A stretch of 47,780 bases of DNA from Marinilabiliales bacterium (GTDB taxonomy: Bacteria > Bacteroidota > Bacteroidia > Bacteroidales > PUMT01): positions 1 through 47,780 of the forward strand of contig REEN01000112.1 in assembly GCA_007695015.1 (NCBI GenBank), written 5' to 3'. Below, piece after piece: positions 1-47,780 of this stretch. Under the pieces are notes generated by a model, which saw only the letters and a program-made list of their open reading frames with translations, was not told where the DNA came from and did not search any database. A program made the position numbers and the translations under genes. The first letter of the stretch is position 1, and each line of letters begins with the position of its first letter.

Positions 1-374
1 GGCTTTTTTGTTTTTATCATCACTGATGCCTTTTGGGAAGGTAGAGATTTTTTACGTCTATGACAGACCCCACAGCATGGCATTTGGCCTTTACTGTTAC
101 ACATGAAAAGTTTGAACGGGGGATATTTCTCCCCATTTACACATGGAGGAGCTACGTGCCGGTAGTTATCCGTAAAAAAACTATATGGCAATACCGGTTT
201 ATACTGCCCAGGCCATCCCGGCCATACCCTCTGAGGAGAACGCAGAATTTATACCAAAGCTATATTAACATAATGCAATCCATTATAGGACAAACAAAGG
301 GAAATTACGGCCAGGCCTGAAAGGCATGGTTAACATAGAATCAGTTATCGCGACGAAGTCCGGTAACAGCATGG
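1..374. other. Gene-free left edge
   Basis: I see no convincing gene here. The longest open frame, an 86-codon plus-strand frame at 60-320, has no recognisable domain and an unconvincing composition (many Arg, Pro and Tyr). The DNA looks like decayed intergenic sequence next to the toxin-antitoxin patch. Confidence 0.5.
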
Positions 375-485
375 TCAGGTGTCTATTATTATCTTCCAAT
401 GGCCTCTTGTACCACAAACTCTTTCAATAATTCCTCTTTCCTTCAATGCTTCGAAATGTGTTAGTGCAATGACTTTAAAATATTG
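375..485 (-). pseudogene. C-terminal remnant of a winged-helix-like protein
   Basis: Translating the minus strand from 485 down to a TGA at 377-375 gives about 36 residues containing FEALKERGIIERV and TRGHWKI. This reads like the last helix and wing of a winged-helix domain, as found at the C-termini of some ATP-binding or Fic-type regulators. There is no start codon. An in-frame TAA lies just upstream, around 491-489. It sits immediately downstream of the DUF5615 gene. I read it as the tail of a lost gene, which fits a patch with high turnover. It could also be chance, because the stretch is short. Confidence 0.3.
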
Positions 486-534
486 TCTTTAATGTCTTAT
501 TAAAAAGTGCCAGATTTGATAGTAAAAGAAATAT

Positions 535-876
535 TCAGCTAACAGATTCGATTCTGTCTTTATACACGTTAACTAATTTGTGAGTTTTAATATTTTCCTC
601 AATGTCAGTCCACATTTTATCTAATACCTTATAGAACTCCTGAATTCTTAGATTTCCGAATCTTATATGAATGACTTTAGGTGGAGGTGATTTATACAAT
701 ATTTTATTTGAGAAATCGCTGTCTTTGGTGACAATAATCAAATTATTCTTTTTAGCGTACTCCCAGATATCACTGTCAGTTTTAATGTTTACCAGATCAA
801 TAACATGGATGAATTCTTTGCTATTCCAAAGGTTAAAGTAATAAGGCAGGTTCTCATCTATTAAAAAACGAACCAT
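535..876 (-). CDS. DUF5615 PIN-like toxin component
   Basis: This 113-residue protein matches the DUF5615 (Mut7-C-like, PIN-fold) family, which is usually the toxin partner of DUF433. Acidic residues expected of a PIN-type metal site are visible: LIDEN at residues 5-9 (Asp7, Glu8) and TKDSDF at 50-55 (Asp52, Asp54). The length is normal for the family. Its ATG overlaps the TAA stop of the upstream DUF433 gene by one base (TAATG at 878-874), so the two are translationally coupled. RNase activity is a family inference; nothing here shows the target. Composition is AT-rich like the rest of the patch. Confidence 0.85.
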   Translation of the reverse strand: MVRFLIDENLPYYFNLWNSKEFIHVIDLVNIKTDSDIWEYAKKNNLIIVTKDSDFSNKILYKSPPPKVIHIRFGNLRIQEFYKVLDKMWTDIEENIKTHKLVNVYKDRIESVS

Positions 877-1109
877 TATGTTACAAGCTTAATAGAAAAA
901 TTACTTTTCATTAAATCAGCTGCAAATTTGATACAGGCATTAATATCACCAGGTTCAAGAGACGGATATTGAGCAAGAATATCCTCGGCAGAATCTCCTG
1001 CTGACAAAAACTCGAGTATAGTTTGAACGGTAATTCTCGTGCCTCTGATTGTGGGGCGACCATTACAAATATTGTCATCAATGGTAATACGTTCTGCTAT
1101 ATATTCCAT
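876..1109 (-). CDS. DUF433 antitoxin-like DNA-binding protein
   Basis: A 77-residue protein of the DUF433 family. The hallmark core is present: ICNGRPTIRGTRITVQTILE at about residues 15-34, followed by LAQYPSLEPGDINACI. The fold is a small helix-turn-helix domain, and in this family the protein is usually encoded directly before a DUF5615 PIN-like protein, as here (1-bp overlap). By analogy it would neutralise the partner and may repress its own promoter. No strong operator was recognised upstream. The start ATG at 1109 is the only sensible one. Confidence 0.85.
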   Translation of the reverse strand: MEYIAERITIDDNICNGRPTIRGTRITVQTILEFLSAGDSAEDILAQYPSLEPGDINACIKFAADLMKSNFSIKLVT

Positions 1110-1530
1110 TACACATTATTTTATGGTTGAAAGTAAACTGATTGAAATCTGCTGTGATCCTTTATACTCATAAAAATACAAATCTTTCTTTATTATTTTA
1201 ACGAAATAAAAAACTTATTATTTGAAAAGTTTATGCCCTTAACACTTAGTTCACACACATTTTGCTTGCTTCGCTTCACAAAAAGAGTGTTCGGCAATGC
1301 AGTATTTGTCAAAGTAGTAAAACTTTTTTCCCGCCCGTTAATATAACCTGATCAATTCTGCTTTCCCCTCTCCTTGCCCACTGGCCATACGATCAATGTG
1401 TTAACCGGCTAATCTGTCAAAGGGGGCCGGGGTAAATCGGATGAGGTCCATTTTCGCCGAGCCAGTTAAGAAGTATAACAACTATCCGGATTATAATAAT
1501 AATTGGGGTGTTAAAAATATCTGGACTTGC
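1110..1530. other. Intergenic stretch with the left copy of a direct repeat
   Basis: 421 bp without a gene. The part up to about 1250 is very AT-rich and should hold the promoter of the minus-strand DUF433/DUF5615 pair. The part from 1254 to 1386 carries two sequence blocks repeated on the other side of the HEPN/MNT module. The rest shows no coding potential. Confidence 0.6.
1254..1386. repeat. Left copy of a two-block direct repeat flanking HEPN/MNT
   Basis: Block 1 (1254-1296) matches 2278-2320 over 43 positions with about two differences; it includes TTCGCTTCACAAAAAGAGTG. Block 2 (1344-1386, starting TAACCTGAT) matches 2321-2363 with several differences. In this copy the blocks are separated by 47 extra bases (1297-1343); in the right copy they are contiguous. 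Origin unknown. Confidence 0.8.
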
Positions 1531-1830
1531 CTAAATCTCGATTCCACTTCGTTTAATTTCTTCAAGGAAGCCTGATTTTTCGTTATCCTTATCAATAAGG
1601 ATAGGTTCAATTCTATCGTCAACTTGTCTTCGAATTTTCCACAAAAGTGGATTAACGGCGAAGAAATCTTCCGGAATATTGCTCATAACAATGGCAACAT
1701 CAATATCACTATCTTCCCTGTTCGTGTTGTTGGCATAAGAACCAAAAAGGTACACATTATCAAGCTGAAAATGGTCTTCAAGTAAAAGTTTGTACTTTTT
1801 CACCTTATCTATAGCTTCGATTTTATCCAT
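1531..1830 (-). CDS. MNT-type minimal nucleotidyltransferase (antitoxin-like)
   Basis: A 99-residue minimal nucleotidyltransferase. The signature is clear: GSY at residues 30-32 followed by DSDIDVAIV with Asp42 and Asp44, the GS-x-DxD active site of the pol-beta superfamily. It overlaps the end of the upstream HEPN gene by 22 bp (1809-1830), the usual arrangement of HEPN/MNT pairs. In characterised type VII modules the MNT protein AMPylates the HEPN toxin to silence it. The same role is inferred here, not shown. The third acidic residue that such enzymes use is probably Glu75 or Asp80 in the EPILIDKDNE stretch, but that assignment is tentative. Confidence 0.88.
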   Translation of the reverse strand: MDKIEAIDKVKKYKLLLEDHFQLDNVYLFGSYANNTNREDSDIDVAIVMSNIPEDFFAVNPLLWKIRRQVDDRIEPILIDKDNEKSGFLEEIKRSGIEI

Positions 1831-2195
1831 TGCTGCAATTGTTGGGTCTTTTCAATTAGCTCAGTACATTTTTCGTAAGTAAGGCTCTTCAGTAGTCTTT
1901 CCTTGTGTGATGGGTACCTCGCTTCTATATTCAGGGGTTCTAATTGGTCTATAAAATCTTGCTGATCTTCTGAAAAAATATCGTAAAACTCACCCTTTCT
2001 GGCTATATAGGATAAACTGTGAGAAAACGGAGCTACTTCAGATGTCAATCTGGAATAATAAGCTTTAAAAATCTTCTCAATGGTCTGATGACACATGAAT
2101 CCCACATATAAAAATCTTTTACTTTTCAACATTGCTTCTGCTGTTTCAAGATCATAATCCGAAAGATCCTTCCAGTAATTTACTTTGTCGTCCAT
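1809..2195 (-). CDS. HEPN-domain protein (toxin-like)
   Basis: A 128-residue HEPN protein. The diagnostic helix is FMCHQTIEKIFKAYYSRL at residues 33-50, matching the HQ-x-EK-x-KA pattern of the PF05168-type HEPN family. A second conserved stretch, EARYPSHKE, lies at 91-99. The classical RX4HXY ribonuclease motif is not obvious: Arg93 and His97 are only three residues apart. Nuclease activity is therefore uncertain, and a nucleotide-binding or regulatory HEPN is possible. It is first in a two-gene operon with the MNT gene. A promoter element (2220-2227) and a 14-bp palindrome (2204-2217) lie immediately upstream, suggesting autoregulation. Confidence 0.85.
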   Translation of the reverse strand: MDDKVNYWKDLSDYDLETAEAMLKSKRFLYVGFMCHQTIEKIFKAYYSRLTSEVAPFSHSLSYIARKGEFYDIFSEDQQDFIDQLEPLNIEARYPSHKERLLKSLTYEKCTELIEKTQQLQQWIKSKL

Positions 2196-2203
2196 TGAAG
2201 GTA

Positions 2204-2217
2204 TTAAGATATCTTAA
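2204..2217. promoter_or_regulatory. 14-bp perfect palindrome upstream of HEPN/MNT (putative operator)
   Basis: TTAAGATATCTTAA is perfectly self-complementary. It lies 9 bp before the HEPN start codon and just downstream of the predicted -7 element, where the transcript should begin. Binding there by the module's own complex would block initiation. Operator function is inferred. Confidence 0.5.
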
Positions 2218-2219
2218 CT

Positions 2220-2227
2220 CAAAGATA
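2220..2227 (-). promoter_or_regulatory. Putative -7 element of the HEPN/MNT operon
   Basis: On the minus strand this reads TATCTTTG, a perfect match to the Bacteroidota TAnnTTTG -7 consensus. It lies about 25 bp upstream of the HEPN ATG. No clear -33 TTTG was found. Confidence 0.45.
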
Positions 2228-2277
2228 AAATAAATTGGTTGATTTGTGTATTGTTGATCGTGGCATTATTAGGTATA

Positions 2278-2363
2278 CACCCATTTTGCTCGCTTCGCTT
2301 CACAAAAAGAGTGTTCGGCATAACCTGATAAATTCTGCTTTACCCCTCCCCTTGCCCGCCGGC
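2278..2363. repeat. Right copy of the direct repeat flanking HEPN/MNT
   Basis: Contiguous 86-bp copy of the two blocks found at 1254-1296 and 1344-1386. The surrounding 2196-2506 stretch has no other gene; the 64-codon plus-strand frame across it looks accidental. A short TTGGGGT word further right (about 2412) also has a counterpart at about 1503, so the homology may extend weakly. Confidence 0.8.
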
Positions 2364-2509
2364 CGGCCCTTGTGGGACTGCTTATATGGGATGGTGAAAA
2401 TAAATACAATATTGGGGTTACTGTCCTGAAGATTTTTGCCAATTTGCATTTATTCTTTTGCTATTTTTGACTGCATCCCGGCTTTAAACCGGTTCGAAAT
2501 TTCATAGTG

Positions 2510-3103
2510 ATGATCAAGGCTCTCGATATTTCCCTTTCTTTCAACGGCACACCTGTTTTCAGCAAGTTGTCATTCAATATTGATCAGGGTGATAATGTAT
2601 GTTTCTCCGGCCCTTCCGGCACAGGCAAGTCCACCCTGCTCATGATGCTGCAGGGATATGTGCTGCCTGCCAGCGGCACCATAAGGATTGCAGGTAAAAA
2701 GCTGGACGCGGTCAATATCAGGCAGATAAGACAGAAGATGTCATACGTCCCCCAGAACATAAACCTCCCGGTCGGCAACGGAAAAGAGCTGCTGAAGTTA
2801 ATGGGAAGGGAGAACAATGCCTTGCTGACAGGCGGGTTCATTGAGAAACTGGGCATGCCTGCCAACATGCTGTACCGCGATTTTGACGAAATGAGCGGGG
2901 GACAGAAACAGCGTATCGTAATAGCGATATGCCTGTCGCTTGAAAGGGATATAGTTCTCCTTGACGAGCCGACATCGTCGCTCGATGATGAATCTGTCGG
3001 GAGGCTTGTCCGGGTGGTCGGAAACCTGGAAAATACAACTGTCGTTTCTGCTTCCCACAATCATATGTGGATGCAGTCGGCCGCAAAAGTAATCGCATTA
3101 TGA
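2510..3103 (+). CDS. ABC transporter ATP-binding protein, FetA/YbbL type
   Basis: A compact ABC ATPase of about 197 residues. Visible motifs (numbered from the GTG at 2507) are Walker A GPSGTGKST at 35-43, signature MSGGQ at 129-133, and Walker B with catalytic Glu IVLLDEP at 149-155, followed by TSSLDD. The frame opens with GTG at 2507 directly followed by ATG at 2510; the ATG is preferred. The next gene is a UPF0014 permease 50 bp downstream, which identifies the pair as FetAB-like. E. coli FetAB exports iron and protects against oxidative stress. That substrate is by analogy. No substrate-binding protein is nearby, consistent with export. Confidence 0.88.
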   Translation: MIKALDISLSFNGTPVFSKLSFNIDQGDNVCFSGPSGTGKSTLLMMLQGYVLPASGTIRIAGKKLDAVNIRQIRQKMSYVPQNINLPVGNGKELLKLMGRENNALLTGGFIEKLGMPANMLYRDFDEMSGGQKQRIVIAICLSLERDIVLLDEPTSSLDDESVGRLVRVVGNLENTTVVSASHNHMWMQSAAKVIAL

Positions 3104-3153
3104 CAATGAGCAGAAAATGAGATTGTACCACCAAATTCAAATAAACAAGCTAT

Positions 3154-3945
3154 ATGGCTGACATCGGAATATTTGACCTGCTGCTTGGATTTGTGATACT
3201 GGCTGTGCCGTTGCTTGTATTCCTCTATTACCGTATCAGGCTTGTGGCTGACCTGTTCATAAGCACAGCAAGAATGATAATCCAGCTTGCACTGGTGGCC
3301 GTTTACCTTGAATGGATCTTCGAGATGAACAATCCCTGGATCAACTCCCTGTGGGTCTTTGCAATGGTGCTGGTAGGTGCAGGCACAACTGTTTACAGGG
3401 TCAAGCTCAGATGGAGGGTCTTCCTTGTGCCGCTGGTGCTGGCCGGACTGGTAGCCATGGCAATTATTGACGGGTTTTTTATCGGACTGGTAATCAGGCT
3501 TGAATATTTTTTTGATGCAAGGTACTTCATCCCGATTTCAGGAATGGTGCTCGGGAATTCAATAAATCATAATATTGTGGGGTTATCTGCCTATTTTGAC
3601 GGTCTCTCAAAGCGAAGGGAACTCTATTATTTCATACTGACGAACAACGGAAGCCGTAAAAAGGCAATCCGCCCCTACATTCAGGAGGCACTCATAAAAG
3701 GGCTGAACCCGTTGCTCGCAACAATGTCGGTTATGGGGTTAATCTCCCTTCCGGGGATGATGACGGGACAGATACTGGGGGGCGCATCACCGGCTACTGC
3801 GATCAAGTACCAGATTATGATTATGCTAGCCGTATTTGCGGGCTGCACGATGATACTCATAATGAGCATTTTGTATTCGAATTTTTTTGTTTTTGATGAT
3901 TACGATAATATCAGGCCTTTGAAAACCAACGACCGGGCCAGGTAG
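3154..3945 (+). CDS. FetB/YbbM (UPF0014) membrane permease
   Basis: A 263-residue integral membrane protein of the UPF0014 family, the permease half of FetAB-type exporters. The family signature is strong near the C-terminus: SLPGMMTGQILGGASPATAI at about residues 198-217, then YQIMIM. The segment GMVLGNSINH at 130-139 is also typical. About six or seven hydrophobic segments are spread along the chain. It follows the ATPase gene at 50 bp on the same strand. Probable function is metal (iron) efflux across the inner membrane; the substrate is inferred from the family. Confidence 0.9.
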   Translation: MADIGIFDLLLGFVILAVPLLVFLYYRIRLVADLFISTARMIIQLALVAVYLEWIFEMNNPWINSLWVFAMVLVGAGTTVYRVKLRWRVFLVPLVLAGLVAMAIIDGFFIGLVIRLEYFFDARYFIPISGMVLGNSINHNIVGLSAYFDGLSKRRELYYFILTNNGSRKKAIRPYIQEALIKGLNPLLATMSVMGLISLPGMMTGQILGGASPATAIKYQIMIMLAVFAGCTMILIMSILYSNFFVFDDYDNIRPLKTNDRAR

Positions 3946-3967
3946 CACCGGTCAAAAACCCACAACC

Positions 3968-6394
3968 ATGAATAAATACTTTCAGTATTCTTTGTTAATG
4001 CCAATAATTTCACGCACTTGCTGTCTGATTATTTTTCTGATCCTCTCCTGCCCTGCCATTGCCGCTACGGAAAATATGCAGGCAGCAGGAAAGGTGTATT
4101 ATGTTTCTCCTTCAGGCTGCGACTGCAATTCGGGCGCAAAAGAAGAGCCGTTCGAAACGATCCAGTATGCAGCAGATATAATGAAACCAGGCGACAGGTG
4201 CATCATTGGAGAAGGTATATACCATGAAACTGTTGTGCCGGGGAGGTCAGGGACTGAAACTGCCCCGGTAAAATTCATGGCTGCGCCCGGCGAACGGGTG
4301 ACTGTTACGGGCGCTTCCCCGGTAACGGAATGGATCAGGCACAGTGGTAACATCTGGAAAGCACCGATGGAATGGTCGCTGGGAAAGAACAACCAGCTCT
4401 TTTTCGACGGGGAGATGATGCATGAGGCCAGGTGGCCTTCAAAACCGGCAGGGTCAGATATCATGGACCCTGCAGGAGCATATATGACAGGTGCTGAAGA
4501 TGACGGGATAATCTTTGATGGTTTTCCCGCGGCATTCGAAGATATTGACGACTGGACGGGTACCGTGATATGGGTGATGGCCCGCAGCAAATGGACGAGC
4601 TGGACCAGGCCGGTGCATGGCTATGATGCTGAAAAGAAAAAGGTGCTGCTCAGTGTTCCCGACTTCTCAGAGGGGCATATGAACCCTGCCAATCCCGAGC
4701 CCCGTGGATCCTGGCTCGGTGAACACAAAGATGAGTTTTACCTTGTAAACAATTTTGCATTCCTTGACCAGCCCGGAGAATGGTTCTATAATGAAGATGA
4801 GCAGATGTTGTACATCATCCCTCCTTCCGGTGTTGATCCGAACAGGCACCGGGTCACAGCAAAGAGGCTGATGACGGCGTTCGACCTTAGCGGTAAGTCC
4901 CATATACATATTACAGGCATTGACATACATGCAGCAACGATAAATATGGAAAATGCCCGCAACTGCATGGTAAGGGATGTAAGGGCGCGCTATATATCCC
5001 ATTCAAGGGGTGGCGAAACAAGCTATTACCTGGGAGAGAGATCGGGTATATATGTATCGGGTTCAGGCAATACCATCCGCGACAGCGAGATAGCCTTTTC
5101 AGTCGAGCATGGAATTCACCTGGGGGGTACAGGAAATTCGGTGATAAACTGCCATATTCACAATATCAGCTATTTCGGTTGTTACGGCACCCCTGTGAGG
5201 ATAACGGGCTACAAAAATATGCTAAGCCACAGTACAATACATGATGCAGGGAGGGACGGGATACAGTCCGCCGGCCTCGCCCACCTGATTAAGTACAATC
5301 ATGTTTATCATGTAGGGCTAATCGCACATGACCTTGGAATGTACTATACTGTCGGCAATGATGGCGGCGGTACCGAGATCAGGCACAACATCTTTCATGA
5401 CAACCTTTCGGAGGGTATACAATTCGGACTCTATCTAGACAATTTCACCACCAATTACGTATGCCATCATAATGTAGTCTGGGGTGTAGAGCTGGGCACC
5501 CTCAATTTCAACAGGCCCTCCGGGTTCAATATAATGGCCAATAACACTGCATTCGGAACCCTGCGAAACTGGGGGCGCTGGGAAACTGATGGCATGTACG
5601 GCAATATCGTGATCAATAACCTGATGACCGGTGAGATCGAGCCCCATCCTGATTACAGGCTTGCTGCAAACCTGACAGAGGCCGGGATTGACACGGGATC
5701 ACCCCTCGAAGCCGCTGTTTCCGATTCACGTCCGGGTATTAATGAGGGGATCTTCATCCCGGGAATTACAGGGATATATTCCGGTACCGCTCCCGATATA
5801 GGTGCATTTGAAAACGGACTGCCACCCTGGAAGGCAGGGCACGATTTTGCAAAACCGCCCTCTCCTGTCTACAGGCTCTCCGATACACCCCTGAAAAACC
5901 GGATCTATAATGCCGGTTTTGAGTTGAGCAGCTATATTGATCCGCCCGGTGGAGATCCGCTTATCGGTTGGGAACGTACTGATGCCAAAAACGCGCAGAT
6001 CCTGTCGTTATCAGGCCCCGGCACCATAATGACCGACCCTGATACCCGCGACACCTATAACGGCAATGGCGTGAAGCTATCCGGCACAGATACAGACGGG
6101 ATAATGCAGGTTGTCGAAGGCCTGGAGCCAAACACAACCTATATACTTGCCGGGTGGCTGAAGACAGGTGATGCTGCTGAGATCAGGATCGGTGTAAGGG
6201 GCTACGGAGGCGAAGATCTTTATGGTTCTGTTTCTGGGAATCTCTGGGAACACAGTGTGCTGGAATTTACTACGGGGCCTGATGTCAAGGAGGTTACTAT
6301 CGTAATTCAGAAAACAGGGCCGGGTACCGCATTTGCCGATAATATAGGACTTGTACCCTCATTTTCGTGGCTTGAGGCATCATTTGAACAGTGA
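3968..6394 (+). CDS. Secreted right-handed parallel beta-helix protein with C-terminal jelly-roll domain
   Basis: An 808-residue exported protein. An N-terminal hydrophobic segment ends near AIAA at about residue 33, consistent with signal peptidase cleavage. A Cys in LILSC leaves a lipoprotein possible, but the lipobox is poor. Residues 43-75 (YYVSPSG then PFETIQYAADIMKPGD) are the DUF1565-type start of secreted beta-helix proteins. Residues 310-580 are rich in the N-x-I/V-x-x-N/H-x-I-H rungs of a right-handed parallel beta-helix. From about 640 a carbohydrate-binding-like beta-sandwich begins (NAGFELSS ... WERTDA ... ADNIGLV). Such proteins are often polysaccharide lyases or glycosidases (GH141-like), but I see no catalytic signature that fixes the activity. 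It starts 22 bp after fetB and may be read through from it, with no functional link apparent. Confidence 0.8.
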   Translation: MNKYFQYSLLMPIISRTCCLIIFLILSCPAIAATENMQAAGKVYYVSPSGCDCNSGAKEEPFETIQYAADIMKPGDRCIIGEGIYHETVVPGRSGTETAPVKFMAAPGERVTVTGASPVTEWIRHSGNIWKAPMEWSLGKNNQLFFDGEMMHEARWPSKPAGSDIMDPAGAYMTGAEDDGIIFDGFPAAFEDIDDWTGTVIWVMARSKWTSWTRPVHGYDAEKKKVLLSVPDFSEGHMNPANPEPRGSWLGEHKDEFYLVNNFAFLDQPGEWFYNEDEQMLYIIPPSGVDPNRHRVTAKRLMTAFDLSGKSHIHITGIDIHAATINMENARNCMVRDVRARYISHSRGGETSYYLGERSGIYVSGSGNTIRDSEIAFSVEHGIHLGGTGNSVINCHIHNISYFGCYGTPVRITGYKNMLSHSTIHDAGRDGIQSAGLAHLIKYNHVYHVGLIAHDLGMYYTVGNDGGGTEIRHNIFHDNLSEGIQFGLYLDNFTTNYVCHHNVVWGVELGTLNFNRPSGFNIMANNTAFGTLRNWGRWETDGMYGNIVINNLMTGEIEPHPDYRLAANLTEAGIDTGSPLEAAVSDSRPGINEGIFIPGITGIYSGTAPDIGAFENGLPPWKAGHDFAKPPSPVYRLSDTPLKNRIYNAGFELSSYIDPPGGDPLIGWERTDAKNAQILSLSGPGTIMTDPDTRDTYNGNGVKLSGTDTDGIMQVVEGLEPNTTYILAGWLKTGDAAEIRIGVRGYGGEDLYGSVSGNLWEHSVLEFTTGPDVKEVTIVIQKTGPGTAFADNIGLVPSFSWLEASFEQ

Positions 6395-6560
6395 TACCGG
6401 CAGATGCTATCTGCGCCCTGGTGCACCGATAAACTGATACCGGCAGGCGTTACCTGCGCTCTGGCGCACCAATATGTTGATACCGGCAGGCGTTATATGC
6501 GCCCAGTTAAACCTTTAAGGTCATATCAGCATCCGCTTGCACCCTGGCGTACCAATAAGT
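6392..6560. repeat. 43-bp tandem repeat, about four units, between convergent genes
   Basis: Units start at 6392, 6435 and 6478, each 43 bp and beginning TGATACCGGCAG. A fourth, diverged 40-bp unit covers 6521-6560. Each unit opens with a small inverted repeat (CAGAT-GCT-ATCTG in unit 1, CAGG-CGTTA-CCTG in unit 2). The array overlaps the stop codon of the beta-helix gene and ends before the SRAP stop at 6573. It could act in transcription termination or mRNA 3' protection. Confidence 0.85.
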
Positions 6561-6572
6561 TGAAGCCTTGAT

Positions 6573-7304
6573 TTAGTTAAGCTCCGGATACCTGTATGGT
6601 TCAGTTACTTCAGGTGAATTAGAATCCTTGTTCCTCGAGGTTATAAGCCTGCTTATGCTGTATGCATCCATCTCAGAATCTTCATATGGTTTAAGCAGTG
6701 CCAGCCGCGAATCTCTGTTTTCATCTGTTTCCAGCCACACTCCGGCAGAATTCTCACTAAGAATTGCCGGCATCCGTTTTTTGGTATTGTGTATCCTGGC
6801 TGCAAGTGGATTTGCATCACAGGTTATAATTGAATAGGAGCGCAATATTTCGCCGGACTGCTCATTGATCCACTCTTCCCATACTCCGGCAAATGAAAAC
6901 AGCTCTCTGCCCGGCAAATGGATAAAAAACGGGTATTTTTTACCCTTGTGATGCATCCATTCAAAATAACCGGTCGCAGGTACCAGGCATGGTCTGTAGC
7001 GGAAAGCCGCCCTGAAGCTGGGCTTGTCGGCAACCGTCTCTGCCCTTGCATTAAGGGTGGCGCTCCTCATCTTCATTGCCTGATCCTCCCCTTTCACCCA
7101 CCCGGGTACCAGTCCCCATCTCATAAACTCCAGCTTTAAATGACCGCCATCAACATCCTTATAGACAACCGGCAGGGGATTATGATTAAATCCGTTTACA
7201 TGATAATATACAGGCTCCGGATTGATGGGGACAGGAGCAGGCTCAATCCCGTACCTGGCTGCTATTTCTGTAGCTGTTCTGGCTATGGAGTAATGGTAAC
7301 ACAT
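6573..7304 (-). CDS. SRAP (YedK/HMCES) abasic-site-processing protein
   Basis: A 243-residue SOS response-associated peptidase. Cys2 right after the initiator Met (MCYHYS) is the residue that, after Met removal, forms the thiazolidine crosslink with abasic sites in single-stranded DNA. Other family landmarks are NARAET, the LVPATGYFEW stretch, and HNTKKRMP, which carries the conserved His and the RMP motif. Length is typical. The protein shields abasic sites at stalled forks in the cytoplasm. It starts one base after the stop of the upstream SPOR-domain gene, so it is probably co-transcribed, although no functional link is obvious. Confidence 0.95.
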   Translation of the reverse strand: MCYHYSIARTATEIAARYGIEPAPVPINPEPVYYHVNGFNHNPLPVVYKDVDGGHLKLEFMRWGLVPGWVKGEDQAMKMRSATLNARAETVADKPSFRAAFRYRPCLVPATGYFEWMHHKGKKYPFFIHLPGRELFSFAGVWEEWINEQSGEILRSYSIITCDANPLAARIHNTKKRMPAILSENSAGVWLETDENRDSRLALLKPYEDSEMDAYSISRLITSRNKDSNSPEVTEPYRYPELN

Positions 7305-7305
7305 A

Positions 7306-8292
7306 TCAGTTCCCTCCGGCCTCCCTCCTTCTTGCTTCTCCCACGCTTATCCTTTGTCCCTCGTAATAAGCTGCAATGAATACATTTCTGAGTCCTGAGG
7401 TTTTCATGGCGCTGTCAGCCTCCTCATAAGTTTCGTAAGGACCTATAAAATACTTGTACCACCCGTCCTCAAACATTACACTAACCCTTTCTTCACCCTG
7501 GTATATTGCATTGAGCTGACGTTCGCCTATCTCCCCGGTATGAGCGGCAATCTGTATTATGTAATGAATGCCCGTATCAAATGCTTCCTCAAATGGAGTA
7601 TTCTCAATATCCTGGCCTTCTGCATTGTTTCCGGGTTCCTCCTGGTGGCCAGCCTCTATTGTTCCCTTTGCCTCTCTCGGGGAGTCCTCAAGAACAGTAT
7701 AATCATAACTCCAGGGGTATTCATAGATCATGGGAAAGTCCTGGTAGATATACAGTGCCCTGACTTTGTGAAGTATGGCAATCATTTTCAGATCCCAGGC
7801 CATATAGAGAACAGATACGGCTTTATTACCATCACGGATATCCGCCGCCTCCTTCTTCAGCTGCCCGGCTTTTTCGATGTAGCTGGCGGACTTCCGCTCC
7901 ATTTCAGAAGCTCTTCCCATTTCAGAGGGAAGCGGATAAGGAACACCCCCTTTGGCAACTTCCATATGGGTGTCAAGCAGATCGAACAGGATTTCAGACG
8001 CCTTGAACAATTCGCCGAATCCGTCTTCTATACCTTCCCTCCTTCCTGCTTCAGCTGAAACAGATATCAGGTTTTCGGCATACTGCCTCTGCTGGTCAGC
8101 CTGCCTTATAAATTCAGGGCCGTCATCATTCATGTCATGACTTAATTCCTTCAGATAAGGCCATATATCTAACTGTGCAAAAGAGTTATATGAAACCAAT
8201 AAAAATAAAACAAATATAGCTCCCGGTACCAGGCCCGATCTGATATTCATAGCTGGGGATATTATTTTATTGCCTCGCATACTAGACTTCAA
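7306..8292 (-). CDS. Secreted SPOR-domain protein
   Basis: A 328-residue protein with an N-terminal hydrophobic export signal ending near SFAQ (residue 40). If the ATG at 8250 (Met15) is used, the signal peptide has a normal 26-residue length; the first ATG at 8292 is only 17 bp after the preceding gene. The middle is helical and charged (residues 45-180), followed by a low-complexity acidic linker. The C-terminus, from about residue 245 (IHYIIQIAAHTG ... WYKYFIGPYETYEEA), is a SPOR domain, which binds denuded peptidoglycan. It probably acts in the periplasm at the cell wall. It lies between DUF6599 and SRAP genes in a tight minus-strand run. Confidence 0.75.
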   Translation of the reverse strand: MKSSMRGNKIISPAMNIRSGLVPGAIFVLFLLVSYNSFAQLDIWPYLKELSHDMNDDGPEFIRQADQQRQYAENLISVSAEAGRREGIEDGFGELFKASEILFDLLDTHMEVAKGGVPYPLPSEMGRASEMERKSASYIEKAGQLKKEAADIRDGNKAVSVLYMAWDLKMIAILHKVRALYIYQDFPMIYEYPWSYDYTVLEDSPREAKGTIEAGHQEEPGNNAEGQDIENTPFEEAFDTGIHYIIQIAAHTGEIGERQLNAIYQGEERVSVMFEDGWYKYFIGPYETYEEADSAMKTSGLRNVFIAAYYEGQRISVGEARRREAGGN

Positions 8293-8309
8293 AAGTATAA
8301 ATAAAACGC

Positions 8310-9293
8310 TTACCTTCCATTTGAGATATCTCTGTAAATAATATCCTCAATCTGCTCAAAAAGCTCAGGTTGTATTGTTATATCCATGCCGGTATATAAC
8401 AACAGGTATCTCCCGTATGCCTGGATTATCATCCTTTGGCCATCCTTATCTTCAAAAATGATATCCGGACACTGGTCATCGCCGGCAGTGTACCTTTTGC
8501 TGTTCAGCAGCGATCCGCAAGCCTCCGACAATCCCTTAACCGCCTTATCATAAGAGCTGTAATCAAATATCATAAGCCTGTATGATCCGAAGTCCCCCAC
8601 AGCTCCCTCGCCGAAACCGGTAATGTCATCTGGTCCGAAGGGCTGAAAGTAACTCAGGGAGTATCCGCCCCTGAAGTATCCTGTCCTGTCTGAAACGAAT
8701 TCTTCGTCGGGGATCAGTTCAATTATTCGGGGCCTGTCGCCGCTGCTTTCAATTGAGCTGTCAAGCCGGTATCCGACTTTCATCAGTTCATCCTTATCTG
8801 CCTCTTCGGAAAGAAGTTTTATGTAGTAAATATCACGCCAGATATGGAGGGTTTTGCCCGACAATGCCGATTCGTCACCGGCTGCTGTGAATTCGCTGCC
8901 AGGATCCCTGGTGACCGAATAAAGACCATATGCACCTCCGGCATCTCCCATCCGGCAGACCTCTATCATTATCAGCCTGCCGGTGTCATCGGCAAGCGTG
9001 ACAACATACATCCCGGCCAGGCCGTATTCTTCAAATAGCGGGACTATTCCGGGATAGTGGGCATTCAGATCGCCCGGAGCAACCTCTCGTATTTCGTTAA
9101 TAGCCCAGCCATCTATACTATCCCGGCATTCAAGAAACATTAGAAGGGTGTCGCTCCTGCTGTCATGTGCTTTTCCTGTTATTACAGGATCAATTCCCCC
9201 GGTGGCCAGCAGATCATTGTTACCCGGCAGGGATGTGGCTCCTGCGGTGAACGCCAGTAGTAAACCAAGGTATATATTTATTACCGGATCCAT
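8310..9293 (-). CDS. DUF6599-family secreted protein
   Basis: A 327-residue protein with a probable N-terminal signal sequence (hydrophobic residues 5-20). The middle contains GGAYGLYSVTR followed by a region with HIWRDIYYIKLLSEE, the arrangement I associate with DUF6599 proteins of anaerobic and gut Bacteroidota. The C-terminal half repeats a similar strand pattern (GSYRLMIFDYSSYDKAVKGL). No catalytic motif is apparent and the function is unknown. It sits 17 bp upstream of the SPOR-domain gene, so an envelope-related role is plausible. Family assignment is from memory of the motif only. Confidence 0.6.
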   Translation of the reverse strand: MDPVINIYLGLLLAFTAGATSLPGNNDLLATGGIDPVITGKAHDSRSDTLLMFLECRDSIDGWAINEIREVAPGDLNAHYPGIVPLFEEYGLAGMYVVTLADDTGRLIMIEVCRMGDAGGAYGLYSVTRDPGSEFTAAGDESALSGKTLHIWRDIYYIKLLSEEADKDELMKVGYRLDSSIESSGDRPRIIELIPDEEFVSDRTGYFRGGYSLSYFQPFGPDDITGFGEGAVGDFGSYRLMIFDYSSYDKAVKGLSEACGSLLNSKRYTAGDDQCPDIIFEDKDGQRMIIQAYGRYLLLYTGMDITIQPELFEQIEDIIYRDISNGR

Positions 9294-9325
9294 ATAACAA
9301 TATCTGCAAACTGTCCTGTCAAAGT

Positions 9326-10285
9326 CTAAAATGCAATTGCTTGCACCATCCAGTAAAGAAATGGAAGCGTTAAGATACTGAAAAGTGTTGTAACAAATAC
9401 ATTCTCTGTTGCATGAATATCATCGGCATTGAACCTTCTTGCAAGAACAACAATTATTGCCATACAGGGGGTGCCTGCCTGCAGGACTACAACAGAGAAT
9501 GCCACCGTGTCCATTTCCAGAGAAAAAACTCTTAAAAGCAGGCTGAACAATATAATAAGTATGGCAGGGGAAACAATCATCTTGTTAAGTGACAGGAGAT
9601 AGACGCGCTTCATTGCAAACACGCCGCGAATGTTGGTTTGTGCAAGCATTCCCCCTATGTAGAGCATTGACAGGTAGTGTGTTGTCTGACCCAGTCCGCG
9701 TAGTGGAACATCAATCACAGCCGGCAGGTTAACTCTTCCCATCATAAGCGCTATTCCAATCACAAATGCCAGAGTGTTAGGATTCAGCAGGTTCTTTACC
9801 GTACTTGTCGTATCCGGTTTATGCTTATTGCTTAGAATATTGACACCGGCGGTCCACATCACCGAATTTGATACCAGGTAGAACAGGGTGGCATAAAAAA
9901 GGCCCTGTCCTCCCGGAAATAGTGCATCCATCAGGGGAAACCCGAGGAATACAATGTTACCGAAGGCAGTGTGCATTACATGTATGGATGAGGTCTCAGG
10001 TCTCATCTTTTGCAGCCGGGCAGAGAACCTGCCCGTCATAAGCATAAAGAATATAGCCAAATAGGCAAGAATTATAACCATTATCCCGTTTCTCAGCAGA
10101 TCCCAGGTTATATCAAGCGCGGTAAACGAGCTGAGTATCAACAGCGGCAGTGTTATATTAAATACGAGAGAGGCGATGCCTTCCTTAAGATTTTCGGTAA
10201 TAATGCCTGTTTTAGCTGCTGCTGCACCTATGATCACAACAATGCCGAGCATTATGATCTGTGTGATAATGATCTCTGATTGCAT
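9326..10285 (-). CDS. AEC-family (auxin efflux carrier-type) transporter
   Basis: About 319 residues from the ATG at 10285. The open frame extends upstream to 10375, but the extra 30 residues (Lys/Arg-rich) are unlike any AEC N-terminus, and Met31 directly precedes the first membrane segment. The chain has about ten hydrophobic helices. LVFNITLPLLILSSF near the N-terminus and LQAGTPCMAIIVVLARRF near the C-terminus are typical of the AEC/membrane-transport protein family, which moves organic anions such as malate or malonate. The substrate cannot be told from sequence. It is divergent from the TonB-like gene across a shared 141-bp region. Confidence 0.88.
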   Translation of the reverse strand: MQSEIIITQIIMLGIVVIIGAAAAKTGIITENLKEGIASLVFNITLPLLILSSFTALDITWDLLRNGIMVIILAYLAIFFMLMTGRFSARLQKMRPETSSIHVMHTAFGNIVFLGFPLMDALFPGGQGLFYATLFYLVSNSVMWTAGVNILSNKHKPDTTSTVKNLLNPNTLAFVIGIALMMGRVNLPAVIDVPLRGLGQTTHYLSMLYIGGMLAQTNIRGVFAMKRVYLLSLNKMIVSPAILIILFSLLLRVFSLEMDTVAFSVVVLQAGTPCMAIIVVLARRFNADDIHATENVFVTTLFSILTLPFLYWMVQAIAF

Positions 10286-10385
10286 AAGAATGATTTTTCG
10301 CTGTAAAGCTATAAAATGGACCCGATTTTTAAGACAAAACGTACGAATCTCCTTCAGTAAAATTTTAGTTCTCACCCATGCGTTT

Positions 10386-10393
10386 TATCTTTG
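10386..10393 (+). promoter_or_regulatory. Putative -7 element before the TonB-like gene
   Basis: TATCTTTG matches TAnnTTTG exactly and lies 34 bp before the ATG at 10427. Its position argues against translation starting at the upstream in-frame ATG at 10391, which overlaps the element. Confidence 0.45.
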
Positions 10394-10426
10394 CTGCTAT
10401 TTTGGGACAAATGGCATTCAGAAAAG

Positions 10427-11161
10427 ATGCTCAGGATAATAAAAGAAAACATTAACGGAATTCTTGGTACGGTGATATTCCACCTGCTGCTGGCGGTCAT
10501 TGTGATGGCAGCAAAGCTGACAAGTGTGGACAACCGTAATGAGATCAGCCTTCTTATCGAATTCGCACCTGATATTACCGAAGAGGAATTCCGGGCACTT
10601 ACTGAATCGCTGATGGCAAATGAGGGAAGATTGCAGGATGATGCCAGTAATATGCAGTCGCCCAGGAATATAGCCGTAAATATTTCCGAAGAAAGACCGG
10701 TACCCGACCAGTTCAGGGATATGTCACCTGAACAGATGTCGGAGCTTGACAGCAGAGTTGATGAAATTCTGAACAATGCGGCTAACGGACAAATGCCGGT
10801 ACCCGACCAGCCTGATATTGAATTTGAGCCTGTCACTGAAATAATAAACCTTGAAGAAGAGGATTATGAACCTTACAGCGGTCCTACAACAATTACTTAT
10901 GAGCTAACCGGACGCAATCATATCAGGATACCGGTACCTGTTTACAGATGTCCTGATGGCGGGGTTGTAAATGTGAACATTTCGGTCGACAGACAGGGTC
11001 GAGTAGTCAGGGCTACCATTGACGGAAATCCTTCAGGTTTCAATGAGATCTGCATACATGAGACTGCTGTTGAAGCCTCGCTGGCAAGCCGCTTCAACCA
11101 GGATCCTGATGCTCCTCCCGTACAAAGCGGGATGATCACATTTTATTTTCAGCAGCAGTAA
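10427..11161 (+). CDS. TonB-like C-terminal-domain protein
   Basis: About 244 residues from the ATG at 10427, chosen because a promoter-like element overlaps the upstream ATG at 10391. One membrane anchor lies near the N-terminus (ILGTVIFHLLLAVIVMAA). It is followed by an acidic, Pro/Glu-rich linker (residues 45-150) and a C-terminal domain starting VYRCPDGGVVNVNISVDR with the TonB fold pattern (RATIDGNPSGFNE ... ASRFNQDPDAPPVQSGMITFYF). It resembles Bacteroidota energy-transducer TonB proteins, but no exbB/exbD is adjacent and the linker is acidic rather than the usual Lys-Pro type. It may therefore be a non-canonical TonB-domain protein. Confidence 0.75.
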   Translation: MLRIIKENINGILGTVIFHLLLAVIVMAAKLTSVDNRNEISLLIEFAPDITEEEFRALTESLMANEGRLQDDASNMQSPRNIAVNISEERPVPDQFRDMSPEQMSELDSRVDEILNNAANGQMPVPDQPDIEFEPVTEIINLEEEDYEPYSGPTTITYELTGRNHIRIPVPVYRCPDGGVVNVNISVDRQGRVVRATIDGNPSGFNEICIHETAVEASLASRFNQDPDAPPVQSGMITFYFQQQ

Positions 11162-11327
11162 ACCTGCAATCCCTAAAAAAAATACCAAAAATTTTCAGGT
11201 CATTAAAATTTTGAGATGATTTTTTTACTTATTTTGCCTAATAATGGAGCCGCCGTCAGCAATTAATGCCTTAAAGGGGGGAGTTCTGGTGAGCGAGAAT
11301 AATGTTTATGATCCGGAAATTTGATTT

Positions 11328-11636
11328 ATGGATAAGAAGCGCTTGATAGTCAGCATCGATAACCTTCCGGAAGGGGTCATGGAAGCTATCCGGAAGAAAT
11401 ACCCAAACGGGTATGGTGACTATGTAATAAAGGTCCCAAAGGGAAGTGATGATTTTTTCCACGCAATAACAGTGGATACTGAAAATGCAAGCTACCTTGT
11501 CAAGGTGAAGGTAAAGATAGATACCGTACCTGATACTGATGATAAAGAGCAGGACGACGACGATAATGTTGAAATTGATGCCAGCGATGCATCACTTTCT
11601 GAAGATCCTGAAGACTTCGATGATATTGACGATTGA
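11328..11636 (+). CDS. Small acidic hypothetical protein
   Basis: A 102-residue protein I cannot assign to a named family. Residues 1-66 form a mixed alpha/beta unit starting MDKKRLIVSIDNLPEGV with ITVDTENASYLVKVKVKI near its end. The last 35 residues are almost entirely Asp/Glu/Ser, a disordered acidic tail. No signal peptide or membrane segment, so it is likely cytoplasmic. It lies between the TonB-like and SiaC genes on the same strand, with gaps of 166 and 114 bp. The codon pattern and gene-like N-terminus support a real gene. Confidence 0.7.
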   Translation: MDKKRLIVSIDNLPEGVMEAIRKKYPNGYGDYVIKVPKGSDDFFHAITVDTENASYLVKVKVKIDTVPDTDDKEQDDDDNVEIDASDASLSEDPEDFDDIDD

Positions 11637-11750
11637 CCGGAACTGAAAAGTCCGAGGCTGATAACCTGTAAACACGATTTTTTGCTCCCGGGTTGCGATG
11701 TTGGATTAATTGTTTTATTTTTACTTATATTTCAATCTATCAGGACAGCA

Positions 11751-12122
11751 ATGGAGCCCCTTCTTATTGAAAGTACCAACCGGACACCATTAATCAGCTT
11801 ATCACCTGCCGGAAAATTCAAAATACACGGCAGGTCCATTCATGAGAATCCTGCAAAATTTTTCGAGCCTGTCATTGACTGGATGAATAACTACGTACTG
11901 AAACCTGAAGAAACAACTGTATTTGACATTAAGCTTGAATATTTCAATTCAAGCTCCCAGCGGTTCATCCTTGACGTGCTAAGGATACTGACAGACAATC
12001 TGGAGGGGAAAAAACTAATAATCAACTGGCACTACGAAAGCGGCGATGACGACCTGCTTGAGCGCGGCCAGTACTATGAATCAATCCTTAATAAAAAATT
12101 CAATCTTATTGAATTTGAATAG
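11751..12122 (+). CDS. SiaC-family (DUF1987) regulatory phosphoprotein
   Basis: A 123-residue protein from the ATG at 11751. The upstream in-frame ATG at 11682 would add a hydrophobic leader foreign to the family. Family features include the N-terminal ESTNRTPLISLSP, GRSIHENPAKFFEPVIDW and KLEYFNSSSQRFILDVL. In Pseudomonas, SiaC is phosphorylated on a Thr in this last region and, when dephosphorylated, activates the diguanylate cyclase SiaD. Here the equivalent region offers the Ser cluster NSSS (about residues 66-69). No kinase, phosphatase or cyclase gene is adjacent, so its partners are elsewhere or different. The 3' end overlaps the convergent small gene by 17 bp. Confidence 0.88.
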   Translation: MEPLLIESTNRTPLISLSPAGKFKIHGRSIHENPAKFFEPVIDWMNNYVLKPEETTVFDIKLEYFNSSSQRFILDVLRILTDNLEGKKLIINWHYESGDDDLLERGQYYESILNKKFNLIEFE

Positions 12123-12291
12123 AAAGTGACTCTCCCTCTTTCTCCTCCCTTTCAATATCCAGCGCCATTTTCCAGCTGATTCTGTGATCGTGCATTTCAA
12201 GCAATTCGCTTATACAGTCAGCACATACAATCTCACGTGCTGCGGCCTTACTGCAACGCTCGCAAGTCAGGCCTGAAATATTATTCTGCAT
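12106..12291 (-). CDS. Small CxxC zinc-knuckle-like protein
   Basis: A 61-residue protein with two CxxC pairs, CERC at residues 10-13 and CADC at 23-26, spaced as in a small zinc-binding module. A helical, charged C-terminal half follows (WKMALDIEREEKEGE). I do not recognise the family. It overlaps the 3' end of the convergent SiaC gene by 17 bp and lies 171 bp downstream of the 332-residue gene on the same strand. The paired Cys pattern makes a chance frame less likely, but this is a short gene called without comparison data. Confidence 0.5.
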   Translation of the reverse strand: MQNNISGLTCERCSKAAAREIVCADCISELLEMHDHRISWKMALDIEREEKEGESLSIQIQ

Positions 12292-12462
12292 ACCGGTTTA
12301 TTCTTTCCGGTGTTTACGGCGGAAATCAATATATTGTTTCGGGCAGGCATATGTTTCGCAGCTTTTATCCTTCACTTTTTCAACTCCCTTTCGGGGAAAA
12401 AAACGCTTTCTGCAATGTTTCGCTGCTGCAAAAGTTTCCATGGAAGCGGTAGCGGACTGCCA

Positions 12463-13461
12463 TCAAAGGTGAGTATCCTCATCGCTGCTGAGCAGAAGTT
12501 TGCAGACCATAGGTTCCCCGGAAGGGTTGCGGTTATAGCTGGCCGGTGAATAGCCGGATTCGATTGTCCAGACCTCTATATCGGGATATCTGGCAGCCAG
12601 GGTCAGCGATGACAGGGTAAAGGGTTTCGGGCCTACCGGCAGGATTGCAACATGGTACTTAAGCCTTAACTCCAGGGTGGTCTGGGTAAGCAGGGCATCT
12701 GTCTGCCGGAAATCCTCCACAGGGTATTTGAACAACTGCTCAGGGGGAACCATTCTGATGAGCTTCCTGTTGTTTTTCATGACCCTGTCGGCATACCTGC
12801 TGTCAAAAGCAGGATCAGAATAAAAGAGGTACAGCTCATCATACCTGATCTTCTCAATTACACTTTTCGTCAGGTATTTCTCATAACCAAGGCCCACTAT
12901 CAAAGCAACAGGCTTCCCGGTATTCCTGTTTGCCTTCATTAGTCCCCTCGGTGCAGATAGCAATGCTTTAGGATCTGCTTTCAGGGGTTCTGAAAAAACT
13001 GCTGATGTGTATGAAAAGTAGAGATCCACGTTATCCACCGGCAGCTCGTTGGAAATGAAATATTTTATAATGGCGGCATACCATAACTTGCTCATGCACG
13101 AATAATCAACAAGTATTTTCACTTTGCATCTGTTACCGGTGCGGCTGCATATAGCTGACAAAAGCCGGGTCAGACTGGCGGTGTCGCCGCTGGATTCCTC
13201 AATGAATTCAAATCCTTCATCTGCAAACCTTTTGTCGTTCTTTTTCCGGTAAAGCAGGTCTTTGTTATCGTCGTAAGCAAGTACAATCTTTTTCCCTGCA
13301 TTTATATCAAGGTTATCTATAAGGTAGGTGCACCTGTTTTCATATCCTGAGGCTGAAAGGAGATAATCAAACCGTGTGCTCTTCAACTGATCAAAACCAA
13401 CCTGGTGCGCATAAATCAGTTCCATAATAGAAGCAGGGAAATCCATTAATGAATTCGCCAA
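12463..13461 (-). CDS. Uncharacterised 332-residue protein
   Basis: I cannot name this family. The N-terminal half contains FDYLLSASGYENRCTYL, KKIVLAYDDNKD, and KVKILVDYSCMSKLWYAAII, a repeated strand-then-helix pattern like a Rossmann-type domain. The second half has ALIVGLGYEKYLTKSVIEKI, ELYLFYSDPAFDS, VAILPVGPKPFTLSSLTLAA and DIEVWTIESG. Motifs such as GLGYE, FYSDPAFD and PVGPKPFTL are specific enough to suggest an ancient conserved family. There is no signal peptide or membrane helix, so it should be cytoplasmic. Divergent from the carboxylase operon across 169 bp. The two halves could be a duplicated or two-domain nucleotide-binding fold. Confidence 0.75.
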   Translation of the reverse strand: MANSLMDFPASIMELIYAHQVGFDQLKSTRFDYLLSASGYENRCTYLIDNLDINAGKKIVLAYDDNKDLLYRKKNDKRFADEGFEFIEESSGDTASLTRLLSAICSRTGNRCKVKILVDYSCMSKLWYAAIIKYFISNELPVDNVDLYFSYTSAVFSEPLKADPKALLSAPRGLMKANRNTGKPVALIVGLGYEKYLTKSVIEKIRYDELYLFYSDPAFDSRYADRVMKNNRKLIRMVPPEQLFKYPVEDFRQTDALLTQTTLELRLKYHVAILPVGPKPFTLSSLTLAARYPDIEVWTIESGYSPASYNRNPSGEPMVCKLLLSSDEDTHL

Positions 13462-13605
13462 ATATAGGAATACTATTCAGTATTTAAAACCCGAATGGCG
13501 AAATTACATCTTTAGAATATCTCCTTAAATCCATTGGGTTGGGTGTAAATAGTTTCTAAACAGGTGAGAGTTTTCTTTGGATGATTATTTTTTTTATATG
13601 TTTAC

Positions 13606-13619
13606 ATGTTTTAAAACAT
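13606..13619. promoter_or_regulatory. 14-bp perfect palindrome upstream of the carboxylase operon
   Basis: ATGTTTTAAAACAT is perfectly self-complementary and ends 11 bp before the biotin carboxylase ATG at 13631. The position would suit a repressor operator or an mRNA element masking the start. The surrounding DNA is AT-rich, so chance is not excluded. Confidence 0.4.
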
Positions 13620-13630
13620 AATAAAACTTC

Positions 13631-15136
13631 ATGATACGGAAAATTTTGATTGCCAACAGGGGCGAGATTGCAGTCCGGATTATCCGCTCCTGCAGGGAAA
13701 TGGGAATAAAAACCGTTGCTGTGTTTTCTGATGCCGACAGGAAGGCATTACATGTCAGATATGCTGATGAAGCAGTGCATATAGGGCCATCTCCGTCAGC
13801 AGAAAGCTACCTGGTAAAAGAGAAAATAATTGAAGCTGCAAAACGTGCGGGAGCCGATGCCATTCACCCCGGTTACGGCTTTTTGTCTGAAAATGCCGGT
13901 TTTGCCGAAATGGTCCGTAACGAGGGCATTATATTTATCGGCCCCCAGGCTGAAAGCATAAGGCTTATGGGCGACAAAATATCAGCCCGGAGCATAATGA
14001 CACAAGCCGGGGTTCCGGTTGTGCCAGGAACGAAAGGAAGGGTAAGTAGTGATAAGGAGGCACTTGATATGATAGCCGGGATAGGGTTCCCCTTAATGAT
14101 CAAGGCGAGTGCCGGAGGAGGAGGCAAAGGGATGAGGCTGGTATATGAGGAAAAAGATTTCCTCGGCGCCCTTGGCGCTGCCCGTTCCGAATCAATGGCA
14201 TCTTTTGGAGATGATTCCGTTTATATAGAAAAGTACATTACCTCGCCACACCATATTGAATTCCAGGTTCTGGCCGATAGTCACGGGAACGTGATCCATC
14301 TGTGTGAACGCGAGTGTTCAATACAGCGAAGGCACCAGAAAATTGTCGAAGAGACCCCCTCTCCCATCATGACACCAGAACTGAGGCGTGAGATGGGAGA
14401 AAAAGCTATTGCCGCTGCACATTCAGTCAGTTATGAAGGGGCCGGCACTATTGAGTTCCTTGTTGATGAAAACCTTAATTATTATTTCCTTGAAATGAAT
14501 ACAAGGCTTCAGGTTGAGCATCCGATCACCGAGCGGGTGACAGGCGTCGACCTGGTCAAGGAGCAGATAAGGATTGCATCAGGTGAAAAACTTGCATACA
14601 GCCAGGATGATATTTTCCAGGATGGCCATGCCATCGAGTGCCGTATATATGCCGAGGATCCCGAAAATAACTTTATGCCGAGTCCCGGACTGATAAGGAA
14701 GATAACTGAGCCGATGGGTTTTGGGGTAAGGACTGACGGCTATGTTTATGAAGGTTATGAAATACCCATTTATTACGACCCGATGATCTCCAAGCTGATT
14801 ACATGGGGTAAAACAAGAGATGAAGCAATCACCCGTATGTCTAGATCACTCGATGAATACTACATCATGGGTATCCGGACATCTATAGATTTCCTCAAAC
14901 GGATAATGGAAATACCTGAATTTATCAGGGGTGAATACGATACCCATTTTATTGAAAAACATTACGACGAGCTGTTCGAATGTCCGGAAAGCCTTCCGGT
15001 ATTTGAAGACCTGGCAATGATTGTGGCTTATATGGAATATCTTGAAAAGGCAAAGATCAGGACAAACGGGACACCCACCCAGCCTGTATCAAACTGGAAA
15101 ATTCAGAACAGGAGTAAGAACATGGCAAGGCGTTAA
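13631..15136 (+). CDS. Biotin carboxylase subunit of an acyl-CoA carboxylase
   Basis: A 501-residue ATP-grasp biotin carboxylase that carboxylates BCCP-bound biotin using ATP and bicarbonate. Seen directly: N-terminal KILIANRGEIAVRIIR, the Gly-rich loop KASAGGGGKGMRL, HLCERECSIQRRHQKIVEE, and EMNTRLQVEHPITE, whose Glu/Asn/Arg set forms the active site. The length is slightly above bacterial AccC (about 450), with an extra C-terminal stretch like PCC/MCC-type alpha subunits that lack a fused biotin domain. BCCP and carboxyltransferase genes follow on the same strand, so the three form one enzyme, probably propionyl-CoA carboxylase or a related enzyme. Confidence 0.93.
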   Translation: MIRKILIANRGEIAVRIIRSCREMGIKTVAVFSDADRKALHVRYADEAVHIGPSPSAESYLVKEKIIEAAKRAGADAIHPGYGFLSENAGFAEMVRNEGIIFIGPQAESIRLMGDKISARSIMTQAGVPVVPGTKGRVSSDKEALDMIAGIGFPLMIKASAGGGGKGMRLVYEEKDFLGALGAARSESMASFGDDSVYIEKYITSPHHIEFQVLADSHGNVIHLCERECSIQRRHQKIVEETPSPIMTPELRREMGEKAIAAAHSVSYEGAGTIEFLVDENLNYYFLEMNTRLQVEHPITERVTGVDLVKEQIRIASGEKLAYSQDDIFQDGHAIECRIYAEDPENNFMPSPGLIRKITEPMGFGVRTDGYVYEGYEIPIYYDPMISKLITWGKTRDEAITRMSRSLDEYYIMGIRTSIDFLKRIMEIPEFIRGEYDTHFIEKHYDELFECPESLPVFEDLAMIVAYMEYLEKAKIRTNGTPTQPVSNWKIQNRSKNMARR

Positions 15137-15165
15137 CAGGATATTAAAAATTAACCAGAACTTTT

Positions 15166-15678
15166 ATGTCAGCAATAGAATTGAAGAGCGGCGACAGAAC
15201 CGTACCGGTCAAAATAATTAAGAAGGATGGCAATGACCTTCATATAAGTCTTGGCGAAAAAAAGTACCATCTGAACCTGGTAAAAGTGGAAAATAATATT
15301 TACTCCATCCTTCTTGACGGCAAATCCTATGATGTTGAAGTGGTTGCCACTGAGATTAAAAACAGGTATTCGGCAAGATATTTATGCCATCCATACAGTA
15401 TTGAGGTGCTTGACGCCGAAACACGCTATATGAGAAGCAGGCTAAATGCCCTTGGAGAAAGCGAAGAAAATATCGTCTCCTGCCCCATGCCGGGTAAGAT
15501 AGTCAGGATCCCTGTGAATGCAGGCGATAGTGTAACGGCCGGCGAAGTCGTAATTGTTGTCGCCGCCATGAAGATGGAAAGTGAATACAAAACGGGAAAA
15601 ACCGGGGTTATCAAAGAGATACTTGTAAAAGAAGGAGATGTAATCGAGGCCAACATGCCTCTTATAATACTTGAATAG
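15166..15678 (+). CDS. Biotin carboxyl carrier protein subunit
   Basis: A 170-residue carrier. The C-terminal 65 residues are a complete biotinyl domain beginning [12 protein letters not shown] with the biotinylation site AMKM, Lys136, in [11 protein letters not shown]. The N-terminal 100 residues form a separate beta-rich domain of the kind found in stand-alone carriers of Bacteroidota acyl-CoA carboxylases and probably dock onto the partner subunits. It begins 29 bp after the biotin carboxylase stop and ends 2 bp before the carboxyltransferase start. Confidence 0.93.
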
Positions 15679-15680
15679 TT

Positions 15681-17219
15681 ATGTCAAAACTTGAAGACAA
15701 GTTCAGGGAGCTGGACAAAAGAAACAGTGAAGCCTGCATTGGCGGCGGCAAAGAAAGAATAGACAAGCAGCATCTTTGCGGCAAGCTCACAGCCAGGGAA
15801 CGTATTGACCTGCTTCTTGACAAGGGCAGTTTTGTCGAAATCGACAAAATGGTCAAACATCGTTGCACGGACTTTGAAATGGACAAAAACAAGATCGCCG
15901 GCGATGGTGTTGTTTCCGGGTACGGCAAAATAGACGGCCGTCTTGTGTGCGTATTTGCCCAGGACTTTACAGTATTCGGCGGCACACTGAGCCGTGCAAA
16001 CGCCGACAAGATGGTGAAGATAATGGATATGGCCATGAAAATGGGTGCACCCCTGATCGGTCTTAATGATTCCGGTGGCGCAAGGATACAGGAAGGGGTC
16101 CAGAGCCTCGCCGGTTATGCAGATATCTTTCACCGTAACGTCCGTGCATCAGGGGTCATACCTCAGATATCAGCAATACTGGGACCATGTGCCGGCGGCG
16201 CAGTATACTCTCCGGCCCTTACCGATTTTATCATTATGACCAGGGAGAACAGCTATATGTTCGTTACCGGGCCTGATGTTATAAAGGCTGTGACTCATGA
16301 AGAGGTGACCAAGGAAGAACTGGGAGGGGCAATGACACATAACTCGAAGAGCGGAGTTGCTCACCTGATTGGAGAGAATGATGAAAATGCCATGATGATG
16401 ATCCGGGAACTGACAGGCTTCCTCCCCTCAAACAATATGGAAGATCCGCCTTTCAGGCCATTTACCGATGATACAGACCGTGAGGACGAGAACCTGCAGA
16501 CACTGGTGCCCCCTGACCCAAACAAGCCTTATGATATGATGGAGATCATCAGCTCGGTAGTTGATGACAACAATTTTTTCGAGATAATGCCTCATTACGC
16601 AAAGAACATGATAACCGGGTTTGCCAGACTGGCAGGTAAAACAGTTGGTATAGTGGCAAACCAGCCTGCTTTCCTGGCGGGCGTTCTCGATATAAACTCA
16701 TCGGTAAAGGCCGCCAGGTTTGTAAGGTTCTGCGATGCATTCAACATACCAATAATTACTTTGATGGATGTGCCTGGATTCCTGCCCGGTACAACGCAGG
16801 AGTTCGGAGGTATAATTAAACACGGGGCAAAGCTGCTTTATGCATACTCCGAGGCTACTGTGCCCAAAATAACACTTATAACCAGAAAGGCATACGGTGG
16901 TGCATATTGTGTAATGGCAAGCAAACATATAGGAGCAGATATCAACCTTGCTTATCCTACCGCCGAGATTGCGGTAATGGGACCTGAGGGGGCGGTAAAC
17001 ATTATATTCAGGCACAAGATCTCAGATGAAGAAAAAGCAACGGCAGTCGCCGGTTACAGGGAGGCCTTTGCTAATCCTTACAAGGCTGCAGAACTCGGAT
17101 ATATTGACGAGGTGATCTATCCGCGGGAAACAAGGAAAAAGCTTATCACTGCCATGGAGATATGCCAGAACAAGAGCGAATCAGGTCCGCGCCGGAAGCA
17201 CGGGAACATCCCATTGTGA
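15681..17219 (+). CDS. Acyl-CoA carboxylase carboxyltransferase subunit (PccB/MmdA-like)
   Basis: A 512-residue carboxyltransferase with two crotonase-like halves. N-half: [19 protein letters not shown] and [17 protein letters not shown]-half: [34 protein letters not shown] and [12 protein letters not shown]. These are the oxyanion and CoA-binding regions of PccB and MmdA. It transfers CO2 between carboxybiotin and propionyl-CoA, or removes it from methylmalonyl-CoA in the fermentation direction. The absence of membrane decarboxylase subunits (MmdB-type) in this operon favours carboxylase activity, but sequence alone does not decide. It ends 3 bp from the convergent serine hydrolase gene. Confidence 0.92.
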
Positions 17220-17222
17220 CAA

Positions 17223-18569
17223 TTACCTGAGTTCGGCAATGTCAGGGTAAAGGAAAGGCATGGTCTCAAGATGGTAGAACAGGTCGTGATCCGGCCACTC
17301 TTTTATCCTGTTAAGTGCTGTCTGAACCTCACGGGTTATTTCCCGTGCCAGTGTAGTCCCCCTGTAAGTGCTTGAATTGAAAAATACTGCCCAGGTAAGC
17401 CCGTTGTTCTGTCGCATCACAAGGGCAGATGTCCCGGCAAAGGTTCCTGTACGCCACCAGTTGCCCCTCGCGTCTGTTCCTGTCCATCCGATCGTATGAC
17501 CTCCTGACAACCCTGAGTCTGTCATCAGCTTAATACTCTCGGCCGAAAGGATATCGGGAACACGAGGATTCCCGTCTATTGCAACCACAAGCCTGAGCAG
17601 TTCGGCAGGAGATGCTATCCACCCCCCTGCTGCACCCAGTGTTCTTATATCATTGCCACCATATGATTTAGGTACAATAGAGTCTACACTGAAAAATGAG
17701 TTAACCCTTATTGCATTATCCTGCTCATAATACCTTACCTCATTTTCAAAACGCTCCTCCTCGAGATTGCCGCCAATACGCATATCCTGTATGCCAAGAG
17801 GATAAAGAACAGCCTGCCTGACATATTCCTCATACCCCATTCCCGAGACTTTGGATATAACCTCGCCCAGGATTGCATACCCCAGGTTTGAATAGCTGGT
17901 CCGGGTCCCCGGTGTGTAATGCAGCCTTTTGCCCAGGGCGAAGCGGATTATATCCGGCACCTCAACAGGGGGATCAGTACCGAGGCTTCTTGCAACAGTA
18001 TGCGGCATGAACATATGATCGCCGAAACGCCTGTTCCACCCGGCAGAATGATTTAGCAGTTGCAGGACCGTAATTCTCTCCACACGGTTGTCGGTATAAT
18101 CGAGGTAGATGGAATCGTTCAGGATACCATCATGCCCGAATACATTATCCTTTAGGGAAAGCATTCCTGATTCGGCCATATACATTATCGCAGTAGCGGT
18201 TATTAGCTTCGAAATACTGGCCACCCTGAACATGTGCCTTGGTTCAACAAGTTCATTGGATTCGGTGTTGGCATAGCCAATCCCCCTGGCATATACAAGT
18301 CTGCCGTCCTTAGCCACTGCAACTGAAGCCCCTTTCATATCAAACTTTCCGAGCAGAAAAGCAAGGTTGTATTCCACATCCCTGAAGTCATCAAGGTCTG
18401 ATAACTGATTATTAATACTGTATGAAATAGGCTGTATCTGCTCTGAACGAAGCACCCTGTCGGTAGTACTTCCGCCCGATGAACTCATGGCTACATCCCA
18501 TAAATAAAAACAGGTAAACAGAATTATCTTTAAAAAGATTCCCCTCGTAAATAATCTTCTCATAAGCAA
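17223..18569 (-). CDS. Beta-lactamase-fold serine hydrolase (class C/esterase type)
   Basis: A 448-residue secreted or membrane-anchored serine hydrolase. A hydrophobic N-terminal segment (residues 10-27) follows basic residues, consistent with an export signal. The catalytic SxxK is SISK at 118-121 in FRVASISKLITAT, and the second motif is YSN in SYSNLGYAILGEVI. A third-motif candidate is HTIG in the C-terminal third. Family members are beta-lactamases, D-aminopeptidases or esterases. Here the HxG-type third motif rather than KTG favours an esterase or peptidase role over true antibiotic hydrolysis. Monocistronic by position. Confidence 0.88.
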   Translation of the reverse strand: MLMRRLFTRGIFLKIILFTCFYLWDVAMSSSGGSTTDRVLRSEQIQPISYSINNQLSDLDDFRDVEYNLAFLLGKFDMKGASVAVAKDGRLVYARGIGYANTESNELVEPRHMFRVASISKLITATAIMYMAESGMLSLKDNVFGHDGILNDSIYLDYTDNRVERITVLQLLNHSAGWNRRFGDHMFMPHTVARSLGTDPPVEVPDIIRFALGKRLHYTPGTRTSYSNLGYAILGEVISKVSGMGYEEYVRQAVLYPLGIQDMRIGGNLEEERFENEVRYYEQDNAIRVNSFFSVDSIVPKSYGGNDIRTLGAAGGWIASPAELLRLVVAIDGNPRVPDILSAESIKLMTDSGLSGGHTIGWTGTDARGNWWRTGTFAGTSALVMRQNNGLTWAVFFNSSTYRGTTLAREITREVQTALNRIKEWPDHDLFYHLETMPFLYPDIAELR

Positions 18570-18714
18570 CGACTATACACTAATATAATACAAAGTTAAT
18601 GAGGCAAAAGCCAAAAAGTCCACATTAATTTAGAATAATTATAAAAAACTTATTAACAATTATCCTTACTTCTTATTATGCATCATAAAAACTTTGTATT
18701 TACCGGTTCAGGTT

Positions 18715-18788
18715 TTTCAGCGATTTAAACTGATATGATCCTGCCGGACTATTTCAGCGATTTAAACTGATATGATTTTGCCGGACTA
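18715..18788. repeat. 37-bp tandem duplication
   Basis: Two adjacent 37-bp copies, 18715-18751 and 18752-18788, differ only at a CC/TT dinucleotide. Each contains GCGATTTAAACTGATATGAT and ends TGCCGGACTA. The TTTAAA core is palindromic. It lies about 150 bp upstream of the serine hydrolase start on its promoter side, so duplicated regulatory sites are possible. Confidence 0.85.
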
Positions 18789-18898
18789 TTTTAAGATGCA
18801 AAAGTAGAAAAACCCGGACAGTACTCTAATATTTTGAGGTATTGTTTGATAAACTTACAATAGACTTAAATAAACCAGGGATAATACATGACAAAACA

Positions 18899-18929
18899 AA
18901 ACCGCTAACGGTAGTATTCCCGCAGCGGT
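18899..18929 (-). terminator. Putative terminator of the thioredoxin-fold operon
   Basis: On the minus strand a 7-bp stem (AACCGCT/AGCGGTT, with an extra inner CGG/CCG pair) is followed by TTTTGTTTT. It lies about 25 bp after the stop of the redoxin gene at 18955, the expected place for a factor-independent terminator. Confidence 0.6.
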
Positions 18930-18954
18930 TGTTTATAGCACATTTATCTGTTTA

Positions 18955-19557
18955 TCAGTTTGCAACCTTTATAGTGCAACCGATTGCACGGGTAAAGTCC
19001 GGGTCAGGACTGCGACCCTCAAGGAGAGCGTCAATCGCATTTGCCAGGTACCTCTCTTCTACGGCATTAGCATCCCTGTAGTTGTCGTCGATCGCTCCGA
19101 TATATGCAACAACAAGATCATTACCCTCCCTGTTCAGCAGAAAAATATGCGGTGTTCTTGTTGCACCGTAAACCGGATAAACCTTCTGGCCATCATCAAA
19201 AAGGTATGGAAACGTAAACCCTTTTTCCCTGGCTCTAACCTGCATGAGCTCATAGGAATCACGAGGCTCTGCTGCAGGATCGTTCGGATTTATAGCAATA
19301 ACCGGGAAGCCTTTCGGACTGTACTTCTTGTCCAGCTCGATCAACCTGTCCTCATAGGCAACCGCATACGGGCAGTGATTGCATGTAAAAACCACCACAA
19401 AGCCTTTGGCATCGGGGTAGTCGCTCATGCTTACATAATTTCCGTCAACATTCTTAAGCCTGAAATCGGCAGCCTTGTCTCCTACACTGTAACCCTGTGC
19501 AGTGACCATGGCTAATGCCACAATTGAAAACGTAAATAACAACACGATCTTTTTCAT
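18955..19557 (-). CDS. Secreted AhpC/TSA-type thioredoxin-fold protein
   Basis: A 200-residue exported protein. A signal peptide (residues 1-20, ending MVTAQ) precedes a redoxin domain: VGDKAADFRLKNVDG, then VVFTCNHCPYAV with a CNHC active site at Cys59 and Cys62, and a cis-Pro region TPHIFLLNREG. CNHC in the TCNHCPY context is typical of a periplasmic thioredoxin-family clade distinct from classical peroxiredoxins. It probably acts in thiol-disulfide chemistry in the periplasm. It lies 95 bp downstream of a TlpA-like gene on the same strand and is likely co-transcribed with it. Confidence 0.88.
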   Translation of the reverse strand: MKKIVLLFTFSIVALAMVTAQGYSVGDKAADFRLKNVDGNYVSMSDYPDAKGFVVVFTCNHCPYAVAYEDRLIELDKKYSPKGFPVIAINPNDPAAEPRDSYELMQVRAREKGFTFPYLFDDGQKVYPVYGATRTPHIFLLNREGNDLVVAYIGAIDDNYRDANAVEERYLANAIDALLEGRSPDPDFTRAIGCTIKVAN

Positions 19558-19652
19558 AACAACCAGTTTTAGTTTATAAAATAGGAACTAAGCATCTATT
19601 ATCTTTTTTTCCTGATAATCCTGTTAATTTGTATAGAATTAATTGCTCATGT

Positions 19653-20126
19653 TCAGTTGAGCTTTGCCTCGATTATATTTTCAAGCTCCTCATATGTAAA
19701 AACCTTCTCATAGAAAGATCTGGTCTCCCTGTTGAATATAATAGTTGCAGGTATCGCGCCACTCCAGGTTTCGTCGACCATAGGTATCCACCTGTTGCTC
19801 CGCGGATCATCCAGCAGAATAATCTCCGATCTAAGGTTATGCTCTCTAATGAATGGTAACAATCTTGATTCCATGTGCCTTGGATTGTCGAGGCTGACAA
19901 GAATGACCTTCACCTTACGGTCAGAATAGACCTCATTGATCTTTTCGAATTCAGGCAGTTCCTTTACACAGGGAACACACCAGGTAGCCCAGAAATTAAC
20001 CACATAAACAGAATCACTTCGGGTAGTAAGCCTTGGTTTAAGGTCATCAAAATTCATTGCCGGAACCTGTGCAATAGCGGCCGAAATGAAAAGATTTACT
20101 GAAATAAGCAATATTAATTTCCGCAT
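19653..20126 (-). CDS. TlpA/ResA-like periplasmic thioredoxin
   Basis: A 157-residue protein with an N-terminal signal peptide (ending AIAQ at residue 20) and a thioredoxin domain carrying WCVPC, Cys50 and Cys53, in NFWATWCVPCVKELPEFEKI. The cis-Pro is in GAIPATIIFN. It is a TlpA/ResA-type reductase used in the periplasm for cytochrome maturation or protein thiol repair; the target is unknown. It is the first gene of a probable two-gene unit with the CNHC redoxin downstream. Confidence 0.9.
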   Translation of the reverse strand: MRKLILLISVNLFISAAIAQVPAMNFDDLKPRLTTRSDSVYVVNFWATWCVPCVKELPEFEKINEVYSDRKVKVILVSLDNPRHMESRLLPFIREHNLRSEIILLDDPRSNRWIPMVDETWSGAIPATIIFNRETRSFYEKVFTYEELENIIEAKLN

Positions 20127-20342
20127 ATTTTACTGAATTGATCATAAACTATTTAATTTAAGAAACAGGAGTAGTGGTAAATTGTTTAAAGACCACAAAT
20201 TAATTTTAATAATGCTGTCTTAAAAAGTGTTAATTTCAATTATTGCAGGATCCCCCGTATGTATAGCAAACAAATAGTTTAGCTAAAGCATAGCAGTTCC
20301 ATCTGAATTGGAATACCTAACATGAATTACCATCGGGTGGTA

Positions 20343-20828
20343 TCAGGAAATATCAATTCCGGAAACTTCCAGATAAGGAACAGCTTTCTTTATTCGTATA
20401 ACCCTGCATGTAAGGCTCTTCACCGCACCTGAAATTGTCCCTGGATAGTTGAAAGGCCGTGTTTTCAGCTCCTGCCCGAATATGTCCCTGACCATAGCAT
20501 AACATGTTTTGCTGCCCTCTTCGCAATTCTGTAGCCCAAGCAGGTCAAAACTGTAAGTTTCTCCCTCGGAGTAATAAGGATGCCTGGGCTCAAAGAAGAA
20601 CCTGCCCTGGCAGTTGATCCGGTCAAGCCTGCAAGAAATTACACTACCGGGTTCTATCCCGTAATTACCATATATGGAGACCGGGATTAAATGCCTGAGT
20701 CCGTTGCAGTCCCTTCCCACATACCATGATCCTCCAGGGAGGAATTCGATGGTTTTGATTATTTCGAGCTTGTAATATTTTCCCGGACTAAGCAACAGGG
20801 TCTTGTCCTGAAATTTCCTGCCAGTCAT
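20343..20828 (-). CDS. Uncharacterised protein with OB-fold-like repeats
   Basis: A 161-residue protein with no signal peptide. Two similar beta-rich halves can be made out: residues 15-80 (YYKLEIIKTI ... PGSVISCRLDRINCQGRFFFEP) and 85-155 (EGETYSFDLLGLQN ... GAVKSLTCRVIRI). Strands with V-x-C-R-L/V-x-x-I resemble S1/OB-fold nucleic-acid-binding proteins. The segment PRHPYYSEGETYSF follows the first half. I do not recognise a named family. It stands alone, 216 bp upstream of the TlpA-like gene. Confidence 0.65.
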   Translation of the reverse strand: MTGRKFQDKTLLLSPGKYYKLEIIKTIEFLPGGSWYVGRDCNGLRHLIPVSIYGNYGIEPGSVISCRLDRINCQGRFFFEPRHPYYSEGETYSFDLLGLQNCEEGSKTCYAMVRDIFGQELKTRPFNYPGTISGAVKSLTCRVIRIKKAVPYLEVSGIDIS

Positions 20829-21035
20829 ACAATAAACCTTTGCAGCACAAAATTACTGGTATTTTATTAAATGACGGAGTGACCCGGTTACATGCCCCTG
20901 GATTATAATGTCCTCAATATTTGGTTATTTGATTTTTTTTTCATATATTACATCGAAACCGGGTTTTTTCAGGCACCTGTATTGTGATGTGTCTGAAACT
21001 AAATAAAATTTGTTAAACTTTAAAATAAAATAATT

Positions 21036-21323
21036 ATGAGCAAATCATCAGTAAGCGCAATTCTGGGATTTATTGCAGGAGCAGCCGCAGGTGCGGCTAT
21101 TGGAGTGTTGTTTGCTCCTGACAAAGGAACAACCACAAGAAAAAAGATCAAGACACAGGCACAAAAAGTTGGTGACGAGATGAAAGAGGGTCTGTCACTT
21201 AAGATAGATGAACTGAACAAGTATGTTGCCGGCTTTGTTGATGAAACAAAAGGCAAGATTGCCGATCTTGAGAAAAAGACCAAACAGGAAATACAGAATG
21301 TGAAAGAAAAGGCCGCTAAATAA
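21036..21323 (+). CDS. YtxH-domain protein
   Basis: A 95-residue protein of the YtxH family. One Gly/Ala-rich membrane segment (residues 8-30, GFIAGAAAGAAIGVLFAP, then DKG) precedes a long charged amphipathic helix (residues 35-95, Lys/Glu-rich, likely coiled coil). YtxH proteins are small envelope-associated stress proteins of unknown mechanism. It is the first gene of a three-gene plus-strand cassette with a Holin-X-type protein and a small basic protein, closed by a strong terminator at 21999-22029. Confidence 0.88.
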   Translation: MSKSSVSAILGFIAGAAAGAAIGVLFAPDKGTTTRKKIKTQAQKVGDEMKEGLSLKIDELNKYVAGFVDETKGKIADLEKKTKQEIQNVKEKAAK

Positions 21324-21330
21324 AAGGATA

Positions 21331-21714
21331 ATGGCAGATAATTCTTTCAAGGGAAATATTGCCGAGATTATCTCGGTTGCACGTTCATACGTGAATACAA
21401 GAATAGAACTGTGGAAACTGTCCCTGCTGGAAAAAGCGTCTCTGGCAGGGGCTCATTTCCTCAGCTCGGTAATTGTTGTACTGATAGTTGCATTTTGCCT
21501 ACTTTTCATATCACTGGCATTTGCATACTGGTACGGACAGAAAACAGGCGATATGATTGCCGGGTTCCTCATTACAGCAGGTTTCTACCTGGTAATCGGA
21601 CTCGTTTTTGTAATCAGCAGGAATTTTTTTGTGACAGGACCTGTTATCAAAACCCTGTCCAAAATAATGTACAATGAAGAACCCGATACAGATGCCGAAA
21701 AAGAAAAAGAATAA
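21331..21714 (+). CDS. Holin-X-type (phage-holin superfamily) membrane protein
   Basis: A 127-residue protein with two hydrophobic helices (about residues 40-64 and 75-95) flanked by an N-terminal amphipathic helix and a C-terminal acidic/Lys-rich tail. This is the shape of the PF07332 putative Holin-X family, often found beside YtxH genes in Bacteroidota chromosomes, where a lytic role is unlikely. It starts 7 bp after the YtxH stop and overlaps the next gene. Confidence 0.8.
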   Translation: MADNSFKGNIAEIISVARSYVNTRIELWKLSLLEKASLAGAHFLSSVIVVLIVAFCLLFISLAFAYWYGQKTGDMIAGFLITAGFYLVIGLVFVISRNFFVTGPVIKTLSKIMYNEEPDTDAEKEKE

Positions 21715-21970
21715 AGAGGCCAGATATACATCTTTACAGGACATAAGGTTGGCCAGGAACAGGCTCAGATATGAAATCCTGTTGTGTGAGGAGAGAATGA
21801 AAAACAGCAGTGTCAGACTTTTTGCGGGTTTTACGAATTCACTCAGGGATTTTGGTTTTTATGTCCGCAACAGGCTTTTTACATACGCATTTTTCCGCTC
21901 CCTTTCAAAATCTGGGATGATTTACGATTTTCTCACCAGTTTCAAAAAGGGCTTTAGCAAGAATTTGTAA
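21692..21970 (+). CDS. Small basic hypothetical protein of the YtxH/Holin-X cassette
   Basis: About 92 residues from the ATG at 21692; an alternative ATG lies at 21674. Either start overlaps the Holin-X gene, by 23 or 41 bp. The N-terminus is Lys-rich (MPKKKKNKEAR). A helical region follows (SLQDIRLARNRLRYEILLCE), then an aromatic, basic C-terminus (RDFGFYVRNRLFTYAFFRS). No membrane helix is certain. Position and overlap argue for function with the two preceding membrane proteins. I do not know the family name. Confidence 0.7.
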   Translation: MPKKKKNKEARYTSLQDIRLARNRLRYEILLCEERMKNSSVRLFAGFTNSLRDFGFYVRNRLFTYAFFRSLSKSGMIYDFLTSFKKGFSKNL

Positions 21971-21998
21971 AATAAATGCTTACTTTAAACATGCAGGC

Positions 21999-22029
21999 AA
22001 AACCGGTAGCTGAGCTATCCGGTTTTTTT
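21999..22029 (+). terminator. Factor-independent terminator, probably bidirectional
   Basis: A strong hairpin: AAAACCGGTAGC pairs with GCTATCCGGTTTT around a TGA loop, with one bulged T, followed by a run of T. It closes the YtxH cassette. The A-run on the left arm would also serve the minus-strand porin gene ending at 22035. Confidence 0.88.
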
Positions 22030-22034
22030 AATGA

Positions 22035-22655
22035 TTAAAAGAATATGCCCACACTGACAATGAACTGGCGGGCCCGCGAATCAAATTCCCTTTCCTGTCC
22101 CCCGACAGTAACGCCGCTACCGAGCTTGCTCAGGTTCCCCTCGTATTTGAGATCCAGGGCCAGCCTGTCAAAAAGATCAACACCAACTCCGGCCTGGTAT
22201 CCGAAGGTAGCTGAATTGAAGTTCTCCTCCAGTCCGAATTCATTCAGCTCTGATGCAGTACTGAGCATTATGGTCCCAACAGGCCCAATCCCTACCCTGG
22301 CCGGCCCGAACCGGCGGCCTACAAGAACTGGTATGTCTAGTTTATTGTAGGTCTGTTCCTTAATAATTCCGGCGGTGTTCTGGCCAAGCTCGGTTACCCT
22401 TACCTCACTGCCAATACTCGAGAACAGTATTTCGGGCTGAATGAACATCCCAAAAAAATTGAGCTGCATCATAATTCCGCCGTGAAAACCAACACTGGCA
22501 TCGTTAAGAGTTGTAAATGAATAATCATCAGTAACTAACTCTGTTGCATTAAAGTAGGCTGTATTTATGCCGCCCCTGAGTCCCATGCGAAATTGTGCTT
22601 CTGCACCTGCCATTAGTATAAAGGTCAGCAGACCTGTAATAATGAGTTTTTTCAT
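22035..22655 (-). CDS. Outer-membrane beta-barrel (porin-family) protein
   Basis: A 206-residue protein with a signal peptide (MKKLIITGLLTFILMAGAEA, cleaved near residue 20). The mature chain is a series of amphipathic strands beginning FRMGLRGGINTAYF and ending in the aromatic C-terminal strand ARQFIVSVGIFF. This matches the PF13568-type outer-membrane beta-barrel family of Bacteroidota, usually eight strands. It sits in the outer membrane; the role (structural or small-molecule passage) is unknown. Confidence 0.9.
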   Translation of the reverse strand: MKKLIITGLLTFILMAGAEAQFRMGLRGGINTAYFNATELVTDDYSFTTLNDASVGFHGGIMMQLNFFGMFIQPEILFSSIGSEVRVTELGQNTAGIIKEQTYNKLDIPVLVGRRFGPARVGIGPVGTIMLSTASELNEFGLEENFNSATFGYQAGVGVDLFDRLALDLKYEGNLSKLGSGVTVGGQEREFDSRARQFIVSVGIFF

Positions 22656-22762
22656 AATTAGTGTTTTAGTAAATCCGGCAAACTATTTTAGCTGTAAATT
22701 TAATAAATGAACTCTGCATATTGTAACACAAGATAGTTTAAAATGTTGTTTTCCGAAAAGCT

Positions 22763-24016
22763 TTATTCTCTAAACTCTTCAAGAGCCTTAAGTCTTTCCA
22801 GCAATGGAGGATGGGAATAATAAACATAGACATACAGAGGGTGGGGGCGCAGATTGCTTAGGTTCTTGACAGTTAGTTTTTTCAGTGCGTCTGCAAGATT
22901 CCTTGCCGAGGAGTACCTGGCAGCAAACCTGTCCGCTTCATACTCATTGCGCCGCGAAAGCCAGTTGCCAGCAACACTGAACGCAGCTGATACCGGTGAA
23001 TACAATATTCCAAACGCGACCAGGCCCATGTGGAAAGATGGTTCAACTGCTCCAAGGGCAACTGATAACCGGGGAGATGCAAGCATAACTGAGAGTATAT
23101 AGAGAGTTACAGCAGTGGTAACCGCAGAAACCGCCATACCCGCAAATATGTGTCTCTTTTTGTAATGGCCGATCTCATGTGCAAGTACCGCAACTATCTC
23201 TTTAACTTTTAGATCACTGATCAGTGTGTCAAACAAAACTATCCTTTTTTTTCTGCCAAGTCCGGCAAAATAAGCATTGGCTTTTGTACTTCTCCTTGAA
23301 CCGTCTATTACAAACACATCATCAAGCCTGAAGCCGGTGTTATTGCTCATAGCAGAGATCTCTTCCTTAAGCTCACCAGGTTCAAGGGGCGTCTGTTTAT
23401 TAAAAAGAGGAACAATAAGTGTTGAATAAAACAGGTTCATAAAGATCATGAACAGGGTTATCAGGATGAGCGCCCATACCCAGAACCATTCAGTGGTAAG
23501 ATAATAGAACCAGGTTACCAGGGCCAGAAGTCCGCCTCCGATAAGCAAACCAAGAAGCCATCCCTTGATCCTGTCGGTTATAAATAATTTGGGTGTTGAT
23601 CTGTTAAACCCGAATCTCTCCTCTATCACAAATGTGCCATACCAGTCAAATGGTAAACTTATTATATCTGATGCCAGCATGATTATTCCGAAAAAAACAA
23701 GCGCAGTTACAACCGGGGTATCTGACAGAGTCCACGATATCCGGTCAACCAGTGCAAAACCGCCCAAAAAAAGCATCGCCAGAATAATTGTCATGCCCAC
23801 AAAAGAACGAAGAAGAGAATAACGCTGCTTAACCTTCTCATATTCAATAGACTTTGCGTATCGATCCTCGTCATAAATCTCTTTAAGTTCATCCGGAAGC
23901 CGCGGGGTCCTCCTGGTTGAGTTCAGGTATTCAAAAAGCGCTTCTGCAATAAACGAAGCAATAACAAAAATCACAAGCAGTTCAAAAAGCATACTCCATA
24001 TTTTAAAAAAGTACAA
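22763..24016 (-). CDS. M48 family metallopeptidase (Ste24/CAAX-protease type)
   Basis: A 417-residue integral membrane zinc protease. The N-terminal half has the M48 N-domain with several membrane helices and SLPFDWYGTFVIEERFGFN. The zinc site is HEIGH (His280, Glu281, His284), with a downstream acidic ligand near residue 358 in RRNEYEADRF. This is the Ste24 architecture. In bacteria it is thought to degrade misfolded membrane proteins. It follows the DUF6340 lipoprotein gene by 12 bp and is probably co-transcribed with it. Confidence 0.93.
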   Translation of the reverse strand: MYFFKIWSMLFELLVIFVIASFIAEALFEYLNSTRRTPRLPDELKEIYDEDRYAKSIEYEKVKQRYSLLRSFVGMTIILAMLFLGGFALVDRISWTLSDTPVVTALVFFGIIMLASDIISLPFDWYGTFVIEERFGFNRSTPKLFITDRIKGWLLGLLIGGGLLALVTWFYYLTTEWFWVWALILITLFMIFMNLFYSTLIVPLFNKQTPLEPGELKEEISAMSNNTGFRLDDVFVIDGSRRSTKANAYFAGLGRKKRIVLFDTLISDLKVKEIVAVLAHEIGHYKKRHIFAGMAVSAVTTAVTLYILSVMLASPRLSVALGAVEPSFHMGLVAFGILYSPVSAAFSVAGNWLSRRNEYEADRFAARYSSARNLADALKKLTVKNLSNLRPHPLYVYVYYSHPPLLERLKALEEFRE

Positions 24017-24028
24017 AAATAGTTTTTT

Positions 24029-25066
24029 TCACTCAACACCAAGCTGCCTGTCCAACTGTTCTGCTATCTCAGCCCTCTCTTCCAGAATAACAACATATTC
24101 TGCAGTTAACTGTTTACGTGCAACCTGGTATGATCTTCTTGCCCAGACCAGAGCCTGTCTGCTATCTCCTCTCATTTCATTTACCAGGGCCAGGTTATGC
24201 ATGGCAGCGGCCACCAAATTTCTATTCATCCTGTCAAGTTGTTCGAGGTATATCGCCTCAGCAATTTCCAATTCATTGGATATGAAATGACGGTAAGCTT
24301 TGCGCATATTCCTGTTCCCCCGAAAATAAACCATCCTGTCACCAGTCATCCAGTGAGGGGAAATTCTTCTGGCAAAGTCCAGTGCCGTTAGATAGGCTGT
24401 CTCCATGAAAACCTCTGCAATATCCGGCATTTTGTACAGCACCTCATTTATATCCCAGTCCGTGAAATCCAATACAAGGGTATCAGTAAAAACATACTCA
24501 TCAATAACGCCCCCCCCTCCTCCTTCATAGATACGCCAGCCTGCAGTAATGTCAACATCGATCAAAGCCCAGTAATACCGGTTCCATCCACCCATGGAGT
24601 TCCAGCGTTCTTCACTGATCGAGTCGCTGTATACAACCCTTAAATATTCGAGGGATATCAATGCATCAGCAGCAAGGGGACCACATAATTCACTAACAAA
24701 CAAAGGATCAAGCGGCAATGGAATCTGATATCTTTCACTCATGCCCGTTTCAAGTATCATTGTACTGTCCATGTATTCAGTTCCAGGCGATTCATTGAGT
24801 ATATCGGCCAGTGCAAAGATCAGCTCGGTGGTTGTTTGGTTGAGTAAATCTGACAGGAACTGGTCCGAAATAACCGGTTCGGGTCTTACTGTCTGTAAGG
24901 GTGGTAAAACAGTATCAGCGATTGTTCTGTTAAGCAGGAGCACCCTGTTTATTTCAGGTGGAAGCGGATCAGATGCAGGCTCCAGAACCTGTATTTCAAT
25001 TTTCGAAACCGATACGCACGAAAATGCCGATACCGCAGCAAGCAAAATGACTAGCCTGGTAAACAT
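24029..25066 (-). CDS. DUF6340-like lipoprotein with TPR-type C-terminus
   Basis: A 345-residue probable lipoprotein: a hydrophobic N-terminus ends in AFSC at residue 17, an imperfect lipobox. The central domain (INRVLLLNRTIADTV ... DALISLEYLRVVYSD ... WRIYEGGG) fits DUF6340, a Bacteroidota lipoprotein family. The C-terminal 100 residues form helical hairpins (AMHNLALVNEMRGDSRQAL) resembling tetratricopeptide repeats. Likely periplasm-facing on the outer membrane. It is the first gene before the M48 protease and may assist envelope proteostasis, an inference from position. Confidence 0.72.
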   Translation of the reverse strand: MFTRLVILLAAVSAFSCVSVSKIEIQVLEPASDPLPPEINRVLLLNRTIADTVLPPLQTVRPEPVISDQFLSDLLNQTTTELIFALADILNESPGTEYMDSTMILETGMSERYQIPLPLDPLFVSELCGPLAADALISLEYLRVVYSDSISEERWNSMGGWNRYYWALIDVDITAGWRIYEGGGGGVIDEYVFTDTLVLDFTDWDINEVLYKMPDIAEVFMETAYLTALDFARRISPHWMTGDRMVYFRGNRNMRKAYRHFISNELEIAEAIYLEQLDRMNRNLVAAAMHNLALVNEMRGDSRQALVWARRSYQVARKQLTAEYVVILEERAEIAEQLDRQLGVE

Positions 25067-25178
25067 AAATTAAGATGTGCTTTAAATGCTACCATAATCT
25101 TATTTTACAATATCGGTAATTATGTAAAGATTGTTTATTTTTCGGATTTTCCGGGTACAGTAATCATAATTTTAAAAC

Positions 25179-26339
25179 ATGGGGCAACGACTTCTGGTCT
25201 GCAATGCTATTTCCTGCAACAATAATAATGCCGGAAAGCCAATTGATATACTGATCTCTGATGGCTTAATTCAATCTGTCCATCCGGCAGGAACGATTTC
25301 TTGTGATTGCAGCTCCCTGGATGCCGGAGGATCCATTGCCATGCCGGGCATGATCGATATTCATATTCATGGCGCCGGTGGTTCAGACAGCCTTGATGGA
25401 ACAAGAGAAAGCCTTGAAACCATATCCCGGACACTTGCTAAAACAGGCACCACCTCATTCCTCACCACGATGGTTGTCACCCCGGGAGAAGGTAACCGGC
25501 ACCTTAAAAGAGCCGCTGATTGTACCGGTTCTGATCTTGGAGGAGCTGAGCTTCTGGGCATATATATTGAAGGGCCATTTATCAGCATGGAAAAGAGAGG
25601 TGGTATTCTTCCCGGATGCATTACCGCCCCCTCTCCCGCCATTCTGGATGAGATCCTTGAACTTGCAGGCGATGCAATGAAGGTCATGTGCGTGGCCCCG
25701 GAATTGGAAGGAATTGATGAAATTATCAAAACCCTGATATATAGCGGAATAAAAGTTTCATTCGGCCATTCTGATGCAGGATATGATGAGACGGTTAAGG
25801 GATTCGGTATGGGTATCAGCCACGTGACCCACCTTTTCAACACGATGAGACCGCTTCACCACAGGAATCCGGGCCCGCTTGCAGCGATATTTGAAAACAG
25901 CAGCATTACTGCCGAACTGATAGGAGATTCATACCATGTACACCCCAGCCTCATTAATATGGCATACAGGCTCAAAACATCAAGGGGACTTGTATGTATA
26001 ACCGACGGTATAAGAAGCACGGGGCTGCCTGACGGAAAATACATGTACAATAACAAGGAGTATATATCTGAAGGTGGACTGGCGAGGTACACTGACGGTA
26101 CATTTATCGGCTCGACCATGAGCCTCAAAGAAATAACCTCCAACTTCATGAAATTCACGGGCTGCTCCCTGAATGAGGCCATCGACACAGTAACGATCAA
26201 CCCGGCCAGAATAGCAGGGGTTGATAACAGGAAAGGATCCCTGGAACCGGGTAAGGATGCTGACATTCTGCTGGTAACTCCTTCTCTTGAAATCAAAAAA
26301 ACCATAATTGCAGGCAGAATTACTGACAATGATCAATAA
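25179..26339 (+). CDS. nagA: N-acetylglucosamine-6-phosphate deacetylase
   Basis: A 386-residue amidohydrolase that removes acetate from GlcNAc-6-phosphate. Motifs: PGMIDIHIHGAGG (metal HxH), YIEGPFIS (Glu ligand), FGHSDAGYDETVKG, VTHLFNTMRPLHHRNPG and CITDGIRSTG with the catalytic Asp. Length is normal. It is followed 14 bp downstream by a sodium:solute symporter, suggesting a sugar uptake and catabolism operon. The next step, deamination, may be supplied by the NagB-LmbE fusion at 35033, though that protein has an altered active site. Confidence 0.95.
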   Translation: MGQRLLVCNAISCNNNNAGKPIDILISDGLIQSVHPAGTISCDCSSLDAGGSIAMPGMIDIHIHGAGGSDSLDGTRESLETISRTLAKTGTTSFLTTMVVTPGEGNRHLKRAADCTGSDLGGAELLGIYIEGPFISMEKRGGILPGCITAPSPAILDEILELAGDAMKVMCVAPELEGIDEIIKTLIYSGIKVSFGHSDAGYDETVKGFGMGISHVTHLFNTMRPLHHRNPGPLAAIFENSSITAELIGDSYHVHPSLINMAYRLKTSRGLVCITDGIRSTGLPDGKYMYNNKEYISEGGLARYTDGTFIGSTMSLKEITSNFMKFTGCSLNEAIDTVTINPARIAGVDNRKGSLEPGKDADILLVTPSLEIKKTIIAGRITDNDQ

Positions 26340-26353
26340 AAAATCATAATCCT

Positions 26354-27832
26354 ATGCATTTTACGTGGCTGGACACCATCATACTCATTGCATATATTGC
26401 AGGTATTACATGGTTTGGTATCAGAATTGCCGGAAAGCAGGTCTCTTCCGGGGACTATTTCCTGGGTGGCAGGAAGATTCCCTGGTGGGCTGTCTGCTTC
26501 GCCATTGTAGCAACCGAAACCAGCACCCTTACTTTCATAAGTATTCCCGGACTGGCATACCTAACAAACATGAACTTCCTGCAACTTACAATTGGATACT
26601 TCATAGGAAGGGTGATCGTTGCATGGATAATCCTGCCATCCTATTTCAAAGGTGAACTGGGCACTGCATATACTTTCCTGGCCAACCGCTTCGGGACGCC
26701 AATGAAAAACCTCGCATCCGGTGTTTTTATGCTAACCCGGCTTGCCGCCGACGGTGTCAGGTTGTTCGCAACAGCCATACCGCTGGCGCTGATACTCCAG
26801 GGGACATTTCTTGCAGCCAATGTAACGGATGAATGGATCTACATTGGATCTATTCTGCTAATCGCAATTGTCTCACTAAGCTATACATATGTCGGGGGAC
26901 TCAGGGCGGTTGTATGGATGGATGTGGTGCAGCTGTTTATCTATTTCGCCGGAGCAACTGCAGCCATTATTATTGTCGGAGGTGATACCGGTGGACTTAA
27001 GGAGGGGATCGCCATGGCCGCAGAAGCAGGAAAATTTGAAGTTTTCAACTTCTCTTTTGAAGGGGGAATCAGGGGCTTCTTTTCAACTCCCTATACATTT
27101 ATAGGAAGCATTCTGGGTGGAGCATTCCTCTCAATGGCCTCGCATGGCATAGATCAGCTGATCGTGCAGCGCCTGCTTGCTGCCGGATCATTGCCTGCAA
27201 GCCGCAAAGCGCTGGTCTGGACAGGAGGTATAATCATTCTGCAGTTTGCACTCTTTCTTTTTCTTGGAAGCCTTCTGTTTGTCTTTTACGGTGGAGCTGA
27301 GATTGTTTCTGATGAAGTTTTTCCCATGTTCATCATAGAAGAGATGCCTGCCGGACTGAGCGGACTGATTATTGCTGCGCTCTTTGCTGCTGCCATGTCA
27401 ACACTGTCCAGCTCAATTACAGCTCTTGGATCTGCCACGATGTTTGACTATGTTGTTCCGTATTACAAAAAACTGGGCAAAACCAACGAGATGGCCATTT
27501 CAAGGGTAATAACGCTCATCTGGTGCATTCTGCTTGTAGGATCGGCAATATTTTTCATGCAGAGCTCAGAAATTGTCGTTGAGCTTGCACTCTCCATTGC
27601 TTCTTTTACCTACGGCGGGCTGCTGGGAACATTTTTCCTGGGGGTACTATTTAAAAGGACTGGCATAAATGATGCCATACCCGCTTTTATTGCGGGCATA
27701 GCTATCATGGTATATATTATTCTGTCTACCTCTGTGGCATGGACCTGGTATACGCTTATAGGTGCATCCGTAACGGTCATTACGGGCTGGCTCTTATCGC
27801 TCAGGTCTTCATTCCCCCGCAAACGCTTATAA
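26354..27832 (+). CDS. Sodium:solute symporter (SSS family)
   Basis: A 492-residue transporter with about 13 hydrophobic helices. Typical SSS features are the N-terminal GDYFLGGRKIPWWAV, ATETSTLTFISIPG, and MASHGIDQLIVQRLLAA in the middle. The placement right after nagA, in the same operon, suggests uptake of an amino sugar, sialic acid or a related sugar, but SSS specificity cannot be read from the sequence. Its last 32 bp overlap the end of the convergent fabG gene. Confidence 0.92.
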   Translation: MHFTWLDTIILIAYIAGITWFGIRIAGKQVSSGDYFLGGRKIPWWAVCFAIVATETSTLTFISIPGLAYLTNMNFLQLTIGYFIGRVIVAWIILPSYFKGELGTAYTFLANRFGTPMKNLASGVFMLTRLAADGVRLFATAIPLALILQGTFLAANVTDEWIYIGSILLIAIVSLSYTYVGGLRAVVWMDVVQLFIYFAGATAAIIIVGGDTGGLKEGIAMAAEAGKFEVFNFSFEGGIRGFFSTPYTFIGSILGGAFLSMASHGIDQLIVQRLLAAGSLPASRKALVWTGGIIILQFALFLFLGSLLFVFYGGAEIVSDEVFPMFIIEEMPAGLSGLIIAALFAAAMSTLSSSITALGSATMFDYVVPYYKKLGKTNEMAISRVITLIWCILLVGSAIFFMQSSEIVVELALSIASFTYGGLLGTFFLGVLFKRTGINDAIPAFIAGIAIMVYIILSTSVAWTWYTLIGASVTVITGWLLSLRSSFPRKRL

Positions 27833-28547
27833 CCTGTCCGCTCACATATGAAGAGAGATCAGAGGCAAGAAACAGTGTGACATTGGCTACATCTTCCGGA
27901 GTTCCTCCCCTTTTGAGGGGAATACCTGCTATCCACTGCTCCCTTACATCATCGGGAAGTTTGGCGGTCATATCGGTCATTATAAAACCCGGTGCAATTG
28001 CATTGCACCTTACATTTCTTGACCCCATCTCCCTGGCAACAGATTTCGTGAAACCAATTATCCCCGCCTTTGAGGCTGAATAATTTGCCTGGCCGGCATT
28101 ACCACTTACACCAACGACTGAGCTCATATTGATTATTGACCCGGAACGTTGCTTCAGCATATATTTCTGCACTGCCTTTGTATAGTTAAAAACCGATTTA
28201 AGATTGACTGTTATTACTGTATCCCACTGCTCTTCAGTCATTCGCATAAGCAACGTGTCGCGCGTGATACCGGCATTGTTAACCAGAATATCAATGGTGC
28301 CAAACTCTTTGGCAATCTCTTCAACAGTTTTTTCGGTCTCATCATAAACAGCTGCATTTGAGGCATATCCCTGTGCTTTAACCCCCAGGGCCCTCAGTTC
28401 ATCCTCAAGTGATTTTGCCTGTTCATCATATGCCAGATCGGTAAATGCAATACCAGCGCCGTGTGATGCAAGATTAATGGCGATTGCCCGGCCAATACCA
28501 CGGCTTGCTCCTGTAACCAGGGCATTTTTTCCTTCCAGTATCTTCAT
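27801..28547 (-). CDS. fabG: 3-oxoacyl-[ACP] reductase
   Basis: A 248-residue short-chain dehydrogenase. Motifs: TGASRGIG (cofactor loop), NNAG in LVNNAGITRDTLLMRM, catalytic Ser in INMSSVVG, and YSASK with the catalytic Tyr and Lys. The C-terminus (LASDLSSYVSGQVISVCGGM) is that of FabG. It reduces 3-ketoacyl-ACP with NADPH in fatty acid elongation. It overlaps the convergent symporter gene by 32 bp and lies 75 bp downstream of pyrD on the same strand. Confidence 0.93.
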   Translation of the reverse strand: MKILEGKNALVTGASRGIGRAIAINLASHGAGIAFTDLAYDEQAKSLEDELRALGVKAQGYASNAAVYDETEKTVEEIAKEFGTIDILVNNAGITRDTLLMRMTEEQWDTVITVNLKSVFNYTKAVQKYMLKQRSGSIINMSSVVGVSGNAGQANYSASKAGIIGFTKSVAREMGSRNVRCNAIAPGFIMTDMTAKLPDDVREQWIAGIPLKRGGTPEDVANVTLFLASDLSSYVSGQVISVCGGMKT

Positions 28548-28622
28548 TTTCTATGTTTTTTATGTATCACAAATTAAAAAAGTTATTTTGATTTATCAAA
28601 AACTGTTTGTTTCCTGGTGTTA

Positions 28623-29663
28623 TTAATCTGCGCATGAGGCTATTGCTCTATTTATTCTTTTAGCAATACCCGGTCCTCCGTAAATAAAACCTGTATAAAC
28701 CTGAATAAGGCTTGCACCGGCATCAAGCTTTTCGAGCGCATCTTTCTCATCCATTATCCCACCGACACCGATAACCGGTATCCTGGCTTCAGATTTTCTA
28801 ACAATATACCTGATAATCTCAGTTGACCTGTCCCGCAATGGCTTCCCGCTCAAACCACCCTGTCCCATAGCTGCAACAGTTTCATGGTCGGTATGCAGGT
28901 TATCCCGCCTTATTGTTGTATTGGTAGCAACGAATCCGTCAATACCGGTCCTGAATGCAATATCAACGAGTTCATCAAGCTGTGAATCATTCAGATCTGG
29001 CGAAATCTTGAGCAGTATCGGCTTAATGACATCCATTTTTTTTGAGATCTCCTTGAGAGAGCTTAGAATATGAAAGAGAGTATCCGCATCCTGAAGTTTT
29101 CTTATGTCGCCTATATTGGGACAACTAACATTAACGACAAAGTAGTCAACAACTTCATACAATACTTTAAAACACTCAATGTAATCATCTATTGCCTTGT
29201 CATTTGGAGTACTTGTATTTTTCCCGATGTTTCCTCCAATAACTACATCCGGACAAGTTTTGCGTAAATTTTCCGCAATCCTTACAGCTCCTTCGTTATT
29301 AATCCCCATCCGGTTAATGAGGGCCTGATCCTCAGGAAGCCTGAATGAACGGGGCCTGGGATTTCCAGGCTGGGCAAGCGGGGTAACCGTTCCTATCTCG
29401 ACAAATGAAAAACCGAGCATAGCAAGTTCGTTACAGTATTGCGCGTTTTTGTCAAAACCGGCAGCAATTCCTACAGGATTTCTGAACCTTATCCCGAAAA
29501 CTGTACGCTCAAGGCTCTTTCGTTGGATAAAATACAATTTCCGGAACAGGGGCGTAATACCCGGAAGCATCAAAGCTAGCTTAAGCAGGCCCACAGCAAT
29601 GCTGTGCACCGTCTCAGGGTAGAATAGAAAGAGAAAAGGTCTTAAAAGGAGCCGGTATAGCAT
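28623..29663 (-). CDS. pyrD: Dihydroorotate dehydrogenase, quinone-type (class 2 architecture)
   Basis: A 346-residue FMN enzyme of pyrimidine synthesis. The N-terminal extension (residues 1-45, with FLFLFYPETVHSIAVGLL) is the membrane-associating part that defines class 2 enzymes. FMN-binding and catalytic segments include GIAAGFDKNA, GTVTPLAQPGNPRPR, NRMGINNEG and VGGIMDEKDALEKLDAGASL. Oddity: the catalytic base position is Cys181 in VNVSCPN, whereas well-studied class 2 enzymes use Ser (SSPN) and Cys is the class 1 residue. The overall assignment to class 2 is firm. Confidence 0.93.
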   Translation of the reverse strand: MLYRLLLRPFLFLFYPETVHSIAVGLLKLALMLPGITPLFRKLYFIQRKSLERTVFGIRFRNPVGIAAGFDKNAQYCNELAMLGFSFVEIGTVTPLAQPGNPRPRSFRLPEDQALINRMGINNEGAVRIAENLRKTCPDVVIGGNIGKNTSTPNDKAIDDYIECFKVLYEVVDYFVVNVSCPNIGDIRKLQDADTLFHILSSLKEISKKMDVIKPILLKISPDLNDSQLDELVDIAFRTGIDGFVATNTTIRRDNLHTDHETVAAMGQGGLSGKPLRDRSTEIIRYIVRKSEARIPVIGVGGIMDEKDALEKLDAGASLIQVYTGFIYGGPGIAKRINRAIASCAD

Positions 29664-29680
29664 TTTTGCACCAAAGATAA

Positions 29681-30181
29681 TTATTTTGATTGTTCAGGTG
29701 AATATGAATTGAATGTATTATCACTGTAGAGTACCACGATCTTCTCTATTCGTTTCTTTCCATTCGCACCGGTAAAGTTCGTTTCTGAACCTAATTCACT
29801 TTTGTAATCTGTGGTTTCTTGAGATGAGGTTACATCTGTAACTTCGATGTAATTATTTTTTGCTTTATTATCTTCAAGCAGCTCATTGTCAATATCCTTT
29901 AACTTATCTTCATTATCAGCTTTAGTGGTTTCCTGGTTAATATCCGAGAACAGTTCACCTTGAACAAGGGACTGTTTATGCATCTGTCCTCTCCCAAGAA
30001 TAAGCCATTCAGCATTAAGAGAAGGGTAATTACTCAATATTTTCTGGATGAAATCAAAACCAGGCTTGTTCCTCCCACTCAATATATGTGATATACTTGA
30101 GGGCTGGACGCCAATGACCTCAGCAAACCTGGCAGAGGAAAGCTGCTCACTGTTCATGAACTTTAATAACCTGTCCTTCAT
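29681..30181 (-). CDS. Helix-turn-helix (XRE-type) regulator
   Basis: A 166-residue protein. The N-terminal 65 residues are an XRE-like HTH: SARFAEVIGVQPSSISHILSG followed by RNKPGFDFIQKILSNYP and the WLILGRG end typical of Bacteroidota and phage regulators. The middle is a low-complexity acidic/Asn-rich linker, and the C-terminus (KKRIEKIVVLYSDNTFNSY) is a short conserved tail. It lies 17 bp upstream of pyrD and faces a long AT-rich non-coding region that holds its promoter and a candidate operator. Confidence 0.85.
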   Translation of the reverse strand: MKDRLLKFMNSEQLSSARFAEVIGVQPSSISHILSGRNKPGFDFIQKILSNYPSLNAEWLILGRGQMHKQSLVQGELFSDINQETTKADNEDKLKDIDNELLEDNKAKNNYIEVTDVTSSQETTDYKSELGSETNFTGANGKKRIEKIVVLYSDNTFNSYSPEQSK

Positions 30182-30219
30182 GTCATACAGATTTAGATGA
30201 ACTCCAGTATACTTTTATA

Positions 30220-30227
30220 CAAATGTA
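30220..30227 (-). promoter_or_regulatory. Putative -7 element of the HTH gene
   Basis: On the minus strand it reads TACATTTG, an exact TAnnTTTG match, about 39 bp before the ATG at 30181. Confidence 0.45.
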
Positions 30228-30247
30228 ATTATAATTAAAGTTACATT
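30222..30247. promoter_or_regulatory. Inverted repeat overlapping the HTH promoter (candidate operator)
   Basis: AATGTAA at 30222-30228 is matched by TTACATT at 30241-30247 across a 12-bp spacer. The left arm overlaps the -7 element, the expected layout for autorepression by the HTH protein. Chance is possible in such AT-rich DNA. Confidence 0.35.
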
Positions 30248-30670
30248 CATAACCTTTACAACTTCACACTTGTAATTTAATATTAAGTGTTCCATATTAA
30301 AGTCATAATACTTCAATATGCTATATAACAATGCTATAAGTTAGTTGTGTTTTTGTTGGTGTTTAGTAATATGCTGATTAATAGTTATTTTTGGCATTCA
30401 TATAAATAACTTAATTTATTACTTTATATATAAACTTTAATATGCTGGTATTTAATTATTTGTGATTGAATTAATGCTCTATTATTTACTTTTGTAATCG
30501 TTTATTAGTTTTTTATTGAACCAATTTTTCAAATAATTACTTTAATTCACTGGCATTATGTGCTATATAATATACTAGTATTACAATTGTGATTGCAAAT
30601 ATTTACTAAAAAACATTGTAAATACCCGGAAAATTGCCGTAAATAAAACAAGTTAGTTCAACTGAATGAT

Positions 30671-33600
30671 TCAGGTAATCAGATCAGGGATTTTTATGTT
30701 TCCGGCAATCTCAGTAATATCCCGGCTGAATAATTTGTAAAGCACAGGAACCACCAGGAGCGTCAGAAATGTTGAAGCCAGCAGCCCACCTATTATTGTC
30801 CACCCCATAGGTGCCCATAACGTTCCTCCTATCAGTGTAAGTGGCAACAGGCCTCCGACAGTGGTCACAGATGTCAGAATAATTGGCAGGAACCTGGTTT
30901 TTCCGGCTTCAATAAGAGCCGTATCCATATCAAGTCCCTCCTCCCTCAGCCTGTTGGTGAAATCAACAAGTAAAATTGAATTGTTAATGACGATGCCTAT
31001 CAGGCTTATCAACCCGATAAATGCGGTAAAGCTGAAGGTATACCCTGTAAGCAGGAGCATCCAGACCGACCCTATGACTGCAAGCGGGATTGCCGAAAAT
31101 ATTATAAGGGGCTGATAAAATGACCTGAACTGGAAAACAAGGACACCGAAAATTGAAATTACTGTAATCAGAACAGCTCTGCCCATACCACCAAAAGTTT
31201 CATCCCTGCTCTCCAGCTCTCCGGCTATATAGTAACCGTATCCTTCCGGAAAAGAATAATTATCGAGTTCATCCAGCAATGGCACCATTATATCGTCAAG
31301 GTTGTAGCCGGAACGTACATCGGCAATTACCGTTGCATTCCTGAGCATGTTGAACCTTGAAATCAGGCTGGGTTCAGTTAAAAACTCGACCGCTGCAAGC
31401 TGCCGGACCGGTATCTGGTTACCATTTAGAGAGGTGACAAATACCTTTTCGATATCGCCGACTTGCACCATTTCACCCTCAGGCAGCCTCATAACAATTT
31501 CATACTCTTTTCCGTCCTTGTCCCTGAACCTGGACACTTCAATACCGTTGACTGCCATCCTGATTGCCCTGTCAATGTCGTGTACCGGAACTCCCAAAAT
31601 CCCGGCTTTCTCCCTGTTTATTATAAACCTCAGGTCCGTCTGCGATTTATCAAGTTGATTCTCCACATTGACCGCGCCTCTCTTTGATGCAACCATCTTT
31701 TCCACTTCCCTCGAAATACTCCGTAACACATCTACCCGCTCCCCGGTAATATAAATAACAACAGGTGCCTGCATGGGCACTCCCTGCTCAAATTCATGCA
31801 GGGTTATTTCAGCTCCGGGATATCTCCCGAATACATCTCTAAGCCAGTCAACCATCCGGGGAAACTCCCTGGGATCATATTCGTATAACTCTGCGTAGAT
31901 CTCTGCAAAGTTCCTTGCGTGCTGCCGTGGGAAATGGTTGTAGTAGATTCGTGGATTACCTTTTCCTATATTGCTTGCATACAGTTTTATATCTGGCATT
32001 GTATCAAGTATGGCTTCAACCCATTTCACAGCCCGGTCAGTCCGCTCCAGGCTGCTTCCCTCCGGCATTTCAACCCGTATCATAAACTGCGGGGTTTCAG
32101 CTTTTGGAAAGAAACTGATGCCAACATACCTGAAGGCCCATGCCGAAGCTCCGAGTATTAACAAAACCACAAGCAGGGTCATGATCTCCCATTTCAGCAC
32201 AAATTGGAGTGTTTTCCGGTATGGTCCCCTGACAACACGGTTGATAAGCCGCTCAAATAGCCTCCATGAGGTCTGCTTCTGTCCGGATATACCTGATTTG
32301 AAGATCCTGCTGGCCAGAAACGGTGAAAGAGTAAGAGTTATAAACAGCGAGACACTAAGCGTTGCTATAATAGTTACAGGCAGGCTCCTGATAAAATCAC
32401 CGGCCTTGTCGGAAAGCATAATCAGCGGAATAAATGCCAGAATGGTTGTAAGGGTAGCAGAGGCTACCGGCCACCCGATCTCAGCCACGGCAGCAATAGC
32501 GGCATCCCTGGCTCCATACCCGTTCTTAAGGTAACGGTTCAGGTTCTCGACCATAACTATTGAATTATCAACAAGTAATCCTAGTGCAACAACCAGGGCC
32601 GCAATGGAAACCTGCTCGAGAGTAAAACCTGCCAGATCGACTATTCCAAGCCCGATTACTATCGAGAGTGGTATTGCAAGAATGACTATGAGGGATGACT
32701 TGATCCCTATGGCAAAAAACACCAGCACGCCTACCAGTAAAATCCCCTGGTATAAATTTATGAGAAATCCGTTTATTCTCCTCTCTACAGTATCAGACTG
32801 ATCAAATACCTTCATCAGTTGGGCATTATGTCCCAGCCTGCTGCCGTATTCAAGAATCTGCCTGTCTATCTCGTCGGTTATCCTGAAAATATTGATATTC
32901 TCCTTCTGCTGTACCGAAAGAAATATTGCCCTGCTCCCCTTGTATCGTGCAAGATAGTTGTTGTCTTCATATTCGAAATCGACATCTGCGATATTTTCAA
33001 GATAAACGAGCTGTCCCATATAAGAGCCAACCACCGTACGTTTCAACTCTTCCGGATCGCTGTATGAACCACTAGTTCTCACCCCGAATGAACGATCTCC
33101 CAGGGAAACCGTACCCCCGGGAATATTGGCATTATTACTCTGAATGGCACCGACAACCTGGCCTATCGAAATATTCATTGCAGCCATCTTTTCAGTATGA
33201 ATTGACACTCTCAGCTGCAGCGACGGAACAGCATGTATTTCGACCCTCTTAATCCCCGGAATAGTTTCAATTCGCCGTTTCAGTCCCACAGCCAGCCTGT
33301 CAAGTTCAGAAAATTCAGCGGTTTCAGAAATAAGTGCAAGCTGCATTATTGCAACATCCGTGCTGGTATATTCCAGCACTTCAAAATGGTGGAGATCATC
33401 GGGGAGCTCACCCTCAATCGCATTTATGGCAGAAACCATTTCATTGTACTTCTCACGGGCATCTGTGCCGTGCTCAAACTCAACACTTATTGTGGCCAAT
33501 CCGTCCCGGAGAGTAGTATTTATCTTCCTGATATCATCTAATTCGTTCAAAGCTTCTTCTACCGGCAAAGCAATGAGGTTTTCCAGGTCGGCCGGGCCGG

Positions 33601-33760
33601 CACCCGGGTATATAAAGACCGCCATACCCCCGGAGATGTAAACTGCCGGATTTTCCATCCGCGGCATCGTAAAAAAAGAATAGGCACCACCTGCCAGCAT
33701 CAGGACAAAAATGATAATTGTAAGCTGATAATTATCTATGAAAAAACGCGTTATTCGCAT
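30671..33760 (-). CDS. RND efflux pump inner-membrane subunit (AcrB-like)
   Basis: A 1029-residue RND permease with the standard 12-helix, two-porter-loop layout: N-terminal helix (TIIIFVLMLAGGAYSFF), YPGAGPADLENL, and a TM4 segment VALGLLVDNSIVMVENLNR. In TM4 the proton-relay pair seen as Asp-Asp in AcrB is Asp398-Asn399 here; single-Asp variants are common in this branch. It exports drugs or metabolites using the proton gradient. The membrane-fusion gene lies 37 bp upstream. The TolC gene is separated by an opposite-strand gene (35033-37360). Confidence 0.93.
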   Translation of the reverse strand: MRITRFFIDNYQLTIIIFVLMLAGGAYSFFTMPRMENPAVYISGGMAVFIYPGAGPADLENLIALPVEEALNELDDIRKINTTLRDGLATISVEFEHGTDAREKYNEMVSAINAIEGELPDDLHHFEVLEYTSTDVAIMQLALISETAEFSELDRLAVGLKRRIETIPGIKRVEIHAVPSLQLRVSIHTEKMAAMNISIGQVVGAIQSNNANIPGGTVSLGDRSFGVRTSGSYSDPEELKRTVVGSYMGQLVYLENIADVDFEYEDNNYLARYKGSRAIFLSVQQKENINIFRITDEIDRQILEYGSRLGHNAQLMKVFDQSDTVERRINGFLINLYQGILLVGVLVFFAIGIKSSLIVILAIPLSIVIGLGIVDLAGFTLEQVSIAALVVALGLLVDNSIVMVENLNRYLKNGYGARDAAIAAVAEIGWPVASATLTTILAFIPLIMLSDKAGDFIRSLPVTIIATLSVSLFITLTLSPFLASRIFKSGISGQKQTSWRLFERLINRVVRGPYRKTLQFVLKWEIMTLLVVLLILGASAWAFRYVGISFFPKAETPQFMIRVEMPEGSSLERTDRAVKWVEAILDTMPDIKLYASNIGKGNPRIYYNHFPRQHARNFAEIYAELYEYDPREFPRMVDWLRDVFGRYPGAEITLHEFEQGVPMQAPVVIYITGERVDVLRSISREVEKMVASKRGAVNVENQLDKSQTDLRFIINREKAGILGVPVHDIDRAIRMAVNGIEVSRFRDKDGKEYEIVMRLPEGEMVQVGDIEKVFVTSLNGNQIPVRQLAAVEFLTEPSLISRFNMLRNATVIADVRSGYNLDDIMVPLLDELDNYSFPEGYGYYIAGELESRDETFGGMGRAVLITVISIFGVLVFQFRSFYQPLIIFSAIPLAVIGSVWMLLLTGYTFSFTAFIGLISLIGIVINNSILLVDFTNRLREEGLDMDTALIEAGKTRFLPIILTSVTTVGGLLPLTLIGGTLWAPMGWTIIGGLLASTFLTLLVVPVLYKLFSRDITEIAGNIKIPDLIT

Positions 33761-33797
33761 TTACCTTAACAATTGATTAAATTTATGCAATTCCCTC

Positions 33798-34829
33798 TTA
33801 TTCGTATATGACTACCCGCTGTCCGTCGGATACAAAGGCGGCTCCTTCCCTGATTATTGTGTCACCCGGACTAACACCGCCGTTAACAAGCAGTTTATTC
33901 CCGGCTATAACTTCTATCGTGACTCTTTCCCTTACAGCAGTATTGCGTGTAAACCTGAATACAGTACCTTCCCTGCCGCTGGCCTCAAGAAGGGCTTCCG
34001 CAGGAATTTCTGTGTATTCATATGTACGGGAGGTAATTAAAGAGGCTTTGCCAATAAAGCCGGTCAGCAGCCTTTTATCATCGGATGAGACGGCCAGGCT
34101 TACTTCGAAAGTACCGGTATGAGGATTCGCCATCCCGGCAATTTCATAAATATGTGCATGAAATATATCGCCCGGGTAAGCATCAAAAGTGACCTCTGCA
34201 TTATCACCTTCGTCAATATCCACTATATCCCTGTCAGTTACCGGAACTCTTAAAAGCCATTGGTCTTGCGATGATGCAAAAAGAAGAACCGGATGTCCCG
34301 GCGCAATGATCTCATCCTCTTCGGCCATAACTTTCATGATCTTACCGTCTGAAGGAGCTTTTATTATCGAGTGTTCAAGATTGAACTGTGCAATAACTTT
34401 TGCAGACTCGGCAATTTCAAGAGCTGTCCGGGCATTCTGATAATTTTCAAGGGTTGCTGCATTTTCTTCATACAGATTCTTCACTCTCTCAAAATCGCGT
34501 AGAGCTTTTTCATAGCCAAGCTCAGCCTGCCTCATATGAGAGCTTATCTCCGACATATTCAATGAGGCCATAATATCACCCCTATTTACAACCTGCCCTT
34601 CTCTTACTGAAATTAAATTTATTATACCTCCTGTTTTAAAGCTTAACTTCACCTCGGAGATTGGAGTCAGCCGACCGCTGGAATTAACTCTTTTGTTATA
34701 TAATACCTCCCTGGCTACAGAAATCGTAACATTTGCAGTAAGTTCTTCAGCATCATGGTCGTCCTTAGGGACACATGCACAAAGCATGGCAACCGCGAAT
34801 AAACTAATCTTCAATGGTTTAATTTTCAT
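33798..34829 (-). CDS. RND periplasmic adaptor (membrane-fusion lipoprotein)
   Basis: About 343 residues from the ATG at 34829. The frame runs on to an ATG at 35000, but the added 57 residues do not resemble the family. Starting at MKIKPLKISLFAVAMLCACVP gives a proper lipoprotein signal with LCAC. The mature part has the HlyD order: first barrel/lipoyl strand (VSVREGQVVNRGDIMASL), helical hairpin (AELGYEKALRDFERVKNLYE), second lipoyl strand (SDGKIMKVMAEEDEIIAPG) and beta-barrel (VTFDAYPGDIFHAHIYEIAG). It links the RND pump to a TolC channel in the periplasm. Confidence 0.9.
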   Translation of the reverse strand: MKIKPLKISLFAVAMLCACVPKDDHDAEELTANVTISVAREVLYNKRVNSSGRLTPISEVKLSFKTGGIINLISVREGQVVNRGDIMASLNMSEISSHMRQAELGYEKALRDFERVKNLYEENAATLENYQNARTALEIAESAKVIAQFNLEHSIIKAPSDGKIMKVMAEEDEIIAPGHPVLLFASSQDQWLLRVPVTDRDIVDIDEGDNAEVTFDAYPGDIFHAHIYEIAGMANPHTGTFEVSLAVSSDDKRLLTGFIGKASLITSRTYEYTEIPAEALLEASGREGTVFRFTRNTAVRERVTIEVIAGNKLLVNGGVSPGDTIIREGAAFVSDGQRVVIYE

Positions 34830-34925
34830 AATCACAACAAGGGTGAGAGTTAATTCAAAACATCCGGCTATTAAATATATAAAATTAATTATTCCCGCAG
34901 ACTTATCGACTACCCTGAAATAAGA

Positions 34926-34950
34926 CTTATTAAAAAAATATTTTATTAAG
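34926..34950. promoter_or_regulatory. Inverted repeat between divergent adaptor and NagB-LmbE genes
   Basis: CTTATTAAAA and TTTTATTAAG form 10-bp arms with one mismatch around a 5-bp spacer, about midway between the two divergent starts (34829 and 35033). It could be an operator serving either promoter. AT-richness weakens the case. Confidence 0.35.
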
Positions 34951-35032
34951 TGCCTGTAATTTTTATAATTCTGACTAAAAATGTGTAATTTCATCCGCAT
35001 AAAACTTCTCTAACGTTTTAATTTGTACTGTT

Positions 35033-37360
35033 ATGCAAAAATATGAGCTCTCATCAGTCGAACAGACATTTTCCAAGCAGGCCGGAATCAGGAATATCAC
35101 CACAAAGATTCCTTACATTACTGTTGATAATTTCCCTAAACTTGGTTTGTTCACGGCTCTGCGCTTCATCGAATGGATATCTGAAAACCCGGAGGGTGTT
35201 ATAAGCCTCCCCACTGGTAAAACACCGGAGTATTTCATAAAGTGGACAAAAAGGATTATTGATAACTGGGAGGAGAGCCAGATAAAAGAGCTAAGGAAAT
35301 CGCACGGTCTTACCGCAAAGAAAAAACCTGGGTTCGATAAACTGCATTTTGTACAGATAGATGAGTTCTATCCAATAAGATCAACTCAGCACAATAGCTT
35401 CTACCATTATGTTAATGAATACTATATCAAGGGATTTGGACTGAACCCTGATAGGGCGCTCCTGATAAACTCAGACACTATCCCGCTTCCCGGAGGCAAG
35501 CATTTCACTGAGATCTTTCCCGATAATATTGTGGACCTTTCATTGAGATACAAGGAGGCCAGGACCGCCTTTGAAGCCATGCAGCAAAAGGCTGTGTTTG
35601 CTATTGATGACTGGTGTACCAGGTACGAAAAGGCTATAAAGGATAAAGGAGGTATTGGCTTTTTCCTGGGAGGGATTGGTCCGGACGGACATATAGCATT
35701 CAACACACGTGGTTCCGACCACCATTCAACCACAAGGCTTACAGCTACTAATTTTGAGACCCAGGCAGTTGCCGCCGGTGACCTTGGTGGTATCGAGGTG
35801 TCAAGGAACAGGCTGGTAATAACTGTCGGACTCCGAACCATTACGCAAAATCCCGATGCCGTAGCAATCATCTTTGCTGCCGGAGAGGCCAAGGCCCCGG
35901 TGGTTAAGGATGCTCTTGAAAAGGATAAATCGAATATATACCCCTCGACAGCCCTTCACGATCTCAGGAATTCCCGCTTCTACCTTACCACTGGCGCAGC
36001 TTCTATGCTGGAAGATAAGGTTGAGCTCTTTTACAGGACAGGCGGCTGGACCCATGAGAAAACCGAAAGAGCTGTAATAGATCTGTGCAAAAAGCTTGGA
36101 CGCTACGGCCATCATTTAACGGTTGATGATCTTAAAAAAGACAAGTATTGCAGCCAGATCCCCGGCCTTAACAACAATACTGTCAAAACCGTTATCGGAT
36201 CTATAAACGACAAGATAAGCAGAGGCATGGATAACGAGAACAACCAGGTTTATTATCATACCGGACCTCACCATGATGACATAATGCTCGGCATATTGCC
36301 CCACATACACAGGCTTCTCAGAAACGAAAACAATACAGCATATTTCTCAGTACTAACCTCAGGATTTACCGCTGTTACAAACAGTTTCCTTCGCGATGCC
36401 CTCGAAGACACCAAACAATTCCTTAACGAAGGCCTTATCCAGATGATTGAGTATCCTGACTTTTTCGAGATGGGGTATGGCCTGAAATGGGACAAGGATG
36501 TATATCACTTCCTGAACAAGGTAGCTTCGGGTGAACCATTTGAAAGGAGAAGGGGACTGGCTCACAGGATTGTAAGGTCGCTTGTTGTAATATACAAGCT
36601 AAAGGACAGAGAGGAGTTGCGTAATTGCATAGATGACATCCTCTCAATCCTCCGCAGAAGTTATGATGGAGAAAAGAATCACCCTGACATACAGACGCTT
36701 AAGGGCATGATCAGGGAGTTTGAAGAAGAACTGGTTTGGGCCCATTTCGGAGTACAGGTTAAAAATGTTCATCATCTCAGGCTTGGTTTCTATACAGGAG
36801 ATGTGTTTACCGCCCAGCCAGAAAGAGACAGGGATGTTAAACCGATTCTTGAAAAGCTCAAAAAGATCAATCCCTCGGTTATCAGCCTGGCATTTGATCC
36901 CGAGGGAAGCGGCCCCGACACCCACTATAAAGTACTCCAGGCGATTGCTGATGCCGTAAGATTGTGGGAAAAGGAAACTGACCTGTCTGCCCTGAGAATA
37001 TGGGGATACAGGAATGTCTGGTACAAATTCCACCCGGCAGAGGCTAATGTAATTGTTCCTGTATCGCTGAATGCAATGGCGGTTCTGGAAGATTCATTCA
37101 CCAACTGCTATCTCAGCCAGGTTGACGCATCATTTCCAAGCTATCAGCACGATGGCAAGTTCAGTGAACTGACAAAAAACACCTGGGTTGACCAGCTGAA
37201 GACAATACAGCTGCTGCTGGGCAAGAACTGGTTTTACCAGAGCCCGAGTCCGCGCATCAGGTCAACACATGGAATGCTCTATTTTAAAGAGATGACCGTC
37301 AGTGAATTCCTTGAAAGCGCAAGAGAACTGGAAAAATCAATGGAAGGCATAACTTTGTAA
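35033..37360 (+). CDS. NagB-like sugar-phosphate deaminase fused to an LmbE/PIG-L-type domain
   Basis: A 775-residue two-domain protein. Residues 30-340 form a glucosamine-6-phosphate deaminase-like domain: phosphate loop LPTGKTP (59-65), VQIDEFYP with Asp110, and GIGPDGHIAFN with Asp218 and His220. The Glu that completes the E. coli triad (Glu148, in NEP) is Thr225 here (NTR). Residues 400-700 form an LmbE-like domain with zinc motif PHHDD (412-416) and a later His631 in GPDTHYK. Bacteroidota have shorter NagB-LmbE fusions; this one has a large insert (460-570). The predicted job is deamination or isomerisation of an amino-sugar phosphate coupled to deacetylation, but the substrate may differ because of the Glu replacement. 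It sits between efflux genes on the opposite strand. Confidence 0.85.
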   Translation: MQKYELSSVEQTFSKQAGIRNITTKIPYITVDNFPKLGLFTALRFIEWISENPEGVISLPTGKTPEYFIKWTKRIIDNWEESQIKELRKSHGLTAKKKPGFDKLHFVQIDEFYPIRSTQHNSFYHYVNEYYIKGFGLNPDRALLINSDTIPLPGGKHFTEIFPDNIVDLSLRYKEARTAFEAMQQKAVFAIDDWCTRYEKAIKDKGGIGFFLGGIGPDGHIAFNTRGSDHHSTTRLTATNFETQAVAAGDLGGIEVSRNRLVITVGLRTITQNPDAVAIIFAAGEAKAPVVKDALEKDKSNIYPSTALHDLRNSRFYLTTGAASMLEDKVELFYRTGGWTHEKTERAVIDLCKKLGRYGHHLTVDDLKKDKYCSQIPGLNNNTVKTVIGSINDKISRGMDNENNQVYYHTGPHHDDIMLGILPHIHRLLRNENNTAYFSVLTSGFTAVTNSFLRDALEDTKQFLNEGLIQMIEYPDFFEMGYGLKWDKDVYHFLNKVASGEPFERRRGLAHRIVRSLVVIYKLKDREELRNCIDDILSILRRSYDGEKNHPDIQTLKGMIREFEEELVWAHFGVQVKNVHHLRLGFYTGDVFTAQPERDRDVKPILEKLKKINPSVISLAFDPEGSGPDTHYKVLQAIADAVRLWEKETDLSALRIWGYRNVWYKFHPAEANVIVPVSLNAMAVLEDSFTNCYLSQVDASFPSYQHDGKFSELTKNTWVDQLKTIQLLLGKNWFYQSPSPRIRSTHGMLYFKEMTVSEFLESARELEKSMEGITL

Positions 37361-37365
37361 GGACC

Positions 37366-38802
37366 TCATTCAAAAACATACAGGGCAGCGACCCTTTCAT
37401 ATTCAGCGTAACCGGAGAAGAATTCGTACCTGCAGATAGCCAGGTTTATTTCTGCATTTGTCATACCTGTGCGTGCATCAATATACTCAATCAGCTGCGC
37501 CTCGCCGGCTGCATATCTTTTTTCAGTTATCCGGAATGCTGAAGTGGCAGATTTCAGTCGTGCTTCGGCAGCATCAACAGCCTTCGCCGATGCCTCGAGA
37601 TCATACCATGCGTTTATAACCTGGAGGTTTAGCTTCTCTTCTGTCTCCCTGTGGATCAACCCGGCTATATTACTCCGTATCTTTGCCTGCTGGATTGAAG
37701 CACGGTTCTGGAATCCTTCAAAAAGAGGCCAGCTGAGAACAATTGATGCCAGCATGAAATCATCATCCCTGCCAAATGAATAGGTAGTACCCAGCAGGCC
37801 ATACTCGACGACAGCTGTTAATCTCGGATACCTGTTCGATTGCACAAGCCTTTCATAATCAGAGGCCAGATCTATCATCCGCCCCGTTCGTGCAAGTTCC
37901 TCACGGTCTTCTGCACCTGACATCCTTTCTGCCTGAGGTTTTATAACTAAGTCCCTGTAATATAGCGCACTCATCTCTATAGGGGTGTCAGCAGAACGAT
38001 TTAAAAGGAAATTGAACCATGCAGCAGCAGTTTTCCGCTTACCTGCTGCATCGGCACGTTGCTGCAGGGCTGCAGATATCTCTGCCTGCGATCTGTATAA
38101 GTAATCATCAGTCACCATGTCGTTTGCAGCGAGCAGACCGGTAACGCGCAGGTTCTCATTAAGAAGTTCAATGGTTTCTTCAATTATCCTCTCAACTTTG
38201 CCCGATTTCAGGTAATTGAAATAGGCTTTTTTGATCTCGGCAACAAGAGCTCTTCTGTATATTTCGACATCAATATGCCCGATTTCCGTTTCATGCTCCC
38301 TGATCCTTCGGTTATACCATATTTCAGGATTAACCAGCGGCTGAACGACCCTGAATTTGGTCTCCTGTTCTCTTGGTCTGTAAAAATAGAAATATTCGTT
38401 ATCGATGTCCGGAAAATCCGCTGTACCGGTAAGCATATTCAATGTTGAATAAACCGGATTCAGGAGGTCTCCAACCGGGAGCTCTATAACCCGTCCACCC
38501 CTGGCCAGGGTATACCGCATATTGAAGCTCAGCGCAGGATAGAAAAGTCCCCTTGCTTCATTCAGAAGCTCGAGGCTCAATTTATAGTTCTCCCTTTTTT
38601 GCTGCAGGGCAAGATTGTTTTCCAGGCCGTGCCTTATGTAATAATCAAGAATATCTGCATCATCAGCTCCTGCATGCTCATTATGCCCGGCATAGTACTC
38701 ATCAGACAGAGGCCGGCAATCCACCCCGATACTATTCCCGGAAGTGACAGCAATATTTAAACTAAAAATCAATATAATAAACCCTAACAAACTTAATAAC
38801 AT
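37366..38802 (-). CDS. TolC-family outer-membrane efflux protein
   Basis: A 478-residue protein with an N-terminal signal segment (residues 2-18). Two long helical repeats are visible: NNLALQQKRENYKLSLELLNEARGLFYP ending in strand-forming residues (about 55-100), and the second-half counterpart VNAGEARLKSATSAF-like helix near 420. The pattern NEARGLFYPALSF is typical of TolC hairpins. It forms the exit duct through the periplasm and outer membrane, presumably for the RND pump and adaptor downstream on the same strand, although the NagB-LmbE gene now separates them. It ends 5 bp from that convergent gene. Confidence 0.9.
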   Translation of the reverse strand: MLLSLLGFIILIFSLNIAVTSGNSIGVDCRPLSDEYYAGHNEHAGADDADILDYYIRHGLENNLALQQKRENYKLSLELLNEARGLFYPALSFNMRYTLARGGRVIELPVGDLLNPVYSTLNMLTGTADFPDIDNEYFYFYRPREQETKFRVVQPLVNPEIWYNRRIREHETEIGHIDVEIYRRALVAEIKKAYFNYLKSGKVERIIEETIELLNENLRVTGLLAANDMVTDDYLYRSQAEISAALQQRADAAGKRKTAAAWFNFLLNRSADTPIEMSALYYRDLVIKPQAERMSGAEDREELARTGRMIDLASDYERLVQSNRYPRLTAVVEYGLLGTTYSFGRDDDFMLASIVLSWPLFEGFQNRASIQQAKIRSNIAGLIHRETEEKLNLQVINAWYDLEASAKAVDAAEARLKSATSAFRITEKRYAAGEAQLIEYIDARTGMTNAEINLAICRYEFFSGYAEYERVAALYVFE

Positions 38803-38839
38803 AACACTAAGGTTTTATATATTTCCTGCAAATCACCCT

Positions 38840-39778
38840 CTACAGTCTTTTCTCAGCGATCCTTTCAATGATCCATATTGTCAGAAGGCCTGCTAAGATC
38901 AATAACAATGAAGTCAATACTTCTGCAGAGACAGATTCCGGAATATACCTGCTATAGTTTTCAATCACAGGAGTCCCGTCAGTCCGCGTCACAAGGTTCC
39001 CCATATCATCGGTCCTGTATATGGGATTTTTCCATGGCCATAAAATAAAGAGTGATCCGGCAATAAAGCCCGTAAGCGCCCCGAGGGTCTGATCCCTGAA
39101 TTTCCCGAAAATCCAGGACAGGAAATGCGAAAATGCAAGAAGTCCTGTCACAATTCCCGCCAGTACAGGCAGCAGGATATCTGCTCTTAGTTCATTAACA
39201 GCCTCTATAGCAACAAGTTCATAATTCCCCATAAGTATCAGGATAAATGAACCTGACAAGCCGGGCAGGATCATGGAACACACAGCTACCATACCGCATA
39301 AGATGAGATAGAAGATATTCTCACTTCCTTCAGCCGGACTCATACCTGATATCCAGACAGCCGTTGAAGTCCCCGCCACAAAAAGCACGAATACGGAAAC
39401 CGTCCACTTTTCAGTTCTTTTGCCCACAAAATATACAGATGCCAGGATCAATCCGAAAAAATAGGACCAGACGTAAACAGGGAAGTTGGCAAACAGATAG
39501 CCCAGAATCCTTGCCAGGGTAAAAACGCTGAGTACTGCGCCTGAAAAGACTGCAACAAGAAACCAGAAGTTTATCCTGTCTGCAAACGATATGAATTTAC
39601 CCTTCAGCAGAAGTCCGATTGCAATATGATCTATTGACCTGACAGAATGAATAAGCCTTTCAAACACTCCCGTTATAAGTGCAATGGTACCCCCCGATAC
39701 ACCCGGAATAACATTTGCAGCCCCCATCGCAAAACCTTTCATGGTCAGAATGAGGTATTCCTTTAAGCTGTTTATCAT
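38840..39778 (-). CDS. DUF368 membrane protein (PopT-type undecaprenyl-phosphate translocase)
   Basis: A 312-residue polytopic protein of the DUF368 family, recently linked to recycling of undecaprenyl phosphate across the inner membrane. The duplicated family motif is visible: NVIPGVSGGTIALITG at 22-37 and MILPGLSGSFILILMG about 150 residues later. About eight hydrophobic helices. It lies 12 bp downstream of the ComA-like gene and 37 bp upstream of tolC, all on the minus strand. It supports cell-wall and glycan synthesis. Confidence 0.9.
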   Translation of the reverse strand: MINSLKEYLILTMKGFAMGAANVIPGVSGGTIALITGVFERLIHSVRSIDHIAIGLLLKGKFISFADRINFWFLVAVFSGAVLSVFTLARILGYLFANFPVYVWSYFFGLILASVYFVGKRTEKWTVSVFVLFVAGTSTAVWISGMSPAEGSENIFYLILCGMVAVCSMILPGLSGSFILILMGNYELVAIEAVNELRADILLPVLAGIVTGLLAFSHFLSWIFGKFRDQTLGALTGFIAGSLFILWPWKNPIYRTDDMGNLVTRTDGTPVIENYSRYIPESVSAEVLTSLLLILAGLLTIWIIERIAEKRL

Positions 39779-39790
39779 GAACGACTGATT

Positions 39791-40564
39791 TTACCTTCCG
39801 GGAGTTCCTCCTGTGAAGTCAGTGAGGGTATCGCCCCTGAGGCCAAGCCTCAGGGCCTCCATGGCAAATACCTCGTCTGGAGCAATATTACCAAGGTTAA
39901 CATTGGCGCCCAGCATCTTAATAAAATATACCTGCTGATTCTTAACCGGAGCTTCCCAGATTACATTTGCCGGATCAATATTGCCGGTTATATCATTTAT
40001 AAGTCCGGTATTAGCAGAGCCATCGGCATTGTATATACCAACAGTACCGCTTTCACGGGCTTCGGCAATTACCTTCCATGAGCCCGCCATGATCTCGGTC
40101 TGCATCATTGAGACCCAGCTTTCAACCGGGATAACCACTCCTGATATTTTTGATCCCACCTCAGAAAGCACCTGGAAGTCATTTGCCAGAATCCTGATAC
40201 ATTCGAGCTTTTTATCATGTTCAATAGTCACCGTACCATCTGACACCTCGACCAGGTCGAGCCTGTAACGGCTGACAAACTTCCTGAATTCATCAAACAT
40301 CCCCCGCATGTAAAATATTTCGAACAAGGTGCCGCCGAAATAGGGCCTTATTCCTCCCTGGCGGTAAACATCCAGCTTCTCCTCAAGGTTTCTGGTAATG
40401 AGTGCAGTGCCAAAACCAAGCTTCACAAAATCGGTAAACTCACCCGATGTTTTAACAAATTCAGAAGCCTGAAAAACACTCAGCCCCTTATCCATCATCA
40501 TGGTAATACCGTACTCTCTTGGCTTTGACAACCTGCTGGGTATATGGGGTATGTTATAGTTCAT
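39791..40564 (-). CDS. Phosphosulfolactate synthase-like protein (ComA family)
   Basis: A 257-residue TIM-barrel protein of the ComA family, which condenses sulfite with phosphoenolpyruvate to give phosphosulfolactate. Family stretches include YGITMMMDKGLS, FVKLGFGTALI, PYFGGTLFEIFYMRG, VEVSDGTV, and IWEAPVKNQQVYFIKMLGANVNLGNI. Length is normal. In methanogens the product leads to coenzyme M. Bacteroidota do not make coenzyme M, so sulfolactate or cysteate for sulfonolipids is a possible use, but that is inference. It lies 5 bp after the TPR gene and 12 bp before the DUF368 gene. Confidence 0.88.
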   Translation of the reverse strand: MNYNIPHIPSRLSKPREYGITMMMDKGLSVFQASEFVKTSGEFTDFVKLGFGTALITRNLEEKLDVYRQGGIRPYFGGTLFEIFYMRGMFDEFRKFVSRYRLDLVEVSDGTVTIEHDKKLECIRILANDFQVLSEVGSKISGVVIPVESWVSMMQTEIMAGSWKVIAEARESGTVGIYNADGSANTGLINDITGNIDPANVIWEAPVKNQQVYFIKMLGANVNLGNIAPDEVFAMEALRLGLRGDTLTDFTGGTPGR

Positions 40565-40569
40565 ATAAA

Positions 40570-42003
40570 CTATTTATCTAATTGTTCGCCGGAGTTCCCT
40601 TTAGACTCCCCCATGACCCTGATCACTGTCTTGTGCCGGACTGCCGGAGGATACCATTCATAAAAGTCCTTATGCATTTCATAATTCAGAGAAAGGGCGA
40701 TACGGAGGAAGTGCCCGGCCAGGCTGTTATTTCGTAACATCAGGTATAATGCGGCCAGCCTGTAGCTGATATCTGGCGAATCAGGATTGAGGATGACTGC
40801 CTCCCTGAGTATTTCAACAGCACCGTCATAATCATTCATCTCCCTGAAAACCTCCGATAGATGAAGCCATGATTCAAGATCGCCGGAGTCAATTTCAACA
40901 GCCTTCCGGTAAGCGGCAACTGCATCTTTCCTGTTTCCCATCTTTAAATGCACATTACCAGAAGCAAACCAGTATTCGGAGTTGTCAGGAAATAGCTCTA
41001 TGGCTTTTTTGATTCCGGTCAGGCTTGCATCGAAATCCCCGGTAGCAAACATCACCATGCCTATCCCGAACCATGCATCCGGGTAACCATTGTTGATCCC
41101 GATCGTTTTATGATAATAATCCAGGGCATTATCCCACTGTTCAAGTTTTTCATAACACTCCCCTATATAACAGGTGACCTGTTCGTTGTCGTTCTCAATG
41201 TGAAGGAGTCTGAGGTATACTTCGATTGCTGCCCTGTGCCTTCCGCTGTTTGCAAGCGTGTTGGCCTTGTTGAACCAGGCCGAGGCAAATTCATCATCCA
41301 GTGCAATTGCAAAATCATAAGCTTCAATGGCCTTGTCATATTCATCAATGCCATTATAAAGCACCCCAAGGTTATACCATACATTTTCGGAGAAGGGATC
41401 CATATCAAGGTACTTGTTATAGTACTCTGCGGCAGTGGCAGGGCTGCCTGTCCTTTCAAAGCAATAGGCGATATCGTAAATAATTGAAAGGTTGTCAGGC
41501 TCCAGCTCATACGCCCTCAGAAGAAAGGAGAGTGCAGATTCAAAGTCATTTTTCTGTTCAAAAACTACGGATATATTATAAATAAGCCCTGCCTTGCCAT
41601 CATCCGTCAGCGCAATTGCCCTGTCAAACTGGCTGATAGACTCCTCTTTCATACCGGCAAGATTTAACGAAACACCTTTGGTAAAAAAAACCTCAGGATT
41701 ATTCAGTTCAATTCTTTCCAGTGCTTTTAATATGTTCAGTGCCTCATGGGGCCTCGACTTCTCATTCAGAACCATGGCCTTTTTAAGCTGAAGCGGAGTC
41801 GATGACGGATGCTGCCTGAGTGAGTGCTGCACGGCACTGAATGCCCTGTTGTGTCTTCCGGCATTCAAATAATGCTCGATAATCTCCTCAAATTCATCAA
41901 CATCAAAGTAGCAGCGTTCCCTGCCCGATATCATTCCCTCATACCTGGAGACCAATTCCTTTATACTGCTGTCGCTGTAATAATGCTCCCTGTCATCACT
42001 CAT
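40570..42003 (-). CDS. TPR-repeat protein
   Basis: A 477-residue protein made mostly of tetratricopeptide repeats. At least nine units can be followed, for example EKSRPHEALNILKAL, NDFESALSFLLRAYELEPDN, DEYDKAIEAYDFAIALDDEFASAWFNKANT, EQWDNALDYYHKTIGINNGYPDAWFGIG and GNRKDAVAAYRKAVEIDSGD (each cut short here). No signal peptide or membrane helix, so it is a cytoplasmic scaffold. It ends 5 bp upstream of the ComA-like gene. Its partners are unknown. Confidence 0.92.
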   Translation of the reverse strand: MSDDREHYYSDSSIKELVSRYEGMISGRERCYFDVDEFEEIIEHYLNAGRHNRAFSAVQHSLRQHPSSTPLQLKKAMVLNEKSRPHEALNILKALERIELNNPEVFFTKGVSLNLAGMKEESISQFDRAIALTDDGKAGLIYNISVVFEQKNDFESALSFLLRAYELEPDNLSIIYDIAYCFERTGSPATAAEYYNKYLDMDPFSENVWYNLGVLYNGIDEYDKAIEAYDFAIALDDEFASAWFNKANTLANSGRHRAAIEVYLRLLHIENDNEQVTCYIGECYEKLEQWDNALDYYHKTIGINNGYPDAWFGIGMVMFATGDFDASLTGIKKAIELFPDNSEYWFASGNVHLKMGNRKDAVAAYRKAVEIDSGDLESWLHLSEVFREMNDYDGAVEILREAVILNPDSPDISYRLAALYLMLRNNSLAGHFLRIALSLNYEMHKDFYEWYPPAVRHKTVIRVMGESKGNSGEQLDK

Positions 42004-42152
42004 TACAGGATATGTTTAATTAATTTCTGTGCAGTGCAAAAGTAGCAATTTAATATTGTCTTATTATCAAATGTACTTTCAAAACATAAACAACCTGTAA
42101 CCCCGGAATATTTTTTTTTAACAACTAATGAACATGGAGTCAAAAAACTGAC

Positions 42153-42160
42153 TATATTTG
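42153..42160 (+). promoter_or_regulatory. Putative -7 element of the coiled-coil protein gene
   Basis: TATATTTG matches TAnnTTTG exactly, 68 bp before the ATG at 42229. The implied leader is about 60 nt. It lies in the 225-bp divergent region shared with the TPR gene. Confidence 0.45.
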
Positions 42161-42228
42161 CTTTATCTTTTAATTTATATTAATTTGCATCTGAAAAGAG
42201 CCGGGAACAATCATTAAATTATATCACA

Positions 42229-43131
42229 ATGGAAAATTACAGGGAGAAACGCCTTGAGCGCCAGCTCAAATCTCAGCAAAGTACGAGCATCGTTATTGCA
42301 GTGATCCTGCTGCTCTCAATACTGGGCAACGTATTCCTTTTTGTTCGCAACAGCACCATGAACAACCAGAATGAGGAGCTGGACAGGCAGCTTACGGCGA
42401 TGACAACCGAAAAAGAGGCAGTCGAACAGGCCAATGCCCAGCTGAAGGCAGATATCAATGACCTCAACAATCAGATCAATGTAGTAAGAGAGAGTGCGGC
42501 CGCTCTCGAGGCTGAGATCAACACACGGGATTCCCGTATAGCAAGGCTGCGAAACCAGGTAGCAGAAATAGACCAGTTGCGCCAGCAGGTGGCCGAACTT
42601 GAATCCCTCAGGGAAGAATTCAGCAGGCTTGAAGAGGAGAGGCAGCAGCTTATGGAAGATCTTCAGCAGTTGAATGAAAAGCTTGCTGAAATGGAGACCA
42701 GGCACCAGGCACTCCTGGCAAGGGTTGAGGAGGCAACCTACCTGAAGGCCTATAATGTGTGTGTATTCAACCTGAGGGACAGGTGGCTGGGAAGACCGGT
42801 AACCATGGAGCTTGCAAGAAGGGTAAACCGTACAATCGTCAGTTTTGAGATAAACGGAAACATCCTTGTAGAGCCCGGACAGAAAGAGATACATCTTATA
42901 CTGACCGATCCGGCAGGCAATGTGGTTAACGGCACACAGGAAACTTTCATGATCTCCGGATCAGGCAACACGAGCCAGTATACCAAATTCAGTACCATCG
43001 AGTACAACAGGCAATCGGTGCCCCTTAACTACACCATCGTGCATGAGGACAGGCTTGATTCAGGGACATTCCTCATGGAGGTTTATATTGACGGGGTGTT
43101 GTCAGGTGGAAAGGAATTCAGCCTTGAATAA
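42229..43131 (+). CDS. Membrane-anchored coiled-coil protein
   Basis: A 300-residue protein. One membrane helix near the N-terminus (residues 21-39, IVIAVILLLSILGNVFLFV) is followed by a long heptad-patterned coiled coil, roughly 45-170, rich in Gln, Glu and Leu. The C-terminal 120 residues are beta-rich (LRDRWLGRPVTMELARRV ... TNYTIVHEDR-like strands), probably a small beta-sandwich on the far side of the membrane. The shape suits a periplasmic tether or assembly factor. I do not recognise the family. Single gene, with a terminator hairpin just downstream. Confidence 0.8.
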   Translation: MENYREKRLERQLKSQQSTSIVIAVILLLSILGNVFLFVRNSTMNNQNEELDRQLTAMTTEKEAVEQANAQLKADINDLNNQINVVRESAAALEAEINTRDSRIARLRNQVAEIDQLRQQVAELESLREEFSRLEEERQQLMEDLQQLNEKLAEMETRHQALLARVEEATYLKAYNVCVFNLRDRWLGRPVTMELARRVNRTIVSFEINGNILVEPGQKEIHLILTDPAGNVVNGTQETFMISGSGNTSQYTKFSTIEYNRQSVPLNYTIVHEDRLDSGTFLMEVYIDGVLSGGKEFSLE

Positions 43132-43176
43132 AGGGATATTATCACCCTAAGGTCAAATAAAAAGAAAATGCATTCC

Positions 43177-44058
43177 CTAGCTGCCGGTATTTGCCACGGC
43201 AGCTTTTAATGTATTTGTAAGCAGTGCAACTATTGTCATCGGTCCCACTCCACCTGGTACCGGTGTAATATGGCTGCATTTTGGAGCTACCTCATCGAAC
43301 ATTACATCACCAATCAGTTTCCAGCCTGATTTGGTTTTATCCGATTTCACCCTTGAAATACCTACATCAATAACAACGGCTCCCTCCTTTACCATGTTAC
43401 CTGTTACGAATTGGGGCCTGCCGAGCGCTGCCACAAGAATGTCAGCCTGGCGGCAGATATCCTCAAGGTTCCTGGTTCTGCTGTGGCAGATAGTAACCGT
43501 TGCATCGCCCGGATAGCCTTTATGAGACATCAGAGCAGCCAGGGGCTTGCCAACTATATTGCTCCTGCCTATTATAACACAGTGTTTCCCTGATGTCACT
43601 ATCTCATATCTTTTCAGAAGCTCCAGTATGCCGTATGGTGTAGCGGATAGAAATGCGGGACGGCCAATAAACATTTTACCAACATTAACCGGATGGAACC
43701 CGTCAACATCCTTTTCAGCACTGATCCTTTCAATAACCCTCTGCTCAGGAATATGACCGGGTAGCGGAAGCTGCACAATCATTCCATCTATATCGGTATT
43801 GCTGTTTATCTCATCTATTTTTTCAAGGAGCATGTCTTCCGTTGTCTGTTCTTCAAGCCTTATGACAGTACTTCTGAAACCAACTTCATCGCACGCCCTG
43901 GCCTTATGCGCCACATAAGTTTCGCTGGCCCCGTCGTTTCCTACAATAACAGCAGCAAGATGCGGGATCTTCCCTCCCGATTTCCTGATCTTTTGAACCT
44001 CTGCAGCAATCTCTTTCTTTATCTGCCCCCCAACTTTCTTGCCGTCAAGTAATATCAT
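43177..44058 (-). CDS. folD: Methylenetetrahydrofolate dehydrogenase/cyclohydrolase
   Basis: A 293-residue bifunctional folate enzyme. Catalytic Lys52 lies in [16 protein letters not shown]. Other signatures are [25 protein letters not shown], the NADP-binding [17 protein letters not shown], and the C-terminal [16 protein letters not shown]-type motif (here [12 protein letters not shown]). It interconverts 5,10-methylene- and 10-formyl-tetrahydrofolate in the cytoplasm. It follows ffh on the same strand at about 43 bp. Confidence 0.96.
43179..43207 (+). terminator. Terminator hairpin overlapping the 3' end of folD
   Basis: AGCTGCCG pairs perfectly with CGGCAGCT (8 bp) around a 10-base loop, followed by TTTT on the plus strand. 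It should end the coiled-coil gene transcript. The stem lies inside the last codons of the convergent folD gene. Confidence 0.55.
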
Positions 44059-44101
44059 GATACATAGTTTTTTAAATGAGCAGGTTGCAATTCCTGCAGA
44101 T

Positions 44102-45436
44102 CTACCGTCCCATTGCCGGCATCCCCTTCATCATCCTGCCGGCTTTCTTGCCGCTTGTCATCATTTTCATCATCTTCCGGGTTTCATCAAATTGTTTGAT
44201 CAGGCGGTTCACTTCCTGGATTGTGGTCCCGCTGCCGTCAGCTATTCTTTTTCTGCGGCTTCCGTTGATTATAACCGGATCATTCCTCTCCTCGGGGGTC
44301 ATCGACCTGATTATGGCCTCAATCCCCTTGAAGGCGTCATCGTCAATATCAAGATTCTTCATTGCCTTGCCCACACCGGGAATCATCGATGCCAGCTCCT
44401 TCAGGTTTCCCATCTTCTTGATCTGCTGTATCTGGGCTATAAAATCGTCGAAGTTGAACTGGTTTTTAGCAATCTTTTTATGCAGCTTACGCGATTCCTC
44501 CTCGTCAAACTGCTCCTGCGCCCTCTCCACCAGGGTAACAATATCGCCCATTCCCAGGATCCTGTCAGCCATCCTCTCGGGATGGAAAACATCAATGGCA
44601 TCAAGTTTCTCGCCCGTACCGATAAACTTGATCGGCTTGTCAACAACCGATCTTATCGAAAGGGCCGCACCACCTCTTGTATCACCATCAAGCTTGGTCA
44701 GCACCACTCCGTCGAAATCAAGCCGGTCATTGAATGCTTTGGCAGTGTTCACTGCATCCTGTCCCGTCATAGAATCAACCACAAAGAGAATTTCGTGCGG
44801 ATCAACAGCCTTCTTTATATCGGCTATCTCGTTCATCATCTGCTCATCAACAGCAAGACGCCCGGCGGTATCTATTATTACAAGATTGTGGCCCTGCATA
44901 CGGGCATGCTTAATTGCCGCCCTTACTATTTTAACCGGCTGCATGTTCCCTTCTTCAGTATATACAGGAACCTCAGCCTGTTCGCCGATGATCTTAAGCT
45001 GCTCAATTGCAGCAGGCCGGTATACGTCACCCGCAACGAGGAGCGGGTTCTTCCCCTTTTTCGTCTTCAGGAACCGGGCAAGTTTTCCTGAAAAGGTAGT
45101 TTTTCCCGATCCCTGAAGGCCCGCAACAAGAACAACTGCCGGGTTGGCCTTGATATTCAGATCTTCCATCTTACCGCCCATGAGAGCAGCAAGCTCGTCA
45201 TGCACAATCTTAACGAGCATCTCACCGGGCTTTAAGGATGTCAGCACGTTCTGACCCATTGCCTTTTCCTTGACCGTATCGGTAAAGTTCTTGGCAATTT
45301 TGTAGTTAACGTCGGCATCAAGCAGCGCCCTCCTGACCTCCTTCAGCGTCTCGGCAACATTGATCTCAGAGATGTAGCCCTCGCCCTTTAGCAGTTTGAA
45401 TGAGCGTTCAAGTTTATCGGTTAGGTTTTCAAACAT
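44102..45436 (-). CDS. ffh: Signal recognition particle GTPase
   Basis: A 444-residue Ffh protein. Order of domains: N helical bundle (1-90), GTPase G domain with GLQGSGKTT at 106-114, [17 protein letters not shown] and [10 protein letters not shown], then the methionine-rich M domain that ends [20 protein letters not shown]. It targets membrane proteins to the Sec translocon with 4.5S RNA, whose gene is not visible here. Upstream, a 175-bp gap with a long hairpin separates it from argS. Confidence 0.97.
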
Positions 45437-45530
45437 TTTATTAAAAAATTTATCCTTTAGTCATGCAAAATTAATCAATAGAACAGCCAACACCAACTTT
45501 GATCCTCCGGCTATTATTGTGCCTTCCAAT

Positions 45531-45603
45531 TCAGGCGCCAGGGGGCTGCATCATTACTATGATTTCCCTTCCGGGGAATATAACGCCATTCCCCTGCGCC
45601 TGA
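45531..45603. terminator. Long hairpin between argS and ffh
   Basis: TCAGGCGC (45531-45538) and AGGGG (45540-45544) pair with CCCCTGCGCCTGA (45591-45603), giving 13 base pairs with one bulged C. A second small hairpin (TTCCC/GGGAA, 45564-45578) sits in the loop. It starts 8 bp after the argS stop on the minus strand. No U-run follows, so it may be a Rho-assisted terminator, a processing site or a decayed repeat element. Confidence 0.5.
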
Positions 45604-45611
45604 CCTGGTGA

Positions 45612-47402
45612 TTACATCTTATCAGGCACGTCGATCCCCAGCAGGCCCATTCCCGTTTTGATAACGTTTCCGGCGAGCAGGGAGACCATGAGTCTGAATT
45701 TTCTCACCCCCGGGTCAGCCTCCCTTATTACCGGGTGATCGTGATAGAACTGGTTATATTCTTTGGCAAGGTCATATACCAGATTTGCTATCAGGGCGGG
45801 ACTGCAGTTTCTACCGGCCTCTGACAGAATACCAGGAAACTCATGCAGCAGTGTGATCACCCGCACCTCCTTATCTGTCAGCGTTATATTCAAATCATTA
45901 CCCGGAGCCGGTTTAATACCCTGCTCCTCTGCCTTTTTCAGCAACGAACATATCCTCGCATGCGTGTACTGTATAAACGGCCCTGTGTTACCATTGAAAT
46001 CGATAGACTCCTCAGGGTTGAAGATCATGTTTTTCTTCGGGTCCACCTTGAGGATGAAATACTTCAGGGCCCCCATCCCGATCTTCCTCACGATCTCCTC
46101 CTTCTCATCTTCTGACAGGCCTTCAAGCTTGCCCAGTTCGGCAGACAGCCTGCCGGCGGTCTCGATCATCTGGTCAATCAGGTTATCGGCATCAACCACC
46201 TTGCCTTCCCTTGATTTCATTTTTCCGGATGGCAGTTCGACCATCCCGTATGATATATGATGCAGCGACCCGGCCCATTCATAGCCAAGTTCATCAAGTA
46301 TAAGCGAAAGAACCTTGAAATGGTAGTCCTGCTCATTGCCCACGACATAATACATTGTTCCGGCATTGAATTCCTTCTGCCTTATCACAGCAGTGCCAAG
46401 ATCCTGGGTCATATATACAGATGTGCCATCAGATCTGAGCAGAAGCTTCTCATCAAGTCCGCGCTCCCTCAGATCGGCCCATACGGAACCATCCTCTCTT
46501 CTGTTCAGTTTTCCTTTATCAAGCCCCTCTTCCACAATTTTCTTACCAGTATGATAGGTGTCTGATTCATAATAGATCTTATCGAACGATACTCCCAGCC
46601 TTTTGTAGGTCACATCAAAACCTTCATAAACCCAGCCGTTCATTTTTTCCCAGAGACCGCAGACCCCAGGATCACCGGCTTCCCATTTCCTGAGCATTTC
46701 TCTTGCCTCGGCCATCAACGGAGCCTCTATCATCGCACGGTCCCTGCTCATGCCACCTGCAACAAGCTCATCAACCTCTTTGCGGTATTCAGTCTCAAAA
46801 AGAACATACATGTCGCCCACAAAATGGTCGCCCTTTTTACCAGCTTCAGCGGGAGTCCGGTTTTCACCCCACTTCACCCATGCCAGCATGGTTTTGCAGA
46901 TATGAATTCCCCTGTCATTGACAAGGTTAACCTTTTTCACATTCTTACCGGTGGCCTCAAGTATAAGCGATATACTGCAGCCCAGGAGGTTGTTCCTTAT
47001 GTGTCCGAGATGCAGCGGCTTGTTGGTGTTGGGAGAAGAGAACTCCACCAGGACTGTTTCACTTTCACCTGTCTTCTCAGAGATCCCGTATTTTTCATCA
47101 GCTGCTGCCTCTGAAACAAAGCCTGTCCAGTAAGAATACTCAACCACGAGGTTCAGAAACCCTTTGATCACATTGAAATCCTGTATCTGTGGCAATTGTC
47201 TAAGGTAATTACCAAGCTCCTCCCCGGCCTCGGCAGGGGATTTCTTCATTAAACGAATAAGGGGAAACACCACAAGAGTGATGTCTCCCCTGAACTCCTT
47301 ACGGGTTTTCTGTATCTGGACCAGTGACGGGTCCGGTTTCGGCAGACCGTTTTCTTTGAAGAACCGGCTTACAGCGCCGGCAACTATCGTTTCAATTCTC
47401 AT
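45612..47402 (-). CDS. argS: Arginyl-tRNA synthetase
   Basis: A 596-residue class I synthetase. The N-terminal Add-1 domain is followed by EFSSPNTNKPLHLGHIRNN with HLGH at 131-134, the conserved DLGTAVIR-type region, and SGKMKSREGKVV, the KMSKS-equivalent loop of ArgRS. The C-terminal anticodon-binding helical domain ends in the GLLGIDVPDKM tail seen in bacterial ArgRS. It charges tRNA-Arg. A -7-like promoter element lies 38 bp upstream inside a 12-bp inverted repeat. Confidence 0.97.
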   Translation of the reverse strand: MRIETIVAGAVSRFFKENGLPKPDPSLVQIQKTRKEFRGDITLVVFPLIRLMKKSPAEAGEELGNYLRQLPQIQDFNVIKGFLNLVVEYSYWTGFVSEAAADEKYGISEKTGESETVLVEFSSPNTNKPLHLGHIRNNLLGCSISLILEATGKNVKKVNLVNDRGIHICKTMLAWVKWGENRTPAEAGKKGDHFVGDMYVLFETEYRKEVDELVAGGMSRDRAMIEAPLMAEAREMLRKWEAGDPGVCGLWEKMNGWVYEGFDVTYKRLGVSFDKIYYESDTYHTGKKIVEEGLDKGKLNRREDGSVWADLRERGLDEKLLLRSDGTSVYMTQDLGTAVIRQKEFNAGTMYYVVGNEQDYHFKVLSLILDELGYEWAGSLHHISYGMVELPSGKMKSREGKVVDADNLIDQMIETAGRLSAELGKLEGLSEDEKEEIVRKIGMGALKYFILKVDPKKNMIFNPEESIDFNGNTGPFIQYTHARICSLLKKAEEQGIKPAPGNDLNITLTDKEVRVITLLHEFPGILSEAGRNCSPALIANLVYDLAKEYNQFYHDHPVIREADPGVRKFRLMVSLLAGNVIKTGMGLLGIDVPDKM

Positions 47403-47405
47403 AAA

Positions 47406-47494
47406 CTGGCAGGGATCTTTGTTTCTGTTCCAAAAAGTGCAAATATAGAAATAATAGATATTAGTTCAGCACCTACTTTCCGGATCCCTGCCAG
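47406..47494. repeat. 12-bp perfect inverted repeat flanking the argS promoter
   Basis: CTGGCAGGGATC at 47406-47417 is the exact reverse complement of GATCCCTGCCAG at 47483-47494, separated by 65 bp that include the predicted argS -7 element. The left-hand arm lies directly before the argS start codon. Confidence 0.75.
47440..47447 (-). promoter_or_regulatory. Putative -7 element of argS
   Basis: On the minus strand it reads TATATTTG, an exact TAnnTTTG match, 38 bp before the argS ATG at 47402. Confidence 0.5.
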
Positions 47495-47508
47495 GCCGGA
47501 TTACCGGT

Positions 47509-47526
47509 GCCGGGCTCTCTCCCGGC
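47509..47526. terminator. Small GC-rich hairpin after the repeat-protein gene
   Basis: GCCGGG and CCCGGC form a 6-bp stem with a CTCTCT loop, 8 bp beyond the stop of the minus-strand repeat-protein gene. The minus-strand side lacks a T-run, so terminator function is uncertain. Confidence 0.35.
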
Positions 47527-47534
47527 TGTTATTT

Positions 47535-47780
47535 TCAGCAGATTTTCTTTACTGACATGAATAGCTTCAGATCTTCCTTGCAGTCATTGAAACTGTTTAT
47601 GGTCCAGCTTTCCAGATCTGTCATCCAGTCCTCCAGAACATTATCAGCTTCGTATGCAGCTTCGAAAGAGTAAACATTCCATGTTGCCAGATCTGTCATC
47701 CAGTCTTCCAGTACATTATCAGCCTCGTATGAAGCTTCGAAAGAGTAGACATTCCATGCTGTCAGGTCTGTCATCCAGTC
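47535..47780 (-). CDS. Partial gene: C-terminus with 25-residue tandem repeats
   Basis: The gene runs off the right edge, and the visible Met at 47774 is just part of a repeat, not a likely start. The last 80 or so residues contain about two and a half copies of a 25-residue unit built around LEDWMTDL-x-x-W-x-V-x-SFEA-x-YEADNV, encoded by a 75-bp DNA repeat (identical word TCATCCAGTC at 47621, 47696 and 47771). The last unit diverges (LESWTINSFNDCKEDLKL) and the chain ends in a short Lys/Cys tail. Acidic, Trp-rich units of this kind appear at the ends of Bacteroidota proteins of unknown function. The rest of the protein is outside the window. Confidence 0.7.
   Translation of the reverse strand, partial: DWMTDLTAWNVYSFEASYEADNVLEDWMTDLATWNVYSFEAAYEADNVLEDWMTDLESWTINSFNDCKEDLKLFMSVKKIC

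Follow-up and report, generated by a model that had tools for sequence, protein, structure and literature searches.

Locus organization and conservation of the long fusion

The window, meaning the whole stretch of 47,780 nucleotides analysed here, carries a forward-strand gene whose 775-residue product joins a NagB-like deaminase fold to an LmbE-type deacetylase fold in one chain. This protein is called the long fusion below, to set it apart from shorter proteins of similar layout (PRK02122, NF002557). The features on which the argument rests are as follows:

25179..26339, + strand: nagA, encoding N-acetylglucosamine-6-phosphate deacetylase and probably acting in the same pathway (312 bits against NCBIfam TIGR00221, cut-off 226)
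26354..27832, + strand: sodium/solute symporter of the SSF family immediately downstream of nagA, which may take up amino sugars (Pfam SSF, E 1.8e-28)
35033..37360, + strand: long-form NagB-LmbE fusion protein, 775 aa, whole open reading frame including stop (ORF listing, homologues, NCBIfam)
35108..36034, + strand: glucosamine-6-phosphate-deaminase-fold domain, residues 26-334 (AlphaFold2 model and VIA-align)
35204..35227, + strand: phosphate loop SLPTGKTP, residues 58-65; Lys63 stands at Gly43 of E. coli NagB (Lys63 in 105/105)
35360..35362, + strand: Asp110, equivalent to E. coli NagB Asp72 (invariant, 105/105)
35672..35707, + strand: catalytic motif GIGPDGHIAFNT, residues 214-225; Asp218, His220 and Thr225 align with E. 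coli Asp141, His143 and Glu148
35891..35893, + strand: Lys287, equivalent to E. coli NagB Lys208 (invariant, 105/105)
36218..37315, + strand: LmbE/PIG-L deacetylase-fold domain, residues 396-761 (structural match to BshB 6p2t and to 3wl3)
36266..36280, + strand: zinc motif 1, PHHDD, residues 412-416, with His413, Asp415 and Asp416 (Pro412 and these three in 105/105)
36896..36931, + strand: zinc motif 2, DPEGSGPDTHYK, residues 622-633, with Glu624 and His631 (both in 105/105)

The two-domain long fusion is widespread and well conserved. The frame opens with ATG, and homologues match it over nearly their full length at 61-86% identity, falling to about 48% among remoter members of the phylum. 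Judged by their titles, named relatives belong to Bacteroidota, except for three that read Cloacimonadota or Chlorobiota. A frameshifted or decayed gene is ruled out by the single open frame and by the scarcity of non-synonymous substitutions in each of the two domains (dN 0.05-0.15, with synonymous change at saturation); because of that saturation, a dN/dS ratio is available only for one domain of one pair. Comparisons use 105 distinct long fusions, 84 from a first set and 21 from a second, after removal of the fragments L011, L014 and L025 and of identical copies; shared ancestry inflates all statistics given here for long and short fusions alike.

The long fusion scores below every curated Pfam and NCBIfam cut-off it meets, and automated annotation may therefore overlook or misname it. 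It reaches 84.2 bits against the NagB model TIGR00502 (cut-off 236.9) and 183.6 bits against the short-fusion model NF002557 (cut-off 384). A plasmid search returned seven records at 22-30% identity, named glucosamine-6-phosphate deaminase where annotated. In the literature searched, mostly outside subscription journals, no description of the long fusion was recognised and no assay of it was found. Promoter-like sequences in the scan are about as frequent as chance predicts (5 against 4.1 expected), and terminator-like ones little more so (5 against 2.8 expected, sd 1.7).

Deaminase-fold N-terminal domain

The model of the N-terminal domain superposes on B. subtilis NagB (2bkv) with Z 29.4 and rmsd 1.9 over 241 residues (VIA-align), and canonical NagBs from E. 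coli and B. subtilis share the fold at Z 28-29. Long form and canonical NagB have the equivalents of Asp72, Asp141, His143 and Lys208 in common; the B. subtilis enzyme of known structure has Asn in place of Asp141. Alignment to E. coli NagB bears out the earlier note, which had listed Asp110, Asp218 and His220 as retained: these residues and Lys287 are present in all 105 distinct long fusions.

The third member of the E. coli triad Asp141-His143-Glu148 is lost throughout. The earlier note had placed Thr225 opposite Glu148, and the motif GGIGPDGHI[AG]FN[TVIC], gap-free across the 105 sequences, upholds that assignment and rules out a misalignment. Whether Thr225 is clade-wide, as the note had asked, receives a divided answer: loss of the Glu is general, with an acidic residue in 0/105, while the residue that takes its place varies (65 Thr, 31 Val, 8 Ile and 1 Cys), which rules out Thr as a fixed catalytic substitute. 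Two further equivalents found in canonical NagB are also gone, with Lys160 replaced by Thr, Ile or Met and Arg172 by Gly, Ser, Thr and others. These two changes, the invariant Lys63 and the Glu624 difference described below were absent from the earlier note.

The N-terminal site is retained even in the company of a canonical NagB. It is intact in 11 long fusions from nine sampled genomes that have a canonical NagB, and also in L010, L063 and L066. In L125 and L063, canonical NagB lies 0.1 to 0.3 kb from the long fusion; in L127 the distance is about 2.5 kb.

The 6-phosphogluconolactonases (TIGR01198) offer a second comparison within the NagB superfamily fold. Like the long form, these hydrolases have the Asp-His pair and lack Glu148 (Phe in 4/4), but they are single-domain proteins with lower fold scores to the N-terminal domain (Z 18.5-22.6), and the long-form motif FN[TVI]xGS is NagB-like.

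Deacetylase-fold C-terminal domain

Residues 404-755 of the C-terminal model align to BshB (6p2t) with Z 19.8, and diacetylchitobiose deacetylase (3wl3) follows at Z 18.8; across N,N'-diacetylchitobiose deacetylase, BshB and MshB, Z ranges from 14.6 to 19.8 at 13-17% identity. The domain is longer than its solved relatives (about 366 residues against 203-224 aligned) and, unlike them, is fused to NagB. Pfam PIG-L (PF02585) scores 20.2 bits, under its gathering score of 28.2, and N,N'-diacetylchitobiose deacetylases are the best PDB matches of the domain profile, though only at E 1.5e-3.

As the earlier note had read from the window protein, PHHDD and His631 are preserved, and Pro412, His413, Asp415, Asp416 and His631 are each present in 105/105 long fusions. 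The H-x-D-D motif, aligned to Dac, and the second-motif His are thus held in common with LmbE/PIG-L deacetylases, although the first motif reads PHHDD and not HPDD. His413, Asp415, Asp416 and His631 are presumably metal ligands, like their counterparts in MshB and Dac. The first His of motif 2, corresponding to MshB His144, is replaced by Glu624 in 105/105 long fusions, in contrast to the short fusions, where it is His in 27/27 and the motif reads DPHGTH.

Relation to the short fusions

The earlier note had proposed an alignment to separate the protein from shorter fusions; in the tree, long forms make up one clade and short forms another (support 100/100 and 97/90), and these two and canonical NagB are joined by long, deep branches in no firm order. 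The PRK02122 short fusion, of about 650 aa, resembles the long form in domain order and lid region, and its LmbE zinc residues are as in the long form in 26/27; the long form is 27% identical to one short-fusion member. The triads differ in mirror image: short fusions keep Glu148 (26/27) and lack Asp141 (27/27), and the long form shows the reverse. GH20, GH18, MurQ and ROK neighbours occur at 9 of the 18 short-fusion loci used (L172 and L176 of the 20 fell to the ORF filter), as around the long form.

From their sequences, the short fusions appear to behave as bifunctional proteins. Three of the seven from genomes with a canonical NagB retain the zinc residues but no longer have the deaminase His, against 0/19 otherwise (p 0.04, on small numbers, with L049 set aside and "otherwise" meaning no canonical NagB among the matches listed). 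One short fusion has lost the zinc residues instead. Among 218 genomes, 23 carry the long and 87 the short fusion with an overlap of 0; outside this sample the two co-occur in G022 and L049.

Gene neighbourhoods

An amino-sugar gene lies within 6 kb of the long fusion at 41/80 loci and at 10/20 further ones, against 1/20 control loci, a contrast that is inflated because the reference families were chosen from long-fusion loci; the controls come from second-set carriers and not from the genomes that supplied the 80. Long-fusion loci in G086, G121, G215 and G227 stand outside the locus comparison, and in G086 and G227 the long fusion is in two pieces. No amino-sugar neighbour appears at 49/100 loci, where some contigs end early.

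The neighbours MurQ, AmpG-like, ROK, GH18, GH94 and GH20 point to GlcNAc and peptidoglycan recycling. Only MurQ and GalE exceed NCBIfam curated cut-offs; the AmpG, NagK, NagP, NagX and epimerase matches fall below theirs, and SusC/SusD neighbours were identified by visual inspection alone. A MurQ that exceeds its cut-off sits 0.2 kb from the long fusion in L112; in L113 the distance is about 4 kb. Coordinates place MurQ no more than 5 kb away in at least 6 of the 23 carrier genomes, and it is present in 20/23, leaving three carriers without it. A GH94 and GH18 cluster also occurs beside the long fusion. Rarer neighbours among the 80 loci are GH109 (5), GalE (4), a nucleotidyltransferase (4) and an APH kinase (3), and one of the three loci counted there as "NagB" is a short fusion (L049).

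In the genus of the window, nagA is 3.2-5.2 kb from the long fusion at 5/7 loci, the contigs of the other two ending earlier; a gene of the SSF cluster, of similar length, follows nagA at 4 of the 5 loci showing it.

NagA and NagB across genomes

Of the 23 long-fusion carriers, 14 lack nagA; in this tally nagA counts as present in seven genomes whose matches, at 150-225 bits, do not reach the cut-off. Canonical NagB occurs in 11/23 among the matches listed, and 8 of the 14 nagA-less carriers are also without it. In G171 and G211 the nagB model finds the long fusion alone, and in G074, G150 and G227 only a lactonase-type protein besides; G058 and G086 each show one weak, unassigned further match, and G070 has another NagB-like protein. 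All of the nagA genomes (37/218) have a canonical NagB, a short fusion or a long fusion.

The window's genome has nagA. In it the nagB model matches no protein besides the long fusion, no short fusion exceeds the cut-off, and the lactonase model finds no match; the AgaS family is over cut-off in none of the 23 carriers, this genome included. With no other nagB-model match, short fusion or AgaS, the long fusion is the sole candidate found there for the NagB step. G054 likewise has nagA and the long fusion as its only NagB-like protein found, and in G115 and G233 other NagB-like proteins lie near nagA.

Proposed function and alternatives

The long fusion probably breaks down amino sugars of cell walls and chitin within a single two-domain protein. 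The favoured explanation, put forward tentatively, is that it acts both as a GlcNAc-6-P deacetylase and as a GlcN-6-P deaminase/isomerase. It starts from the two folds, the invariant residues, the clade-wide loss of Glu and the neighbourhoods, together with the lack of NagA in the majority of the carriers sampled and the failure to find a further NagB-like protein in the window's genome. The constraint on both domains, the lack of overlap between long and short fusions in the 218 genomes, the presence of some form of NagB in every nagA genome and the apparent bifunctionality of the short fusions also speak for it. The protein would be cytoplasmic. GlcNAc-6-P would come from MurQ acting on muramic acid phosphate, or from a GlcNAc kinase acting on sugars derived from chitin or glycans, and the C-terminal zinc LmbE domain would take off its acetyl group. 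The product may then be handed over to the N-terminal NagB-fold domain, which would convert glucosamine-6-phosphate to fructose-6-phosphate and ammonia using the Asp218-His220 dyad and Asp110 without the third carboxylate, Lys63 of the phosphate loop perhaps replacing the lost Arg172 contact. A single chain would then do the work of both NagA and NagB, lacking an allosteric switch of the E. coli type. NagA (TIGR00221), which performs the proposed deacetylation, is of the amidohydrolase family and has a fold unrelated to that of LmbE; the long form would be its non-orthologous replacement.

The deacetylase half is the firmer of the two. The deaminase half is uncertain because Glu148, Lys160 and Arg172 are gone and because the domain is intact even beside a canonical NagB. 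Glu is kept in canonical NagBs (11/11), in AgaI and in short fusions (26/27), and the lactonases that share its loss are hydrolases, both of which count against the favoured explanation. So does the intact site beside NagB, since a deaminase with nothing left to do could have degenerated there, which is what some short fusions show. Glu624 in motif 2, the loci without an amino-sugar neighbour, the neighbour matches below their cut-offs, the three carriers without MurQ and the co-occurrence of long and short fusions in G022 and L049 weigh against it as well. A bolder and somewhat doubtful proposal is a phylum-wide enzyme family with a new mechanism, in which a Glu-less site, built from the Asp-His dyad and the phosphate-loop Lys, acts on the product of its own deacetylase, takes GlcNAc-6-P from MurQ or chitin to a hexose phosphate and replaces NagA and NagB; on this reading the invariant site beside canonical NagB would do more than repeat the NagB reaction.

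Less likely still is a deacetylase only, in which LmbE acts on GlcNAc-6-P, the NagB fold merely binds a 6-phosphosugar (holding or sensing it), and GlcN-6-P passes to a separate NagB or to cell-wall synthesis. The three lost residues, the nagA-less carriers and the presence of canonical NagB in many carriers among the matches listed, close by in L125, L127 and L063, suit this account; invariance of Asp110, Asp218, His220 and Lys287 exceeds what binding should need, and in two genomes with nagA, that of the window and G054, no other NagB-like protein was found.

Similarly unlikely is another amino sugar phosphate or second reaction. The substrate might be GalNAc-6-P, ManNAc-6-P or an intermediate of muramic or lactone type, which the Glu-less site would isomerise, or hydrolyse as a lactonase does, rather than deaminate. 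The lactonase-like Asp-His pair, the missing lactonase-model match in the window's genome, the site retained beside NagB and the rarer neighbours are consistent with it, and the four loci with GH109 together with GalE make a different amino sugar possible. MurQ, GH18/GH94 and GlcNAc-kinase-like neighbours, however, feed GlcNAc-6-P or GlcNAc, the short fusions seem a phyletic replacement of the long one, and the closest folds are GlcN-6-P deaminases (best Z 29.4 against 22.6 for lactonases). The earlier note had argued for a different amino sugar from the proximity of nagA; that argument fails, as no other NagB-like protein was found in the window's genome, nagA is near at most loci of the genus, and most carriers lack it.

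It is improbable that the protein is simply a GlcN-6-P deaminase in which some other residue takes over from the Glu and the deacetylase half is secondary. Such an enzyme would suit a genome with nagA and no second NagB-like protein found, and nearby Asp229 (73/84 in the first set) could stand in; that residue is variable (His in 11/84, and Ser or His in 8/21 of the second set), which weakens it as a substitute on sequence grounds, and the zinc site is invariant in 105/105. A pseudoenzyme or regulator, the latter raised in the earlier note and found to have nothing supporting it, is scarcely credible: the triad Glu and the E. coli allosteric residues are lost, but both active sites are otherwise invariant (105/105) and Pfam and NCBIfam scans show no DNA-binding domain.

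The earlier note's idea of deacetylation followed by isomerisation or deamination of one sugar phosphate thus fits the folds, invariant residues and amino-sugar neighbourhoods, with its second step less secure. If true, it would supply a missing link in the recycling of amino sugars and peptidoglycan, given the 14/23 carriers without a recognisable NagA, and the long fusion would test whether the NagB triad of the textbooks needs its third residue at all.

The chitin locus of F. johnsoniae has a "NagB", Fjoh_4557 (PMC5127042). By our inference, this protein is possibly a short fusion of the PRK02122 type.

Domain organization and active-site residues of the long fusion

The long form comprises the window fusion and its near-full-length homologs:

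35033-37360, + strand: long-form NagB-LmbE fusion, 775 aa

With scores under the cut-offs of the families it meets, it is a variant of the known NagB-PIG-L fusion type. The sole Pfam match of the window protein is PIG-L (20.2 bits, below the gathering score of 28.2); its top NCBIfam match is the PRK02122 "glucosamine-6-phosphate deaminase-like" fusion (183.6 bits, cut-off 384), and the TIGR00502 nagB model reaches 84 bits (cut-off 237). In an AlphaFold2 model built on an alignment of 48 sequences (mean pLDDT 85.8, pTM 0.84), residues 26-334 resemble glucosamine-6-phosphate deaminases (Z 29.4 and rmsd 1.9 across 241 residues for B. subtilis 2bkv), with lower scores against 6-phosphogluconolactonases (Z 18.5-22.6). 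In the same model, residues 396-761 resemble LmbE/PIG-L deacetylases: BshB 6p2t (Z 19.8), N,N'-diacetylchitobiose deacetylase 3wl3 (Z 18.8), and MshB (Z 14.7).

Long forms were aligned in two sets: 84 distinct proteins, the window's own included (61-86% identity to it), and 21 proteins from 20 loci, 18 of them about 48% and three about 64% identical to it. The earlier note had described a fusion lacking the triad glutamate at Thr225, and its residue numbering is correct when aligned to E. coli NagB (MG1655 sequence). The loss proves clade-wide: the Glu148 column holds Thr in 65, Val in 31, Ile in 8, and Cys in 1, and is acidic in 0/105. The residues said to be kept, deaminase-site Asp110, Asp218, and His220 and LmbE-type His413, Asp415, Asp416 (PHHDD), and His631, are present in 105/105, as is Lys287; Lys63 of the phosphate loop is also invariant.

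Canonical NagB, in contrast, keeps Glu148 in 11/11 sequences, as does E. coli AgaI; 6-phosphogluconolactonases carry Phe there (4/4). The short fusions (PRK02122, about 650 aa) retain Glu148 in 26/27 and lack Asp141 in 27/27. In alignment, the structurally solved B. subtilis deaminase has Asn at the Asp141 position; Asp141 is thus not universal among active deaminases, and the loss of Glu is the rarer change. Arg172, a contact to the substrate phosphate in E. coli NagB, is replaced in the long form by Gly, Ser, Thr, or other residues. Lys160 is also missing; in T-state E. coli NagB it is reported to form a pair with Glu148 (PMC4008608), so both partners of that allosteric switch are lost.

The best-supported account, still a tentative one, is that the long fusion combines GlcNAc-6-P deacetylase and GlcN-6-P deaminase/isomerase activities in one bifunctional enzyme of amino-sugar recycling. 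The deacetylase half is argued from its fold and zinc site, the missing NagA, and the gene context, and the deaminase half from its fold, four invariant residues of the active site, and the missing NagB of the window's genome; the lost Glu, Arg, and Lys weigh against the deaminase half. No assay of the long fusion was found in the literature searched. The closest experiment concerns the chitin-locus "NagB" of F. johnsoniae, Fjoh_4557, which we infer to be a short fusion: deleting its gene reportedly left chitin use unaffected, and the protein could not be expressed (PMC5127042).

Relationship to the short fusions

Separating the long from the shorter fusions, as the earlier note had proposed, yields distinct clades in a NagB-domain tree built without the Glu148 column: long 100/100 (stem length 4.2) and short 97/90. 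Canonical NagB, including E. coli, forms a third (100/99); the tree supports three clades, not their order. Of 218 genomes of the window's phylum with a completeness of 95% or more, 23 carry the long form and 87 the short form, and none carries both (Fisher p 5e-6, shared ancestry ignored). Beyond this sample, they occur together in genome G022 and at locus L049.

One-sided decay is seen in four short fusions:

L018 487-2430, - strand: short fusion, deaminase His lost, zinc site kept
L019 1039-3039, + strand: short fusion, deaminase His lost, zinc site kept
L020 490-2484, - strand: short fusion, deaminase His lost, zinc site kept
L026 1051-3006, + strand: short fusion, zinc-site residues lost, deaminase residues kept

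The catalytic His is lost with every zinc residue retained in 3/27 short fusions, each from a genome with canonical NagB; deaminase decay affects 3/7 with canonical NagB vs 0/19 without (p 0.013). The L026 protein has lost 3/4 zinc-site residues, and its genome also has a long form and canonical NagB. Such decay is expected of a bifunctional deacetylase-deaminase with one half redundant, and it supports the bifunctional model directly for the short form and by analogy for the long form. No decay is found in 11 long-form proteins from nine sampled genomes having canonical NagB (vs short form p 0.04), nor in the long forms of L010, L063, and L066, with NagB in genome or locus, which counts against the N-terminal domain being a plain NagB duplicate.

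Distribution of NagA and NagB

nagA (TIGR00221, at least 150 bits) is present in 9/23 long-form, 22/87 short-form, and 6/7 canonical-NagB-alone genomes; a search of the 23 long-form genomes with the window's own NagA confirmed 14 absences. Each of the 37 nagA genomes has canonical NagB, the long form, or the short form, alone or in combination. Both nagA and MurQ are present in the window's genome (98.5% complete); no canonical NagB, short fusion, or AgaS over cut-off was found there, and the 6-phosphogluconolactonase model had no match, leaving the long fusion as the sole candidate found for the NagB step. Four of the long-form genomes with nagA lack canonical NagB; besides the window's genome, only G054 likewise yielded no other NagB-like protein, and G115 and G233 have a further one near nagA.

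A NagB-like protein (about 250 aa) that bears the motif GIGENGHLAFNDP and has Asp at the Glu148 position occurs at L189 and L190 (G115, G233) and L191 (G070); the nagA near it in G115 and G233 is a weak match. This arrangement possibly represents another amino-sugar-phosphate isomerase pair.

Gene neighborhoods

Neighboring genes were grouped by clustering, and selected ones were searched with Pfam and NCBIfam; only MurQ and GalE exceed curated NCBIfam cut-offs, the others falling below. MurQ lies near the long form in L112 and L113 (378 and 380 bits, cut-off 302) and, by similarity, L117. One or more of these loci also hold an AmpG-like permease, a GlcNAc-kinase-like BadF protein, an L-Ala-D/L-Glu-epimerase-like protein, an amidase, and a NagX-like protein, a predicted peptidoglycan-recycling set:

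L112 11334-12461, + strand: L-Ala-D/L-Glu-epimerase-like protein near the fusion
L113 2883-5346 and 15428-16348: GlcNAc-kinase-like BadF protein, AmpG-like permease, and MurQ near the fusion

By coordinates, MurQ lies within 5 kb of the long form in at least 6/23 carrier genomes, and it occurs anywhere in the genome in 20/23. GH94 and GH18 accompany the long form in L125 (Pfam) and L124, L127, and L128 (by similarity), predicted chitin-use loci; L125 and L127 also have canonical NagB nearby. Other loci contain ROK proteins, NagP-like permeases, or GH20, and four have GH109 with GalE. At least one amino-sugar family lies within 6 kb in 41/80 and 10/20 long-form loci vs 1/20 control loci (Fisher 1e-4), a contrast that is overstated, as the families were picked from the very loci counted here and all control loci were drawn from second-set carrier genomes.

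By eye, a creatininase-like gene directly precedes the long fusion in L042, L043, L045, L046, L050, and L053; some loci of this type add URO-D-like (by Pfam in L041 only) or DmpA-like (by eye) genes.

In the window, an RND efflux cluster (30671-38802) encloses the fusion gene in opposite orientation, with RND and membrane-fusion genes on one side and a TolC-like gene on the other (names by eye). Five of the seven related loci instead have an XRE-like regulator immediately upstream, which suggests that the efflux genes arrived around the fusion gene. The segment 25179-27832 holds nagA and, immediately after it, a symporter of the SSF family. The T. forsythia MurNAc transporter is reported to belong to the sodium symporter superfamily as well (PMC5790795), and by analogy the symporter next to nagA could import MurNAc or GlcNAc.
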